Below the pieces are notes generated by a model. That model made no database searches. It had not been told where the DNA came from and worked only from the letters and a program-made list of their open reading frames with translations. 64,000 nt of DNA from Lasiodiplodia sp. COLG20 (taxonomy: Eukaryota; Ascomycota; Dothideomycetes; Botryosphaeriales; Botryosphaeriaceae): positions 2,480,001 through 2,544,000 of the forward strand of contig VNWV01000007.1 of the NCBI GenBank assembly GCA_009801085.1. Direction: 5' to 3'. The position numbers and the translations under genes were made by a program. The stretch's first letter is position 1. Each line of letters begins with the position of its first letter. Below, one piece after another: positions 1 through 64,000 of this stretch.

Positions 1-564
1 CTGCGAGCGAACGCTGGGGTCCTTCAACCGACGAGGATCCTGCGGGATGGCCGCGGCGGGCGGGGCGGTGGTGAAGAAGCTCTGGTGAACACCCATGGGG
101 CCGCCGTGTGCATTAGAAGGACGCGCGTTCCAGACGCTGCTTCGTCTCTGGGAGCCCTGGTCAAGGCCTGCGGGCGCTGGTGCCGGCGTGGACATCATGC
201 CTGGCGCAAAGCTCTTCCTGCTGCTGCTGAACATATTTGGCGCCATCGATTGACGCTTTGCGGATGCAGATCCCAGATCTGAGAGATTGTTCCCCGAAGA
301 AGAGCGATGGAAGTTCGGCTGCGCGGGGCGACCCATGCCCATACCCGGTGCGAGGGACATGCGACCGCCCATGCCGCGGCCGGTCATGTTCGAGTTCGAA
401 TTGGAGCGCTTCATAGCGGAGGCAGGCACGGGGATACCGGTCAAATTGCTGTTTATACCTCCGAGAGTCTATATGTCTTGTCAGAGCAGTCGCGACGGGA
501 AGAGGAGGATGCGACGTACTTCTCGGGGTCGTCGGATGGAAGAGAAGCCCTGCTCGTGGGCCAT
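1..564 (-). CDS. NDC80: Kinetochore protein NDC80, N-terminal part (runs off the left edge)
   Basis: Two exons are visible: 564..520 and 468..1, separated by a 51-nt phase-0 intron (donor GTACGT, acceptor ATATAG). The spliced protein begins MAHEQGFSSIRRPRE and continues TLGGINSNLTGIPVPASAMK, then a Ser/Gly/Met-rich basic tail, ending in DPRRLKDPSVRSQ at the window edge. The RRPRETLGG and IPVPASAMKR blocks, and the DPRxLKD element just before the calponin-homology domain, are hallmarks I recognise from fungal Ndc80/Hec1. About 171 residues are present of a family length near 650-750. Ndc80 pairs with Nuf2 in the outer kinetochore and binds microtubules; the basic tail seen here is the part phosphorylated by Aurora B in the family. 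The calponin-homology domain and coiled coil lie outside the window. It is divergent from TMA7, with 382 bp between start codons. Confidence 0.88.
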
Positions 565-946
565 GGCGACAGTGTGCCTGTGCGTGTGCGCGCGTAATAA
601 TGGGAAGAAGGAGTAAGGCTGCGCAGAGGTAGCGATTAATTCGATACGGTCGTGGAAGTCGCGATTTCGGGCAGCGCAATGGTGGTGCGTTGGACAGCGG
701 GGTTAAGTTGTCGCAACGGGATTGTTTGGGGTGGAAGGTGCAGAGTAAACAGAAAGCACGGACCACACCCTCTCTAGTCGCAGGGCCAACACCCTTGTCA
801 CTTTTCTTAGCGCCACACGACTCCGCGCCGAGACCACGCCGCCGCGGCCACTTTTCTGGCCACCGCCTCCACCGTCGTTCGCTCCCCGTCTAACCCCCGA
901 GACATCCGCCAAAGTCGAAAGCAGCCCTCGAGAAACTACCGCCAAG
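565..946. promoter_or_regulatory. Shared divergent promoter of NDC80 and TMA7
   Basis: This 382-bp spacer separates the start codons of NDC80 (minus) and TMA7 (plus), so it must hold both promoters. The TMA7 side has a CT-rich stretch and a good start context (GCCAAGATGC). I see no clear TATA box. Confidence 0.5.
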
Positions 947-1374
947 ATGCCTTCTGGAATGGGAAGTGCGTAACTTTCGCCTCCGTCTCTACCCCGCACC
1001 ACGCCTGTCCGCCCGCTGACCGCGATGCCCAACAGACGGCACCAAGCCGATCCACAACAAGAAGCCCAAGAAGAAGGAGCACGAGGATGACGATGAGGAC
1101 AAGGCTTTCAAGGCTAAGCAGATGGCTGGTGAGTATCAAGCGCTCCGGCCGCCGCGCTCGCCGCCGCCGCAAATCCTGCTCGAGCACGTCTGCCGAGCGC
1201 TTCTCCGTACAGCGCCGTGTGCTTCTGTCCGTCACCGCCACTACTTGCTAACGCCCACCTCCCTTTCTTCACATGATAGACAAGAAGGCCCTCCAGGAGA
1301 TGCAAAGCAAGGCCAAGGGCAAAGGCCCTCTCAACGCTGGTCAGCAGGGCATCAAAAAATCCGGCAAGAAATAG
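947..1374 (+). CDS. TMA7: Translation machinery-associated protein 7 (TMA7/CCDC72 family)
   Basis: Three exons: 947..965, 1036..1128 and 1280..1374. The introns are 70 and 151 nt with donors GTGCGT and GTGAGT and acceptors CAG and TAG. The 68-residue product begins MPSGMGNGTKPIHNKKPKKK, has an acidic middle (HEDDDEDKAFKAKQMADKK) and ends in KGPLNAGQQGIKKSGKK. The lysine-rich head, EDKAF block and GPL..GGIKKSGKK-type end are the TMA7 signature; the family is about 64 residues. Known members are small, highly charged proteins that co-purify with ribosomes. No open frame track would show it whole, because each exon is short. Only the exact length of the first exon is uncertain. It is divergent from NDC80. 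Confidence 0.9.
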
Positions 1375-2428
1375 ACGACGACACGATCGAACGACCGGAC
1401 AAAAATCTTTACCGCGACCTAGCAGGGGCACAGTGTCATGAACAACGACACACGGCGTTTTGTGCTTGCTCTACCTGGCGCAATCATCTCCTAGGGAGGG
1501 AAGACATGATACCTACGAATACATTAGACTTCGACGGACTTTTGTTGCCGTCGTCAGGACCTTGTTCTGGCATTTTTCCGCCAAGCGCATGTGCAACGTT
1601 ATACATGTGACCTGTGCTGCGGATTTTATGATCGTTTAATCTGACAATACTTTGCTAATACAGTGTGTTGCAAAGATGTTACCCTTTGGTATCCCAGGGA
1701 ATTGCGCTCTTGCCGTGAGCATGTCACAGTGGGTGCAAAAATAAAGTCAACCTTTCCGAACCTTGTTCACCGGAAATTGCACACTTCGTACATTGTGGTC
1801 GAGCACTGCGCCTAGAAAACCTATGCAAGATGAAGGCCTGCTTCTGTGTATCTGGATTTTACTTCGACAGCCAACGTAGGAAGTGGTGTCCTTTGCAGAA
1901 TACGGGAAGGTTGAAACTTTAGTCTGATTATGAGAAGCAAATGTCCGGGCGAAGATTTAACTGTAAAGACTACATGAAATATGTAGAGGTGATGTTGTGC
2001 TCTCAGCGTAAGAAACGTGCGAAATGCCTTTGTGCAAGCAGGTTTCAAAAGAGTGAATTAATCTGTAACTCACGACGTAGCTTCTTCTACTTTGTGTGGG
2101 GGTTACAGTCTGTCCGCCTCTGGAGTGCCATTCAGGCTCTCCATTCGGGCGATAATAATAGAAATTGGAGGGAGAGGTTGGATTTCAAATCCACGCTATT
2201 ACAGAACAAAGAGAAGTAATGCTGAAGGGAAAGCGCAGGAAGGGTATGACGCCGCCAAAAGAAGAAAAGCAATGATCAAATGCCCCCAAACCCCTTCGGA
2301 ATCCTCCTCCGAAACCCGTTCCATGCAGAAGTTACCAGTGAATGTCACCAACCGAAAGCCCTTTCCCTCCCAACCCACTCTAATGCTTTTCCGCTTTCTT
2401 TCCTTCCACGCCTTCCTCGCGTCCCTCA
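1375..2428. other. Convergent spacer without a recognisable gene
   Basis: This is about 1 kb between the 3' ends of TMA7 and the minus-strand gene at 2429. It holds the TMA7 3' UTR. Small open frames here have no recognisable product or good start context. Confidence 0.5.
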
Positions 2429-3631
2429 TCAGACTGGATTTGTCACCCTCCTCACCCACAGCGCCGTCGTCCCGCTGTCGTAGCCCTCCTCCCTCTCGGC
2501 CTTCTTCCGCGCGCGGTGCAGCTTCATACCAATCTCGTGCTCCTGGGCGCTGATCTCGGTCAGCTCGTCCTGCAGGGACTTGACTTTGCGCTCGTTGGCA
2601 CGGCGGGTGGCCAAGTCGACCTGGAGCGGGTTGTTGATGTCGCGCAGGCTGGTGAGGTCCTTGATGACGCGGTTGATGTTGGCGCGGCGCAGGCTCAGGT
2701 CGTCCAGCTGGGCGGTGTACTTGGACAGCGGGTCCGCGTTGATCGTCGAGTCGCTGTCGGCCAGCTGCGGCGGGAGCGGGAGCGTCTTGTTGGCGGAAGT
2801 TGGGGTCGTGGGCTTGGAGGAGGTGGGGGTGTGGGGGTAGCTGTTGTAGTTGTTGGTGTTGAAGTTGGTGCTCGTGTTGGTGTTCACGGGCTGAGTCTGA
2901 GCGCGCTTTACGGTGGTGATGGTGCTCGAGTATGAGGGCGCTGGCACTGGCTTGCGGGTCGTCATCGTGGTTGCTGTGGTGGACACGGATCTCATGCTCA
3001 TTGCCGGGCGCGTAACAGGACGCGAGTCGAAGCGCGGCGGAGGCATAAATTGGGCAGGGTCGCGAGGCGCGAATGGCCCGTTTCCAGCGTTGTATTTGGC
3101 CGGTAGCGCGGGCGGAGGGCTGGGCGGCGGGCTGTGCTCAAAGGCCGTCTGTGGTGTGGTCTGCTGCGTCGCCCGAGTGGACCAACTGAAGCGGCTCTTT
3201 GGCTCCTCGTTCGCGCTCACGTCTGAGTTCCGGCGCCCTTCATACGGGTTTGGGCTTTCCTCTACGGGTGAAACATCATAAGGATAGGTGAATCCGAGAG
3301 CATTTGTGGGAGGCCAGTGCTCGTACGGGACTGCGGGTGACGGTTGGGAGTAGAATGATGAAGCGGCGTGGGAGACGCGTGTGTCGGGTTGCAAATAAGA
3401 GTCGGAGGGAGCCATGTCGTCGTCTTGCAGGTCCATTGGTGCGAGTGGTGCGAGTTGTGGAGGGCGGAAAGGGTGACTGGCCGCTGCCTCGTTGGCGGCC
3501 TCCATGAGCGGGCGGTGCTTAGATCGACTGTGAAGGTTCCGCGTGTCGTAAGAAGTCTCGATCAGTACCGGCTGACCGATACCGATGCGCGGGTTTTCCT
3601 TCCCCCGCCCCAAGAAGCCTTTCTTCCACAT
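2429..3631 (-). CDS. Disordered protein with C-terminal coiled coil, unknown function
   Basis: A single open frame of 400 residues is read from ATG 3631 (context CAGCC-ATG-TGG; protein starts MWKKGFLGRGKENPRIGIG). An upstream in-frame ATG at 3694 would add 21 residues, but a splice-acceptor-like CCCACAG lies between them, so a 5' UTR intron is possible. The first three quarters are rich in Pro, Ser and Thr with poly-Pro (SPPPSPPPALPAKY) and Asn/Thr tracts. The last 110 residues (from SKYTAQLDDLSLRRANINRV) are heptad-like and charged, predicting a coiled coil that includes LQDELTEISAQEHEIGMKL. I do not recognise a family; it resembles lineage-specific scaffold proteins of ascomycetes. No membrane segment or signal peptide is seen. 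Confidence 0.72.
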   Translation of the reverse strand: MWKKGFLGRGKENPRIGIGQPVLIETSYDTRNLHSRSKHRPLMEAANEAAASHPFRPPQLAPLAPMDLQDDDMAPSDSYLQPDTRVSHAASSFYSQPSPAVPYEHWPPTNALGFTYPYDVSPVEESPNPYEGRRNSDVSANEEPKSRFSWSTRATQQTTPQTAFEHSPPPSPPPALPAKYNAGNGPFAPRDPAQFMPPPRFDSRPVTRPAMSMRSVSTTATTMTTRKPVPAPSYSSTITTVKRAQTQPVNTNTSTNFNTNNYNSYPHTPTSSKPTTPTSANKTLPLPPQLADSDSTINADPLSKYTAQLDDLSLRRANINRVIKDLTSLRDINNPLQVDLATRRANERKVKSLQDELTEISAQEHEIGMKLHRARKKAEREEGYDSGTTALWVRRVTNPV

Positions 3632-4815
3632 GGCTGCGGTTTCTGTGGGCAGAAAGTTAGCCGTGTCTTCAAGACAGCCGGACGGTGCTATCAATCAGTC
3701 CAGCCTCTGTAGCTGACCGTTGCCAAGGAGAGGCACACCAGTTGGTATAGACAGAAAAGGACAGAAAAGAAAAAACGGTGAATGGCTGAAGAAGGTTGTA
3801 GAGAGGAACGACAGGAAAGAAGGTGTTTTCACACGCAGGCCTCCCCAAAGCACTGCCCAGAACGACGGAAGGCCTGGCCACTGCTATCGCAGGCGACAGA
3901 GCATCCGCCGGGGCCACATGCTTCCAAAATCTTGGAAATCATGTTGATCTCGCGTCGGGCGCAATCTTGCAGGGCTGAGCATTGCCCAGATGTGCAGGTA
4001 GGGGCAGATCATGTGCAGCGCATGACACGGCGCGAGATCTGAGGCTTTGGACGCGGGGGAGCCGCGGACAAGGCCCAATGCGGTAAAACGGGGGCAATGA
4101 AAGCACTAGAAAATGGTTTCACCTACGTCGAGTTCGCAGATTCGGGGTCGTAGTTGCAGGATGCAGGCGGCGGGAGGTTGCAGAGGACAGCAGATCGGTG
4201 CAGCAACGCACGGCAAATGAGGTGGAGAGAGAGAAATGAAGCGGACGAGGGCAGAGGAATGAGCGGGCTCGCTATGTGCGCAGGCGCCGAAATTGTAGCT
4301 GGCATGCAGGTGGGCAGCCAGCTGACAGGCATACGAAGAGAGGTTTCAGGGAAATGGCAGTTGTTTCAGAAGCTGAGCGTTTGCGGATTGCGCGCAGTTC
4401 GCAGCACCCCCGGTCGCCTCTGGCTTTAAGCTGGCCGACCGCCGGCGGATCGAGTCGCTCATGGCGCGTGGTCAAGCAGGTCTGGCGCACTCCGAGACAG
4501 CTGCCCTGGATTCCGGGCGTGTCAAGCGGTGACAGGGTGACCCAAGTTGCGCGAGGATGCTGCGCCACGCTGACGATGGTTGGCCGAGAGTGATTGCGAG
4601 GGGCATAGGCTCCCGTCGGCTCCCGGTCGGCAGCTCGGGAATCCAAATCCAACGGTTCAACACCACTCGAGCTCCCCGCCCTTTCCTCTCCCTCCACCCT
4701 CTCCGCTTCTCATCTGCGACGCGCCGCCCCTGTCCCGCCCCGCAGCGCGATTTCGGAGCTTTGCACTCTTCGCTGAGGCCCGCTACTGCACAGAAACCCC
4801 GCCGACCCCGCGACC
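3632..4815. promoter_or_regulatory. Long divergent intergenic region
   Basis: This 1.18-kb spacer separates two divergent genes and must hold both promoters. The part just before 4816 is pyrimidine-rich (4660-4800, many CTC/CCT runs), typical of highly expressed fungal promoters. No gene is recognised. Confidence 0.45.
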
Positions 4816-5462
4816 ATGGAGAATCCGGCACAAGCCGCGACCGGTAAGCTCTCGCATGCTCACCCAGGTAGTACCCAGCTAACAATCCAATGCTCCAGAG
4901 AATGATGCTACCGCACCTCCCGCCGCTGAGGCGTGAGTAGATCCACTTTCCATTTCACTGGACCGCCGCCAACTAATATGACCTGACCCACAGGCAGCCT
5001 GTCATGACCCCGATCAACGTGCTGTTGCTCTCGCTGTTCGTCTTCCTCGTCTACCTTCGACTGCGCCCCAAGCCGCCGCAGGTGCTGCCCAAGGCGCCCG
5101 CTCCGGTCGTTTTCCGCACCTTCACCCCGCACACTCTGCTGCCCTACAACGGCACGAACGACATGCCCGTCTACCTTGCTGTGCGCGGGCGCGTGTTTGA
5201 CGTCACCCCCGGCCGCAACTTCTACGGCCCCGGTGGGCCTTACGCCAATTTCGCCGGCAGGGATGCTAGCAGGGGTCTTGCGTGCGGCAGCTTCGACGAG
5301 GACATGCTGACCAAAGACCTCGACGCCCCGCTCGACACCCTCTCGGACTTGGGAGACGAGGAGATGGAGGCTCTGATGGGCTGGGAGGAGCGCTTCTCGG
5401 AAAAATACCTCGTCGTCGGCAAGCTCGTTCCCGTGGGAAGCGAAGAGGCCAAGAACGCTTGA
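4816..5462 (+). CDS. DAP1: Dap1-like cytochrome b5/MAPR haem-binding protein
   Basis: Three exons: 4816..4843, 4899..4932 and 4994..5462 (introns 55 and 61 nt, GTAAGC and GTGAGT donors). The 176-residue product has a short acidic head, one membrane anchor (about residues 25-43, INVLLLSLFVFLVYLRL), a Pro/Lys linker, and a cytochrome b5-like domain from about residue 60. The domain contains FTPHTLLPYNG, PVYLAVRGRVFDVTPGRNFY and GPGGPYANFAGRDASRGLA, the core of the membrane-associated progesterone receptor family (YNG, VYxAxxGxVFDV, YGPGGPYxxFAGxDASR). Yeast Dap1 and human PGRMC1 bind haem through a tyrosine and support cytochrome P450 steps in sterol synthesis; the tyrosines of the YGPGGPY block are present. 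It is probably an ER-membrane protein with a cytosolic domain. The first two exons were placed by splice sites and phase only. Confidence 0.92.
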
Positions 5463-6113
5463 ATGCTTGAATTTGGAACCGGAAACCGCATGCCCTTAGG
5501 AAACGAATGGACGAAGCCATGAATTGCCGTTCTGTAAACACATGCTCAGAAGGAGCAGAGAAGTAGTCGATGGGGTGCGACAGGCCCAAGCCGTGATTGG
5601 GTTGAGACCGCCATGCTAGCGGAAAAGTCGCAGTAGCTTGAGTCAAGCTTTCATTGGATGCATCCATGCGATGGACGATAATACCAATGCGTGCAGACAT
5701 TCACTAAAATATCACCACGCTTCTCAAATAGAACTTGCCTTTACTGGCTACAACAACTCCAGTAACTTCATGCTGCTACGAAACGGAGAGTGAGTTTGCT
5801 CAGAATCTCCCCAGGTGCAACATTTTAATGTTCTTGAGCAGCAGATAAGGCCTAAGGTGCCGAGTAGACAAAGCAGGCTGGGCGCAAGACGATATTGGCT
5901 TGTGATTGGCCGATTGCAGATCGATGTCGTCGCCACAAACGTCTGCGCCCGTTTCGCAGGAGCGCCATAGCGTAAACGACCCGAGGCAAGTTTCTCGCAA
6001 AGTAAGCTCTAACGGGACAGTCCATATACATAAAGACCCCGCGTGACACCTCGGTCCATGATGCCTACAACACGTCGGCACCTTCGACAACATCAACACC
6101 AACACCGCCCAAC
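5463..6113. other. Intergenic region between Dap1 and the hydrolase gene
   Basis: This 651-bp tandem spacer holds the Dap1 3' UTR and the promoter of the next gene. A TATATA-like element (CCATATACATAAAG near 6022-6036) lies about 80 nt before the next ATG. No gene is seen. Confidence 0.4.
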
Positions 6114-7583
6114 ATGTCGGACATGCCTGCATCGGCCCTTCTGGGCATGCTGGTTCCCAAGCTGCCTTACCTTCTGAAGACTGCTTTTTTGAATGCATTT
6201 TCCATGTCACCAAACTCGTCGAAATGGGATCTCAAGACAGAACTGATCATCGCCCTCCTCCGGTCAGAGTTATCCAAAGTACCTCCACCCACCATTACCG
6301 AGCAGCAGAACAACACCACCAAGATTCCCGAAGTCAAAGGACCGATGTGGGTCAGCAAAGTCACCATGTCCGCCCCACCAGAGGACGACATACGGCAGAA
6401 GCTATTGCAAGCAATCGACGACATGAAAACGGGCAACGAGCAATACACCATCCCCTCCCTCAACTCCGTCGAAGGCGAATGGCACGGTCACCGCGCCGAC
6501 GCCGCCAAGGACACGCCCGAGCCGGCAGGCCTCAGCGAAGCGGACAAGTACGCGCGCATGATGAAAGAGGCCGGCTCGGACGCGGTCGTCCTCTACTTCC
6601 ACGGCGGCGCCTACTACCTCATGGACGCGGCCTCGCAGCGGCCGTTCACGGCGCGCTACGCACAAATGCTACCAGGAGGCGGCGGCCGCACCTTCGCCGT
6701 CCGCTACCGCCTCGCGCCGCAGCACGCGTTCCCGGCGGCGCTGCTCGACGCCCTGGTCGCCTACATCTCGCTGCTGCACCCGCCGCCGGGGGCGTACCAC
6801 GCGCCCGTGCCCGCCGAGCGCATCGTCTTCGCCGGCGACTCGGCCGGCGGCAACCTCGCCCTCGTCCTCATGCAGACGCTGCTGCAGTGGCGCCGCAGCG
6901 GCGCGTCGTCGTCGCTCATGTGGCACGGGAAAGAAGTCAGCATCCCGCTTCCCGGCGCCATGACTCTCGCCAGCCCCTGGTCCGACCTCACCCGCAGCCT
7001 GCCCTCGCAGAGCGCCAACCAGCACTACGACTACCTCCCCGGCGCCGAGTGGCGCGGTTCCGTCTACCCGCCGTGCCCGGCCTGGCCGGTCGACCCGCCG
7101 CGCGCGCACCTGTACGCCGAGACGTCGATGCTGCTGCATCCGCTGGGTAGCCCGTGCGTGCCGGGCGCGGCGTGGAAGGACTGCCCGCCGACGCTGTTCA
7201 TGGTGGGCGAGGAGATGATGGCGGATGAGAGCAAGGTCGTTGCGGCGAGGATGGTTGGGCAGGGGGTGAGCGTGGGCTGGATGCAGTTTGAGGCTATGCC
7301 GCATTGCTTTGGGTTGGTGATGGAGGACTGCGAGGCGGCCCGGGTGATGAGGGAGGGGTGGAAGGAGTGGGTTGGGCGGGCGTTGGAGAAGGGAGATCAG
7401 TTGGGCAATCAGGGGAATTTCTTTGCGGCGAAGAGCTGTGCGGCGAAGAAGGTGGACGTGGGAAGGTTGGGAGAGGGACTGAACGATGAGAAGGTCCTGG
7501 AGTTGATGAAGCAGGCGCAGGAGGAGTTGATGGAAGAGGGGGAGAAAGACGAGAAGAAAGTGCAGAAGAACCCCGTGGTGTAG
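6114..7583 (+). CDS. Alpha/beta hydrolase of the hormone-sensitive lipase type
   Basis: An intronless frame of 489 residues from an ATG in good context (CCCAAC-ATG-TCG). It shows the hormone-sensitive-lipase signature: YFHGGAYYLM (HGG oxyanion motif, residues 163-165), RYRLAPQHAFPAALLDAL, the nucleophile elbow GDSAGGNLAL (Ser243), a candidate acid in GEEMMADES (about residues 366-372) and a candidate His397 in EAMPHCFGLV. This supports esterase or deacetylase action on a small acyl or acetyl ester. The N-terminus (PKLPYLLKTAFLNAFS) is hydrophobic but not a clear signal peptide. The C-terminal 60 residues are Lys/Glu-rich (QEELMEEGEKDEKKVQ) and extend past the usual fold. Two insertions (GASSSLMWHGKE and the proline-rich part near 305-345) enlarge the cap region. 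Substrate unknown. It is convergent with the acyltransferase downstream. Confidence 0.88.
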   Translation: MSDMPASALLGMLVPKLPYLLKTAFLNAFSMSPNSSKWDLKTELIIALLRSELSKVPPPTITEQQNNTTKIPEVKGPMWVSKVTMSAPPEDDIRQKLLQAIDDMKTGNEQYTIPSLNSVEGEWHGHRADAAKDTPEPAGLSEADKYARMMKEAGSDAVVLYFHGGAYYLMDAASQRPFTARYAQMLPGGGGRTFAVRYRLAPQHAFPAALLDALVAYISLLHPPPGAYHAPVPAERIVFAGDSAGGNLALVLMQTLLQWRRSGASSSLMWHGKEVSIPLPGAMTLASPWSDLTRSLPSQSANQHYDYLPGAEWRGSVYPPCPAWPVDPPRAHLYAETSMLLHPLGSPCVPGAAWKDCPPTLFMVGEEMMADESKVVAARMVGQGVSVGWMQFEAMPHCFGLVMEDCEAARVMREGWKEWVGRALEKGDQLGNQGNFFAAKSCAAKKVDVGRLGEGLNDEKVLELMKQAQEELMEEGEKDEKKVQKNPVV

Positions 7584-8445
7584 GATATCTTCTAATGTTT
7601 GAAGAGTGGGCTGCACTTTAGGGCAAATAAAGAGCGTACTTATTAGAGACACAATGGCAACAATGTATAGCAAGCAATGTATTAATGAGAGTTCCTTACG
7701 ACACACTTTGGAAGTGCTGTGATTAAGTTTGGTAGAGCAGTGCTCGCAGACCTCAAGAAACTTTGCGACAATTCGCTTTGGCTTTTCTAACACGATAGCT
7801 TCTCATCGGAATCACTTCCCGTACCGTCCGCACATCTTGTGTATCTTTTATTCTTTTCTGACGCTTACAGTTGCAGTTGCCGCCGCCGCGGAATCCATTT
7901 TAATTGTTGACCGGGGTTACCCTTGCGCATTGTCCATAAATTTCTGACGCGACGGTTGTCGTCTTGCCTCAACAGTTTGTCGCGGCAAGGCCGACAACAG
8001 TTCCGAAAAAGAACTTTTCGCTATGCGATGAAGTCATTCTAGTATTAGACCAAGTGTGAAATGGCCCTTCTTTGGTTGGATATTTGATCTCACTAATGTC
8101 AATTCTAAGAATCTGCTAATTGAATAAAGGCGTTTAGATGAAACAATTGAGTAGAATTGTCGAGTAACGAGCGTATATTCTCGACAGGTTTGAGACGTCA
8201 TTTAAGAAAAACCGATCCGAAGTATACAGGAGATTAGAGAACCGGCCTAATCTCGAAAGGAATGCCTAGCTTGGCTTGGTATGAAAATATCCTTCACAGT
8301 TTGTCCGAATGCCTTCGCTCCACAACCAAATAACAAATGGAAAAAAAAAAAAAAAAAAGAGCAGTCGTGTCAACACCATTAATGCCGACAAAGTTATGAG
8401 CCTTACCTGAAAGAAATACTGATGTCGAGTTTCCGATAGAACCAT
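7584..8445. other. Convergent AT-rich spacer with an 18-nt poly(A) run
   Basis: This 862-bp spacer lies between two 3' ends. It is AT-rich, with AATAAA-like elements near 7625 and a perfect A18 homopolymer at 8341..8358. No coding potential is recognised. Confidence 0.5.
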
Positions 8446-10245
8446 TCAATCTCTCTTCCTCACCTTATTCTCCAACGCGCGTGCCAACTTCACCACGGGA
8501 ATATCAACTGCCCGCCAGAACAAATCAGCCAACCACACACTCATCGTCAACAACACCACATAGCCCAGAAACAAGCATCCCACGAACCCCATGTTCCCCA
8601 GCTGCCCGCTATCCGTCATCTTCACCAACAGCTTCATCGGCCACCCCTCGGGCAACCCTTCCGTGGTCCCCTCCGCGAACCCCTCGGGCAAACCGTCCGG
8701 CACCTGCTCCAGGACGACGTTGTACCGGCCGGCGCGCTTGAAGATGGCGCGCATGAGCACGAGCCCGACGCTGTGCAGCACGGGCCCGTGGACGAGGTAG
8801 AAGGCGTAGCTGATGCTGCCGAGGTACTGCGCCAGCGGCGTCTGGAACGGGCGGCGCAGCGGCCGGCAGTTGCAGACGGCGTAGAGCGCGAGCACGGCGC
8901 CGACGGACTGCCAGAAGCGGTAGGGGCAGCTGGGGCGGTACGCTTCGGGCAGGTACTGCGAGAGCGTGACGTAGCCCGGCGTGACGTTGGCGAAGTCGTC
9001 CGGGTAGGAGAGGAGGTAGAGGGCGAGTGTGAATATGGAGAGGTGGAAGAAGGTGAGGGGGCCGCTGTGGACGGGGGACGAGGAGGAGGAGGACCAAGCT
9101 GCCGGCTTTTCGCTGATGGGCGCGATGACTGGTAGGGGCGGGGTGATCGGATTCGTTGTGACGGGAAGGAAGGAAGGTTGACGATGCTCCGGCGTGCCCC
9201 AGGTGTTCGTGATGAGGTCGAGCTCGGCCAGCAGGGAGCCGGACAGAAATAGCACGACCTCGAAGCGGGCCCAGCGGGCGCAGAAGATTATGAAAGATAC
9301 CGTAAATGCGAGGCGCCAGGCGGTGCGCGCGCGAGACAGGCAGATGAGGTTCAGGAAGAGGACCATGCTGGCGCGGTATTCGAGCGGGATCGTCCAAACG
9401 TGCGGATCGTACAGATTATACCACTCGCCCCAGTTGGTGAAGTCGATGTAGTTGCGTATGAAGTTGAAATAGTCCCATGCCTGCTCCTGCCATGTGTCAT
9501 AGGTGACCACGTGGTGTTCGAAGAAGGCCAACGTCACCCCGTCCTCCCCAACCTCTCTTCCTCTTTGAAACCAGCCGGTTCGGACAATCAGTAGGACGAT
9601 AAAGGTGCTGATCAGGGTAGGGAGGAAGAGTCTGATTCCGCGGCGGAAGATGGATGATGAGAGAGTCTGCAGCATCGAGTCGTACGACTGCGACCGTAAG
9701 GCCATCAGGGGCTTGCGAGAGAGAACGTAACCCGAGAGCACGAAAAAGACGCTCACCATAGCCCGTCCGCAGTAGAGAATTTTGATAATCGGCAGCTGAT
9801 GTATCCAGAGGTGCGACGGATCTGCGCCATATCCATGATTCACGGTCGACGTGTACATGAAAAGAAAGTGGAAGTTGAAGACGAAAAAGCAGGCGTATCC
9901 CCTCACCCCGTCCAAAGTGGAGATGCTGTTGACATTTGACGCGGATCCTGAGCTGACAGCGCTCCCCTCACTTGTTGCTCGTGGGCGAAGGAAGCTGGGG
10001 AGGACTGGAGCAAGGGCGGTTCCGCCCACGCAACGTGATATGTCGTACAACCATCGTCCGCGAGATCTGCCGTATGCTCGTAGCTTTACTGAAACATCAG
10101 AGAAAGACTGCTGGAAAATATCGGCCGTTGGCTGCTTCTCATTAAATGATGACTCGGAGGCGGGGCTGCCTGGCCCTGGCGAGCCTGGCAGGACGACATC
10201 CGGGCCGTCAATGCCGGATGGCACCCGTTGGTATCCCCCATACAT
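8446..10245 (-). CDS. Membrane-bound acyltransferase 3 family protein
   Basis: An intronless frame of 599 residues starting MYGGYQRVPSGIDGPDVV. After a disordered Ser/Pro-rich cytosolic head of about 115 residues comes the acyltransferase-3 entry motif STLDGVRGYACFFVFNFHF, followed by about ten hydrophobic segments. These include MVSVFFVLSGYVLSRKPL, GIRLFLPTLISTFIVLLIV, WTIPLEYRASMVLFLNLICL and YLGSISYAFYLVHGPVL. The FFVLSGYVLSRK, WTIPLEYRASM and YxGSISYAFYLVHGP blocks are typical of fungal members. Relatives transfer acyl groups to lipids, sugars or secondary metabolites at a membrane; the substrate cannot be told here. A Ser/Pro insertion (KPAWSSSSSSPVHSGP) sits in a loop. The C-terminus ends in a basic tail (LARALENKVRKRD). 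Convergent with the hydrolase gene. Confidence 0.88.
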   Translation of the reverse strand: MYGGYQRVPSGIDGPDVVLPGSPGPGSPASESSFNEKQPTADIFQQSFSDVSVKLRAYGRSRGRWLYDISRCVGGTALAPVLPSFLRPRATSEGSAVSSGSASNVNSISTLDGVRGYACFFVFNFHFLFMYTSTVNHGYGADPSHLWIHQLPIIKILYCGRAMVSVFFVLSGYVLSRKPLMALRSQSYDSMLQTLSSSIFRRGIRLFLPTLISTFIVLLIVRTGWFQRGREVGEDGVTLAFFEHHVVTYDTWQEQAWDYFNFIRNYIDFTNWGEWYNLYDPHVWTIPLEYRASMVLFLNLICLSRARTAWRLAFTVSFIIFCARWARFEVVLFLSGSLLAELDLITNTWGTPEHRQPSFLPVTTNPITPPLPVIAPISEKPAAWSSSSSSPVHSGPLTFFHLSIFTLALYLLSYPDDFANVTPGYVTLSQYLPEAYRPSCPYRFWQSVGAVLALYAVCNCRPLRRPFQTPLAQYLGSISYAFYLVHGPVLHSVGLVLMRAIFKRAGRYNVVLEQVPDGLPEGFAEGTTEGLPEGWPMKLLVKMTDSGQLGNMGFVGCLFLGYVVLLTMSVWLADLFWRAVDIPVVKLARALENKVRKRD

Positions 10246-12100
10246 GGCGGTTGAGCTGGACCGGACGGACAGCTGCTTAGAACACCGAGCCAGCGATGCT
10301 TGTTTTAACTGAAACAGAAGAAATAACGACAGTGGATCATTGTTGATGGAACGTGTTTAAGCAAGGATGCAAGATGCCAGAGAAAGGGATGCACTGAGAG
10401 CTCGGGTGGGACACTGGATCTCCAGAGTGATGCCACGGGTTAAATATATGTCGCTAGTATATTAAGAAATAATTTGGATTGAAAGATGAATCTGGCCGAG
10501 CGAACTCAGAGTCAAATCATAGAGCTGGGAGACTAGCGGCATGGTGAGAAAAAGCCACCATCACACGTTTGAGAATGAAGCATCGCGGGATAACCTCGCA
10601 CGAGCCGTGTCTGGGAATTCCCAGACACCAGATTAGAATTGCAAATTTCGCAGCACATGATAGGCAATGGAATGGAACTTCGAATTGCGACCGGAACGCA
10701 GGACTGGCCGGTCAAGATGTATGGACGGGAGGATCATTTGAATTGCAGGATATTATGGACCGACACGGCCCGTGAAGATCCATAATGTGTTGATGTGAGA
10801 CATCGGTTCTAGCTGAATCTCTCATAACTGGTGACGCAGAATTCTCAGCTGCTGGACTTGGTATAGATGTATTGGCTTTCGAGGATGTGCCCGCTGGACA
10901 AACAGAGGCGCTCGAGGCTATGTCATGGTGATGTAATGAGTGTAAGCGCAGGTATTCCGCTCTGTTTGGGGGTGACTGAGAGATCGCGTCGGAGTCGAAA
11001 TGTGGCGTTCACTTGCCACCACATTTCATCCTCAAGTGGTTGTCTGGCGGCTCAATACTTCGATTAATAACTCAGCTTACACATTCATTATGATACCTGT
11101 GCAATAAAATACCACTATCGGGCGGCTATTGAGCACATTTAAAATCTATGAATTGCCACTTTCTGATAGCAATTCTAGTTAGTCGCATAGTGAACCTTTC
11201 GAAAAGGACACCGCTATACCGGTCGATATTAACAATAGTGAGGTTGCACGTTCTACGGCAGTGCGCGCCATCTTCCATTTACCAAACACCTGTCGACTGC
11301 CAAGAGCGGCAGATATATGTGGGTTCTACCTACCACATCATGTGCAAGAACGCCGCCGTCCCTTGTTCTAAAGCCCTGCTATTCTTCGCGCTAGCTGTCG
11401 GACGTACAACCAATATTTCTACCAAAAGAAAGAAAAAAGGCTTCCGATCACCCGATCACTGTAATTTGCATTGCGTTCCTATGGATGACCTTGCAATTAG
11501 TCTGGCCATCCTTTCGTGGGAATGCAACCGACGGAACGATTCATCCCCAGGAATGCGCGGAGGGATGCTCCGACCTCCTTGATACCAAATTCGGAATACT
11601 GATTTAGTGCAGCTGGCCGGATAGACTCGGGTTTCAGAAATGACCGCGTATTGGCTGCAAAGTCGTCCCTCCATATGTGATTTTGTATCGGACCATCGGA
11701 AGACTCTGAGCATCCACAAGCTTTGTGCTACAGATCCAAAAATTAAGTCTTTATCTCAAAATTATGGAGACGATACCCATTGCCCGTCTCTGGACTAAAT
11801 AGCGAAAAATTCTTCCAGGAGGCGCTCACCGCAGTGTAATTGGAGACGCCTTGTGGTCTTTGATACTTGAAAGCAAAATCCGAAAAAGCTTTCCGCATTT
11901 GTGAAGACGGCCTGCTGGTAGAGATAAATGGATTGGACGTCCCCTTAACTACCTTACGGACCACCCTGAAATGTCTACTGTACGAGAAGTTGGCATAAGT
12001 CCGCCTGGTCGAGAGGAATTTCATCAAGGGACAACGAAGTCATTATCATGAATTGGAGCCTGATAGTAATTTCCTAAACAAACCATTGCTCAACACCCCC
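10246..12100. other. AT-rich gene-poor spacer up to the assembly gap
   Basis: About 1.85 kb with no gene I can support. Frames are short and broken. A minus frame around 11456-11719 reads moderately protein-like (PPRIPGDESFRRLHSHERMA) but has no start context or family. The left edge holds the acyltransferase promoter. Confidence 0.45.
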
Positions 12101-12168
12101 NNNNNNNNNNNNNNNNNNNNNNNNNNNNNNNNNNNNNNNNNNNNNNNNNNNNNNNNNNNNNNNNNNNN
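12101..12168. other. Assembly gap (68 N)
   Basis: Sixty-eight consecutive N bases are followed at once by a T-rich run (12169..12189, mostly T). The gap probably stopped at a homopolymer or repeat. Base composition differs on the two sides, AT-rich on the left and GC-balanced on the right. Confidence 0.97.
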
Positions 12169-14739
12169 TTTTTTTTTTTTTTTCTTTTTCAGAGATGGTG
12201 GAATGAGGCGGCGGCAGCCAGGCAGTTGGTTCAGTTGGCGGCTGGGCGTCAGCGTTCGTTTTGCGGTTTGCGGTCGCTGAACTTCGTCTCCCCTTGGCGC
12301 GATTCCCCGTCCAGGCATTTTATGCCGGACTCAGGCGGTGTCCTTCGCGAGCTGTGGTTTGAGCGCTTTGAGATGGGTTATTTTGGATTGGTTTTGTGCG
12401 CTGCTTGCGAGGACCTTTTCTCATCTTTTTCTGTTCTTTGCCGTGACGCCGCGCGCGCTACCCAGGTTCCGTTTGCTCTTTGGAGGGTGTGAGCGGAGTG
12501 GAGTGGAGCGGAACGGGTTGGGGTTTTCCTGGGCGGCACGCGGCTTGCGTCCTTCTCTTATTCTTGACGCCGAGAGCCTCTTTAGTGCTCCCATCCTTTC
12601 GTCCTTCGCTCTTACCTTTTTCTTTTTCGTCAACCTTTGCTTTGTGGGAAGGGAGACGCGTTTGCCGCTGCCGATCGCTGCAAGCTTGAATCAGAATAAG
12701 TTTGAAAGCGTTGCGTTGCGTTTGAGTGTGCATTTGCGGTCTGCAGCAACATCAGCGGCGGCGTAGCGTAAGAATTGTGCGGTCATTGTCAGCGATGCAG
12801 CTAGAAATTTGAGAGTTTGGCGCTGCTCGAATTGGTGCTGACTTGACCGCGCGTCTCCCTTCCCCTTGCATCCGCGAGCGGCGACTCCGGCTGGAACTGG
12901 ATTGAGGCAGCTCCTGATGGCCATCGAATGAGAAAGGCCAAGTTCTGTCTCAAGGTCGGAGGGTTCAGAAATCTGAGAGTTTGGAAGTCAGACAGTTTGA
13001 AGACCCGAGACTGAACCGTTGGAGTTTGGTTGAACGATTGGAGGTTCGATTCGTTCAATGCCGTCGTCGCGCTCGCAGGACGCGTCGCTCCTGTCATGCT
13101 TGATAAGTGCTCTCGGTTGCTCGGCGGATGGAAGCGAGATCCCGGTATCGCTTCTCCGAAAAATGGCTGGGCGCGGCTTGAGAGAGAGGTTCATGCCGGT
13201 CATCTCGTGGCTTGAGTAGAGTGCCAGAGAAGGTCGCCAATGTCCTAGGCCTTAGAAGGAGATATGCAGGCCAGACGGACAAATGGATGATTGGTGAGCT
13301 GAGCGCATGAGTTTGCGGAGCATGCTTCTGCCCGAGTTTCCTCGTTGACTTTGCCGATTGAGAAGGGTTTCGCGGCGTTAGAGATGTGATTTCGTTCAGT
13401 GATGAAGGGAGGTCTCGAGGGCGAGAAGCTGGAGGAGCTGATGCCTTAGCCAGAGATTGCAAAAGGAGTTGTGCGTGGCTGCGGCGAGAGTGGTGTAGCT
13501 CGAGGCGGAGAAGCGCTTTCGATGAGGCTTTGCGCTTTCTCCTGCAGGGCAGTTGGAACAGTAGTCTGGACGAGTTCGTTTGGAGAGGAATTGGAGAATT
13601 CACGTCCGATCGTTGAGTCCACTGCCCTTCAGAAAATGGAGTTTGAAATTTACTCCCAGGATCCTTGGTGTCGTTCGGTGAGGGACCAGCACAAAGCTGG
13701 CAGGAAGCGGCGCAGCGAGAATATAGAGAAGATTCTAAGGTTGCGTCAGCCAAAGCCGCGGTTTGAGGCAATCGGAAATGGGGAACTCACTGTTTGCTGC
13801 GCCCTTCCGCGCTGTTACTGAGGGTTTGACCTGCCTGCTACCAAGTTTGGTCTCGCCATGAAGAGGGTATGGCTCGACAAATATTTGGAGGTTGGAGTTT
13901 GGTAGTTTTCTCGGTGTGGTAGCAGGCAAATCGACAATGTGGGCGCGACCATGCCCTAGATGGTGAGACGTCGCCTGCTTGTGACCTTGCCAGATTTTGT
14001 GGTAAGTGCCGCCGCTCTGCTGATTGTGAATTTGATGGTCTGTTTGAAAAGGAAATGACCAAGCTCAGAGGAGATTGTTACTCGACTCGGAGATGTGGAA
14101 GATTGGAAGTTGGGAGCAGTGGGGCAGCGGCTGTGGAATTTTCTTTTGGTAAGTTTGGGCAAGGTCATTGGCGCGTTGTTTCGCATTTGCCATGAAGCTG
14201 GGATCCTGGGCGCGGTGTCCGATCATGAAATGGTGATCTGGTGGTGAGTTTCACAGGACACTGAAAAGGAAGCGCCGATCCATGCTTCGCAAGCAAGGCT
14301 GATCGTCTCCAGCGGCTTGTTGGTCTTGGGTCTCGGTCCTGTATTTTTTTTTTTTTTGCAGCTTGAAAGTTTTCTGCAGAAGTAAGAGTCGTGCAGAGAG
14401 CGCGATGACTTGGTTATGTCTTCGCGTGTTTGGGAAGCGATTCGCTGCTGCTGCGCTGTGGAAGGAAAGTTTTGTGGGTGGAGACCTGTCCAGAGAACCG
14501 TTTGGAGCCGCTGTAAATAATACTAAAAAAGGAATTCCCACTGTGACAGCTGCCATTCCCTGCCTCTTGCGTATGATGAAGCCCTGTAGAGAGTGGAGTA
14601 AGAGGTGGGGCAATGAGGCAGAGGCATCAGCGCTGAGCTCGTCGAAGGCGCGTGATCAAGGTAGCGATCTCAATGGGCATGAAGAAGTCCCAGCACCAGT
14701 TTGGAAACGCCAAGCTCAGGCTGTGGTGAGGCAAGCTGT
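12169..14739. other. Long non-coding-looking region with recurrent GTTTGG words
   Basis: No gene is supported in 2.6 kb. The words GAGAGTTTGG, GGAGTTTGG and GGAGGTTGGAGTTTGG recur (12808, 12969, 13016, 13883), as does GCCATGAAG, suggesting old degenerate repeats. A T14 run is at 14344..14357. Minus-strand frames such as 13094-13771 are open but low in recognisable content. Confidence 0.4.
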
Positions 14740-15540
14740 CGAGAAAGTCCTCCGTGTGGGAAATCCTGAAAAAGGACACTGGTGTTCCGAAGCCTCAGTT
14801 CGCCAGCAGCTCAGAGAGAAGGAAACTCGTGAGACATGAGCCGCAGCAAAGGATGACGACGCATTGAGCCAAGGACTCGCGCGAGGTGCAATGATCAGTA
14901 AAGAGCGATCGTGTTGTGAAATCCCCGCTGCACCGAAGAGAGAAAAGGCGCAAGTCCTGGCTGCTGGAACACCGTTCGTGTCGAAAATCCGCCATAAAAA
15001 AAAGGTTGACTCTGGCCTTCCGAAAAGCCTCTGCATGCCGAAAGCCCGAGTGGAATGCGTAAGAGGAGCATGGGCAGCAATGGAGAGAAGAAGTTTGGAA
15101 GAGGCTCGCTCGGGACTCGCGCAAGGTGTGTGATCATCGAAAGACAACGATGAGTGAAATCCCCGCAACACCTGAGAGAGTAATAAGAAGCGCGAGTCCA
15201 AGCTGCTGGAAGGTCCGGTAGTCGAAAATCCGCTCGAAGAAAAGGTTCTGACAAAGCTTTCATCTGCCTCTGTGCTGCTGAAAATCCCGAAGAGAGAAAA
15301 GGACGTGAACAGCGAGCAGCGATGAATGAGGAACATCGTGAACAAGAAATCCGCACAAGGTGCTCGATCAAAAGAGGAGTGATCGTACCCAGACGCACCG
15401 AAGGAGGAGCGCAGATTCTCGTCGAAGAAGAGGCGTAAGCTCAAGGACTCGTGCAAGATGCTAAATCAGAAATGGTGGTCACGATCGAAAATCCCCGCAG
15501 CACCAGAACAGAGGAAGCACAAGTCCGAACTCGCAGAAAG
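14740..15540. repeat. Degenerate tandem repeat array, unit about 238 bp
   Basis: The core GAAATCCCCGC occurs at 14918..14928 and 15156..15166, an offset of 238 bp, and as GAAAATCCCCGC at 15487..15498. Matching flanks recur around each: GGACTCGCGCGAGGTG (near 14873), GGACTCGCGCAAGGTG (near 15113), CGCACAAGGTGCTCGATCA (near 15351) and GGACTCGTGCAAGATG (near 15443), with AAGTCC(T/A) and CTGCTGGAA after the core. Shorter GAAAATCC words fall between at roughly 60-90 bp, so the unit seems built of smaller sub-repeats. Because the repeats are related, long minus-strand frames stay open, but they give no recognisable protein. The array lies just downstream of the minus-strand gene ending at 15640. 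Confidence 0.6.
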
Positions 15541-15639
15541 CCGTGATGTCAGAACAAAAAGTCGAAATGCCGTGCCTTGACATGGAGAGGATCGGAAGAC
15601 GAATTCAAGGCGCCAGGAACAAGTCTCGGGTAATGAAAC

Positions 15640-17826
15640 CTACTCCTGCTCCCCGTTCTCGCGCTTGCGCCTCTTCGCGTAAGCCATGACGGCAGTACCG
15701 AAGTACCTGCACTCCTGGTCAAACGAGCGTGGGGTGCGATCTTTATCGTTCGCGGCATCCTGCGTGGATTTCCAGTTCTCTCGAACGGAGAGATCCCACT
15801 TCCAGCCCTCGGCGAGCGAGTCGCACATCTTCTCGAGCTCCGGCAACCACTCGGGGTGCGGAATGCGCCTACCCAGGCGGCGGAACATCGTGAAGTCGTA
15901 AGACGTCTTCGGGGTGGAGTAACTGTCCGGGAGCACAGGGTCACCGTCCTCGTCAACGGCGTCGTCGGTGACGGCATCGTTGTCGGTGACAGCGTCGGTG
16001 ACGGGAGTGCCATCGGTGGCGGGAGTGTCGTCGGTGGCGGGAGTGTCGTCGGCGTCGTCAACGGCATCCTCGTCGTCAGCGTCAGCGTCAGCGTCCACAA
16101 CGTCGGCGTCAGCGTCGGCGTCAGTGACAGGAGCGTTGTCGGCGTCGGTGACAGGAGCATCGTCGGTGGCGGGAGCGGGGGCGTCGTCAGTGACGGTGGC
16201 GGGGGCGTCCTCGATCGGGGAATAATCCTGCTCGCTCTCGTAATCGGGCAGGTCATCCTCGGGAGTCTCTTCCATGGCCTCGTTAGTGGCCGGAATCTCA
16301 TCAACAGTCATCGTCTTCCCGGCAGCCGAAGCATCCACTCCCAACGTCGACAATGGCTTGCCGGAAATGACGGGAGCTTCGAGGCTGGTGCCGTCCGCAA
16401 GCTCAGGCTGGAATGAACCAGCAGGAACCGACGGAGCGACAGGGGACGCGGGCAGAACGGCAGAAGACGTCGAAGGGGAAACCGCCGTGGCGTCACTGCT
16501 GCCAGCTGACTTCTCCTCCTGCTGCTGCGCCGGGCGAGAGAGGGAGAACGAAGAGGTAGACGAACCGGCGCTGAAAGCGGAGGACGACACGCTCGACGAG
16601 GCCGCGGCAACAGAGAAGAGACCAGAAGAAGAAGCCGAACTAGCAGAGGACGAGAACGAGGCGGTGGAAGAGCCGAAAGAGGCGGCAGACGAGGGACCAG
16701 TGGTCGTGGGCCTGAAGCCAGACAGAGTCGAAGCAACAGGGGCGGCGCTGCTGCTGCCCATCTCCACATCACCGGCAGAGCGTCCGCCGTCAACCTCGGC
16801 GCCGAAGGCAACCTCAGCATCAAGCATCGACTCTGAGCGAGCAGAGCCGTCAATCTCCACGTCCGACTCCGAAGAGCCACCCGCAGGCACGGACATCTCG
16901 ACTTCGTGACTCGCCGCTTGGAGAGGGAGGCGAGCGGTGGAGACAGCACTGTCGCCGGTCATGGCGACATCAGTGACAGGCAAGCTGCCAGCAGACGAAG
17001 CGACGACGGGCGCGACGACAGGGCTAGCATCCTGCATGGGGACAGCAGGCGCGGAGGCAGCAGCAGCAGGCGCACTTGAGACGCACGAGGTCTCGTCGTT
17101 GTCGGTGGTGGTGGTCGAGGTGGTCGTGGTGGTCGACACAACAGGGGCCAGACCTGTTTCCATGGCCGGCTGGGGGAAACCGGCGGGGACATCATCGGAC
17201 TGGGCGGTGTGAAGGTCCGGAGACACAACGCACGACGACGGCTGGAGCTGGACAGGAGCGGAGGCCGGAGCCGGCGCAACCTGGGCAGCCGTCGTCAGTG
17301 ATCCCTGGGTGCCAGACGGGACACCAGACGCAAGACCGGGACCAGAACCAGAGGGGGGAGCGACCGATGCACCAGAGGCGGGGACACCGGCGGACGAAGC
17401 TTGACCATTGCGGAGGGCCGTAAGGCTCCTGGCCGTAACTGGGTTCAGATACGTCAGGACGACCTCGTTCTCGAGACGAGGCCGTTTGATGCGATTAATC
17501 GCATACTCCTGGTCTTCCTGAAACGGGCGCTTCAGGAGCTTGCCGTCCGGGCCCGGGCACAGACTCTTGCACATTGGAACTGAAGACTTCTCGGGAGAAG
17601 CCTCAGCCGGAAGCTTGCTGGTGAGGAAAACATCCTCCATGTGAACGTCCTGGGCGGACGACGCAAGGTCAAAGACCTGCGGGCTGACAATGGAGGAGCT
17701 CCTCGGCGTGAGCTCGATGCCCTCCATGGGTCCGGAGGAAGAAGAAAACTCGACTCCCTCCATCTCGCAAGGGGAGCAGGCGAACTCGACGCCCTCCATG
17801 AACTCGGCGGTGTACTCGGAGAACAT
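15640..17826 (-). CDS. Large low-complexity Ser/Ala/Asp-rich protein with N-terminal MEGVEF repeats
   Basis: One uninterrupted frame of 728 residues with a good start context (CTTCACC-ATG-TTC). The N-terminus has three short repeats: EFMEGVEFACSPCE, MEGVEFSSSSGP and MEGIELTPRSSS, with a fourth looser copy (VHMEDVFL). A basic segment KLLKRPFQEDQEYAINRIKRPRLE (about residues 93-118; quoted in part) could be a nuclear signal. The middle is Pro/Ser/Ala/Thr-rich. A stretch of Asp/Ala/Thr repeats (TDDAPVTDADNAPVTDAD and similar) precedes the only globular-looking part, the last 95 residues, which begin TSYDFTMFRRLGRRIPHPEW and contain CDSLAEGWKWDLSVRENW. The product ends in AKRRKRENGEQE. I do not recognise a family. 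A nuclear, intrinsically disordered role is a guess. An open frame of this length with a good start argues that it is real. Confidence 0.7.
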   Translation of the reverse strand: MFSEYTAEFMEGVEFACSPCEMEGVEFSSSSGPMEGIELTPRSSSIVSPQVFDLASSAQDVHMEDVFLTSKLPAEASPEKSSVPMCKSLCPGPDGKLLKRPFQEDQEYAINRIKRPRLENEVVLTYLNPVTARSLTALRNGQASSAGVPASGASVAPPSGSGPGLASGVPSGTQGSLTTAAQVAPAPASAPVQLQPSSCVVSPDLHTAQSDDVPAGFPQPAMETGLAPVVSTTTTTSTTTTDNDETSCVSSAPAAAASAPAVPMQDASPVVAPVVASSAGSLPVTDVAMTGDSAVSTARLPLQAASHEVEMSVPAGGSSESDVEIDGSARSESMLDAEVAFGAEVDGGRSAGDVEMGSSSAAPVASTLSGFRPTTTGPSSAASFGSSTASFSSSASSASSSGLFSVAAASSSVSSSAFSAGSSTSSFSLSRPAQQQEEKSAGSSDATAVSPSTSSAVLPASPVAPSVPAGSFQPELADGTSLEAPVISGKPLSTLGVDASAAGKTMTVDEIPATNEAMEETPEDDLPDYESEQDYSPIEDAPATVTDDAPAPATDDAPVTDADNAPVTDADADADVVDADADADDEDAVDDADDTPATDDTPATDGTPVTDAVTDNDAVTDDAVDEDGDPVLPDSYSTPKTSYDFTMFRRLGRRIPHPEWLPELEKMCDSLAEGWKWDLSVRENWKSTQDAANDKDRTPRSFDQECRYFGTAVMAYAKRRKRENGEQE

Positions 17827-20199
17827 GGTGAAGATGTGACGGATGTGAAGAAGGTGAGGTGGGCGGATTGTGAGCGGAATGTGGCGGGTGAAGATGGTGG
17901 TCGCTGAAGCTGCTTCGGACTTTGCTGGAAATCGCTGGTGTAGACGCTCGCGCGGGGAGGCGGCAGACGTACTCGTGGAAATCGCGGTGTCGACGAAGAA
18001 GCTGGTAGGAAAGAGAGGAGGGTTGGGCGGAGGAGGAGCAAGACCATATCGACCGTGGAGCCTCGCTTAGCGGGCCAAGACGAGGTGAACTCCTGGAAAA
18101 GCGAAGCTGGCCAATCACACGCCTGTGTGCTGCGCGCTGGGTGAAGATAGTGTCACTCATTCGGCAGCAATGCCCACTGCGGAACCGCCTGAAGCAGCCT
18201 ATGAAGGCGCGTAATGCGTGCCAGCGGGCGAGCTGGCGTTCATGGGCGAAATGGCCATACAAGGCATGTCTGCAACGGGCGAGCAGTCGGGCAAGGCTCA
18301 AGCAGAATATATACTTCAGGAGATGAAAGCCGCAGACGGCAAGAAAGCACGCAAATTTTGTATATATTATGGACTGATATCGTATTAATCTCAGACAGAT
18401 GGTCTCATTTTGTATGCAGAAAGAAGAGGTCTGGAAGGCTTTTATACACAAACATCCGGGGCCCGCGGGCAAGCCGCCAGCGCAGGTGCAATCAAGATCG
18501 CGCGGACTCAGCTTGCACTCCATGCTTGACAGAAGATCTCATTTAGTCCTATCTACAGATTCCAGCGTCGCGCAAAGCGTTGTCGCGGCACAATGCCTCG
18601 AGGCGCAAAACAATGCTCGCGCGACGTTGACGTGGTCCGTGCACGTGGTGTTGCGGAGAGCGGTCCACCCCCGGACGCCACACGCCAGCAGCGCGCCCCG
18701 CAAAAGCTTGAATTTGACGGCGCAAGTCAGCGGTCTCATAGTCGGAATGGCTGCCGAAGACAGCATTGATAGGTTCCAGTTCCCTGCGCCGCCGGCCAAG
18801 CCCAACGCTGGCGTGGGCGCGCGCCGCCCGCGACGTGCATCCCGACAACGAGCGGCGACTCTCCCAGTGACGTCATCAGCAGCAGTGCGCGCGCTGCCTG
18901 AGCTCCACGCGGGCGGGTGAGAAATTCTCGCTCTCAGGCAGCAGCAGTGGGCTCAGGCAGGAAGTCGCGCGCTTAGTGATGCCAAGTGGCGGGGGCTGCT
19001 TGTGGCCTCACTTCGCGTTCGTGGCAGACGCAGAGCTAGATCTTCCTCCAAATTTGCAGAATCGTGCCGGAAGATCTAGCTCTCACCTGGGGAAAATGCC
19101 GGTGCCGCTCCTGACCGCCCAATTGGTCACTGAAGACAAAGCGGCCGCAGGAATGGCAGAGGCGCCATCGCGCAAACACTCGAGCTTGCTTCAATGAGCA
19201 AACAGCAGAAAACTACCAGAACGCTAACCATCAGAAGGCAATCTCTTGCCAGGACAGCGAGCGCACGCGCTTGCTCGCGTGGAGCGGCGAGCGGGATCCC
19301 CAGCTCATTTCTCAGCGGCAGTCTGGCGGCGGCGGCGAGCGCGAGCATAAGCCGTCCTGCCATAATCGGCGCTTGGGTGGGCAGCCAGCCAGCGCGACCG
19401 CCCGCAAAAGTCCTATCGATAGCAGTTGCCGACAGCATCAGCGCTGATGAGCCTGGTTTGCGGTAGGGTGGGTGACCATGGCGGTGGGCGCGCGCGGCGG
19501 GCTGCTCTTCCACACTGCGGGACTGCCGCCGATGCAAGTGAAAATTTTTCACAGGAAGCAGCTTCAGCACCAGCGGGCGCAGTTTGCGCTTCGGTGGGCG
19601 GCCATGAGCGGTGGCGGCTGCGAAAAGCGCTGTCCGCGTGCGTAGATTTAGCGAACCCGTCGACTGGCAGTTCATAAGCCAATGTTGCGGAGGGACGCGG
19701 CGGCGCTATTTGGGGGCCCGCCGCTAATTTTAGCGCCTAATTTAGGCCCCCTCCCGCCGGTTGCAGGGCCTGCCAGGCACCCACGCCGCGCGAACGTCGA
19801 CCCGGCTTGTTCAAAGCCAGTCGGCATTTTTGCCTGAGCAAGCGGCGGTCGCCCAAATTTGCGGGGCGCCCCGATGCTGCAGTGCCCGCAGAGTCATAGG
19901 CCCCTCTCCGCCCGCTCTGGCTGTTACTGCCTGCGTGCCCGCTCGCCTCCACTGCTCTTGCCATCGCTGCCTCCGCCGTCAACAATCCACGTACCTGAGA
20001 TCCTCTACTGCACACCCAGTGCCGCACATCGACATAGACGCGCTTTGTCTCTCTTGCTTCCTGCGCCCGACCGCTCCACCCTGATTACACCCTGCCGCCA
20101 GCACTCCGCTCCAGCATTCTCAGGTCCAGGCCAGCCCCTCTATTCGATTCCGCACTGCCGCAAATCCCTTCTGTTCTCCACACCCTTTTGCACCCTAGA
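17827..20199. other. GC-rich intergenic region without a supported gene
   Basis: The left 300 bp hold the promoter of the gene at 17826. The rest contains many short overlapping frames on both strands, none recognisable. The 19000-20000 part is GC-rich with frequent GGCGG/CCGCC words, which opens frames by chance. It contains the hairpin listed separately. Confidence 0.4.
19032..19083. repeat. Perfect 15-bp inverted repeat with 22-nt loop
   Basis: The left arm AGAGCTAGATCTTCC (19032..19046) is the exact reverse complement of the right arm GGAAGATCTAGCTCT (19069..19083). As RNA or DNA it would form a 15-bp stem with a 22-nt loop. No gene surrounds it. Confidence 0.85.
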
Positions 20200-21420
20200 A
20201 CATTCTGAGACAGACTTGACACAACGGGAAGCCGGAACGATGGGAAATGGCTGCACAAAAGGAGAATGCACTACTGAGGGATAGCTCAAAAGAGCCTAAT
20301 GCATCGTGGCTAAGGACTGGGAATTGAGTGAATTATGTTTAGGAGACACGGCTCTGGATGGAAAGAACCCGACGCTTTGGAAGTGGGAGGGAAAGGCCAT
20401 TTTGCACGCACGTTGTGAAGGACAGAAGTGCTTAGCGGTCATGGGATCCCATCCATTAGCCTGTAATGGCTACGCTGAAGGATTCTTGGCCTCGATTCTA
20501 GTTCACCGTAGGTTTATGGCGGTCTTCCTTCCCGACTGGCGTTGATGAGATCCGTCCGATACGGAAGTGGGTAAGAATCCTTTTCAGAAATTCTCCTTGG
20601 GCATCTAAAGTGCACCGCCGCCCTCTGCTTTTCCCCCCATCGGAATTCCTCTTCTCTTTCTACCAAGCATACGTCCATAATATTGCCATGTTTGGCTGAA
20701 TTCTGGAAGGAGAAGCAAGACGAGAACCTCGGTGAAACGCTGTTTAATAACGAATAAACCTATGAGGGGATAAAAGAGGGGCAAGACGAGGAAGATGAAG
20801 GAGCGCTTGGTTTCGACGTGGTTCAGCGCTTCATCCGAGACCAACAGCTGGAGCGCTTCCGCGAAATGCAGACTATCTCTCAGGAACAGCATGGAATTTC
20901 AACGTCACAACAGCCAATCCACACCAGACAAGAGATTTACCTTTCGCCTGAAATCCACAACAGAGAGAACCGAGGCTTTTGTCGGCAGAGCAGGCCCTCT
21001 AAAAGGAGCGGCCATCTTTCACACATGAGAACAAGTCTAAATCTCTCTGGAGCTCTCCCAGCATTGCTACATGGCGCTTCGCGAAACAAAAGTTAATGGT
21101 GGCCTCCCACGAGGCACTCCCACAAGTGGTGGAACGACCCGCGAGGAACAAGCCGGCGCATTTTAAAATACAAGTCCACGAAGCACACGTGGTACCAGGG
21201 ACAATGGGAAGCACGAAAAAGAACATGTTTTGGAGGGCTTCATGGGAAGATGCGAGAAGAGCAGGTCATGCGGCGAAAGGTGATGGCGGAACCGGAACTT
21301 TGAGCAAATTTCTCTTTTCTTTCAATAGTTTAGTATGGCAGCAACCAGACTCAGATCCGATGAGGCAGGACGACGGTATAGATGCCGCCCACCTTTGAGG
21401 GGGGAGATGTCATAGGACGG
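20200..21420 (+). mobile_element. Possible degraded LTR-retroelement remnant
   Basis: The region reads as several plus-strand pieces with protein-like composition broken by stops and frame changes. Examples are a piece near 20306-20545 (NPTLWKWEGKAIL), one near 20818-21093 (VQRFIRDQQLERFREMQ) and one near 21096-21398. At 21395-21410 a purine run (TTTGAGGGGGGAGA) is followed directly by TGTCATAGGACGGG, which looks like a polypurine tract next to an LTR start (TG...), as in fungal Ty3-type elements. I could not find a matching 5' LTR or reverse transcriptase motifs, so this is weak. An old non-element pseudogene is an alternative. Confidence 0.25.
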
Positions 21421-23066
21421 GTTCCGGATGTGTGAGGATCCAGATGCCTCAGGCAGGTAGCCACTTAGTTGAGGATTCCCCATCATCATCATTCTTGCAT
21501 TTGACTACCACAGATTCCATTCCACCACATCATAATCCTGTTCAGATTATTGCGCTATTGTTCCCACTCTACAATCTCACTGGTCGACCGTAAGGACCAC
21601 CGTTTCTCTCGGAGCTGGAACGGTGGTCAAGCTGCTATTATGCTCAAAAGTCCCCCTTAAAATCTTTTCTTTCTCATCGAACGCTATCATAAATTCGCCG
21701 CATACAAATATCATGCCGAATTGAAATATTCAAAAGAAAATGATTTATCCGCCGTTTTCTTTCAACTTGTAATCCGTTGAAAATCCAATTCATTTTAGAA
21801 CTTAATTTATTCTCCAGAGCTTGATCCGCTAAAGAGCACTTATAGTAGATAATCCACCGCACTTCGCAGAAGACTCACGCTAATATTACAAGGGAGGAAG
21901 AAAAATAATTTGTCCCCGCTTTCCATGCCGGCTTCGTCCCTCGAAATACGCATCACCTTTTTGGGCAACCAGTGCGGCGATGCAGCGCTGACAAACCCTT
22001 CCACCAATCGAAATCACTCAGTAGAGTCAATTAATTCTAGGTAGATTCTAGTTTAGTCATATGTGCGTCATTTGCAGTGCCAACAAAGAATTGAGCTGTT
22101 TCAATTCGCCAAACTAAACAAGGTTTTACTTCCCATCGAGTATGCGTCATCCGCTAAGCATCGGGAACACTATACCTGCTTCTATGAAAGGTGCGCAAAA
22201 GCATTGCCCCTGCCAGATCCAGATCCGATAGGCAAAAAGGATGATGAGATGAGATTATTTCGGTATTCTGAGCCGAGAGCGGGGTCATGAGGCCACACTT
22301 TAATAAATAAACGGGGATGTGTGGAGAAGGAGTTAGGCTGAAGTGCAAGAAGGGGAGCCCTGGTCTGACCTCTCCGCCCAATTTCAGCTGAAGGCTGCGC
22401 ATAACGCAACAGAACTGAATCCTCCTCTCAACATCTCTCAACATTCAATTCCATCTTCAATCTCGTTCGGAGTATAGTTGGCAGTATAAATCCATCTCAT
22501 CTCGCGAACTTTAAGGCGACCGCGTTCAAAAATAGATGCCCAAGGCTTTTCAACGTTCCATGCAGGCTTGTCAGCTGCTTCGGTTGTGCAGCCGAGGCAA
22601 AAGACGTGGACCTGCATCTCCGCACGCGCCAAATGTCTTTCCCCTGTTCCTGACTAACCACATCAAGCTCCGAACTGCCTATGTGGGGTAGTTTAAGCTC
22701 ATCTTTCCCGCCGCTACCCCGGATTTTCTCCACATCTCGCCGATCACATTCTCTCTCCCCTCGTTACTCGGTATCATGTGCGTTCGTAATTATTGGCCTG
22801 CTCATCATTGCCACAGAAGGAAATGGTGTGCTGAGCGGGGGAATTTGCAACCTGCTGTTACCGTGATGAGGGGTCCGAATTGCTGGAAACCAGTAGCCTT
22901 CAGCCCGGCTATGACACGTTTTCGCGTTGATCCAGGGCATCATTTAACCGCACAGCGCCCGCTTTAAGGGCTTGGGTTTTTCTTGCGGTTTGGTTTCAGT
23001 CCAGTACTCCGCCCCCGACAATAATTATTTTCTCGAAGAATTCGAAACAAAAAACGTTTGACCACC
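21421..23066. other. AT-rich spacer before the HsbA-like gene
   Basis: The part from about 21640 to 22060 is very AT-rich by eye and holds no gene. Around 22438-22733 two overlapping minus frames look somewhat protein-like (KPWASIFERGRLKVREMRW) but lack a family or splice structure. The right end is the promoter of the gene at 23067. Confidence 0.4.
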
Positions 23067-23913
23067 ATGCAGTTCAGTACTCTTCTGGCTACCCTTTTGT
23101 ATTCATCGGCCATCCTGGCCATGCCGACGGCCCCAACCAAACAGAAGATCGAGAAAAGACTGCCAGCTTCAAGCGAAACCAGTGAGAGTGAGGCTGTTCC
23201 ATCCGGTGCTGCAGCTTTCACCCAAGCGCTCGTTACCATCGGAGACAACCTCAAGACGACCAATGAGACCCTGAACGAGTACTCCGGTGGTCTGAAGGGC
23301 ATCGCCCAGCTTCTAAAGATTCAGTCAGCAACCAATGATCTTGGCGACTCCATCACCGACGCAACTGCTGTCGCCAAAGCAACGGACCGCCTGAATCTCA
23401 CGGACTCGTACTTAACCCCTCATCTACTTATTCAGAGCAGCCTCTGACCTACGTGTAGCGCCACTGTCGGCCAGCAATTCTTGAAACTTCAGCCGCAGAT
23501 CAACAGCTTGTTGGACAACATCAAATCCAAGAGACCGGAATTCGACAATGCGGGCTTCGGCCTGATCGATGTAATCTCTCTTCTGAGGTCAAACCTCGAA
23601 GAACAGAAGGAGGATTCCAAGGAACTTGGTGATGCTGTAAGTAAAATTTGCTGTTATTTTTCCCTTAGCGGCCTCGATATGTGGCATCTGATCGGTGTCG
23701 CACTTTCGAAAATTAAAATCCACAAACTTTATACTTACAGCCCGGCAGACCATTGCCATCTTGGATCCAGCCCTCACGTCTCTCGCCACGCCCATCAACG
23801 AGGCTATTCAAACCAAATTCGACGAGACCATTGCGGCGTATCAGGGCCGTGGCGGACTCATCACAATTCCGCCGGGCCTGATTGGCTTGCTCGATGATGG
23901 AAGCAGTAACTAA
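23067..23913 (+). CDS. Secreted hydrophobic-surface-binding (HsbA-like) cell-wall protein
   Basis: Three exons: 23067..23407, 23459..23636 and 23749..23913, giving 227 residues. ATG 23067 follows CCACC. The N-terminus MQFSTLLATLLYSSAILA is a signal peptide with likely cleavage before MPTAP. The mature protein is helical and Cys-free, with TQALVTIGDNLKTTNETLNE, LKIQSATNDLGDSITDAT, KLQPQINSLLDNIKSKRPEF and TIAILDPALTSLATPINEAI. This order of helices matches the HsbA family, whose Aspergillus founder binds hydrophobic surfaces and recruits cutinase-like enzymes. Intron 1 has a weak donor (GTACTT) and acceptor GTGTAG. Intron 2 uses GTAAGT, and phase requires the acceptor CCCGGCAG rather than the closer CTTACAG. 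The family call is fairly confident; the exact exon ends less so. Confidence 0.75.
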
Positions 23914-24890
23914 AGCACCGCTACTTTGTTGATGGATGGAAAGGAAGTCATGAGCATGCGCTCTGATTCAAACCCTCGAGATGATTAATCCATGTGTATA
24001 CGAAAATGTCATCTTATGTTGAAATGTCCATGTGCAAATGTTGATAGTGGCTGAAGAAGAGAATCCTATAGGTCGTCATACTTTCTCATTCTCATTAATT
24101 TAACTGCCTTTGGATCAGGCGAGGGAAGACGGAGTGGTGGCGCTCATTAACTTTCGTGCTCATGTAAATTTCACTGGGGCTGGTCTCCACCGAGGTTCGG
24201 CCCGCTGGCCCTGAGCGTGCATCCCGCGGATCCCGACGGCTGTCCAGCTTCACGCGACCCACTTGCGGCCGACAGCATGGACAATGCAAGAGTATTGCCG
24301 CATGGCAGTATTCATGAAATTAAGAAATGCTGAGGCGCCCCAAAAGCGAAATTTTCAACTGAGCAGCGAAAAAGGCGGTTGAGTGCTGCCTGCCTCCCGC
24401 CAGCTGCAGCGTTGAAACACAAAACCTTGCCACAAAACCTTTCATCACAGCCATCGCCATCACACGCCCCTCATGCACCACGCCTCAACAGCGACGCGCA
24501 AACATCCTCTGAGCCTTGCTCTGCACCGCCACCACCAGGTTGACGGCAAGCAAGCCTCACTCGTGCCCGTACAACCCGTGCCGACTTCCACTCTGCGCCA
24601 CGCCTGTGACGTAACGCTCGAGCGCTGGCTGTGCGATGATTCGCCGCAGCCCCCTGTCGGCACTGCCGCAAGGGCCGCGATCCGGATCGCTCGGCGTCAT
24701 CGGGCTGTTGGTGGTGCGCCTGGCCCTGGCCTTTGCCTCAAAGCTTGTTGCTTTTATTTAAGGGTCGGGGCAGCACCTGAGGCATTTCGAACGACACTCA
24801 CGTCTGCTTATCTACTGCAGCTTCTGCCCGTTTGACGCGAAACGCATCTCCTCTTTGAAACCCCGAACATCGACTTCTTTGACACACAAA
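23914..24890. promoter_or_regulatory. Intergenic region with the Pmp3 promoter
   Basis: This 977-bp spacer holds the HsbA 3' UTR and the promoter of the Pmp3 gene. CCCCT/AGGGG-type words (possible stress-response elements) occur, for example CGCCCCTCATG near 24465-24475 and CCCCCTGTC near 24650. A TTTATTTAAG element is near 24752. No gene is seen. Confidence 0.4.
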
Positions 24891-25500
24891 ATGTCCAACC
24901 GCCCGCCTTCTTCGACGGTGAGTCGCCTTTCCCTTGGCATGTCTGGTTCGAGCTGGGACATCGACGGCGCGACGCTCGCGTGCTGCTCATCGCCGATTTG
25001 CTGGACGGCTGGCTGCGCCGGCAACGCGTCGCTGCGTGCGGCTCCTGCGAGCCCCACCTCCGCAGAACAGCCCCTCGATACCTTGCTGTTGAGCAGATGC
25101 GAGATCGGGCGCTGAGCATCACCGGTCTGTCTGGCGGTGTGCTGCGTTGTGAGAAGGTGTCACCTGCATCACACCTCGACGCGCTCGGATCAGCGCTCAA
25201 GCAACACCAAGCTCCACGAATCATGACTCGCACTACTCCAGAACACTAGTCGCTGACGATGCTTACTACAGTCTGACGTCCTCCTCTACTTCCTGGCGCT
25301 CTTCGTGCCGCCCGTCCCCGTCTTCATCAAGCGCGGTTGCGGCGCCGACTTCCTGATCAACATCTGTTTGAGTATTCTCGGCTGGATCCCCGGTGTCCTG
25401 CGTAGGTTGCCGCCTTTGGATATTTCTTCGTGCAGTGTGCTGATGAAGCGTAATAGATGCATTCTGGATCGTCAGCAAGACCGAGAGGCCCGCCATGTAA
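24891..25500 (+). CDS. PMP3: Pmp3/RCI2-family small membrane proteolipid
   Basis: Three exons: 24891..24917, 25272..25401 and 25457..25500 (66 residues). The product begins [20 protein letters not shown], continues [20 protein letters not shown] and [20 protein letters not shown], and ends TERPAM. These are the Pmp3 hallmarks: two membrane helices, the [18 protein letters not shown] loop and the LGWIPGxxHAxWxV end. Yeast Pmp3 controls plasma-membrane potential and salt tolerance; the Arabidopsis relatives are cold/salt induced. Intron 1 is 354 nt, far longer than the other introns in the window, and intron 2 is 55 nt (GTAGGT donor, TAATAG acceptor). The tiny first and last exons would be missed by frame scanning. 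The family assignment is secure. Confidence 0.93.
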
Positions 25501-25851
25501 AGCCGCTATTGCTGATGATGGGATGAATTGTGAAGGGCTGTAATTCTGGGATGAAAGGGATGGTTTTTTGTTTGGATATGGATACCCGCTGCTATTACCC
25601 CACGATTGTACTTTTTCTTTCTGATAATCCACATTCCTCATAGCGCTCTTTCCCCCGCCTCGCGTGTTCCCGTGCTACCGTGCTCCCGCGATGGATGCTG
25701 ACGTCAAGACGGGACTGCCCCACAGTGACGCTTGGAAATACCACGGCTGACAAATTAGCGCCCTTGAACATCACGTCTTTATAAACTCCGGGGAGCAGCT
25801 CCGCCTCCGAAAGACAGCGGAATCACAATCGAGAGACCGATATTACCCAAG
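25501..25851. promoter_or_regulatory. Promoter region of the SDR gene
   Basis: This 351-bp tandem spacer contains TGACGTCA-like (GCTGACGTCAAG near 25698) and TTTATAAACT (near 25777) elements, the latter about 75 nt before ATG 25852 and likely a TATA box. TGACGTCA is a CRE/ATF-type site in fungi. Confidence 0.45.
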
Positions 25852-27023
25852 ATGACCAACTACGCACGCGTTGCAGCCGTCACAGGCGCCAATAAGGGCA
25901 TCGGCCTTGCCATTGGTCAGAGCTACCCCGCAGCCACAGCACCCCACGCGATTGCGCAACGCTCCACAAACATCATCCTCCACACAAATGTCCCACTCTT
26001 CCCCTGACTATCGCTGCTCCGTTCGGATGATCGGAGCCTGGTTACTGATATGGCAGATCGACGACCGCAGTCCGCAACCTCGCCCTCCAGTACCCAGGCT
26101 CCGCCCTCAACACCGGACCCCTCATCATCTACCTCACCGCCCGCGATGCCTCTCGCGGAGAAGCCGCGCTGAAGACGCTCGAGTCAGATGACCAGCTGCT
26201 CGATGCGAAGGTGCTGAAAGCCCAGGGCGGCCCCGTCAGCCTCGCCTTCAAGGAGCTGGACATCAGCAAGAAGGAAAGCATCGACGCCTTCGCCGCCGAC
26301 CTGCAAAAGGACCACGGCTCCATCGACGTCGTCATCAACAACGCCGGCATCGCCATGGACGGCTTCGGTACACACACCCCCATCCCCGCTCCCACATCAC
26401 GAACCCAAACTAACAGCCTCCCCCGCGCAGACGCCAACGTCGCCACCACCACCCTCGCCACAAACTACCACGGCACCCTCCACTCGACCCTAACCCTCCT
26501 CCCCCTCCTCAAACCCTCCCACTCCTCCCGCCTCATCAACGTCGCCAGCATCGCCGGCTCCCTCTCCAAATACCCCCCCTCCCTCGCCGACGAGTTCCGC
26601 GCCGCCACCCGCTACCCCACCACCCAAGCATCTTCTTCTCCCCCAATGACCCCCAACTCCCCCCTCGCCGCCACCGCGCCCGCCACGGCATTGATGCAAG
26701 TCTTCGCCGACGGCGTGCGCGCGGGCGGCACGCACGCCGACAAGGGCTTTCCGAGCGCAGCGTACGCGGTGAGTAAGGCGGGGGTGATTGCGATGACGAA
26801 GGCGGTGGCGGGGTGGGAGGGGGTAGTGGCGCGGGAGGAAGGGAGGGAGGCGAGGGGCGTGCAGGCGTGTTGTCCCGGGTGGGTGGTGACGGATATGACG
26901 AAGGGGAAGGGCGTGAAGAGCGTGGATGAGGGGGCGCGGACGCCGGTTTGGTTGGCGCTGGGGAGGGAGGGGGGAGAGGTGCAGGGCGGGTTTTGGCAGG
27001 GGGAGCGGGGGGTGGAGTGGTAG
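25852..27023 (+). CDS. Short-chain dehydrogenase, carbonyl reductase (CBR1)-like
   Basis: Three exons: 25852..25915, 26071..26367 and 26431..27023, giving 317 residues. It starts MTNYARVAAVTGANKGIGLA, with the NAD(P) motif TGANKGIG at residues 10-17. It then has LALQYP, LTARD, the NNAG motif (about residues 112-115), the serine strand LINVASIAGSLSKYP, and the catalytic pair YAVSK (Tyr about 232, Lys about 236). CCPGWVVTDMTKGKG closes the fold. The insertion between Ser and Tyr strands is long, as in carbonyl reductases, which act as monomers on quinones and aldehydes with NADPH. Intron 2 is 63 nt and stop-free, so an unspliced reading remains open but adds a 21-residue Thr/Pro insert. Intron 1 has a poor donor (GTCAGA), placed by phase and by the VRNLALQYP match. 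Coding-strand composition shifts from C-rich to G-rich along exon 3. Confidence 0.87.
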
Positions 27024-29208
27024 GTTGAGACGGGAGGGGGTAGGTGGGGGAGGAGGAGGGGGTGGGACGGGGTGAAGAAAAGTCTTTGGGTCTGTTGTGC
27101 TGTTGAGACAAAGCTTCAATAAGAAATTTTTTTTTAAGCATACCTTTGCCAGCTCTTTAAGGGCATTGCTTCGTTCATCCTGAAGCAATGCACATCTGCT
27201 GATCGGAGTGTAAAATGCTCCACTTCCCAGCTTTGCATTTCCCCCGTTGTTAATTCTCTTCTTTTTGAATTGTATAGCAGTTGATTTATTGATTGAATAG
27301 TCGGCTCCTCTGTCGATCAAGGTGAATCATTGCAATAATTGGCGACTTTCAAGCTGAACGCTACCTAAAAAAGGCAGATTCTCCGCCTACATCAGCGTGC
27401 CTGCTCGTTCCTTTGATTTTCTGTCTTATAGCCATTGTTACCCTTATCGCTGACCTCATCTCTCTCTTCAAGGCTTTGAAAAACTCCCGCTGCATCGCCT
27501 TGAGCTACGTACGGGCCAAACTTCCAGCGTCGAATGGTAGAGATAAACAACAATTCCTCAAGGCGTTTTCAGGCACCCTAATCGATTGCTTCTTAGTCTG
27601 TTGGACCATCTGTGCATATGGCGGGATTGATCAACATTCGGGATCCTGGCGGTTAGTCACATACCTCGTGTATGAACATGAAAATTCCGTATCTTTTACG
27701 GGGTTTCGATTCGTCTACACACATGAGCTACTTTCAGACATGCCAGTGAGACTTATGGCTAGAGGGCTATGAGAACACTGGCATAGACTAGTGAGCTCGG
27801 AATGGGCGTACCAAGAATACGTGCCCAGCGTCCTGCTCCTTCCCGACTACCAGGTCATCGTCCAATGCGGATACAGAAGTATTTATGGCAGTCTTTCTCG
27901 CTGGTGTCTCCCCATGACCTGGCACACGGCTAGTCGATTGAGCTCTCAAAAGAGACAATCAACAAAAAAACAAGATCAGTTATCCGCCTCTCTTTTGTTT
28001 ATGTTTTTACTACCCTGTTTGTTACTTCCATCTTGCCGATTAGCACCTCCGCAGCGTATATATTTCACGCCATCTACTATTAATCTAAGAATTAGAGAAC
28101 TTAGTGCACTATCCTCCCTGAATGCAAGCCCACCTGAGCCCATGTGCCATATATTGTGAGGTGCTGAGATACCGACATGGAGATGCATTTTTTGCATGGA
28201 GCCCTTATTTATTTGCGATGGTCGCGAGGGGGGAAGAATTCGACCGCGGCCTTGGCGGACTATGGACTTCACTGCATCGGAAGGCTTCAAACGACAGCCA
28301 TCGTGAGTCTTATTATTACCATTCCCTTTGTCCTCCGTCCGCTCCCCCGGTCTTCACTGCTCTGTTCTATACAGCATCTTTTCATGCACGGCGACCTTCC
28401 CCTAACTCTCCTATATCTGTATCGAACCTCTCATTTCTGGTTTACCGCACCCTAATCGCCTATGTCTGACAACGCCCACTGCCGCTCGTGCGTGTCATAA
28501 TCGTCCGCCCAACCCACGGTTAGTTCTCAGATGCACTTGCATATATACGACGCTGCTTTTGCAGCGGCTGCCGACAGTCTTGGCAGTTGAAGTTCCCTAG
28601 GCCATGATAGCATCACTATCAACCTATCGAAAGGCTTTTTGAAGGGGTTGAAGCTACCCATTGAAGTGGACCGCTCTCTATACCTAACGGAGCTTTCAAT
28701 GTTCAGTGTTAATATGGCCAGTCAACCCTGTGTCATACTGCATCCAAATCGAGCCAAGCTGGGTATATACTGTACATTGTTCAAATATCGAGCTTCTCCT
28801 TCAGTCACGACTTTCATTCCAAACAACCACAAACCTCAACAGATCAGGAAGATAATGTGTCAGAAGTCCCCCGGCGTCTTAACAGCAGCGTCGACGACGT
28901 AGGCCAACAACCCGGCGCCAAAATGCGATACAACGACAACAAGGAGCCCGACGAAGTGGTTCTCGACATAGTTCCTTAACACTCCAATACAACGAGTGAA
29001 CATTAGGTCAGGTCACCCAAACAACGCATTGTCCCGGGCGAGCACCTGAACAATCACTGGAGCCTCGCACCCTTATCTTTCCTGCTCATCCCCGGCCCCT
29101 CCGTTACTTCTCCACCGACACACACACACACACACTTCTCCTTACCTTACCACCGAACGATCAACTCCAAAAACAAAACCATCGAACGTTCAACCAAAAG
29201 CAACCAAC
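27024..29208. other. AT-rich gene-poor spacer
   Basis: About 2.2 kb with no supported gene. Short frames (for example 27413-27772, hydrophobic N-terminus) lack family features. An (AC)9 run is at 29118..29135, inside the likely promoter/5' UTR of the next gene. Confidence 0.45.
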
Positions 29209-30288
29209 ATGGTTAGTCTCCGCAGCGGAAGTACCACCGACGATGTTGTGCCCTTCATCAGGCGTAGATCAACGGCCGTGATGCGCAGCCAAGACGAGAC
29301 CAGCACCCGTTCGACCACTTCCGATGTCGAGATGGAGTCGCGGAGCAGCACCGGGTCGACGATAGTGGTCGATACGAGCTGCCGCACCCCCGGCCAAGCA
29401 CCTATCGGGACGTTCCATCACGACAACGACGCAAACTCAGTCACTTCGGAGGTCGAGGTCGCTTCGCAGAGCGATGGCTCGACGATTGCCAATACAAGTT
29501 TCGACACCTCATCCCCTCCTCAAGCACCGATGATGGCGTCCTTCACCATCACCCGCCGCCCGAACCCATCTGCGGCTGGTCCGCAGACCACGGCAGCGGC
29601 GGCTCTTCCGACCCCTGCCATGACCGAGGCTTCGACCAGCGACGATGCCATGGACGTTGACGACACTACCGCCACGGTTGACCAGGGCGGCAACAACACC
29701 ATGCCTGCCATCGTCTACGACACCAACTACCACAACGCTGGTGCCGTCAACCCCAACGCGCCGAACACCAGGCCCTACTGGATCTGGGAAGTTCTTCACG
29801 CCGCGCACCTCCGCATCCCCGACCTCGACCTTAACCATCCGGACCCAACCTACTTGGTTAGGGTCGACTCTGACCCCACCCTCCCGACGTACCCCAGCGA
29901 CTCGGATGATGAGAACGACTCCGACGACGAGGATAGGCTCCACCCCATCCCCATCAGCCGCGTCGCTACCACCACCACCACCAACGACAACCACCCTCCC
30001 AGCGCCGCGGACGGCAGCCGCCAGTTCTTCGTCGATGTGACATACGATCGGGTCTCGGCGCGCCCCTGGGGCGCAGTCCTCTACGTCGGCCGCTTGCCTG
30101 CGGCCGCCGCCGAGGACCCTAATCACCCAGGACAGATGGCCGCGACGATCGATGCCACCCAACTTGTCGATGTGAGGCGCCTGGGCTGGCTTCAGGCGAT
30201 CGGTGACACGGATGTCAGCGCGTGTCTTTGGCTTTGGAGGAGGGTTGTGGACTGGGCGGCGGAGAACGCGGAGGCCGGAGACGCTTGA
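29209..30288 (+). CDS. Acidic, Ser/Thr-rich protein with an internal duplication, unknown function
   Basis: An intronless frame of 359 residues; ATG follows ACCAAC. The N-terminal third contains two tandem imperfect copies: TSDVEMESRSSTGSTIVVDT followed by GQAPIGTFHHDND, and TSEVEVASQSDGSTIANTSF followed by PQAPMMASFTITR. Then come an Ala/Thr-rich linker, a block PYWIWEVLHAAHLRIPDLDL, an acidic stretch (PSDSDDENDSDDEDRL) and a C-terminal globular-looking segment (FFVDVTYDRVSARPWGAVLY to the end, with LWLWRRVVDWAAENAEAG). No known family is recognised and there is no signal peptide or membrane helix. Strong codon bias toward C-ending codons and absence of stops support it as real. It may be lineage-specific. 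Confidence 0.65.
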   Translation: MVSLRSGSTTDDVVPFIRRRSTAVMRSQDETSTRSTTSDVEMESRSSTGSTIVVDTSCRTPGQAPIGTFHHDNDANSVTSEVEVASQSDGSTIANTSFDTSSPPQAPMMASFTITRRPNPSAAGPQTTAAAALPTPAMTEASTSDDAMDVDDTTATVDQGGNNTMPAIVYDTNYHNAGAVNPNAPNTRPYWIWEVLHAAHLRIPDLDLNHPDPTYLVRVDSDPTLPTYPSDSDDENDSDDEDRLHPIPISRVATTTTTNDNHPPSAADGSRQFFVDVTYDRVSARPWGAVLYVGRLPAAAAEDPNHPGQMAATIDATQLVDVRRLGWLQAIGDTDVSACLWLWRRVVDWAAENAEAGDA

Positions 30289-31390
30289 GTAGGAGGCAGA
30301 TGGAAGCTTGTTTCCCGATGTTTGAGGGCTTTCTTTGACAGGATGATTGGATATGAGGCGTTTTGAGCTTGCATGTAAGCGCGATAGAGATAGAGAGATC
30401 TGCTTTGGAAAAAAAAAAAAAAAAAACTTGGGGGAGGCTGGTCCTCGTGTACTAATGGAATGTTTCTTCTGGAAGGTCTCTGGATCTTCATGAGCAAGGA
30501 TGTCTTTAGTACGCCCCCTTGAGTAGTTTAGCGATATGAGAAATATTTTTACTAAAAAGTTATGGTGTTCAAAATACGTACCAGTAGCGGTGCACTTGTG
30601 ATACAGCACTCCCGAGATGTCTTCCACGGTTGAATGGTACACTCATCCATAGCTCACAGCCTACCAATCTCGTTCTGGTATGCTGTGGAAGCGACCTGGC
30701 TGGCGGCTCGTCTGCCGAGCGTTCGTAAGCCTGAGTTCGCTACTATGGAGACTCCGCGGGCTGTGTCCGACGTAAGGCATGATGAGAACCTGTCACATGC
30801 TTAGAGTCCTTTTTCCGTAGCCTTTCTGAACATCATCTGGTAGGACCATTGAACCTGAGTGTTACATGCGGCGTAGGCCTCCATGAAGTGCGGGAAAGGA
30901 CTCTCCTGGGCACACATACAGTTGCTCGCCGCAATGACCTAAGCCAAAAATGACATAGCTCCGTTAACGTCTGGTCGCTCCCACTGAATGATGACATGGA
31001 TGATTCTCCAGCTTTGTGAATATTCCGGGCGCACTTTGGGGCTTCATATCGCTCGTCGCCAACCGCGATTTGTTCTTCATTCTGTCCCGTGTGTGTCCGG
31101 TTCCGTCTGTAAGCATCACTCGACGCGGAGTACTGTCGCACTGTCAGTAGATTGCTTGCTTCTCAGAGTGTTTTCGTCTGCTCCATAAAGCTCATTGCTC
31201 GAGGTAGGTTCATCGTTCCGGGGTAGTCTGTCAGCCTGTGGGTGTTCTTGAAGTCGTCATCGCCCTCAAACGCTCGCTCTTGCCGGCCGTCGTGGTTCCT
31301 TGAAGAGATTGTCAGTTCAGGTCCAACCCGCCGTACATATTTGAGACAGGATGGTATTGCATCACACAAGTATCAGGCTCAAAGAATGCG
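30289..31390. other. Intergenic region with an 18-nt poly(A) run
   Basis: No gene is recognised. It holds the 3' UTR of the preceding gene and an A18 run at 30409..30426. Confidence 0.45.
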
Positions 31391-33130
31391 CCACACGTTA
31401 GTCTCCTCTCCTCACTCGCCTTGGGTGGAAGCGCTGGCGAAGCCTTTGATTTGAAGACAAAGCTGGGCGGTGCACGAGAGACCTTGCTTGCTGCTGTCTG
31501 ATACGGCGTCAGACATGTAAAGGGCGCGAAGCCAGGCACGCATTACAGAGGCCTGTGTCAGGTTCGCGGACAATTGGTGGGCGAGCGCGGCGGCTACTGC
31601 CAGGGCTCGATTTCTCGCTTCGCTGGCGTGTACCTCAAGAGTCGGCGCAAGCTGGTGTTCTTCGCTCGGAAGCCGCCGCTAAGCGTAGTGTATCTGGACA
31701 ATTTGCCGCCTTTGTAGAGGGCGGACGGTGATGGCTACGAATTGGGAGATCGGTGAGCCTCGTGGACATGGCGCCGATGTACCTAGCCAGGATTTTGACG
31801 CAGTTGCTAGGCTTGTAGGCTCCAGCCGATCAACGACCAGCCGCTGCGTTTGATGAAGTATTTCCTGCCAATTGTCAGCTTCCACATGTCCCTCTTCGAC
31901 AGCTCATGGATCTGTGTCTTGGCACCCTACCCTATGGCCGCCACTGAGTTGAAGAAGGCCAGAATATCCGTAAAAAAGTTGTAGAGAGGCCTGGTGTTGC
32001 AGCGTTCGGGTTTCGCAGAGTGGCGGGTGCTGGAGATTCTGCCACTCAGGCTCGGGGAGTCCTGTGCACTTCTATGAATCTTGGTGAGACGGATGGCTTT
32101 TTACACAAGCTTCATGGATGACTTGCCATAAGAGGAGAGTTTAGCAGTAGAACCAGTGCTGCTGCGACTTTGCTCAGCTCCTCCGCTCTGCGGCCGTTCA
32201 GCTTCACCTGGTAGGGAGATGAGCTCCAGGAACACGGCGCCGTTGGTGTCTCAAAGCCACTGCCACCCTCTCAATTGTCCAGTTTGTCTGCCCATAATGA
32301 TAGCTTGTCGAGGGCGGCAAAGCTATTCCTGCCAGACGGATAAGGGCGCTCTTCCTGGCCCGCAGCGCGCTGATGTGGATACCGTCAGCGAAGCCGACCG
32401 GAACGTGAGGCATTGTGTGAGGTGAACCTGCAGAGCTTTAAGACGGAGCTGCCGTGATCGGAGGAGATGAGGAGAGTAGCGACGGATGGGGGCGGAGTCT
32501 GCTGCATGGTCGACCGAACGTTCTCTTGGAAGAGCTGCGCTGTGACATTGTGAGCTTGAGGAAGGCTTGAACGTAGTTTCTGGTCTCACCTTATTGGGAA
32601 GTAGATAAAGTAGCGTCGGCGATGCAGCGAGGAGTATGCTGCTTGGACGCGGCGAGGCTTGCTGTGACGAAATTGCCGGTCACAGCGGCGCACTGGGTCA
32701 GGATAAGGACGTGGAGTCTCGCTCTGCGGATCCGAGCCGAAGGGCGACAGGGTCTGCAACGCAGGGCCATTGAGCGAATTATCGCTGCAATGAGACGCTG
32801 GTCGTGAATGTCATTGCGACGCGGCTAGCGGCCGTATTGGCGAGCTGACGGGCGCTGCGGACGGCACAGGAGGACGCGACGCGCTGCTATCTGGCAGAGC
32901 CACCCAGAGTGCGATAAGCAGTGCCAAAGACGCCACTGGAGCAGACGTTCACAGAGATTTTGACTGCTGTAGAATGACGCGCAAGAGCGCACTGCGCAAG
33001 TGACAGACAGCAGTCGCGGAAGCTCAACACCACCACGGCGCGACACGAAGCGTCACAACAACAACGCCGCGTCTGCAAGCGCGAGCGCGATTTTCCACCA
33101 CAGGAGCGTGTTTTCGGGCTCAAGCAGCTG
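31391..33130 (-). pseudogene. Possible decayed coding region of unknown family
   Basis: Several minus-strand stretches look like protein but are split by stops and frame changes. The clearest runs from about 31885 to 31410 in one frame (NWQEILHQTQRLVVDRLEPT, one TAG, then EARNRALAVAAALAHQLSAN and ALYMSDAVSDSSKQG). Another frame around 32160-31840 gives NTRPLYNFFTDILAFFNSVA and MWKLTIGRKYFIKRSGW between stops. Upstream, around 32550-32440, a frame gives AQLFQENVRSTMQQTPPPSV. Short introns could join some pieces, but I could not find one consistent model. It may be a relic gene or element, or a real multi-intron gene I cannot resolve. No known domain is recognised. Confidence 0.3.
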
Positions 33131-33249
33131 CGATCATGCCTTAACCATCTCGCCGACCTTGCTGCTCACCTGTCTCTGATTTCAAGTTTTTTTTCTCTTC
33201 CTCAAAAGCCGGCTCAAGGCCAGGTAATTGACGAAAAGAAGTTCGCGTC

Positions 33250-33433
33250 AGCCTCAGGCAGTGCAATAGAGGCGACACTGTGGCAGCGAAGTATGAGCGG
33301 AGCTCAGGGACCAGCTACCCGTTGCCAAAAACTAGTTTAATCAGGAGAAAAGCCCCACGTAGGGGGCGTTCTAGAGATTAAACTAAAAAGAACAGCTACT
33401 TCACTTGATCTAAGCCAAAAGGCAAAGAGAGCT
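33250..33433 (-). ncRNA. U2 spliceosomal snRNA, divergent copy with altered branch-site recognition sequence
   Basis: Read on the minus strand, 33430..33402 gives UCUCUUUGCCUUUUGGCUUA then GAUCAAGUG, the conserved U2 5' end and stem I. It is followed by AAGUAG and then CUGUUCUUUUU. Canonical U2 reads GUAGUA where this gene reads GAAGUA (33402..33397), with one further change directly after it (G at 33396 where U is usual). Stem IIa is kept as UUUUAG, loop UUUAAUCU, CUAGAA; the usual CAG/CUG pairing is replaced by UAG/CUA on both sides, a compensated change. A GCCCC/GGGGC hairpin (33367..33352) fits stem IIb. The Sm site at 33333..33325 reads AGUUUUUGG, one base off the PuAU(4-6)GPu consensus. 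The 5' end (near 33433) and 3' end are estimates based on the usual length of about 185 nt. U2 identity is strong; whether it is functional or a second copy cannot be told from this window. Confidence 0.85.
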
Positions 33434-33472
33434 GAAGAAGAAAAGAGGAGCCTTGGGCGAGGCATCGGGGGG

Positions 33473-33480
33473 TATTTATA
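33473..33480 (-). promoter_or_regulatory. TATA box upstream of the U2 snRNA gene
   Basis: TATAAATA on the minus strand lies about 40-47 nt before the estimated U2 5' end, a plausible spacing for an RNA polymerase II snRNA promoter. A CT-rich stretch (CTCCTCTTTTCTTCTTC) separates it from the start. Confidence 0.55.
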
Positions 33481-34505
33481 GGCGCGCCAAGCCTAGCAAC
33501 GGGTGCTGGCACGGGAGGGTCGCCTGGCTGGGCAACACCAACGCCCCACAGGGCCTTCCGCTTTGAGCATGCTTGGCGAGCGGTCGGAAGGCACAGTCGC
33601 AGCTTTGCGCATGTGAAAGAACTAAGGAGAACGCCCTGGAGCCGCGCGGGCACGGCGGTGCATCCGGCGTGCAGCATTGGACCCGGACAGGCTCTCTTTC
33701 TGGCAGCTACGCTTGGTCAGCAGGAGGGTGGAGCACTGCATCGTATGGCTCAGACGCGGTGACGGCCTGGAAGGCGCGTCGAAACAGCGTCGTGTGTCCG
33801 GTAGCGGGTAGAGCAGCTGCTCACGGCCTCCCAGAAGCGCGCCTGCGGTGGGGCAGGATTGGCGGACGCGCAGCGAGCCTTACTGGGCCTCTTGGCTAAG
33901 ATAACACTGCGGATGATGCAGATGGTGCTGTCACAGGTGAGCGGCCCGCACGCTCATAGCTCTTGCTGCAATGGGCCCTGAGCTTAAGTCTGGCATTCGA
34001 TCGTAGCTGGCCTGGATGAGATTTCGCAGGAGCCCTCCTACTTGACATTCGCGCCCGACCTCATGTTCGTCCTGCAGCTGCGGTGCGGCTGCACAACGTG
34101 CTGCCGCTGCGTCAGAAGCCACATCAGCGAAATCGCGTCGGGCGCCGACTCGCTCTCGCTTTCTACGGACCGGAACAGCATGCGTCATTTGTCCTCTATT
34201 TTGCTCTTTGCTATCCATGCACGTATTCTCTGTCGCGCCGATCAAAATGTGTTTGCAAGAAAGATTCCAGTTCTGCCCGAGATGGGGACGCTCCAGCCCC
34301 TGCAACGACATCGCGCCGCACTCGCCCATGAAAGTACACAGAGGCATTCGCCAACAGTCATCACGGAGGCAACGAACGAGCAACCGTACAACGCCTCGCC
34401 AAAGTCACGTATGCAGTATTCGCCACAGCATGGTCGTGAGTATATCCTACGTCTCAAGAACCAGGCCCGATAACACAGTTACTGACAGCGCACGCTAGCT
34501 ACACC
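33481..34505. other. Intergenic region with no supported gene
   Basis: Several frames overlap (for example minus 33931-34383 and plus 34042-34473), none recognisable or well started. The right end is the promoter of the small gene at 34506. Confidence 0.4.
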
Positions 34506-34787
34506 ATGGCGTCCGCTTTAGGCTGGCGCTACATCAACCCGCCGCCCTACCATGCCAGCGAGTACCAGACGGGCGGAGGCAGCGACCCTCCCCGCAGGCT
34601 CAATGGCAACGACAACAACAACAACAACAACGGCCACGCGCGTGATGCTGCGTAGGTATTCTCATATTACTTGACATTCAGAAGCTGACATTGCGTCCTA
34701 TGCAGTGAGAGCCTCTTCAAGATTTGCGATCGTTGCGGCCAAATATGGCGTTCGCAAGCTTTTCTAGTGACATTGTTCGGCGGTTGA
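34506..34787 (+). CDS. Small two-exon protein with a CxxC pair, unknown
   Basis: Exon 1 is 34506..34651 and exon 2 is 34706..34787, with a 54-nt intron (donor GTAGGT, acceptor ATGCAG). The 75-residue product starts MASALGWRYINPPPYHASEY (ATG after ACACC, a good context), has a poly-Asn run, and exon 2 gives ESLFKICDRCGQIWRSQAF then LVTLFGG. The phase fits exactly. CDRCG is a single CxxC pair, too little for a zinc-finger call. It could be a true small gene, or the front of a larger gene that has decayed downstream. I do not recognise a family. Confidence 0.42.
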
Positions 34788-35642
34788 TGTATTTCATTGA
34801 GTTCTGTGACCGACGGGAATACAACAAAACTGGTCATATGCCGTGGTCGGACTCGTGGCTTTCTTCCGTCGACAATGACATGCGTATCTTAGGTGACCCA
34901 ATTCGGTTTGTCTGTTTGTTGCACGCTTGGACGAGATACGTTGCCTCATTCTCTTTCAGATGGGGTATCGCCGTTCATGACAAACACCAAAATTGTCAGG
35001 CGTAGTATAGAAACAAACCACACACAAGGGGGGAACCTTCTGGTAGATTCACAGCAAACAGGATGCAGGCCGATTACATATACTGGGCTGCTGTGGACAG
35101 TATCACCAGAGCCATTCCTGTCAGGTAAAACTGTGCGGTCCAAATTCGAACTCCAAAGCTTCAGCATTGCCCTTCCCATTATCCGACAATACAGCAATCC
35201 ATAATTGCGTAGCTGAATCATGACACGAAAAAGAAAATGGCTGTTATCGATACCTTGTATCTTCATGGGGAAGGCGTTATGGGGGAGGACCCTGAGCCAC
35301 CGCGCCGCGCTTTCGACTTCTGCCTATCCGCGCCGCAAGCTGCCCAACGACCCTGAACCACAACCCTGAGCTTTCTACTTCTGCCTATCCACGCTATAGG
35401 TAGTCAACAGCCTCCTGTCAGCCAGTACATATACAGCATTCTCCTCGTCCAAGCAGACTCTACATCAAGAAGTCCCCTGCCACCTGAGATTTCGGTCATA
35501 ACACTTTCTGATATATCCAATCAAAACTTGTACAAGTACATTTCATACATTCACAAACAACACATTCACTTCCCACCACCGCTTGTCTATATATTCTGTT
35601 CCTCTCATCGACGGAAGAACATCAACGAAAAATCCCGTCAAC
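34788..35642. other. Intergenic region, promoter of the exonuclease-like gene
   Basis: No gene is seen. A near-repeat occurs: CTTTCGACTTCTGCCTATCC (near 35308-35327) and CTTTCTACTTCTGCCTATCC (near 35370-35389), each preceded by ACCCTGA-type words, at a spacing of about 62 bp. The pyrimidine-rich stretch before 35643 is typical promoter/5' UTR. Confidence 0.45.
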
Positions 35643-37145
35643 ATGCCTGCACCAAAAAACTCGACTCCCGCCTCAACCCCTGCCAGCTGGGCTGCAGTGG
35701 CCAGAGGTACTAACCGCCCTTCTGCGGGCTCTTCTCAAGCGTCTCCAGCTGCCTGGCCGGCCCTTCCAGCCGCGCGTCAGCCTGCTGGTCCTCCACCTCC
35801 TCCCAAGCCCACCCCGAACCGCTCAAACGTGCCACAGGATCACGGCGCCCCTCGACAGACCAAGCCCCACGATCCCCAGGGCCCGACCCCGACCAACGGA
35901 CTTGCAGCAGAGGAGCCGAACAACACTGCCCAAGCCCAAGCGAACCCGAACTGGCAGCCCCTCGCACCCGATTCGCTTGCGGACGACTGGGATTCGGCAA
36001 AGAAGGGGAAGGCCAAGCGTGCTGGCGACTACAAGTCCTCCGACCACGCCGAGCGCCTGGTCTGGGCCCTCCACAATGATGCCCTGCTCGTCAGCATCGA
36101 CGTCGAGAAGTGGATGGTCCCGCCCTGGATGCAACACGGCCGCAAGCAGGCGCGCAAGATCAGCACGCCGACAGAGCTGGGCATCAGTGTGTCGGACCCG
36201 TTAGACCTGCCGCTCGCTGATCGACTCGACCTCAACCAGCGCATCCTCCTTTCCCGCGCTCGACACGTCCGTCTGCAAGAGCTCTGCCACTTGACGAACC
36301 GACGCAGGCCCTACTACAAGGAGGTCTGCGAGGAGGGCTGCGAGCAGCACTTCCAGTTCGGGCAGACCGAGTTCGCTTCGATCGAGCAGACGAAGCGGAT
36401 TCTGAAGGAGACGCTCCTGGTCCCGAGGCGTGCGGAGGAAGAGGAGAAGGAAAAGGCAAGTGGCTTCCGCCCGGTGGCCCTCCTGTTCCACGACAGCCGC
36501 AACGACGAGAAGTGGCTGCGAGAGGAATTCGACGTCGACCTCAACAAGCCCGAGTTCGCCGGCGCCTTCATCGTCGACACCCAGAAGGTCGCTTGCAGCC
36601 AGGGCAAGGGAAAACAGGTCGGCCTCAAGACGCTCCTTGCCAAACACAACATCGTGACGGACCACCCGCACAACAGTGGCAATGACGCCATCCGCACGCT
36701 GGTCGTTGGCCTCATCGACGGCATCCGTCAGGTCGAGGAGCAGAAAGAGGAGGAGACCGACAAGCAGCCCTCTGCGGTTACTCCAACGACGGCAGGCTCG
36801 GAGTCGCCCGAGAGCAGCGAATCCGCAGAGGAGGAGGACCAGATCGTGACGGGGGTGGCAGGCATCCAGCTTGAGCAGCAGCCGCCAATGCGCCCTTATC
36901 AGGCTCTTGAGGAGGCCCGTGCGAGAGCCAAGGGCGTCCACCAGTTTCCCAGGGCGCAGAACAAGGGCGCTCCTGTCTGCTGCGATCGGTGCCGCTCCAC
37001 TAAGCACTCTCGCCCGGAGTGTCGCGCAAGGGTCCAGTGCGAGCGCTGTAAGGACAGGAAGCACACGACTGAGATGTGTGTGCTTGTGCATGTCCCGGGC
37101 TGCAAGTTGGATGGAAATTGTCTTCCTGGTTGCTTCGCGGAGTAA
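35643..37145 (+). CDS. DEDDh 3'-5' exonuclease-like protein (Gfd2/YDR514C-type RNase H fold) with zinc knuckles
   Basis: An intronless frame of 500 residues from ATG 35643 (CGTCAAC-ATG-CC); an upstream in-frame ATG at 35583 is less likely. Residues 1-130 are Pro/Ala-rich and disordered. The nuclease-like domain runs from about 135 to 365. Motif I is VSIDVEKW (Asp153, Glu155), motif II is FHDSRNDEKWL (Asp284 or Asp288) and motif III is HNSGNDA (His343, Asp348). IVDTQKVA and LKTLLAKHNI fill the usual strand and helix between them. This order matches the fungal family of RNase H-like proteins related to yeast Gfd2/YDR514C, whose substrates are not well defined. After an acidic linker (SPESSESAEEEDQ) there are two zinc-knuckle-like groups (CCDRCRSTKHSRPEC and CERCKDRKHTTEMC) and a C-terminal Cys cluster, suggesting nucleic-acid binding. 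All DEDD residues seem present, so activity is plausible. A broken partial copy follows at 37249. Confidence 0.8.
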   Translation: MPAPKNSTPASTPASWAAVARGTNRPSAGSSQASPAAWPALPAARQPAGPPPPPKPTPNRSNVPQDHGAPRQTKPHDPQGPTPTNGLAAEEPNNTAQAQANPNWQPLAPDSLADDWDSAKKGKAKRAGDYKSSDHAERLVWALHNDALLVSIDVEKWMVPPWMQHGRKQARKISTPTELGISVSDPLDLPLADRLDLNQRILLSRARHVRLQELCHLTNRRRPYYKEVCEEGCEQHFQFGQTEFASIEQTKRILKETLLVPRRAEEEEKEKASGFRPVALLFHDSRNDEKWLREEFDVDLNKPEFAGAFIVDTQKVACSQGKGKQVGLKTLLAKHNIVTDHPHNSGNDAIRTLVVGLIDGIRQVEEQKEEETDKQPSAVTPTTAGSESPESSESAEEEDQIVTGVAGIQLEQQPPMRPYQALEEARARAKGVHQFPRAQNKGAPVCCDRCRSTKHSRPECRARVQCERCKDRKHTTEMCVLVHVPGCKLDGNCLPGCFAE

Positions 37146-37248
37146 CTGCCAAGAGGCTTGTTGGTAAGAGGGGTTTGCAAGAGGTGCTCAAACAAAAGGT
37201 GTATATACCATCTGCAGACAACATGGCAGAGGCGCTGGACGAGGAGAC

Positions 37249-37449
37249 CATGTGTTCATTGTCGACAGTCAGAAAGTTGCCAGCCAGGGTGACAAGAGAA
37301 AGATTGGGCTGAAGGCTCTCCTGGCGGACAGCTTTGTCAGCTCGGGCCATGCCCACAACAGCACCAACAACGCCTTGAGAACGTTGGCTCCTGGCCTAAT
37401 CGAGGGCGTGCACAAGGTGGAGGAGCTGAAGGAGCAAATGCTATTCTGA
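37249..37449 (+). pseudogene. Truncated tandem copy of the DEDDh exonuclease-like gene
   Basis: Translation gives HVFIVDSQKVASQGDKRKIG, LKALLADSFVSSGHAHNSTN, NALRTLAPGLIEGVHKVEEL and KEQMLF before a stop. It aligns with the neighbour's FIVDTQKVACSQGKGKQVGL to IRQVEEQKEEE segment (about residues 309-370 of that protein), so about 66 residues survive. The key motif III reads HNSTNNA instead of HNSGNDA, so the catalytic aspartate is lost. There is no matching start, motif I or motif II, and the stop comes early. It is a fragment left by tandem duplication and decay, or by a recombination event, 100 bp after the parent's stop. Confidence 0.8.
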
Positions 37450-38378
37450 CAGGCATCTCGCTGAGTGTAAGGCCAAGATGCGGTGACTGATTAAAAGTCT
37501 CTCAATAGCTAGTATTGCAGTATTGGTGTACAAATTGGACCAACTGGAGTTATGAAATTGACTTTTTGGATTTTTACTTGTCTGATTGGCAACAGTGAAT
37601 CACGTTTGCAGAAATGAACATGGATATGCTATGAATTTCAGCCGCAGCTAGTGTATTGGTACAGATATCTAAGGCTTCAAAACAATGTAACTTCCACAAT
37701 GTGCAATGTGAACAGCGGTGTGGTAGCCCCTGAACAACGCAGTTGATCCCATGCTGTAACAAGCGTATCTTGCGTGATGCCATCTCCCACACTTTCTGGT
37801 AGGATTCTCCTTCTGTTTCTGCTTTTACCGAATCAGTAGCTTGAAAATGACTGTACGACGTGTAGAATTTGCTTTTCCACGGCACCTTAACCGAATGCCC
37901 CTTCTCCGATGTGGCGTAGACAACACCTCAACCCTCAACAACCCAAATTGGGTCATACGATGCCTGCATGGATCCGTGCCGCATGCCCCGCTCGTCGGAG
38001 AATTCCATAGCTGTCACGACGCGCATCCTTTCGCTTCCGGATTAGCAGGTGTCCCAGTAACCCGGAAAAGTTTTGATGCGCCAAGGCAGCTTTTCCGTCT
38101 TGGCCACGCTTCCCCACGGGGATTCCGAAAAAGGCCAAGACTTCCTACCCCATGGGGTTGGATTGGCCTAAGCGTTTTTCCTTGGTATGGCCTGGAGCTA
38201 AGCGATGGAGGCGTTTGTGATAAAACACTGTAAACGAACCGACTGCTGCACGCTACCTGCAGCTGCACGTCGCCTCCGCCCTCCGTATCATCAACCCACC
38301 ATCCCCTCCTCTCTGTGTCTTTTTTCTACTTAATCCAGGGCCGCTCCTGCTGGTGATTGAGAGCTCGAGTCTTTCATC
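37450..38378. promoter_or_regulatory. Intergenic region with the MFS permease promoter
   Basis: A spacer of about 930 bp. The left half is AT-rich and holds nothing recognisable. From about 37860 to 38370 it is GC-balanced and pyrimidine-rich, with repeated CCCCATGGGG-like (CCCCATGGGGTTGG near 38149) and CCACGGGG words. Confidence 0.4.
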
Positions 38379-40104
38379 ATGGCGAAGCACAGCACCGACG
38401 AGAAGTTCGCCCAGATGGAGCGCATCGAGCATGTTGAGACGACAGACGATGTGGTGAAGCCGAAGATTGAGAAGGTTGACGAGTTTGGCGCGCACTCGAA
38501 GACGGATCCGAAGGAAATTGCGATCGTGAAGAAGATCGACTGGTACATGCTGGTGAGTACCACACGTGGTGGTTGGAGATGTCTACTAACCGCCTGTTCA
38601 GCCCATCCTATGGCTCATGTATTTCATGAACTTTCTCGACCGCAACGCCATGATCAACGGCAAGCTTAACAGTCTTTCCAAAGACCTGGGCCTCAAGGGC
38701 AACCAGTACAATACCTGCGTGTCAATTCTGTTTGTCGGGTGAGTAACTTGCCGCTGCGAATAATTTGCATGGACTAACCAAAACCACAACAGATACTTGG
38801 CTGGACAAATCCCTTCCAACATGATCCTCAACAGAGTGAGGCCATCTATGTTCATGGCTGGTAAGTACACCAATGCTAACATTACTGAAATTACCATCAG
38901 CTGACATCCTTCCCAGGGTTCTCCATGGCGTGGTCCATTGTCAGTTTGCTCACCTACTTGACCCATGACTACAAGACCATGCTTGTCTGCCGCTTTATCC
39001 TTGGCATCGTGGAAGCTCCGGTATGTTCAGCTTGCACAAACTAGAACACAACCCACAAGCTAACAAAACCCGCAGTTCTATCCAGGCGCTCTCTACATGC
39101 TCAGCATGTTCTACACCCGCAAGGAGCTCGCCACGCGCATGTCCATCTTCTACACCGGCAACATGCTCGCCAGCGCCTTCTCCGGCCTCATCGCAGCAGG
39201 CATCTTCGCCGGTCTGGACGGCAAGCACGGGCTCGCCGGCTGGCAATGGTACGTCTTACCTCCTGCACTTCTTCCAACCTCTTCTAACCCCATCGCCCAC
39301 AGGCTCTTCATCGTCCAAGGCGCCGTCTCCATCGGCGTCTCGATCGCCGCCTTCTTCCTCCTCCCCGACGCGCCCCTCAAGACGCGCTGGCTCACCCCGT
39401 CCGAACGCCAACTCGCGCACAACCGCATCTTCATCGACACTACCGACCGCCAAGAATCCGGCACATCCGTCTGGAAGGGCCTGCGGGAAGCCGCCACCGA
39501 CTGGCGCACGTGGGTCTTCTGCCTGATGGACAACCTGCACCTGTCCGCCAACGGCTTCAAGAACTTCCTGCCGACGGTAGTCAAGACGCTGGGCTTCGAC
39601 ACGACGGTGACGCTGGTGCTGACGTGCCCGCCGTACATCGTCGCGGGCATCGTGTCCATCCTCGTCTCTCACAGCTCCGGCCGCTTCAACGAGCGCACGT
39701 GGCACACGACCGTCTCGAAGCTGATCGCCTGCGCGGGCTTCGCCATCGGCGTGGGCACGCTGAACACGGCGGCGCGGTACGTGGGCATCATGCTGTTCGT
39801 GGGCGCGACGTATGGTGTTAATAATATCATTTTGTCGTGGACGGCCAGCGTGCTGGGCCAGACGGATGAGAAGAAGGCGGTGGCGATTGCGATGTGCAAT
39901 ACTTTTGGTAATATTGCGAGCGTGTACACGCCGTATTTGTGGCCGGATACCGCGGCGCCTAGGTTTTTGGCGGCGATGCTGGCGAGTATTGGGTTCTCGA
40001 TTGGCGTGGTTGCGTGTGCGTGGGTCATGAGGTTTGCGCTGCAGAGGCAGAACCGGAAGATGAAGGAGTTGGATCCGGGCGTGACGAACTTGTATGTGTA
40101 CTGA
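38379..40104 (+). CDS. Major facilitator superfamily permease, allantoate/nicotinate (Dal5/Tna1) type
   Basis: Six exons: 38379..38552, 38602..38738, 38793..38860, 38917..39020, 39076..39248 and 39303..40104, giving 485 residues. All introns are 50-56 nt with GTGAGT, GTAAGT, GTATGT or GTACGT donors. A charged cytosolic head of about 50 residues (ERIEHVETTDDVVKPKIEKV) leads to the first helix. The family blocks are PILWLMYFMNFLDRNAMING, YLAGQIPSNMILNRVRPS, FILGIVEAPFYPGALYMLSM, and RKELATRMSIFYTGNMLASA, typical of the anion:cation symporter MFS subfamily. YGVNNIILSWTASVLGQTDE and KKAVAIAMCNTFGNIASVYT mark the C-terminal half. Members import allantoate, nicotinate, panthothenate-like or other small organic anions with protons. 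It sits upstream of a putative aldolase-reductase pair, which fits uptake of a small organic acid. Substrate is inferred only at family level. Confidence 0.9.
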
Positions 40105-40634
40105 GCGGTGGTGGATGAGGGAGAATGGGTGGAGAGGATGCGTAGATGGAAGCTTGAGATTTTGATGGAGAGGAGGAGCTGTTCTGAGAAATATTTGCTT
40201 ACGAAATATCATGAATTTACGTTCACTTCGTTCAACCTGACCTGCTTGGTGAAACCTGACTGCATTACCCGAGGAAACCTTATTCATACTACACCAGGCA
40301 CGGCATTCTGTCGACGGCCAGCGAAATCGCCTCATTGCTTGATGCGGAAGTCTGCGGCTACAGCCCTTGGTGTCTGATACCAAATCTACAGCACATCATA
40401 CCAACCCTGAGTCAGCTCAAAGTATCCATGCTCCGCAAGACTCAGCCGCGGATTGTGGAGGCTAAATTGCTTATCTTTTCCGAGGGAAGACTCGCTTGCC
40501 CATACCCTTTCCGGTTGGCCTCGACCTCAAACACGGGAACAGGGTTGTCTGCGTAACGTCGCATCTCACACCGACACTTCACACCTCATCATCATCTGAA
40601 CACGTCTCTCATTCATTCTACACCACCAACCTCT
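40105..40634. other. Convergent spacer between permease and aldolase
   Basis: About 530 bp between two 3' ends. No gene or structured element is recognised. Confidence 0.45.
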
Positions 40635-41770
40635 CTAATGAATCCTCGTCTCGATCTCGCCCATGGCGGCATTCTCGGTCGCCCACTTCTCCCACTCACC
40701 CTCGGTCAGCTTGCCCCTCAGCGGCAGCCTGCCGCCCTCCAAGTTGCCTAGGCCCAAGACCCTGTAGATGCCCTCGCGGATGCCGATGATGCCATTCTTG
40801 CCGATGAACTCCTCGGCGGCGGAGACGCGGAACTGCAGGTCCTGCAGCTCCTTGAGGGTCGCGTCGTCGACGGGCCGCTTGGCGGCGAGGCTGAACAGGC
40901 GCGACACCGTCTTCGGGTAGATGGCGGCCAGGCCGTCGATGACGCCGGCGGCGCCGAACAGCACGATGGGGCCCAGCTGCTGGCCGAAGCCGGAGAAGAC
41001 GCGGAAGGTCGAGGCGTTGATTTGTGGGTGCAGCGACATTTGCACGTGGTGCGAGACGTTGCCGTGGGACCTGTGCGGCATTGTGGTCAGAGAAAGAGCG
41101 AGAACGACGAGGAAAAGAGCTTGGGAGAGAGGGCACACGACTCACATCTTGCAGCCGACGATGTTGGGGTGTGCGGCCAGGCGCACGTACGTCTCGGGCG
41201 CGACGAGCAGGTTGTTGGTGACGCCGGGGTAGTTGTAACTGGCACATCATCACATCATCAGCACTCAACTCCACCCCACCCCTGTCCACTCCAGAATCTT
41301 CCTTCCCAGCAAACTCACATCAAAATCGGAATCGGACTTCTATCCGCAACAACGGTATACCACTCCACCAAATTGTCCTGGCTCGCCGCCGCACCGAAAT
41401 AACCCGGCGCCAGCACGAGGCCCCACTGGGCGCCGGCGTCGCGGCTGTCCTCGAGCCACTCCAGCACCTCGTCGACGCTGTTGGTCAGCACGCCGGCCAT
41501 GATGGGGTAGTCGGGGAAGCCCGCGGCGTCGAGGCCCTTGCGCACGCCGCCGACGAAGTCGCGCCGCTCCGCCCGCGACAGGTGGATGGCCTCGCCCGTG
41601 CTGCCGAGGAGGACGAGCCCCGTGATGCCGCTGCGCGCCAGGTGCACCGAGTGCGCGACTTGCGTCTCGACGTCGACGGCCGGCTGGAGTGACGAGCTGG
41701 CCGAGGCCGCTTTGAAGAAGGTAGGGACGGGGACGAAGACGCCGTCGGGGGGGATGCGTGCGCCGGCCAT
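40635..41770 (-). CDS. Dihydrodipicolinate synthase-family aldolase (2-keto-3-deoxy acid aldolase-like)
   Basis: Three exons: 41770..41319, 41238..41146 and 41070..40635, giving 326 residues. The start MAGARIPPDGVFVPVPTFFK follows ACCATC. Family features: GLVLLGSTGEAIHLSRAERR (the GSTGE dicarboxylate-binding loop), PIMAGVLTNSVDEVLEWLED, the tyrosine in ILIYNYPGVTNN (about residues 149-156), and the Schiff-base lysine in NIVGCKMSHGN (Lys181). VLFGAAGVIDGLAAIYPKTV follows. Class I aldolases of this fold cleave 2-keto-3-deoxy sugar acids to pyruvate plus an aldehyde, or act on hydroxyproline-derived or similar keto acids. In fungi, relatives include the L-galactonate and L-rhamnonate pathway aldolases; I cannot tell which substrate fits. 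It is divergent from the aldo-keto reductase (428 bp between starts), which suggests that one makes an aldehyde the other reduces. All introns are phase 2 with GTGAGT donors. Confidence 0.88.
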
Positions 41771-42198
41771 GATGGTGGGATTGTTGCTGCGGTTTGAAGG
41801 GGTCAGGGAGGAGTGCGGACAAGAGCTGGAGGAATTGGGAGAGTTTTTTTTCCTCCCAACGAAACGGTTTTGTTGCCCGCTATGTATGATCATAGGGCGT
41901 GGGGGCCCCACCCGCATCGTCGTCCCTCATTGTCCCGGGCCTCCACAATTAGCGCGGGGCAGGGCGCGTGGGATTGGAGCTGTGTGTCGTGCTCGCTGGC
42001 GGATCGGAAAACAGCCCCGCACCGGCCGACAGTCGGAAAAGCGGGGTAAATGAGCTGCTGTCGGCGTTGCAACATTGCACCGAATTCGACGCTGCTTGAT
42101 TTTGGGCCCTCTGGCAATTGGAGCTTAAAGAAGCTGTTTCCGCTCGACTCGGGTCGCATTCGCCAATTTACGCGTCTCTCCAGAAATCGCTCTCCACA
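41771..42198. promoter_or_regulatory. Bidirectional promoter of the aldolase and reductase genes
   Basis: A 428-bp divergent spacer. It contains TATGATCATA (41885..41894, perfect palindrome), GTGGGG-G-CCCCAC (41899..41911, perfect inverted repeat with one-base spacer) and two direct copies of TCGGAAAA (42004..42011 and 42033..42040) flanked by GCCCCGC and GCGGGG. Any of these could bind the Zn2Cys6 regulator nearby, which is inference. Confidence 0.5.
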
Positions 42199-43253
42199 AT
42201 GACTTCCAACCGCTCTTACAAGCTCAACTCGGGCTACTCCATGCCCGCCGTCGGCCTGGGTACATGGCAGTCCGGCCCGAATGAAGTCGCCAACGCTGTT
42301 TCCACGGCTCTCAAGCTCGGTTACAGGCACATTGACGCCGCAGCCGTCTATGACAACGAAAACGAGGTGGGAGATGGCATCCGCGCCTCGGGCGTCGACC
42401 GCAAGGACATCTTCATCACCAGCAAGCTGTGGAACACTCACCACAAGCCCGAGGACGTCGAGGAGGCTCTGGACCACACCCTCAAAGACCTGGGCACCGA
42501 TTACCTGGACCTTTACCTGGTATGTAACAATTGCATCTCGCAGATAGCATTGACCCAAAAGACTAATGCTCGCCGCAGATCCACTGGCCCGTCTCCTTCG
42601 CCAAAGCCGCCGACATCAAGCAGCACTTCCCCATCAACCCGGAGACCGAAGCCGTGCACGTCATCTCGGTGCCCATCGCCGACACGTGGCGGGCATTGGA
42701 GGCGCTGGTGGCGAAGGGCAAGATCCGCAGCATCGGCGTCAGCAACTTCACGCAGGCGGCCATCGAGGAGCTGCTGAAGACGGCCAAGATCCCGCCGGCC
42801 GTCAACCAGATCGAGGCGCACCCGTACCTGCAGCAGCCGGCGCTGCTCGAGTGGCACAAGAAGCAGGGCATCGTCGTCGCCGCGTACTCGCCGCTCGGCA
42901 ACAACATCTACAACCTGCCCCGCGCCGTCGACGACCCGGTCGTGATCGAGGTCGCGCGCAGCCTGGGCAAGGAGCCGGCGCAGGTGCTAGTGCAGTGGGC
43001 GGTGCAGCGCGGGACCGTGGTGCTGCCGAAGAGCGTGACGCCCGCCCGCATCGAGAGCAACTTCCAGGACTTTGAGCTGCCCAAGGAGGCGTTTGATAAG
43101 ATCACGGCGCTGGATCGGAATCATAGGTACAACTTCCCCATCAGGCTCGGCGTCAACATCTTCGGCGAGCATGATGAGGCGACATTGAAGAAGGGCGTTT
43201 CCGATTGGGTGGCGGCGCAAAGAAAGCTCAAGGAACAGGCAGCGGCGGCGTAG
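42199..43253 (+). CDS. Aldo-keto reductase
   Basis: Two exons: 42199..42519 and 42579..43253 (intron 59 nt, GTATGT donor, CCGCAG acceptor), giving 331 residues. ATG follows CTCCACA. The catalytic tetrad is visible: Asp46 and Tyr51 in HIDAAAVYDNENEVG, Lys76 in FITSKLWNTHH and His109 in LIHWPVSFAKAAD. The NADPH-binding end includes VLPKSVTPARIESNFQDFEL. The closest types I know are the fungal glyceraldehyde/aldose reductases (Gld1, LarA, GaaD), which reduce aldehydes such as L-glyceraldehyde to polyols. It is divergent from the keto-acid aldolase, and this pairing is like that of the galacturonate pathway, where aldolase makes L-glyceraldehyde and the AKR reduces it. That specific pathway is not proved. 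The head GYSMPAVGLGTWQSGPNEVA is typical of the family. Confidence 0.92.
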
Positions 43254-43715
43254 ATGTGCGGCTCATTCGGACGGATAGATTAGAGAAAGAATGCCATGTA
43301 ATGCTCTTCACAACATCTCTTCAATTTTTGCACACACTCGGCATCTCTCAGCCGTGAAGCTTCACCAACTTAGCATCACGCCTCAAGCTCAGACCAAGAG
43401 AGCCGTCCAGACCTGCAGCCACACCGGTACATACCGTCTCCTGACCTTGGCTTTCGCCTACCCCTCAGAGCTACGCCGCAAGATGCAAGGGTCTGACAGG
43501 GGACGTAGCCGCATGGCAACGTCCGGATAAAGACGAAGTGCGGGGTAGGGCGCAGCTGACTCGGGCCCGGAAAAGGCCTACTAAAGCCCTCGCTTTCCCG
43601 GACCATCGTCTGCGCCCTTTTCCGAGCTTCCCATCCCAATCGTCGACCCACTCTCTCGAAATTGTTCCACAATTGATCGTTTCCCCGCGGACTTCGCTTT
43701 TCCAGCACCGAAATC
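43254..43715. promoter_or_regulatory. Promoter region of the Zn2Cys6 regulator
   Basis: A 462-bp tandem spacer. It contains GGACGTAGCC and CTCGGGCCCGG words near 43500-43570 and a pyrimidine-rich stretch before ATG 43716. No gene is seen. Confidence 0.4.
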
Positions 43716-46700
43716 ATGGGCGATCGACGTCAGCAGTCCTCCCCGGGGATCGGCATTGTCCCAACCGACGACCCCAGATCCGACCACTTGAGCAGCTCCG
43801 CCGAGCCGCAGCAGCAGCAGCATGGCGCCATTATTCGGAACGCTCGCCGCAGCTCGAGCGGGGAGCCTCCAGGCAGCAGATCGGCCAAGCGGCGCAAGGA
43901 GAACCACGTCCGAAGCCGAGTCAGCAGGGCTTGCGATCGGTGCAAGTCGTGAGTAGAATTCCCCGTTGCCCTACCCCAACGTCCCCTCCCACCTCGGCTG
44001 TTCCCAATCCGGCAATATGCTGCGCCGCACCCAACACCACCATCTGACCACGAGGCCACGGGCGTGACAACACGCCCGGCGCGCCCAATCATTCCAGACG
44101 CAAGACGCGATGCTCGGGCAAATACCCGTGCACGCTCTGCTCCCAGCTCGGCCTGAACTGCCAGTACGAGGCGGCGTACACGCGCGGCCGGCTGCCATCC
44201 ATCGAGCTCGAGACCGACGACCGTGTGCTGCAAATGGCGGCCGCGACGACCAACACCCCTCACAACCACCGCCGCCACAGCTCGTCCGTCCTCACGAACA
44301 GCAGCACCAACCGCAGCAATCACCGCATCACCTCTCCTCGACCTGATGCCGCCGACCACCACGTCCACCACGCCGCGGCGGCGGCAGCAGCAGCAGACAC
44401 CATCTCCCTCCCCAGCCCCATCAGCATCGAGCACCCCGACCGCCTCCCCGTCGACGACCAACCACCCCAACCCGGCCCATCGCAGCAACCCCCCTCCCAA
44501 CGCCACACCTCCGCGCAATCCTCGCGCAACTCGCCCGAGCCCAGCCAAAACGACCAACAAGGCCACTACGTCGGCCCCGCCTCGGGCGCCTCCTTCCTGC
44601 TGCGCATCCAACGCAAACTCCTCCGCCAACAATCCGGCCTCATGTCGTCCGCGGGCAGCGAATCCGCCAGCATCTTCACGTTCGGCGACCTGCCGCTGCC
44701 GGACGACGAGCCGTGCGGCATGGACGGGTCCTTCTTCGTGCTGCCGCCGCAGCCCGACGCCGAGGCGCTGCTGGCGCGGTACTTTGACTTCGCGGCCGCG
44801 ACGCATCGGTTCCTGCACCGGCCGACGGTGGAAGGGTGGCTGCGGGAGCTGTACGAGACGAACGGCGCAATGAGGGAGAGGGCGGCGGCGAGGAGCCGGT
44901 TGGCGCTGTTGTTTATGGTGTTTGCGCAGGCGGGGAATACGAGGTGTGCGGGGATGACGGGGAGGGAGTATTCGAGGTGGGTTTTGTTTTGTTTTTCGTT
45001 CACTGTGCGTCGTTGTTGGGAGGGAGGGCTAACGTGTGGGAGCGTGTAGTGCGAGGTTCTTCTCTGCAGCTGAGCATCAGCTTTCGGCGGAGAAGGGAGA
45101 GATTCGGCTCACCAGCGTGCAGGCGCGACTTGTGCAGTGCTTTTGGCTGCTGGGGCAGTCGCGGATTAATCATTGTTGGAGTTTGTTCGGGACGACGGCG
45201 CATCTTGTGCTGGCGCTGGGTATGCACCGGAAGAGGCGGATAGACTCGAGTGTTGATTATATCGACTTGGAATGCAGGAAGAGGACGTTCTGGTGTGCGT
45301 ATAACCTCGACACATATCTGAGTGCTGCTCTGGGGCGACCGCGGACTTTCCACGATGAGGACATTGATCAGGTACGTATATGGTCCAGTTAACATTTAAT
45401 CCCCACAGCTGATCAGCATGTTGCAGGAATTCCCGACGTGCGTCAATGACTCGGATCTGCACGTTCGGCAGATGCACCCTTCTCCCAATAAGTCACAATC
45501 CCTGATGTCAGGCTGCATTGCACACATGAGGTAAACGCCCACATCCCTTCAGCTCTCTCTCAGCGGACCATACCTGACGCCTACTTCCCCTCAGATTTTC
45601 ACGCATACTAGCAAACATCCTCCGCGACCTCTACGGCATCCGGCCCCCCTCGACCGAAGACCGCTACCGGCTGGCGGCCAAGTACAACGACGAGCTGAAC
45701 AGCTGGCGCGCATCGGTCGGCTACCTGCTCGACACGGACGGCGTCGACCCATCCCTCTTCCAGCCTATCTTCCTGCGCCAGCGCAACGTCCTCAACCTCG
45801 CCTTCTGGCACGCCCAGATCCTCGTCCACCGCCCCTTCCTCCTCAGCAACTTCGCCGGCCTAACCAGCTACAATCTACATCGCGGCCCCGCTGCCAGTAG
45901 TGGTGGTGGCAGCGGCGGCGGGAAGCTGACTTGGCATGTACAGCGTTGCCTTGATGCTGCGACGAATATCGTGCGGGTAGTCGATGAGCTGACGCGGTCG
46001 GGGCAGATATACAGCACCTTCTGGGTAAAGAGCCTCTCGCCTCCCTCTCCCCGTCCTCCCCCCATCAGCTACTAACGAAAACCACAAGTTTACCCACTAC
46101 TTCGCCTTCTGCGCCGTCGTCGTCCTCTACGTCCACACCATCCAACAGCAACAAGGCCGCCTCCCTGCCCCCGCCCCAGACCCTTCCTCCCCTTCTTCTG
46201 CCTCAGCCTCCTCCTCCCTCTCCTTCTCCCCAGACTACTTCTTCCGCGCCGCCTCCCGCTGCCACGACCAGATCGCCCGCGTCGCCACAAAGGGCTCGCT
46301 CGCCGAGCGCTACGCCGTCGTCCTGCAGGAGCTCCGTCTCGAGCTGCTGCGCCACAACCACCACTACTACGGCATCATCAACGGCGAGGACAGCGGTGGT
46401 AGTAATAGGGCAGCCGCTAATGCTGGGTTGGGGCTAGCAGCCGTTGCTGCGGCGCCGCCGGTGCTGCCGCCGGAGATGGTGTTTGGTACTGGTGGTGGTG
46501 GTGGGCAGCAGCAGGCGGACGAGTTGGCGGCGGCGGCGGGGTTGGAGGGACTTGGGCAGCAGGGTGGTGGTGCAGGGGGGCTGGATGGAGGTGCGTTTGC
46601 AGAGGCGAGTCCGAGCAGTTCGATTGCGCAGATGACGGGGTGGGGGCAGTTTGATTCGTTGGTGAGTTTGGTTGATTTTCTCTTTTTCTTTGTTGTTGCG

Positions 46701-46846
46701 GGGGGTTTGCGTTGGTTGGATGAGTCTGGGCTAACTGTTGGTGCTTGCAGGTCGTTGGAGGCATTGGGAGTTTGGAGAGCTTGCTGGCGGATAGCACGGC
46801 GGGTTGGGATCTGGATTTGGGCGGGGAGTTGACGGGGATTGCGTGA
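43716..46846 (+). CDS. Zn2Cys6 fungal transcription factor
   Basis: Seven exons: 43716..43948, 44098..44976, 45050..45371, 45427..45530, 45595..46024, 46089..46661 and 46751..46846, giving 878 residues; all phases match. The first intron (149 nt) splits the zinc cluster. The spliced cluster reads CDRCKSRKTRCSGKYPCTLC and continues SQLGLNC (residues about 72-98), with six cysteines as expected. A Ser/Pro/Gln-rich linker follows, then the fungal-specific regulator domain: DAEALLARYFDFAAATHRFL, ARLVQCFWLLGQSRINHCWS, HLVLALGMHRKRRID and ECRKRTFWCAYNLDTYLSAA, and later STFWFTHYFAFCAVVVLYVH. Exon 6 ends in a Gly/Gln/Ala-rich stretch. Such proteins bind CGG triplets and usually control adjacent metabolic genes. 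It lies between the reductase pair and an NRPS-like gene, so it may control either. The coding strand switches from C-rich to G-rich within exons 2, 5 and 6. Confidence 0.9.
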
Positions 46847-47574
46847 GGGGTCAAGATGGGGAATTGAGGTCTGACTCAGGATCAGGCACTTGGTAAGAGT
46901 GATGGATGAAGATGGATTGGCACAATTGGTCTCAAGAGCTTGCGTGGGGTAATTCGCAGCGGACTCAGAACAAGCGCCGTTCCTGAAGCGCTAGCAGCCC
47001 CACCTCCCAACGAGAGGTCTCTAAGCACTAAGCAGAACAAGCAACCTGGTTGGAAGCTTATCGCAAGTAAGCACTATGGAAATGCTTAATTCTTCCAAGT
47101 ATAGGCACGGCTTGATGAGCTAAAAGATCAGGTCTGAAACGGAGCCAGTCCAGTTACCGGTCAATTAAATATGACGTATCTGATGATAGTTAAGCGATGA
47201 CTTCGCGGGGATTTTTGGTATCAAAGGCCACTTAGCACACTTTCATGTAAGCAGCACTTTAATAGACCATTGAGGGACTTGCTTGGTAACTCAGCATTCA
47301 GTGGTTGGACCGAGCCGCCCGCAAGCGAATCTGAGGTATTTCATCCAAGCGCAGCTGCGAGAATCGATTAACATGTGTTGAGCCATGAGGATTCCGCCAC
47401 CACAATTCTTCCAACAGGCTGTACTAAACCGGCAATCGCGGATGTTTTCCGCGGCTACGGAGGTTTTCCACATATCCGTCTCTTTTCCGCCACACCCGAC
47501 GAGCGGAAAAGGCTATCCGATTCCGCACGTTTCCCCGCCCTCTCCACAACCACCGGAACTCAAAGCCTTCTTCA
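46847..47574. promoter_or_regulatory. Intergenic region, promoter of the NRPS-like gene
   Basis: This 728-bp spacer holds the regulator's 3' UTR and the next promoter. CGGAGG/TCCGCGG words (GTTTTCCGCGGCTACGGAGG, 47443..47462) give a TCCG...CGGA inverted arrangement that a Zn2Cys6 protein could bind. No gene. Confidence 0.45.
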
Positions 47575-50500
47575 ATGCCAAGTACCGATGTAGAGACTAC
47601 GACGGTGGCGGGAGGATCTCGTGCACCTAGTACTCTTATACGCGAAAACAACACTGCACAAGCAGTCACAACTCCTCCACTCTCCCAGACCGCTCCTTCA
47701 ACATACACCATGCTGGTCTCTACGACATCCCCTCCCTCCGGCCTGGACGCGCCGAATGCGTCCAAGGTCTCGAAGCCAGACCAGATCAACAGCATCAACG
47801 ACCTCCTCCTGCACAAGGCCGAAACGATACCAAACACGCCGCTCATCGCGTACCCGGCCTCGGAACACAGCAGCAGCGATCTGGCAGAGTACACGGCAAA
47901 AGACCTCGATGCATTCGTCGACGAGGCAGCAAAGGAATACACCCGTCTGGGTCTCCTGCCAAAGGTGCGTTTCCTCTCAATCCAAAACACCCACCAGCTG
48001 CTAACCCACGACCACAGGAATCCCGCAGCACAGCCAGCGAAGTCGTAGCGCTGCTTGGGCCCTCGAACCTCGACTACGTCATCACGCTCCTCGCCCTCTC
48101 GCGCATGGGCTTCGCCGTGCTCTTCCTGTCGACGCGCCTCCCCACCGAAGCCTACGTCTCGCTGCTGCAGAAGACGTCGTGCACCAAGAACGTCGCATCC
48201 CCGCGCTTCGCCAGCACCATCGTCGAGGACATCCGCGGCGAGGGCGGGTACGCCATCTCCTCGTTCCCGCAACTCGACAAGTCCGTCTACGCGCGGCGTC
48301 CGTCCTCCAGCGCGCGGTTCCAGCGCCGCACGGAGCTCGTCAACGAGGAGCAGTGCATCTCATTCATCGTGCACAGCTCTGGCAGCACGGGGCTGCCCAA
48401 GCCCATCTACCAGACGCACCGCGCGTGCCTGTCCAACTACGCGCTGGGCTCGGGCATGCGCGCGTTCGTCACGCTGCCGCTGTTCCACAACCACGGGCTC
48501 GCAACGACCTTCCGCGGCATCGTCAGCGGGAAAAGGACGGTGCTGTTCAACGCGAGCCTGCCGCTGACGAACGCGCATCTGGTCGACGCGATGAGGGCGG
48601 CGGATGCGGAGAGCTTCCATTGCGTGCCGTATGCGCTGAAGGTGTTGGCCGAGAGCGAGGAGGGCGTCGAGCAGTTGCGGAGGTGTCGGCTCGTGTTGTT
48701 TGGGGGCAGCAGCTGTCCGGATGAGTTGGGGGATGAGCTGGTGAGGAGGGGGGTGTATATTGTTGGGCATTATGGAGCGTATGTGCCCCGTTCTCGTGCG
48801 TAATCCGGTGGATTTGCTGACAGGTTTTTTCTTTTTCAGGACGGAAATGGGCCAGCTCATGACGTCGTTCCGCGACCCGGAGTCGGACAAGGCGTGGAAC
48901 TACGTGCGGCCGCTGCCCAAGGTGGCGCCGTACCTGCGCTTCGTCGACATCGGAGCGGGCGTGTACGAGTGCGTGGTGCTGGACGGGCTGCCGTCCAAGG
49001 TCATCTCCAACTCGGACGAGCCGTGGCCCAACTGCTTCCGCACGCGCGACACGTTCGTGCCGCACCCGACCATCCCGGACGCGTGGAAGTACCTGGGCCG
49101 GCTGGACGACCGCGTCACGCTCATGAATGGCGAGAAGGTGCTGCCCATTCCCTACGAGCACCAGATCCGCCAGCACGAGCTCGTCCAGGACGCCCTCGTC
49201 TTCGGCGTCGGCCGCGCCTTTCCGGGGCTGCTGGTCATCCCGAGCGAGAAGGCTGCCGGCATGAGCAAGGAGGAGCTGCTGGACGCCCTGGCGCCCGCGA
49301 TCAAGACGGCCAACGCGCGCGCGGAGAAGTTCGGCCAGGTCGAGCGCGAGATGGTCGAGATCCTGCCGCAGGGCACCGACTACCCGCGCACTGACAAGGG
49401 CACCATGATCCGCGCCGCCTGCTACAAGAAGTTCGACGAGCTGATCGACGGCGTCTACGCCCGCTTCGAGTCGGGCGAGGGTATCACGAAGCGCAAGCTC
49501 GACGCCGAGGGGCTGCGGGCCTACCTGGCCGACCTGTTCGCCAACCGCGTCGGCGTCGCCACCGAGCTCGGCCTCGACACCGACTTCTTCGACGCAGGCA
49601 TGGACAGCCTGCAGAGCATCTCGGCGCGCGGCCACATGCAGCGCGAGCTCGACCTGCGCGGCGCCGTGCTGGGGTCAAACGTCGTCTTCGAGCATCCGTC
49701 CATCGCCCGCCTGGCCGCACACCTGGACGCGCTAGCCAACGGGACCTCCAACACCATCGACCCCGAGCAGGCCGAACTCGACCTCATGCGCGACCTCGTC
49801 GCCAAGTACAGCACCTCCCTCCCCGCCTTCGCCCCCGCCAACCCCCTCCCCGCCCCAGACACCGACACCGTCCTCCTCACCGGCGCCACCGGCTCCCTCG
49901 GCGCCCATATCCTCGCCCAACTCCTGCCCCTCCCCCACATCACCAAAATCTACGCCCTCGTCCGCGCCCCCGACGCCGCAGCCGCCCACGCCCGCGTCCT
50001 CGCCTCCCTCCAGACGCGCCACCTGTCTCCCTCCCCCACCCTCCTCGCCACCAAGCTCGTCGCCCTCCCCTCCGACCTCTCCCAACCCACCCTCGGCCTG
50101 GACGCGACGACCTACGAGGAACTGCGCACCACCCTGACGTCGGCCATCCACTCCGCGTGGGCCGTCAACTTCAACCTCGGCGTCAGCAGCTTCGCGGCGC
50201 AGCACGTCGCCGGCACCGCGCACCTGCTGCGTCTCTGCCTGAGGGTGCCGTGGGCGCGCCCGGCGAGGTTTTCGTTCGTGTCGAGCATCTCTGCCGGCGC
50301 GGGGACGCCGATTCCGGCGGTTGTGCGCGAGGCGTTGGTGGAGCGGCCGGAGCATGCGCAGGGGATGGGGTATGCGCGGAGCAAGTGGGTGACGGAGCAT
50401 GTTGTTGGTGCGGCGGCGGAGAGGGCTGCTGCGGCCGCGGGAGGGAAGGGAGGGATTAGGGTGCTGCGGACGGGGCAGATTGTGGGTGATAGTGTGAATG

Positions 50501-51030
50501 GCGTGTGGAACGAGACGGAGGCCATTCCGCTGATGGTCAGGGCGGCGAGGGGGATTGGGGCGCTGCCGCGGCTGGACGAGAGTCCGGCGTGGTTGCCTGT
50601 CGATGCGTGTGCGGAGGCGGTGGTGGAGCTGAGTGGGGCGGGGGTGGCGTTTAGGGAGTGGGTTGATACTGCTGCTGATGCGCAGGAGGATGAAGGCTTG
50701 GTTTTCCACGTCCAGAACTCGAAGACGTTTAGGTGGACCGAGGACCTGCTGCCGGCGCTGAGGGCGGCCGGGCTGGAGTTCGAGGAGGTGGGCCAGCGTG
50801 AGTGGGTGCAGCGCCTGCGCGACGGCGAGCAGGATCCGACGAAGAATCCGACCGTCAAGCTGGTCGATTTCTTCGCTGAGAAGTACGACAATGATCGGCC
50901 GGGCCGCAAGGGCTTGGTTTTCGCGACGGAGAGGACGGCGGAGAAGAGTAGGGTTATTAGGGAGGGCGTGGATGTTATTGGGGAGGGGGTTGTGGATAAG
51001 TGTGTGAAGGAGTGGTTGAAGAGCTGGTAG
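47575..51030 (+). CDS. NRPS-like adenylate-forming reductase (A-T-R)
   Basis: Three exons: 47575..47964, 48018..48778 and 48840..51030, giving 1,113 residues. An internal ATG at 47710 is an alternative start. The adenylation domain (about residues 70-590) has ISFIVHSSGSTGLPKPIYQT (A3 near residue 250), YIVGHYGATEMGQLM (A5, split by intron 2), YLGRLDDRVTLMNGEKVLPI (A7/A8) and PRTDKGTMIRAACYKKF with the A10 lysine. A carrier domain follows with the phosphopantetheine serine in DTDFFDAGMDSLQSISA (about Ser642). The C-terminal reductase domain begins VLLTGATGSLGAHILAQLL (about 731), with YARSKWVTEHV (Tyr about 894) and VLRTGQIVGDSVNGVWNETE. Such enzymes activate an acid, load it on the carrier and release it as aldehyde or alcohol with NADPH, and need a phosphopantetheinyl transferase. 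No condensation domain is present. Substrate unknown. It is in the same direction as the regulator. Confidence 0.93.
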
Positions 51031-51430
51031 ACGGCTTTGGGGCATACATAAACAAGGGCTGGTTGCTTCAGGCGTTTGGGCTTTGGATATGCATATACGC
51101 AATTACAGTTTTCAATTTCTTTTTAAAGTCTATCTGTTAACGCTGCCATTGATGCCAGCGGCTCGAAGTTTCCTTTAACGCCTTTCCTGTCCGTGCTCTG
51201 CCAGGGTATTCCGCTTGAGAAAAGACACGCTGAGAAAATAAAGCAACCCATTAAAGCCAAGTCTTCGTCTCCTTCGCCATTTTCTTGTTTTCTTTTTTTT
51301 TAAAAAAAAAAATTCAAATCACTGGACCCGAGAGCGCAGCCATCTGACTGCAAGCATCGATACCCGACGCGGCATCAGCGCTTCCATACAAGGCCGATGA
51401 CGCCGCTGAAACAAGCGCCGGAAATACCCC
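51031..51430. other. Convergent spacer downstream of the NRPS-like gene
   Basis: A 400-bp spacer between two 3' ends. A T-rich/A-rich junction (TTTTCTTTTTTTTTAAAAAAAAAAA region, 51287..51311; quoted loosely) could form a weak hairpin or be a polyadenylation-associated tract. Confidence 0.45.
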
Positions 51431-52705
51431 TCAATTCCACGCACCAGAAAACGGCCAGCCCGAGTTCAGCGCCGCATGGCGGGCGCGGTGCGCTTCCAGC
51501 TCGCGCAGGATCTCCATGTTGACAGGGACCCTCTCGGTCCACTGCCCGAGGAAGCCAGGCCCGATGATGCGGCCCGTGAGGATGTCCGTGGCGGCATCGT
51601 ATATGAAAGGCTCCTCCCCAGCGACACCATGTTCTTCTCCTTCTTGTTCCACAACTGCTTCTCCGGCGGTGGTCTCCATCACGACGTCTCCGCCCGTCTC
51701 CGCCACTGCTTCTCCGCTCGTCTCGACATCCATGGGCTCTCCGGCTTGTTCGTGGTGGTGCTGCTGCAGCTCCTGCAGCTGCGGGTGTTCCGGCTCCGAC
51801 TCGCTGCTACTCTCGATCTCCATCGCGCCCGTTGCTCCTCCTCCCTGCAGCTGGTGCTGTTCTCCCTCTTTCTCCCCCTGAGCCTGGTCCTCCCCCTCAT
51901 CCTGGCCACCATCCCCATCCTCCTCCTGTCCCCCTCCCTGCGCAGCCCCCAGCGGTGCCAACGTCCCATCAAACGGCGGGTACCAGAAATTGACAAACTC
52001 CCCATTCGCCTGGATCCTTCTGTACGCCTTGACCGCCGGGTCGTTCTCATCGGGCGACTCCTCGCCCTCGCCGCCCTCTTCCTCTCGCTCTAGCAGCCGC
52101 TTCTGCTGACGACGGAGACGGTCGCGTTCGCGGCGGCGACGACGGTCGGCGGCTGAGGAGACGATCTTCCGCTTTGTTGTGCCTAGCTGGGGACCGCGTG
52201 CAGCTGCTGAAGCGGCGGCAGAAGCAGAATCAGAAGCGATGGCAGAAGCCCGCCTCAGCCTCTCGCCGCGTCGAGGTCCAGCAGCAGTAGCGGCAGCTTC
52301 AGGGGTGGCGGCAGGAGAAGACGAAGACGCTTTGCGCTTCTCGCTGCGCCGCGGACGACGAGCTGCGGCGGGGGACGGGGACGGGGACTTGCTCGCGGCT
52401 GGCGAATCAGGGCTTGAAGAAGAAGGGGACGACGAGGATGGGGCGGCATCGCTGCTGCTAGAGTTCGTGCTCTCCTCCGTGTATGTTCCCGGCCTGATAT
52501 CGTTCGTGGCGGTGCGCGCGGCACGGCGGCTGGGAGGTGTCTCCGCGAGAGCCGGGGAAGGCGAGAGCGTCTTGCTAGGGGAGCGCGTGGTGGTGGTGAT
52601 GCGGCGCTTGTTGGAGCGGCCGCGCGCTGGCCCGGGGACGGGGTCGGATGTTCTGGGGCCGGGTGTAGTGGACTTCCCGGCGCCGCGGCGGCGGGTTGTG
52701 ACCAT
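51431..52705 (-). CDS. Basic and acidic low-complexity nuclear-type protein, unknown
   Basis: The frame is open from 53011, but ATG 52705 (ACAATGGTCACAAC; protein MVTTRRRGAGKSTTPGPRTS) is the better start because the upstream part is Pro/Ser noise with no context. From there it gives 424 residues. It is rich in Arg, Ser, Ala and Pro, with runs RRGERLRRASA, DRRRRRERDRLRRQQKRLLE, then EREEEGGEGEESPDENDP. A conserved-looking core follows, DPAVKAYRRIQANGEFVNFW and YPPFDGTLAPLG. A Gln/Gly/Glu-rich linker leads to a C-terminal block that includes EPFIYDAATDILTGRIIGPG, FLGQWTERVPVNMEILRELE and AHRARHAALNSGWPFSGAWN. The split core and end suggest one small folded domain with inserted disorder. No known family is recognised; nuclear location is inferred from basic runs. 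Confidence 0.65.
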   Translation of the reverse strand: MVTTRRRGAGKSTTPGPRTSDPVPGPARGRSNKRRITTTTRSPSKTLSPSPALAETPPSRRAARTATNDIRPGTYTEESTNSSSSDAAPSSSSPSSSSPDSPAASKSPSPSPAAARRPRRSEKRKASSSSPAATPEAAATAAGPRRGERLRRASAIASDSASAAASAAARGPQLGTTKRKIVSSAADRRRRRERDRLRRQQKRLLEREEEGGEGEESPDENDPAVKAYRRIQANGEFVNFWYPPFDGTLAPLGAAQGGGQEEDGDGGQDEGEDQAQGEKEGEQHQLQGGGATGAMEIESSSESEPEHPQLQELQQHHHEQAGEPMDVETSGEAVAETGGDVVMETTAGEAVVEQEGEEHGVAGEEPFIYDAATDILTGRIIGPGFLGQWTERVPVNMEILRELEAHRARHAALNSGWPFSGAWN

Positions 52706-53868
52706 TGTGGGATTGCGGTCCGGGGTGGAGGTGCTCGAGGTGGAGCTGGAGATGGGCCTGGAGCTGGAGCCCGGGTTAGTACTTGGATTGGAGATTGGGT
52801 TTATGTCTACCAACCGGAATGATATAGAGGTGCTGGAATTATTGCAGTGGAGTGGAGGTGGAAGAGTTGTGCGTGCCGGTTGGTAGGGATTGGCGGCTCT
52901 TCTTGGAAGAGCACTGTGCGGTTGCGGCAGGCGGGATGTCGACGCAGGTGTGGGTGCCAAGGAGCGCAACGCTGTTGCCGGGGGAAGGCGGTGCGGAGCT
53001 TGATCGGGCAAGCTTGCGGCCGGCGGCGGTTTGCTTTGTCTTCCCGAACGCGCTCTGCTGTTAGGAGTCTCTATTATGCACAGAACGCTATGGAACGCGG
53101 AAATATGTAGGCGGCCAACAGAACATCATGAAAGGAGACCTATGATTGCTTCTTTCTGTTCCGCACAGCACAGGTTCTTTCCTACAAGGCATAGCTTCCT
53201 AGACACATATTCCGGCGAAGCGTGGCTCCTCGGGGGATACGATTGATAGGCCACCCGTACGGGATCATGGTGCCTGACCATCCACCCAATTAGACACTTT
53301 TGTTAAACAAAGCGCCAACTTTCCCTTCGATGTCCAGTTCGTAGTATGGGCGCAATTGGGGCGTCTTTTTGAACTGGTCTCCCGCGCCGAATGCTCCGCC
53401 AAATGCATTGGGAAGTTTCCAAGCCAATTCTCGCTCGTGGCTCACACAAAACTCTCCGTCAGACTAAATCTATATGTATAAGAGAATTAAGACGTGCCAT
53501 TGGCAGTGGAAGAATAACAAGCGCAGCCGCTTGAATCGCAAAGAACTCTAGAATTTTATGCCCAGAAGCACCGACGCGCTACTTATCAACCAGCGGGGGA
53601 ATCCGACGTCGGCGGCCTTGAGCATGGGAAAGGAGGCGATTCCAACAACTGGAACTATCGAGTCTGCCGCAGCAGCAAAGGGGACCCCGTTCGGACGATA
53701 TGTCTGATGGTACAGAGGCGAGAAGAAGGTCCTGGGGTTTCTAGTCGCGGTGAACGTAGTTCTCGACGTGGACGAACTCGACCGCACCCACGATCTACTC
53801 CAGAAAACGCCACTGCCGCTTCTACCAAGCGGGAAAAGACTCCAGCAAAGCCCCATGCCCCAATCAAC
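52706..53868. other. Spacer between two minus-strand genes
   Basis: It holds the promoter of the gene at 52705 and the 3' UTR of the next gene. No further gene is recognised. Confidence 0.4.
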
Positions 53869-54657
53869 CTAACCAAAGAACTTGTACCGCGGATCCTTGA
53901 AGAACAGGCTCCTGCGCACAAAGGGCGGCCGCATCTACAAACACCAGCATCAGCAAACTTTCATATCTGAAAGCACACACAAAGCGTAGCCTACCTCCTC
54001 CCTCGGCTCGTCACCCTCCTTCTTCTTGCCCCCATCAACCTGCTTCTTCTCCTTCTCTTCCTCCGGCTTCTCAATAACCACAGGCGGACCGGAATGCGAC
54101 CAGCGCTTCAACACCATCGGCGACGACCTTCCCGCCACGCCGCCCTGGCCCTGACCCTTGCCGCGCTTCGTCATCTTCGAGGCGACGGCGCTCGACAGCT
54201 TGTCTGGCGAGAACGAGGTCTCGCGCTTGCGCTTGGGGGTAGCAGGGGTCCTCTCCTGGCGGGCAGCGGCGTTGGGCTTGGTGGGCGACTTGGTGGTGGT
54301 GGTGTTGCCCGTGGCACAGGGCTTCTTGGGCGCAGGGAGGGGACGCGGGAGAAGGGGTGATGCCGGGCTGGTGGCAGGAGGCGGGAGGCGAGCAGCGATG
54401 CGGGAGCTGCGGCGGTTGGGGGTTTCTTCGGGGGCGGTGGTGGTGGTGGTGTCGGGGGGCGGCGGCGTTTGCAGCGGGCCGCGGAGAGGCTTCGAGGGAG
54501 ATGTGGAGGTGCGGCCGGGGGTGGGGCGTGCCATGGTTGCGGTTGGTCGTGGAGAGGAAGATGTGGTCGGGGTTGGGGAGGAAGTGGTGGTGGAGGAGGA
54601 GGAAGTGGGAGGAAGATCTGGATGCTTGGCTTTTTGGGCATTGTCTGTGGGTGCCAT
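53869..54657 (-). CDS. Basic, Pro/Thr/Lys-rich disordered protein with a conserved-looking short tail exon
   Basis: Two exons: 54657..53995 and 53934..53869, giving 242 residues. The intron is 60 nt with donor GTAGGC and acceptor TTGTAG, phase 0. Exon 1 starts MAPTDNAQKAKHPDLPPTSS and is almost wholly disordered: Ser/Thr/Pro tracts, RRSSRIAARLPPPA, TPKRKRETSFSPDKLSSAVA and MVLKRWSHSGPP. It ends in Glu/Lys runs. Exon 2 encodes RPPFVRRSLFFKDPRYKFFG after a junction Met, an aromatic/basic tail. If the intron is not spliced, the frame ends GYALCVLSDMKVC. The tail reads like a docking motif, but no family is recognised. Basic clusters suggest nuclear location. Confidence 0.6.
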
Positions 54658-55664
54658 TATTGAATGGAGTAGGGTGCGCGTGACTGAGTCTCACTCACTT
54701 TTCACCATTCACTTTGTTTCGAGCCTCACTCTGACAGCCCAGCGGCTATTGACTGGCAGTAGTTATCGTGGTATCACGAACCATCTAGCGATAGATGATT
54801 CATCTTCCGGCAGTCGTCTTGTTTTGTCTTGATTTTGAGGACAACGGTTATTTCCAATCCCTAAATTTTGTGTCCCATTTGTTATATTAGTCCGCCAAAC
54901 ATATCTCGAGCCAGAGTAATAGAACGTATATTACACACATCGAGAACCTGACAACAGTTCTTGTCTGTCCATGTTTTAGATTTACACAGTGTGACGAATG
55001 CGGCGAACTGGTATCATTGGTCCAATATCTTCTACTTTCGTGCATTGTGGTAGAAAAGGTACCGAACCTCGCCTGGGAACTAATTCAAGACAGAAATATA
55101 AACAAAATATTCGTGCCACATTTGTTCTCACAGTATTGTAGACATTTTCATCGAGAATTTTTCTCTGTCACAAATGAGTACTATATGGAATTATACAGAG
55201 TTCTGGAGCGGATTTTGATAGATGTATGTCTTTTCCGAGTGGAAAGGCACGATTCTTCCGACGATACCGTGAGGCGCAAAACCTGGGTTGCACTCCTTTG
55301 ATAAACTCAGCACTTTTTTAACGTATCGCCCCCTACCCACGATTCTTTGATTTTTGGCATATACGTAAATCATTGCTTTTGTTTGTTGTTCTTTCTCTGT
55401 GTTTAAGAAAGGGAGGAAGATTGACAGAGGTCCGATTTAAGTTTCACCAATCAGCGCAACGTCTGGCTCGCTTGACACCGTCCCAGAGACACTTGTTTCA
55501 CGAGTGGAACCACGCCCGCAAACAATTGCCACCACAAACCTGAGCCCCTGACTTCCACTACCATTGCTTTTCTGCGCACTGCTGGCATAGCTTCTCCGTG
55601 TTTTCACGTCAGCCTTGAACTTAAGGCAAACTCTCCATCTGGAAACACATCAACAACAACCAAA
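54658..55664. other. Intergenic AT-rich region before the tRNA-Ser gene
   Basis: The part from about 54830 to 55440 is AT-rich and holds no supported gene. The right end is the tRNA-Ser upstream region. Confidence 0.45.
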
Positions 55665-55745
55665 GGCGTTGTGGCGGAGTGGTTATCGCGACAGACTAGA
55701 AATCTGTTTCCTTCGGGAGCACAAGTTCGAATCTTGTCAACGTCG
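55665..55745 (+). tRNA. tRNA-Ser (anticodon AGA)
   Basis: The 81-nt sequence folds as a class II tRNA: acceptor GGCGTTG (55665..55671) pairs with CAACGTC (55738..55744), with one G-U pair and discriminator G. The D arm contains GGCGGAGTGGTTATCGC. The anticodon stem-loop CAGACTAGAAATCTG has AGA at 55698..55700. The variable arm is TTCCTTCGGGAGC and the T arm ACAAGTTCGAATCTTGT. No intron. TTTCTTTT follows within 12 nt as a pol III stop. The discriminator G and long variable arm fit serine identity. Confidence 0.94.
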
Positions 55746-56204
55746 GTTTCTTTTGCCTCCTGTGCGGAGGACAATCTTTTTTGCTTGTTGGCGTTGTCCG
55801 TGGTGTTTGAAAGGGGTGGATGAGAAGTTTCAGGTGCGGAGATGCAGGGGTCCCCGGCTCAGGGTCCAAAGGATCAGGGGCCAGGCCAGGCCGGCGCAAG
55901 AACAACAGTCGGGAAGCGAAACTACCGCCATGCAATTGTGACACAAGTACCTCTGCAGCCTGCAATTGAAGAGTGACGTTTTATTCATTCCTTGATCTTT
56001 TATCTTTTTGCAGCATTTGGAGTGAAGGTTGCGCGTTTGCCGCGGCAGAAGCCGACGTGTCGGGCCGGAAATTTTTTTGCTCTCTCGCTTCACACATCCC
56101 GAGGCCCACATCTCGCACTCCACAACACCAGTGCCGCGCGCTTCAAGCCGTATTTTTGCAACACACATAAAGACAGCCGGTCAATCTTTCTCCACCATCC
56201 AATA
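55746..56204. other. Spacer between tRNA-Ser and tRNA-Phe
   Basis: A 459-bp spacer with no gene recognised; GGCCAGGCCAGGCCGG-like repeat words lie near 55882. Confidence 0.45.
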
Positions 56205-56366
56205 GCAGCTTTAGCTCACTTGGGAGAGCGCCAGGTTAGTAGCACTCAGCCTACCGAACTCTCTCAGAACTCATCACTAACATCTCACCAGACTGAAGTC
56301 CACTTCAGCCAACAGCATCATCTGTGCGGTATCTGGAGGTACTGTGTTCGATCCACAGAAGCTGCA
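56205..56366 (+). tRNA. tRNA-Phe (anticodon GAA) with a normal 37/38 intron plus a spliceosomal-type 57-nt insertion
   Basis: Mature segments are 56205..56234, 56292..56298 and 56331..56366, together 73 nt with discriminator A. Acceptor GCAGCTT (56205..56211) pairs perfectly with AAGCTGC (56359..56365). The D arm is GCTCACTTGGGAGAGC, the anticodon arm CCAGA-CTGAAGA-TCTGG and the T arm CTGTGTTCGATCCACAG. The A and B box regions are intact. The second intron (56299..56330, 32 nt) sits after position 37, as usual for tRNA-Phe, and contains CTTCAG, complementary to the anticodon loop CTGAAG. The first insertion (56235..56291, 57 nt) starts GTTAGT, ends CACCAG and holds CACTAAC 12-17 nt before its end, like the protein-gene introns in this window. 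Removing it exactly restores GCGCCAGACTGAAG. It is flanked by a CCAG direct repeat, so the boundary is ambiguous by four bases. It may be removed by the spliceosome or by the tRNA endonuclease, or the gene may be inactive. Confidence 0.93.
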
Positions 56367-56556
56367 AGGAATACGAAGTCCTTACCAGTCCAAGACTGGT
56401 TGCAAGCCTTTCTTTTTTGCCTTTTTCTGGGTGATCTTTTTTTTTTTGTGCTCTCCATCATGATTTGCACAGCAGGTGTATAGTACAACAGGACCGTAGA
56501 GTCCCTTTCTTTTTGCTTATGATACATATGGTAGATTACTCCTATCTGCTAGCCCC

Positions 56557-59539
56557 TTACCACGGGCTCAACGACCACGGCCTGTCGCCAACATCCCACT
56601 TTGCCGGCTCAGCACCCATCTCGAAGACGAGCTTCCCGCCCTTTGCGATCTCGGCGTGCGACAGCCATGCACGGTCCAGAGCAAGTCCGTTCAGCGTCAC
56701 ACGCTGTGGATAGACCGATGTGTCGGACATGTTGACAGCCTTGATCTGCAGCGACGTTGCGTGCGGCGTGCCATCGAAGAGACGGAGTGTGAGCGAAGAG
56801 AAGCGCGGAGTACCGAGGAGGTAGAGCGGCTGGCCTGCAACGGGGAACTGCGAGTATCGTTAGTCTTTTGCTATGCCAGGTGCGTGATTTGGCGTTGGAC
56901 CCAACCAAGGGTTGAGGTGGGCATGGGGGATGGAAACCGTTCAGCATCACTTACCAAACCAATCAGGTTGAATATGAGCCAGGACGGTATGGCACCACTG
57001 TCGATATTGCCGGGGTAGCCATTGCGTGCATCGCTGTAGAACGTATCTACGATGGAGCGGGATTGGTTGACGGCCTTCCAGTTATACCCTGGCACGTAGT
57101 TGTAGAGGAACGGGGTCGCGAAGGACGGTTCGTTGCCTGTAACATGCGTCAGTCTCCTCTCCTCGCTCTCATTTCCCCGCGCAGGCAACTCACCAGGATT
57201 AAACAACGCCGACCCAGCATCATTATTCGCCCCAACACTCGTCCCAAAGCCAGGGAGGAAACTAGCATCCAACCTCTTCACAAACTCCTCATCGCCCCCC
57301 ATCAACTCGACCACCTTCGCCATATCATGTGGCGCCGCCGCAAAACTCGTCTCCCACACCTTCGCCTCGTAGATATCGCTGCCCCATCCACACTTCCCAC
57401 AGCTCCTTGGATCATACTCCGTAAAGTTCCACTGGCCATCCGCATCCCTCGCCCCCACGAACCCCGTAAACGTGCCGACGCCATCCAGCGTCGTGTTCGC
57501 GTGCGGATTCCACTGCCCCTGCCACCAGTCCGCGCGGTCGCGGTAGCGCGCCACATCATCACCCGCAACGTTTATCGTCGTGCTGCCGTTGCCTAGGGCG
57601 CCAGAAGCGAGCCCGGCCGCCACGCTCCACACGGCAAAGTCGTTCTGCGGGTACTCGACGCCGCGGCTCAGGCTGCGCGTGTGGTTGCGCGTCAGGTAGC
57701 CCAGGCGCAGGTACTCGTCCAGGGCGCCGCGGCCCTCCTTCGTCGCGCCGTCGAAGGCGACGGGGTCGATGTTGTGCGCGGGCGCGACGTCGGCGTCCTT
57801 GACGAGGGCGGCGTAGGCGTCGATCCAGTCGGTGGGGGAGAGGGCGAGCTCGTGGAGGCCGGTGGTGGTGTTGGAGGACAGAGAGTGGACGGATTTGACG
57901 AAGGCGTCGGCGAGGACGGTGTCGGCGTGCGTGCCGCCTTGCACGCGGCCGTTCCAGTTGGCGGCGCGGCCGGCGGGGAGGTAGCCTTCGTAGCGGAAGA
58001 TGTTGATGAGGCCTTTGAGGATGCGGGTGTAGGTCGAGGTGAAGAGGAGGTGGTAGAGGGGGAGGGTGGTGCGGTAGGTGTCCCAGAGGGTCTGTCAGGC
58101 GGGTGGCCGTCAGCGTTCGCGGTTCCTGCAGACTGCATGCATGCAGTCTCGGCGTCAGGAGCGGCATGCAAACTTACGTAGTGATCATCGAAATACGGCT
58201 TCTCGGCGTCAGACTCCCACCACGGATTCTCCCCCGTCTTATCCGACGGCATGAGACCCGTCTGATACAACGCCGAGTACAGCATCCGCTTCAACGTCGC
58301 ATTACCCCCGCCCACCTCCCCCTCCTCATCAACAACCACACTTCCCAACACCCTCTCCTCCCACTCCCCCCTCGCCCTTTCCACCACCTCCTCAAACCCC
58401 ACGCTTGCCGGCAACTCCTCCTCCACATACCCGCACGCCTTCTCCGCCGACGTATACGATATCCCCACCCGCGCCTCCAGCACCAGCCCCTCCTCAGTCC
58501 CATTGCTGCTGCCGCCGCTGACGTTCTCATCCCAGCTCCAACTAAACAGCCCACCCACGCCCATCCCCGAGCCCGCAACCGTGTACACATCCGCGTACGG
58601 CCTTACGGCCGGGGCGTCAGATGGCGGGATGGCCGGGTTGTACGGGAAGCTGAAGGTACCGGCGGTCGACGCAGGAGCGCTAAAGTTGCCGCAGAAATGC
58701 AGCGTGTGGATGGCCGGCTGCGACCAGCCGCCGGTGTAGGAGGCGGTGCCGAAGTAGGAGGGTTGTTGCTGCTGGTCGGCTTCGTCGTCGCCGCCGCGGA
58801 TGTGCAGGGTGCCGGAGTGGTATTTTTGGGAGTAGGATTGCGCGTCCCAGTCCCAGGCGGGGAGGACGTGGGTGAGGTCGATGAGGACGTGGGCGGTGTT
58901 GGAGGAAGTGTCGGAGGAGGAGAGGGCTGGGGTGGAGGTGTTGGAGGGGGAGGAAGAAGCGGGAGGGAAGGTGTAGCGGATGAGGGCGGAATGGTTGCTG
59001 GATGTGATGTCGATCTTGATGCCGTTCAGCAGCGTCGTGGAGAAGTGGCCGACGGTGGCGCTTTCGAGGTTGAGGGACCGGTTTTGCCAGTACGTTGTGT
59101 TGTCGCCCAGGTTGATTCCTTCGAGGCTTCCGAGCAGTGGCATTTGCGAGATTAGTCCGTCTGTTCATCATGTTAGCACCGTGGTCCGTCTTCGAGACTC
59201 CAGGCGAGACTTACAAGTTGGCACTCCTCCGGTCCCGCTGACATGCGTCAGGCTCACAGCCGTGACGTTTCCAATTGGGCTGTAACCGGCGTTGCAATCA
59301 TTGCCCAAACCCTCTGGAAGACCGAGATAGCTTGTATCGATGCCTGCCTTCACCATGCCCCATGGCAATGCAGCGCCAGGGAACGAATTGCCTCCTGCGA
59401 TGGTAGAGCCCGGCGTTGGTCCCACCGTACCGATCAAAGGGTCGACAAAGTCCGTAAGCCGAGCTTCCGCACCGGCCCAGCAGACAATGCCCGCGGCGGC
59501 CGAAGCCAATGTCTTTCCCAAGCTCTTTCGCATCATCAT
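56557..59539 (-). CDS. Secreted GH92 alpha-mannosidase
   Basis: Five exons: 59539..59215, 59160..58178, 58091..57194, 57136..56955 and 56847..56557, giving 892 residues; phases all match and donors are GTAAGT or GTGAGT. The start MMMRKSLGKTLASAAAGIVC is a signal peptide, with WAGAEARLTDFVDPLIGTVG next. GH92 markers follow: GSTIAGGNSFPGAALPWGMV, TAVSLTHVSGTGGVPTYGLI, TLWDTYRTTLPLYHLL, GYLPAGRAANWNGRVQGGTH and ADTVLADAF, GYLTRNHTRSLSRGVEYPQN, NEPSFATPFLYNYVPG and the C-terminal jelly-roll (QPLYLLGTPRFSSLTLRLF). Several NxS/T sequons suggest glycosylation. GH92 enzymes are calcium-dependent exo-acting mannosidases, many alpha-1,2. It probably trims N-glycans or fungal mannans outside the cell. 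Coding strand goes C-rich to G-rich within exons 2 and 3. Confidence 0.93.
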
Positions 59540-60862
59540 GCCACCAAGCGCTGGCTGTGGTCGGGTAGCGCGTTGGCTTGGCGGTCTTTCCCGGAATTGA
59601 TGGTCACCCAAAGAGCCGCTGAAAATCCTGGCAAAAAGCTGGGGAAGAGGCTAATAAATACTTCATCTCACTGACGGCATCTTGTATGAAGACAGTATAG
59701 TGTACCTTGCTGATCGCGAGACCTGAGTCAAGAATAGCCGGCCGGCCGGCCGTGCGGGGTATTGGGACCCGAAGGAACGTGGGGAACCCCGGCAATCTCG
59801 GATAATAATCCGCCGCTTTGGGAAGTTGTTCTGCATCACATTGGATGGTTTGGTCGACGATTGTGCTCTGTTTGAAGGGCATTGGCATGCATGGCTGTTG
59901 AAGCGAGTGCTTTATAAAAGAAAGAGGTTGCTGAGGCTCAACGACGTCAAGATGGCCTGCCGGAGATAAAAAGGATGAAAAGAGATAACGGGACTACGGT
60001 GTCAGATATTTAATTAAACATCACGGACGCAGAAAAGAAGCAGTAGAATTGAGAATATAACTCTGAGTGGAACGGCACTTTAGCCGCAGGACAATGCCGC
60101 AGGACAAACTCCTTATGTTCTTTTTAGCCATATGACTGCTTGATATCTGTTACAGCCTTTCCCTTGGACAGATTGTTGGGTTCTAAAAAGTCGTGGGCCA
60201 GGGCACTTTCGAATTTCTGTATGAAGATTAATATTTCGGTTGTCGTCAGTGATGCCGCAACAATAACGCATAGAAAGAAGGGACAGAAGCAAGCGGGAAG
60301 TCGCTCTTAAGCCGTTTCGGTCTGTGTAGCTGTCTGAGATTCCTTAGTATTAGCTTGGAGTCAATGATGAGGCTTTCTAAATGGAATTCGGCCACTGCGG
60401 CCGAGCCGTAGAAGTATGATAGGACTAGCTAGTCAAATCGGTGGAAAGAGGTACTTTCTGCAGAAGCCTTTGCAAAGTCGACATCAAAGAATGTACAACT
60501 GGTGTAGCAGATGCAGCGAATTCGGATGGAGGGCCAGCCACTGCCGGACAGGCGAGACTAACGCATTGATGCTCTCTCGTTCTTGCAGTCTGTAGAAGCT
60601 CTTCATCAGTGTCTTGTGTATTTACCAAAGACTCTGCATCAAAGTCTCGTCACAGGGGAGGGCAAAACGAATACTGCAAAAGGAAGGGTCGAGAATTGGT
60701 GGTCACCAGTTGTTCCAGTTGTCTCTTCTGCTGTTTGCCACCGCCGCTTCAGTCAAGTTCCCGGCCGGCCGAGACCTGCCACTGTCTCTCCCCACCAAAA
60801 GTCCAGCCCTCAGCAAAACAAAATTGCAAAACGATGAGCTCCGAAGAGCTGGCTCGTTCTTA
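59540..60862. other. Intergenic region with GH92 promoter
   Basis: It holds the mannosidase promoter. A GGCCGGCCGGCCG run lies at 59740-59752 and CGGCCGGCCGAG near 60760. No gene is supported; small frames near 60430-60840 have no recognisable product. Confidence 0.45.
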
Positions 60863-60944
60863 TGCCCACACCCGGAATCGAACCAGGGATCTTCGCATTA
60901 CCGTAAGATACGAGTGCGACGCTGTACCACTAAGCCATGCGGGC
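60863..60944 (-). tRNA. tRNA-Thr (anticodon CGU) with a 10-nt intron
   Basis: On the minus strand the acceptor GCCCGCA (60944..60938) pairs with TGTGGGC (one G-U), discriminator A at 60863. The anticodon stem TCGCA/TGCGA encloses CTCGTA, then a 10-nt intron TCTTACGGTA (60908..60899), then A. The spliced loop CTCGTAA gives anticodon CGT. The intron contains TACG, which can pair with the anticodon CGTA as expected for endonuclease recognition. The T arm is CCTGGTTCGATTCCGGG. A TTTT run lies about 30 nt downstream. Seventy-two nucleotides remain after splicing. Confidence 0.93.
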
Positions 60945-62037
60945 TGATGCTTTATTGTTGAGGTCTGCATCGGAACAGAGCACCTATGTAGCGAGCGTAG
61001 GTGCATGGCGTTGCTGCGGAGAAAATTCGATCTTCCAGCGAGACTCTGCTGGTCAGAAAGGCCCAGAGACATTTTCGATATTGCAATCGTGTTCTTTCTC
61101 GGCCCCCTGGCGTTGTACAGCCGTAAGCGAACAAATCAGATTCTGAAGGGCCGAAGGAGACGTGGGGAGCGAAAACCGAGAGAGCCGAAAATCTTCCAGG
61201 CATGTCGCTTGAGGTCAAACATCCTCCCGGTCCGGCGGAGAATTTTTCACCAAAAAGTCATGAGCCGTCGGTATGCGTGCTAGATGAGATGAAACGTTTC
61301 CGATGAAGAAGGGTTTTCCTCTGAACTTCGGTGATGTCGGTACGCCAGGATCAAGTCCATGCGAATCCATTCTGGAAGAGAATCCATGAGAACCGATGCA
61401 GACGCGGGTGGTGGAGCTCTGTGAACGGACGACGACTGCGAAACAGGACACTCGGCCGTCGGAGGTGACAGTGGCAGCAACAGACCTGGAGAACGACTGC
61501 GAAGGCGTTAGTACAGTGTAAGAGAAGATGTCGGCACTCCTAAGATTTCATCGGACACGGCGCAGAGCTGAAGGAGTGATGTAGCGATGTCGTCGACGAT
61601 GCGACGTTGGAGAAAGGCTGTTGGGTAAGCGACGCGCGTGAAAGCGACGACCACGACACATGTCCGGAACCTGAAACCGACCACGCCGGATTTTACCAAG
61701 CACAAGAACAATTGTATTTCTATTGTATTAAAGTCCCCAAAAGGATGCAGGCTGTTTCTATTTACCCCGTCTCATCAACCAAGAATTTTCTTTTCTGGAC
61801 TCAATCCGTTTCATCCTCACAAGCTTTGGCTGGATATGGCCGAACGGCAACGATTTTCGCTTCTCACCCCAACAGCGCCAAAGACCTTGCTCAAAGAATG
61901 TCCAAACAAGCGTCGCAACGCCTACTTCGCGACGTCAATATGCCCGGGGTCTTCGCCTTCCTCGGCCGATTGCTCAAAATGAGTCTGTTCCTCATCCTCA
62001 GGCGACTGGTCGAGATGACTGTGCTCCCTTCAGCACA
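60945..62037. other. Spacer between tRNA-Thr and the F-box-like gene
   Basis: About 1.1 kb with no supported gene. A plus frame at 61607-62041 overlaps the 3' end of the downstream minus gene and has no family features. Confidence 0.4.
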
Positions 62038-63018
62038 CTAATTGGTATCGTCCATGTCCTGGTCGTGATACCCATCCTGGGGTCCAAGATACTCCTCATC
62101 GTGCTCAATCCAGCTCTGACCCAACTCTGAGTCTGAATCTTGCTCGTCGATATCGGACATCGGCTCCTCTCCATCGACCCACTCGACGCCTCTCTCCTCA
62201 GCCGTCTGGACAATGTTTTTCATGGACCGTGTCCAATTCTTCTTGGCCTGCTCCGTGTCAAAAGCCGTCAGCCCACACATCCACTCGCAACTCCAAAACC
62301 GCAAAAGAGAGTAGGAATCACATACCCTCTCCTTGTAACGCTTCTCTATCTGCTGTCTCTGCCGCTCCATGATCTCCTCTTTGTGCTCCTCCTCCCACTT
62401 CATCCGCTCCTCCTCCCTCTTCCTGCACTTCTCCTCCCACTCCTTCCGCTCCGCTGCGTCCCACTTAGCTCTCTTAATCATATGCTTCCGATGCTTCCTC
62501 TTCCTCCTCATCTTAAACTTCGCCAGCTTCTCCTCAACCCTCTCCTGATACTCCGCGCCATTCATCAGCCTCTCCGGGCTCGCCTGCGCCTCCTCATTCA
62601 ATCCGCCCCTGCCCCCCTTCTTCTTCCTCACCTCACTCCGCATCTGAATCCACCTCCTCTCCCTCTCCGGCGGGCCCAGCAGGCCGATGCGCGGATACCC
62701 GACGCGGTGCTCGACCCTGCCGACGACGCACGCGCGCTGCCGGCGCCACTCCTGCAGCACCCACGCCATCTCGCGGTTCCACTTCCAGCACACGCGGCGC
62801 AGCACGTGGCACTGCTTGATCAGCGGCAGCGCGTTGGTCGGGTCGTGCTCGATTTGTTCGTCCGTTAGCGTGTAGCGCAGGATCTGCTGGCTGATTTCCG
62901 TCGGCAGCGCGTGCATGCGGGACGCAGTCGCGTTGTGCTGGCCCGCGGCGCTCTGCGTGGAGAGCTGCGCTTCGCGCGCGCGGGCGCGCCGGTAGCGGCG
63001 GGAGGCGGAGGCGACCAT
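62038..63018 (-). CDS. F-box-like N-terminus with a long charged coiled coil
   Basis: Two likely exons: 63018..62326 and 62247..62038, giving 300 residues. The 78-nt intron (donor GTATGT, branch GCTGAC, acceptor AGCAG) is a multiple of three without stops, so an unspliced reading gives 326 residues. The N-terminus is basic (MVASASRRYRRARAREAQLS). A short F-box-like segment follows at about residue 35 (MHALPTEISQQILRYTLTDE and CHVLRRVCWKWNREMAWVLQ), a pattern common in fungal proteins. From about residue 150 there is a Lys/Glu/Arg-rich helix (MRRKRKHRKHMIKRAKWDAA, EEKCRKREEERMKWEEEHKE) predicted to form a long single helix or coiled coil, and an acidic tail (MSDIDEQDSDSELGQSWIEH). If it is an F-box protein it would bind Skp1, but the match is weak. 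Confidence 0.75.
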   Translation of the reverse strand: MVASASRRYRRARAREAQLSTQSAAGQHNATASRMHALPTEISQQILRYTLTDEQIEHDPTNALPLIKQCHVLRRVCWKWNREMAWVLQEWRRQRACVVGRVEHRVGYPRIGLLGPPERERRWIQMRSEVRKKKGGRGGLNEEAQASPERLMNGAEYQERVEEKLAKFKMRRKRKHRKHMIKRAKWDAAERKEWEEKCRKREEERMKWEEEHKEEIMERQRQQIEKRYKERVCDSYSLLRFWSCEWMCGLTAFDTEQAKKNWTRSMKNIVQTAEERGVEWVDGEEPMSDIDEQDSDSELGQSWIEHDEEYLGPQDGYHDQDMDDTN

Positions 63019-64000
63019 GGTGAAAGAAAGACTCTTTTGCGCTTGCGGCTGAAGTGACAGTGGTTTTTATTTGCGTGCGGTCGGCGAGAGGCGGTTTGTG
63101 GGTTTGCGCGAGCGCAGCGCGCCAAGTCGGGCGATGAGGGAAGCAAGATGCGATGAGGATGTACGACAGAGGTCAGGATGCAAATATCTGGATATTGGCG
63201 GCGGGTGATGTTGCGGCTTCACCACGCGCGCGCACTCATTGCGCTAGGCCCGTTTGGGTGCGCCGACGTCACTGACAGGCAGGGAAACCACGGCGCGAGC
63301 GAAAGGCTCTGCATCTGTTGCCAGATTGTCCGCGCTTGAGCTCCATAGCAGAGCATGGCTCTCTTTTCCCGCAGTGAATCGACGATCTTGGCCGCACGCA
63401 CAGCCGGCTTCATGTATTATATAATTCTCACAGCTCCCACAGAATTATTAGCGGTATCTGGCAGGTACCTTACAGTATGGAGACTAGTCTCTCTACGCAC
63501 CTGTTCTCCCTTTAGTAGTTAACAATGCCTATATTTCTTTTGAAAACGTTGGCAATCCCTCTGAGTACTATGGTTTCCTTGATGATTGCGACTTTCTTTC
63601 CTGACATGTCTTCCTTGAGAACTGCAATGCCGCCTCGAATATTGTTTGCAACATGTAGCTCTTCTTGCACTCCTTATTCTTCTTTCCCTCACTACCTCCG
63701 TCTTTCTCTGGGCATGGAATAAGCTTCTGAGTCTCTGCTAGCATCTTAGACTAAAGAAAATATCTTCTAAATACCAACCAGAACGAAGATGACCTCCCTG
63801 TAAGATCCAAAAGGACACTAGTCCTGGATGAAAAGCGAGCAGAAATACCTTTTTCTTTAAGCTTGAAAAGCGCACATCTCGGCGCAGCTGAATCTTCTGA
63901 AAGGCAGTTCATTCACTTTCAAATATTCAAAGTTGCTCTGCATTGTCACGTCTTCGCGGCCCTACACCTTGGCCCCTGTAGGCATATCAAAGGAGACATT
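63019..64000. other. Right-end intergenic region
   Basis: It starts with the promoter of the gene at 63018. A small plus frame at 63525-63722 (65 residues, hydrophobic start) is weakly supported. Nothing else is recognised up to the edge. Confidence 0.4.

Follow-up and report, generated by a model that had tools for sequence, protein, structure and literature searches.

Our analysis indicates that the 57-nt insertion in a tRNA-Phe(GAA) gene is very probably a U2-type spliceosomal intron residing in a gene transcribed by RNA polymerase III (Pol III), one of at least 16 such tRNA genes that together represent nine isoacceptors and nine insertion positions. Nuclear splicing is normally divided between the spliceosome, which serves Pol II transcripts apart from oddities in U6 and rRNA, and a protein endonuclease and ligase, which serve tRNA. 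Of the two readings left open in the initial annotation, the evidence favors a spliceosomal intron within a Pol III tRNA gene: six tRNA-Phe paralogues share it, GT-AG introns occur at other positions in other tRNA genes, and paralogues with empty sites exist in the same genome. The genomic evidence is strong that a known kind of intron has entered a new kind of host, the tRNA gene.

Layout of the Interrupted tRNA-Phe Gene

The window is the whole 64,000-nucleotide stretch of DNA that was analyzed, and the Lasiodiplodia assembly containing it (43.5 Mb in 88 contigs) set the scope of the genome searches. The protein predicted from a spliced GH92 gene of the window showed identities of 94% to one from Lasiodiplodia theobromae, 75% to Neofusicoccum parvum, and 73–77% to Diplodia, which points to Lasiodiplodia or a fungus very near it (Botryosphaeriaceae, Dothideomycetes). 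Window positions 56205–56366 hold a 73-nt tRNA-Phe(GAA) split into three pieces by two insertions, in the order GCAGCTTTAGCTCACTTGGGAGAGCGCCAG, 57 nt, ACTGAAG, 32 nt, and ATCTGGAGGTACTGTGTTCGATCCACAGAAGCTGCA (Table 1). The insertion first described between tRNA positions 30 and 31, with its GTTAGT, CACTAAC, and CACCAG, is present exactly as claimed, as is the usual 32-nt intron after position 37 with CTTCAG opposite the anticodon loop. Exact excision was also said to restore tRNA-Phe, and the computed cloverleaf agrees: with both introns removed, all four stems are paired. By their consensus motifs, we take TAGCTCACTTGG to be the A box and GTTCGATCC to be the B box. ARAGORN without introns and Rfam at the gathering threshold did not report the window gene. 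ARAGORN with introns named it Thr(AGT) and assigned the other five Phe copies to Ala, Arg, or Thr.

Table 1. Features of the window tRNA-Phe gene and ectopic introns in other tRNA genes (C, contig)
Feature	Location	Strand	Remarks
tRNA-Phe(GAA) exon 1, positions 1–30	window 56205..56234	+	identical in 6/6 paralogues
A box TAGCTCACTTGG	window 56212..56223	+	presumed from sequence; uninterrupted, 5′ of intron 1
Intron 1, spliceosomal-type, 57 nt	window 56235..56291	+	between tRNA positions 30 and 31
5′ splice site GTTAGT (CAG/GTTAGT)	window 56235..56240	+	paralogue conservation
Branch-point motif CACTAAC	window 56275..56281	+	predicted branch A 56280, 11 nt from intron end
3′ splice site CAG	window 56289..56291	+	YAG in 6/6 copies
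tRNA-Phe exon 2, positions 31–37	window 56292..56298	+	anticodon GAA 56295–56297
Intron 2, ordinary 37/38 tRNA intron, 32 nt	window 56299..56330	+	CTTCAG able to pair with anticodon loop
tRNA-Phe exon 3, positions 38–73	window 56331..56366	+	
B box GTTCGATCC	window 56346..56354	+	presumed from sequence
3′ trailer hairpin 1 (AAGGA...TCCTT)	window 56366..56383	+	conserved; AAGAC...GTCTT in two paralogues
3′ trailer hairpin 2 (ACCAGTC...GACTGGT)	window 56384..56400	+	conserved; ACCGGTC...GACCGGT in one paralogue
T6 run, likely Pol III terminator	window 56413..56418	+	T run of at least 5 here in 6/6 copies
Arg(TCT), intron at 11/12	C34:2417078-2417129	+	GTATGT..CTGAC..GATAG
Arg(TCT), intron at 13/14	C1, donor at 529411	-	GTAAGT..ACTAAC..TATAG
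Ala(TGC), intron at 9/10	C1:1344076-1344127	-	
Pro(CGG), intron at 10/11	C23:862464-862521	+	
Pro(TGG), intron at 10/11	C1:1781233-1781292	-	
Arg(CCG), intron at 26/27	C67:1297552-1297606	+	
Trp(CCA), intron at 24/25	C23:1631996-1632052	+	
Trp(CCA), intron at 24/25	C88:1076772-1076826	+	
Ser(TGA), intron at 53/54	C45:115381-115430	-	
Ala(AGC), intron at 57/58	C45:1054006-1054058	+	
Ala(AGC) L197, intron at 57/58	C78:1782902-1782957	-	5′-truncated

Six tRNA-Phe Paralogues Carry Both Introns

Copies of tRNA-Phe were located genome-wide with a pattern for the 3′ half that allowed up to three mismatches, which returned six places. All six genes carry both introns, and an exact search of the genome for the uninterrupted joined sequence GCGCCAGACTGAAG gave nothing. 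The initial annotation had proposed searching for other tRNA-Phe(GAA) genes and had named intact copies elsewhere, together with a lack of mature tRNA from this locus, as grounds for abandoning its reading; every gene found has the 30/31 insertion, and none is intact. Among the six copies, intron 1 is 54–60 nt long and intron 2 is 30–35 nt long. In the six-copy alignment, the only departure among the 73 exon bases is a single base in a single copy, and the body of intron 1 has diverged, leaving GTTAG, CACTAAC, the final AG, and two stray C columns as its only fixed columns. GTTAG is followed by T in five copies and C in one, and in every copy 11 nt separate the A of CACTAAC that would serve as the branch point from the end of the intron. 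The acceptors read AATAG, GACAG, AATAG, AACAG, ACCAG, and ACCAG. A CCAG repeat flanking the insertion had been noted as a possible duplication made at insertion; the repeat is real in two of the six copies, and since the other acceptors differ it provides no evidence of a target-site duplication, an idea we rejected.

A 3′ trailer of two hairpins, on which the initial annotation is silent, is common to the six genes (window 56366–56400; L001–L004, L006), with compensatory changes in the stems, and is followed by AAGCC and a T run. The Ala(AGC) genes inspected also have a hairpin-like trailer, which differs from that of Phe. A pseudogene or SINE reading of the Phe copies was rejected because likeness among them is confined to the exons and trailer hairpins and does not extend to the intron body or to the 60 bp of 5′ flank. 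The Phe arrangement was not found in scans of viral and prokaryote contigs, as expected.

GT-AG Introns in Other tRNA Genes

Ectopic GT-AG introns, lying away from position 37/38 and 50–60 nt long, were found in ten intact non-Phe tRNA genes and one truncated copy (Table 1), which brings the total with Phe to at least 16 intact genes and one truncated copy in nine isoacceptors at nine positions. For the non-Phe introns, positions and anticodons were assigned by hand, and the cloverleaf, computed for Phe, was likewise read by hand for the other interrupted genes. This reading gave one acceptor mismatch in Ala(TGC), which counts against our interpretation. Several of the genes with an ectopic intron, Phe included, also have a separate 37/38 intron.

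The survey drew on three kinds of search. The Rfam tRNA model gave 60 matches, some of them on the mitochondrial-looking contig C47, and searches for a B box followed by a T run gave 110 (about 100 listed), 51, 96, and 83 matches, compared with 28, 14, 37, and 36 in the reversed controls. From the matches listed by these and by the splice-motif searches below, tRNA-like stretches were picked by eye, 32 at first, then 100, then 20 more that were mostly doubtful. Genome searches with splice motifs gave 20 matches against 23 in reversed controls, 9 against 29, 142 (about 100 listed) against 301, and 22 against 21. Since matches were no more frequent than in the controls, the motif counts by themselves prove nothing; the evidence is that the named matches fall inside tRNA genes. 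Some ectopic introns were first noticed through the splice motifs, and all of them were also found by a search free of such motifs, namely, the Phe 3′ half, Rfam, or the B box with T run. Both Ala(AGC) copies were reached through a B-box-like stretch in their trailer.

An automatic, approximate gene parser recovered 138 distinct tRNA-like genes of the nucleus whose A box is intact, 9 with an ectopic intron and 129 with none. Seven further intact genes with ectopic introns, in which the A box is split or the T arm interrupted, were read by hand, so that ectopic introns occur in 16 of about 145 tRNA genes examined. This number is a lower bound because the survey is blind to genes with broken and unsubstituted B boxes, to distant terminators, and to tRNA genes that the eye did not recognize. 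Nine picks (L138, L141, L150, L155, L161, L162, L169, L170, and L171) and most of the 20 later ones were dropped on inspection as not being tRNA genes.

The truncated Ala(AGC) copy, L197, was kept apart because its 5′ half was not found upstream: about 740 bp searched there contained none of three exact stretches taken from the Ala(AGC) 5′ half. The remaining 3′ half, with its T-loop intron and B-box copy, lies next to another Ala(AGC) 3′ end that is degenerate and has a trailer; together with about 200 bp of downstream sequence, the locus looks like a decayed cluster. Four other loci were left out of the count of spliceosomal-type introns. L202 (C18:151400-151900) is tRNA-like: its acceptor, D, and T arms are present, and its anticodon arm is interrupted by a long insertion for which no GT-AG reading was seen by eye. 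L151, L200, and L201 are relics of Gly-like tRNA genes that also have long insertions and are probably pseudogenes or the ends of repeats.

Splice Signals

All 17 ectopic introns, 16 from intact genes and one from the truncated copy, have GT..AG ends at positions where excision restores the host, are 50–60 nt long, and place the predicted branch A 10–12 nt from the end. Their donors are GTAAGT (seven), GTTAGT (six), and GTTAGC, GTATGT, GTGAGT, and GTAAGC (one each). The branch motif CTRAY is present in 16 of the 17, with the off-consensus CTAAG in Ser(TGA).

These signals were compared with protein-gene introns of the window. A crude scan with a loose donor gave 77 candidate introns in the window and 62 in its reversed sequence; since the excess was little, only ten introns in three genes, whose removal opens long reading frames, were used. 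The ten have GTGAGT, GTAAGT, GTATGT, GTACGT, and GTGCGT donors, lengths of 49–86 nt, and CTAAC or CTGAC branches 12–19 nt from the end, one of them being ambiguous (3 nt by the last CTGAC, 18 nt by the previous one). The tRNA introns resemble them in donor and branch, except that GTTAGT is absent from the ten donors and the Ser(TGA) branch is off consensus, and their length and branch distance are in the usual range at its short end. The match to neighboring protein-gene introns that had been noted for the window gene holds for length, donor type, and branch.

How selective the combined signals are was assessed over 1,406,680 segments of 50–60 nt from both strands of the window, requiring a fungal-type donor, CTRA 10–12 nt from the end, and a terminal AG. 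Seven segments passed, so the fit of the insertion is more than chance. They are Phe intron 1, four protein introns from the checked set, and two further sites, 42520–42578 (+) and 13735–13790 (-), which may themselves be introns. The ordinary tRNA introns gave a different picture. Among the 129 genes without an ectopic intron, 105 inserts of the 37/38 type were parsed; 7 start with GT, 10 end with AG, and 8 contain CTRAY, and none of the 105 combines GT with AG or has a donor-like start.

Intron bodies of different tRNA families showed no mutual similarity at E below 0.01, and none matched the window at that threshold outside the Phe intron itself. A burst of introners is thus unsupported, since no sequence likeness between intron families appeared among the introns and window compared. 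The one U6 gene found in the genome has no intron, which counts against our interpretation. As a separate observation, a U2 snRNA gene at window 33237–33435 (-) reads AAGTGAAGTAGCTGTTC where the usual U2 snRNA has AAGTGTAGTATCTGTTC, so its branch-recognition stretch departs from GUAGUA.

Empty-Site Paralogues

Two isoacceptors have uninterrupted relatives at the intron position. For Trp(CCA), L129 reads GGTAGCGCGTCAGATTCCAG without interruption, and L158 and L160 read GGTAGCG/intron/CGTCAG. For Ala(AGC), the uninterrupted L041, L056, and L153 read GGGTTCGATTCCCGGCGGATCCA, and L198 reads GGGTTCG/intron/ATTCCCGG. Exact removal of the intron therefore restores, in both cases, a sequence that is real in the same genome.

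Promoter Elements and the Transcribing Polymerase

tRNA genes rely on internal A and B boxes, and the ectopic introns stand in several relations to them. The two boxes flank the intron in Phe, Arg(CCG), and Trp. The Ser(TGA) intron sits at the B-box edge, where the G that ends it rebuilds GTTCGAATC. The B box is split by the intron in Ala(AGC), and both introns of this kind contain GTTCGAATC, a complete B box that occurs in none of the 15 other ectopic introns. When the cores of the two introns were shuffled, a B box appeared in 438 and 296 of 100,000 sequences. The two introns are paralogous, so the replacement is one event and not two. In five genes, Ala(TGC), both Pro, and both Arg(TCT), the intron splits the A box, which counts against our interpretation; in Ala(TGC) and Pro, by eye, the YAG end of the intron together with exon 2 still resembles an A box except for the first base. 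The cloverleaf, both boxes, and the T run expected of a Pol III tRNA gene are fully present in Phe, and in all 16 intact genes the B box is either intact or replaced inside the intron. We argue from these kept or replaced promoter elements that the interrupted genes would be transcribed by Pol III.

The same elements bear on another possibility, which we regard as very improbable: that the introns are spliceosomal and the spliced RNA is a Pol II read-through product or a dedicated Pol II transcript. In its favor, capping normally aids recognition of a first intron. Against it stand the T runs downstream of the genes and the state of the B box, which is kept intact or, when split, replaced within the intron.

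Endonuclease and Pseudogene Explanations

Returning to spliceosomal introns in Pol III genes, the initial annotation had allowed that the insertion might be a noncanonical tRNA intron, spliceosomal in look only. Such an intron would be cut by the tRNA splicing endonuclease at a bulge-helix-bulge (BHB), and a BHB predicted at the junctions had been named as grounds for doubt. This explanation is disfavored, and we consider it very improbable. Archaea are known to have introns at noncanonical positions that include 30/31 and 53/54, and noncanonical introns also occur in some eukaryotes (PMC4090602 and PMC3978253). For Phe, one of two BHB orientations also gives a central helix of four pairs in all six copies, but the inner helix in that orientation has only 0, 2, 0, 0, 0, and 1 of three pairs. 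Across the 17 introns, the better of the two orientations reached a mean of 5.06 of 10 pairs compared with 4.55 in random sequence, and no BHB common to them was found in the two orientations tested. Their positions, running from 9/10 to 57/58, are not the usual 37/38 of an endonuclease intron, and 0 of the 105 inserts of the 37/38 type is alike. Endonuclease cleavage would furthermore leave the GT..AG ends of 17/17 introns, the branch motif, and its 10–12 nt spacing unexplained.

The complementarity of the Phe donor and branch motifs favors an endonuclease substrate and counts against a spliceosomal one. Six of six pairs form in five Phe copies and five in the remaining copy. Outside Phe the complementarity is no higher than in protein-gene introns, with 3–5 of 6 pairs in both groups. 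Because protein-gene introns reach these values as well, the Phe complementarity may be a by-product of two consensus motifs, although the two motifs may still pair in Phe. A GTTAG-CTAAC helix as a conserved element was rejected, full pairing being confined to five Phe copies.

That the interrupted genes are pseudogenes with neutral insertions, the tRNAs coming from intact copies, is hardly credible: a eukaryotic tRNA gene with a D- or T-arm insertion is mostly one among many synonymous genes and is taken for a pseudogene (PMC4090602), L197 has lost its 5′ half, and Trp and Ala(AGC) have insertion-free copies, but splice signals and B boxes are preserved, exons stay fixed while the intron body drifts, and the explanation fails for Phe because all six genes found are interrupted and no other was found.

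Relation to Known Introns

The U6 intron of Schizosaccharomyces pombe is about 50 nt long. Introns of the mRNA type in U6 snRNA genes, S. pombe being one example, are a close likeness in that a spliceosomal intron sits inside a short Pol III noncoding gene (PMC8917221). In contrast, the host here is tRNA, with many genes and nine positions, and splicing would have to work alongside the tRNA endonuclease and accommodate the internal A and B boxes. Spliceosomal introns in the 18S rDNA of deuteromycetes were reportedly described by Rogers et al. in 1993. They too are mRNA-type introns in a structural RNA, whereas their transcripts come from Pol I and are not tRNA.

Noncanonical tRNA introns spliced by the endonuclease are described for archaea (crenarchaea), nucleomorphs, and Cyanidioschyzon merolae, and nucleomorph tRNA-Phe genes can have two introns (PMC4090602 and PMC3978253). 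They and the canonical endonuclease introns resemble the ectopic introns in lying within tRNA genes, sometimes several per gene, in the D, anticodon, or T arms. Their recognition depends on a BHB or the mature domain, without GT-AG ends or a branch site, and the ectopic introns here are the opposite. Introner-like elements, through which other genes of this fungal class, the Dothideomycetes, have gained spliceosomal introns (PMC4457414), are multiplied copies with a shared sequence, whereas the tRNA introns share none between families. Searches of the open-licence PubMed Central literature, exclusive of preprints, listed no paper that describes a spliceosomal intron in a tRNA gene; the term "spliceosom" does not occur in the tRNA-intron review PMC4090602.

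Proposed Processing and Implications

In the pathway we infer, Pol III would transcribe the interrupted gene from its internal boxes. The spliceosome would recognize the GU donor, the branch site with its A 10–12 nt from the 3′ end, and the YAG, and the intron would leave as a lariat. Where a separate 37/38 intron is present, the tRNA endonuclease would take it out, and the joined exons would fold into a normal and presumably functional tRNA. We consider it likely that the spliceosome is obligatory for Phe tRNA, that introns were gained at nine positions, probably in as many events, and that the Ala(AGC) intron supplies the B box it broke.

If this is true, a single transcript of about 160 nt is the substrate of both splicing machineries, and the decoding of an amino acid depends on the spliceosome: UUU and UUC codons would be unreadable without pre-mRNA-type splicing, tying tRNA supply to spliceosome activity. 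It raises the questions of how a Pol III transcript is recognized when its first exon may have as few as 9 tRNA bases, in what order the two splicing pathways proceed, how structural RNAs gain introns, and how interrupted internal promoters survive. Because ARAGORN and Rfam, standard tRNA finders, miss or misname interrupted genes, other genomes may hide such genes as well.

Dependence on splicing is claimed for Phe alone, as the genes suggest, because intact relatives may exist for other isoacceptors, for example, tRNA-like repeats with TCT or TAT anticodons. A dependence of AGA codons on the interrupted Arg(TCT) genes was accordingly dropped in view of this family. It comprises nine full copies and one truncated copy dispersed in the genome (L101, L104, L107, L114, L115, L121, L133, L135, L139, and the truncated L076), with conserved flanks, a 44–46-nt insert at 37/38, and a TCT or TAT anticodon depending on the copy (assigned by hand); it may be a tRNA-derived repeat. 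The Gly(GCC) genes (L047–L051, L143) have a highly conserved and long 37/38 intron of 63–65 nt.
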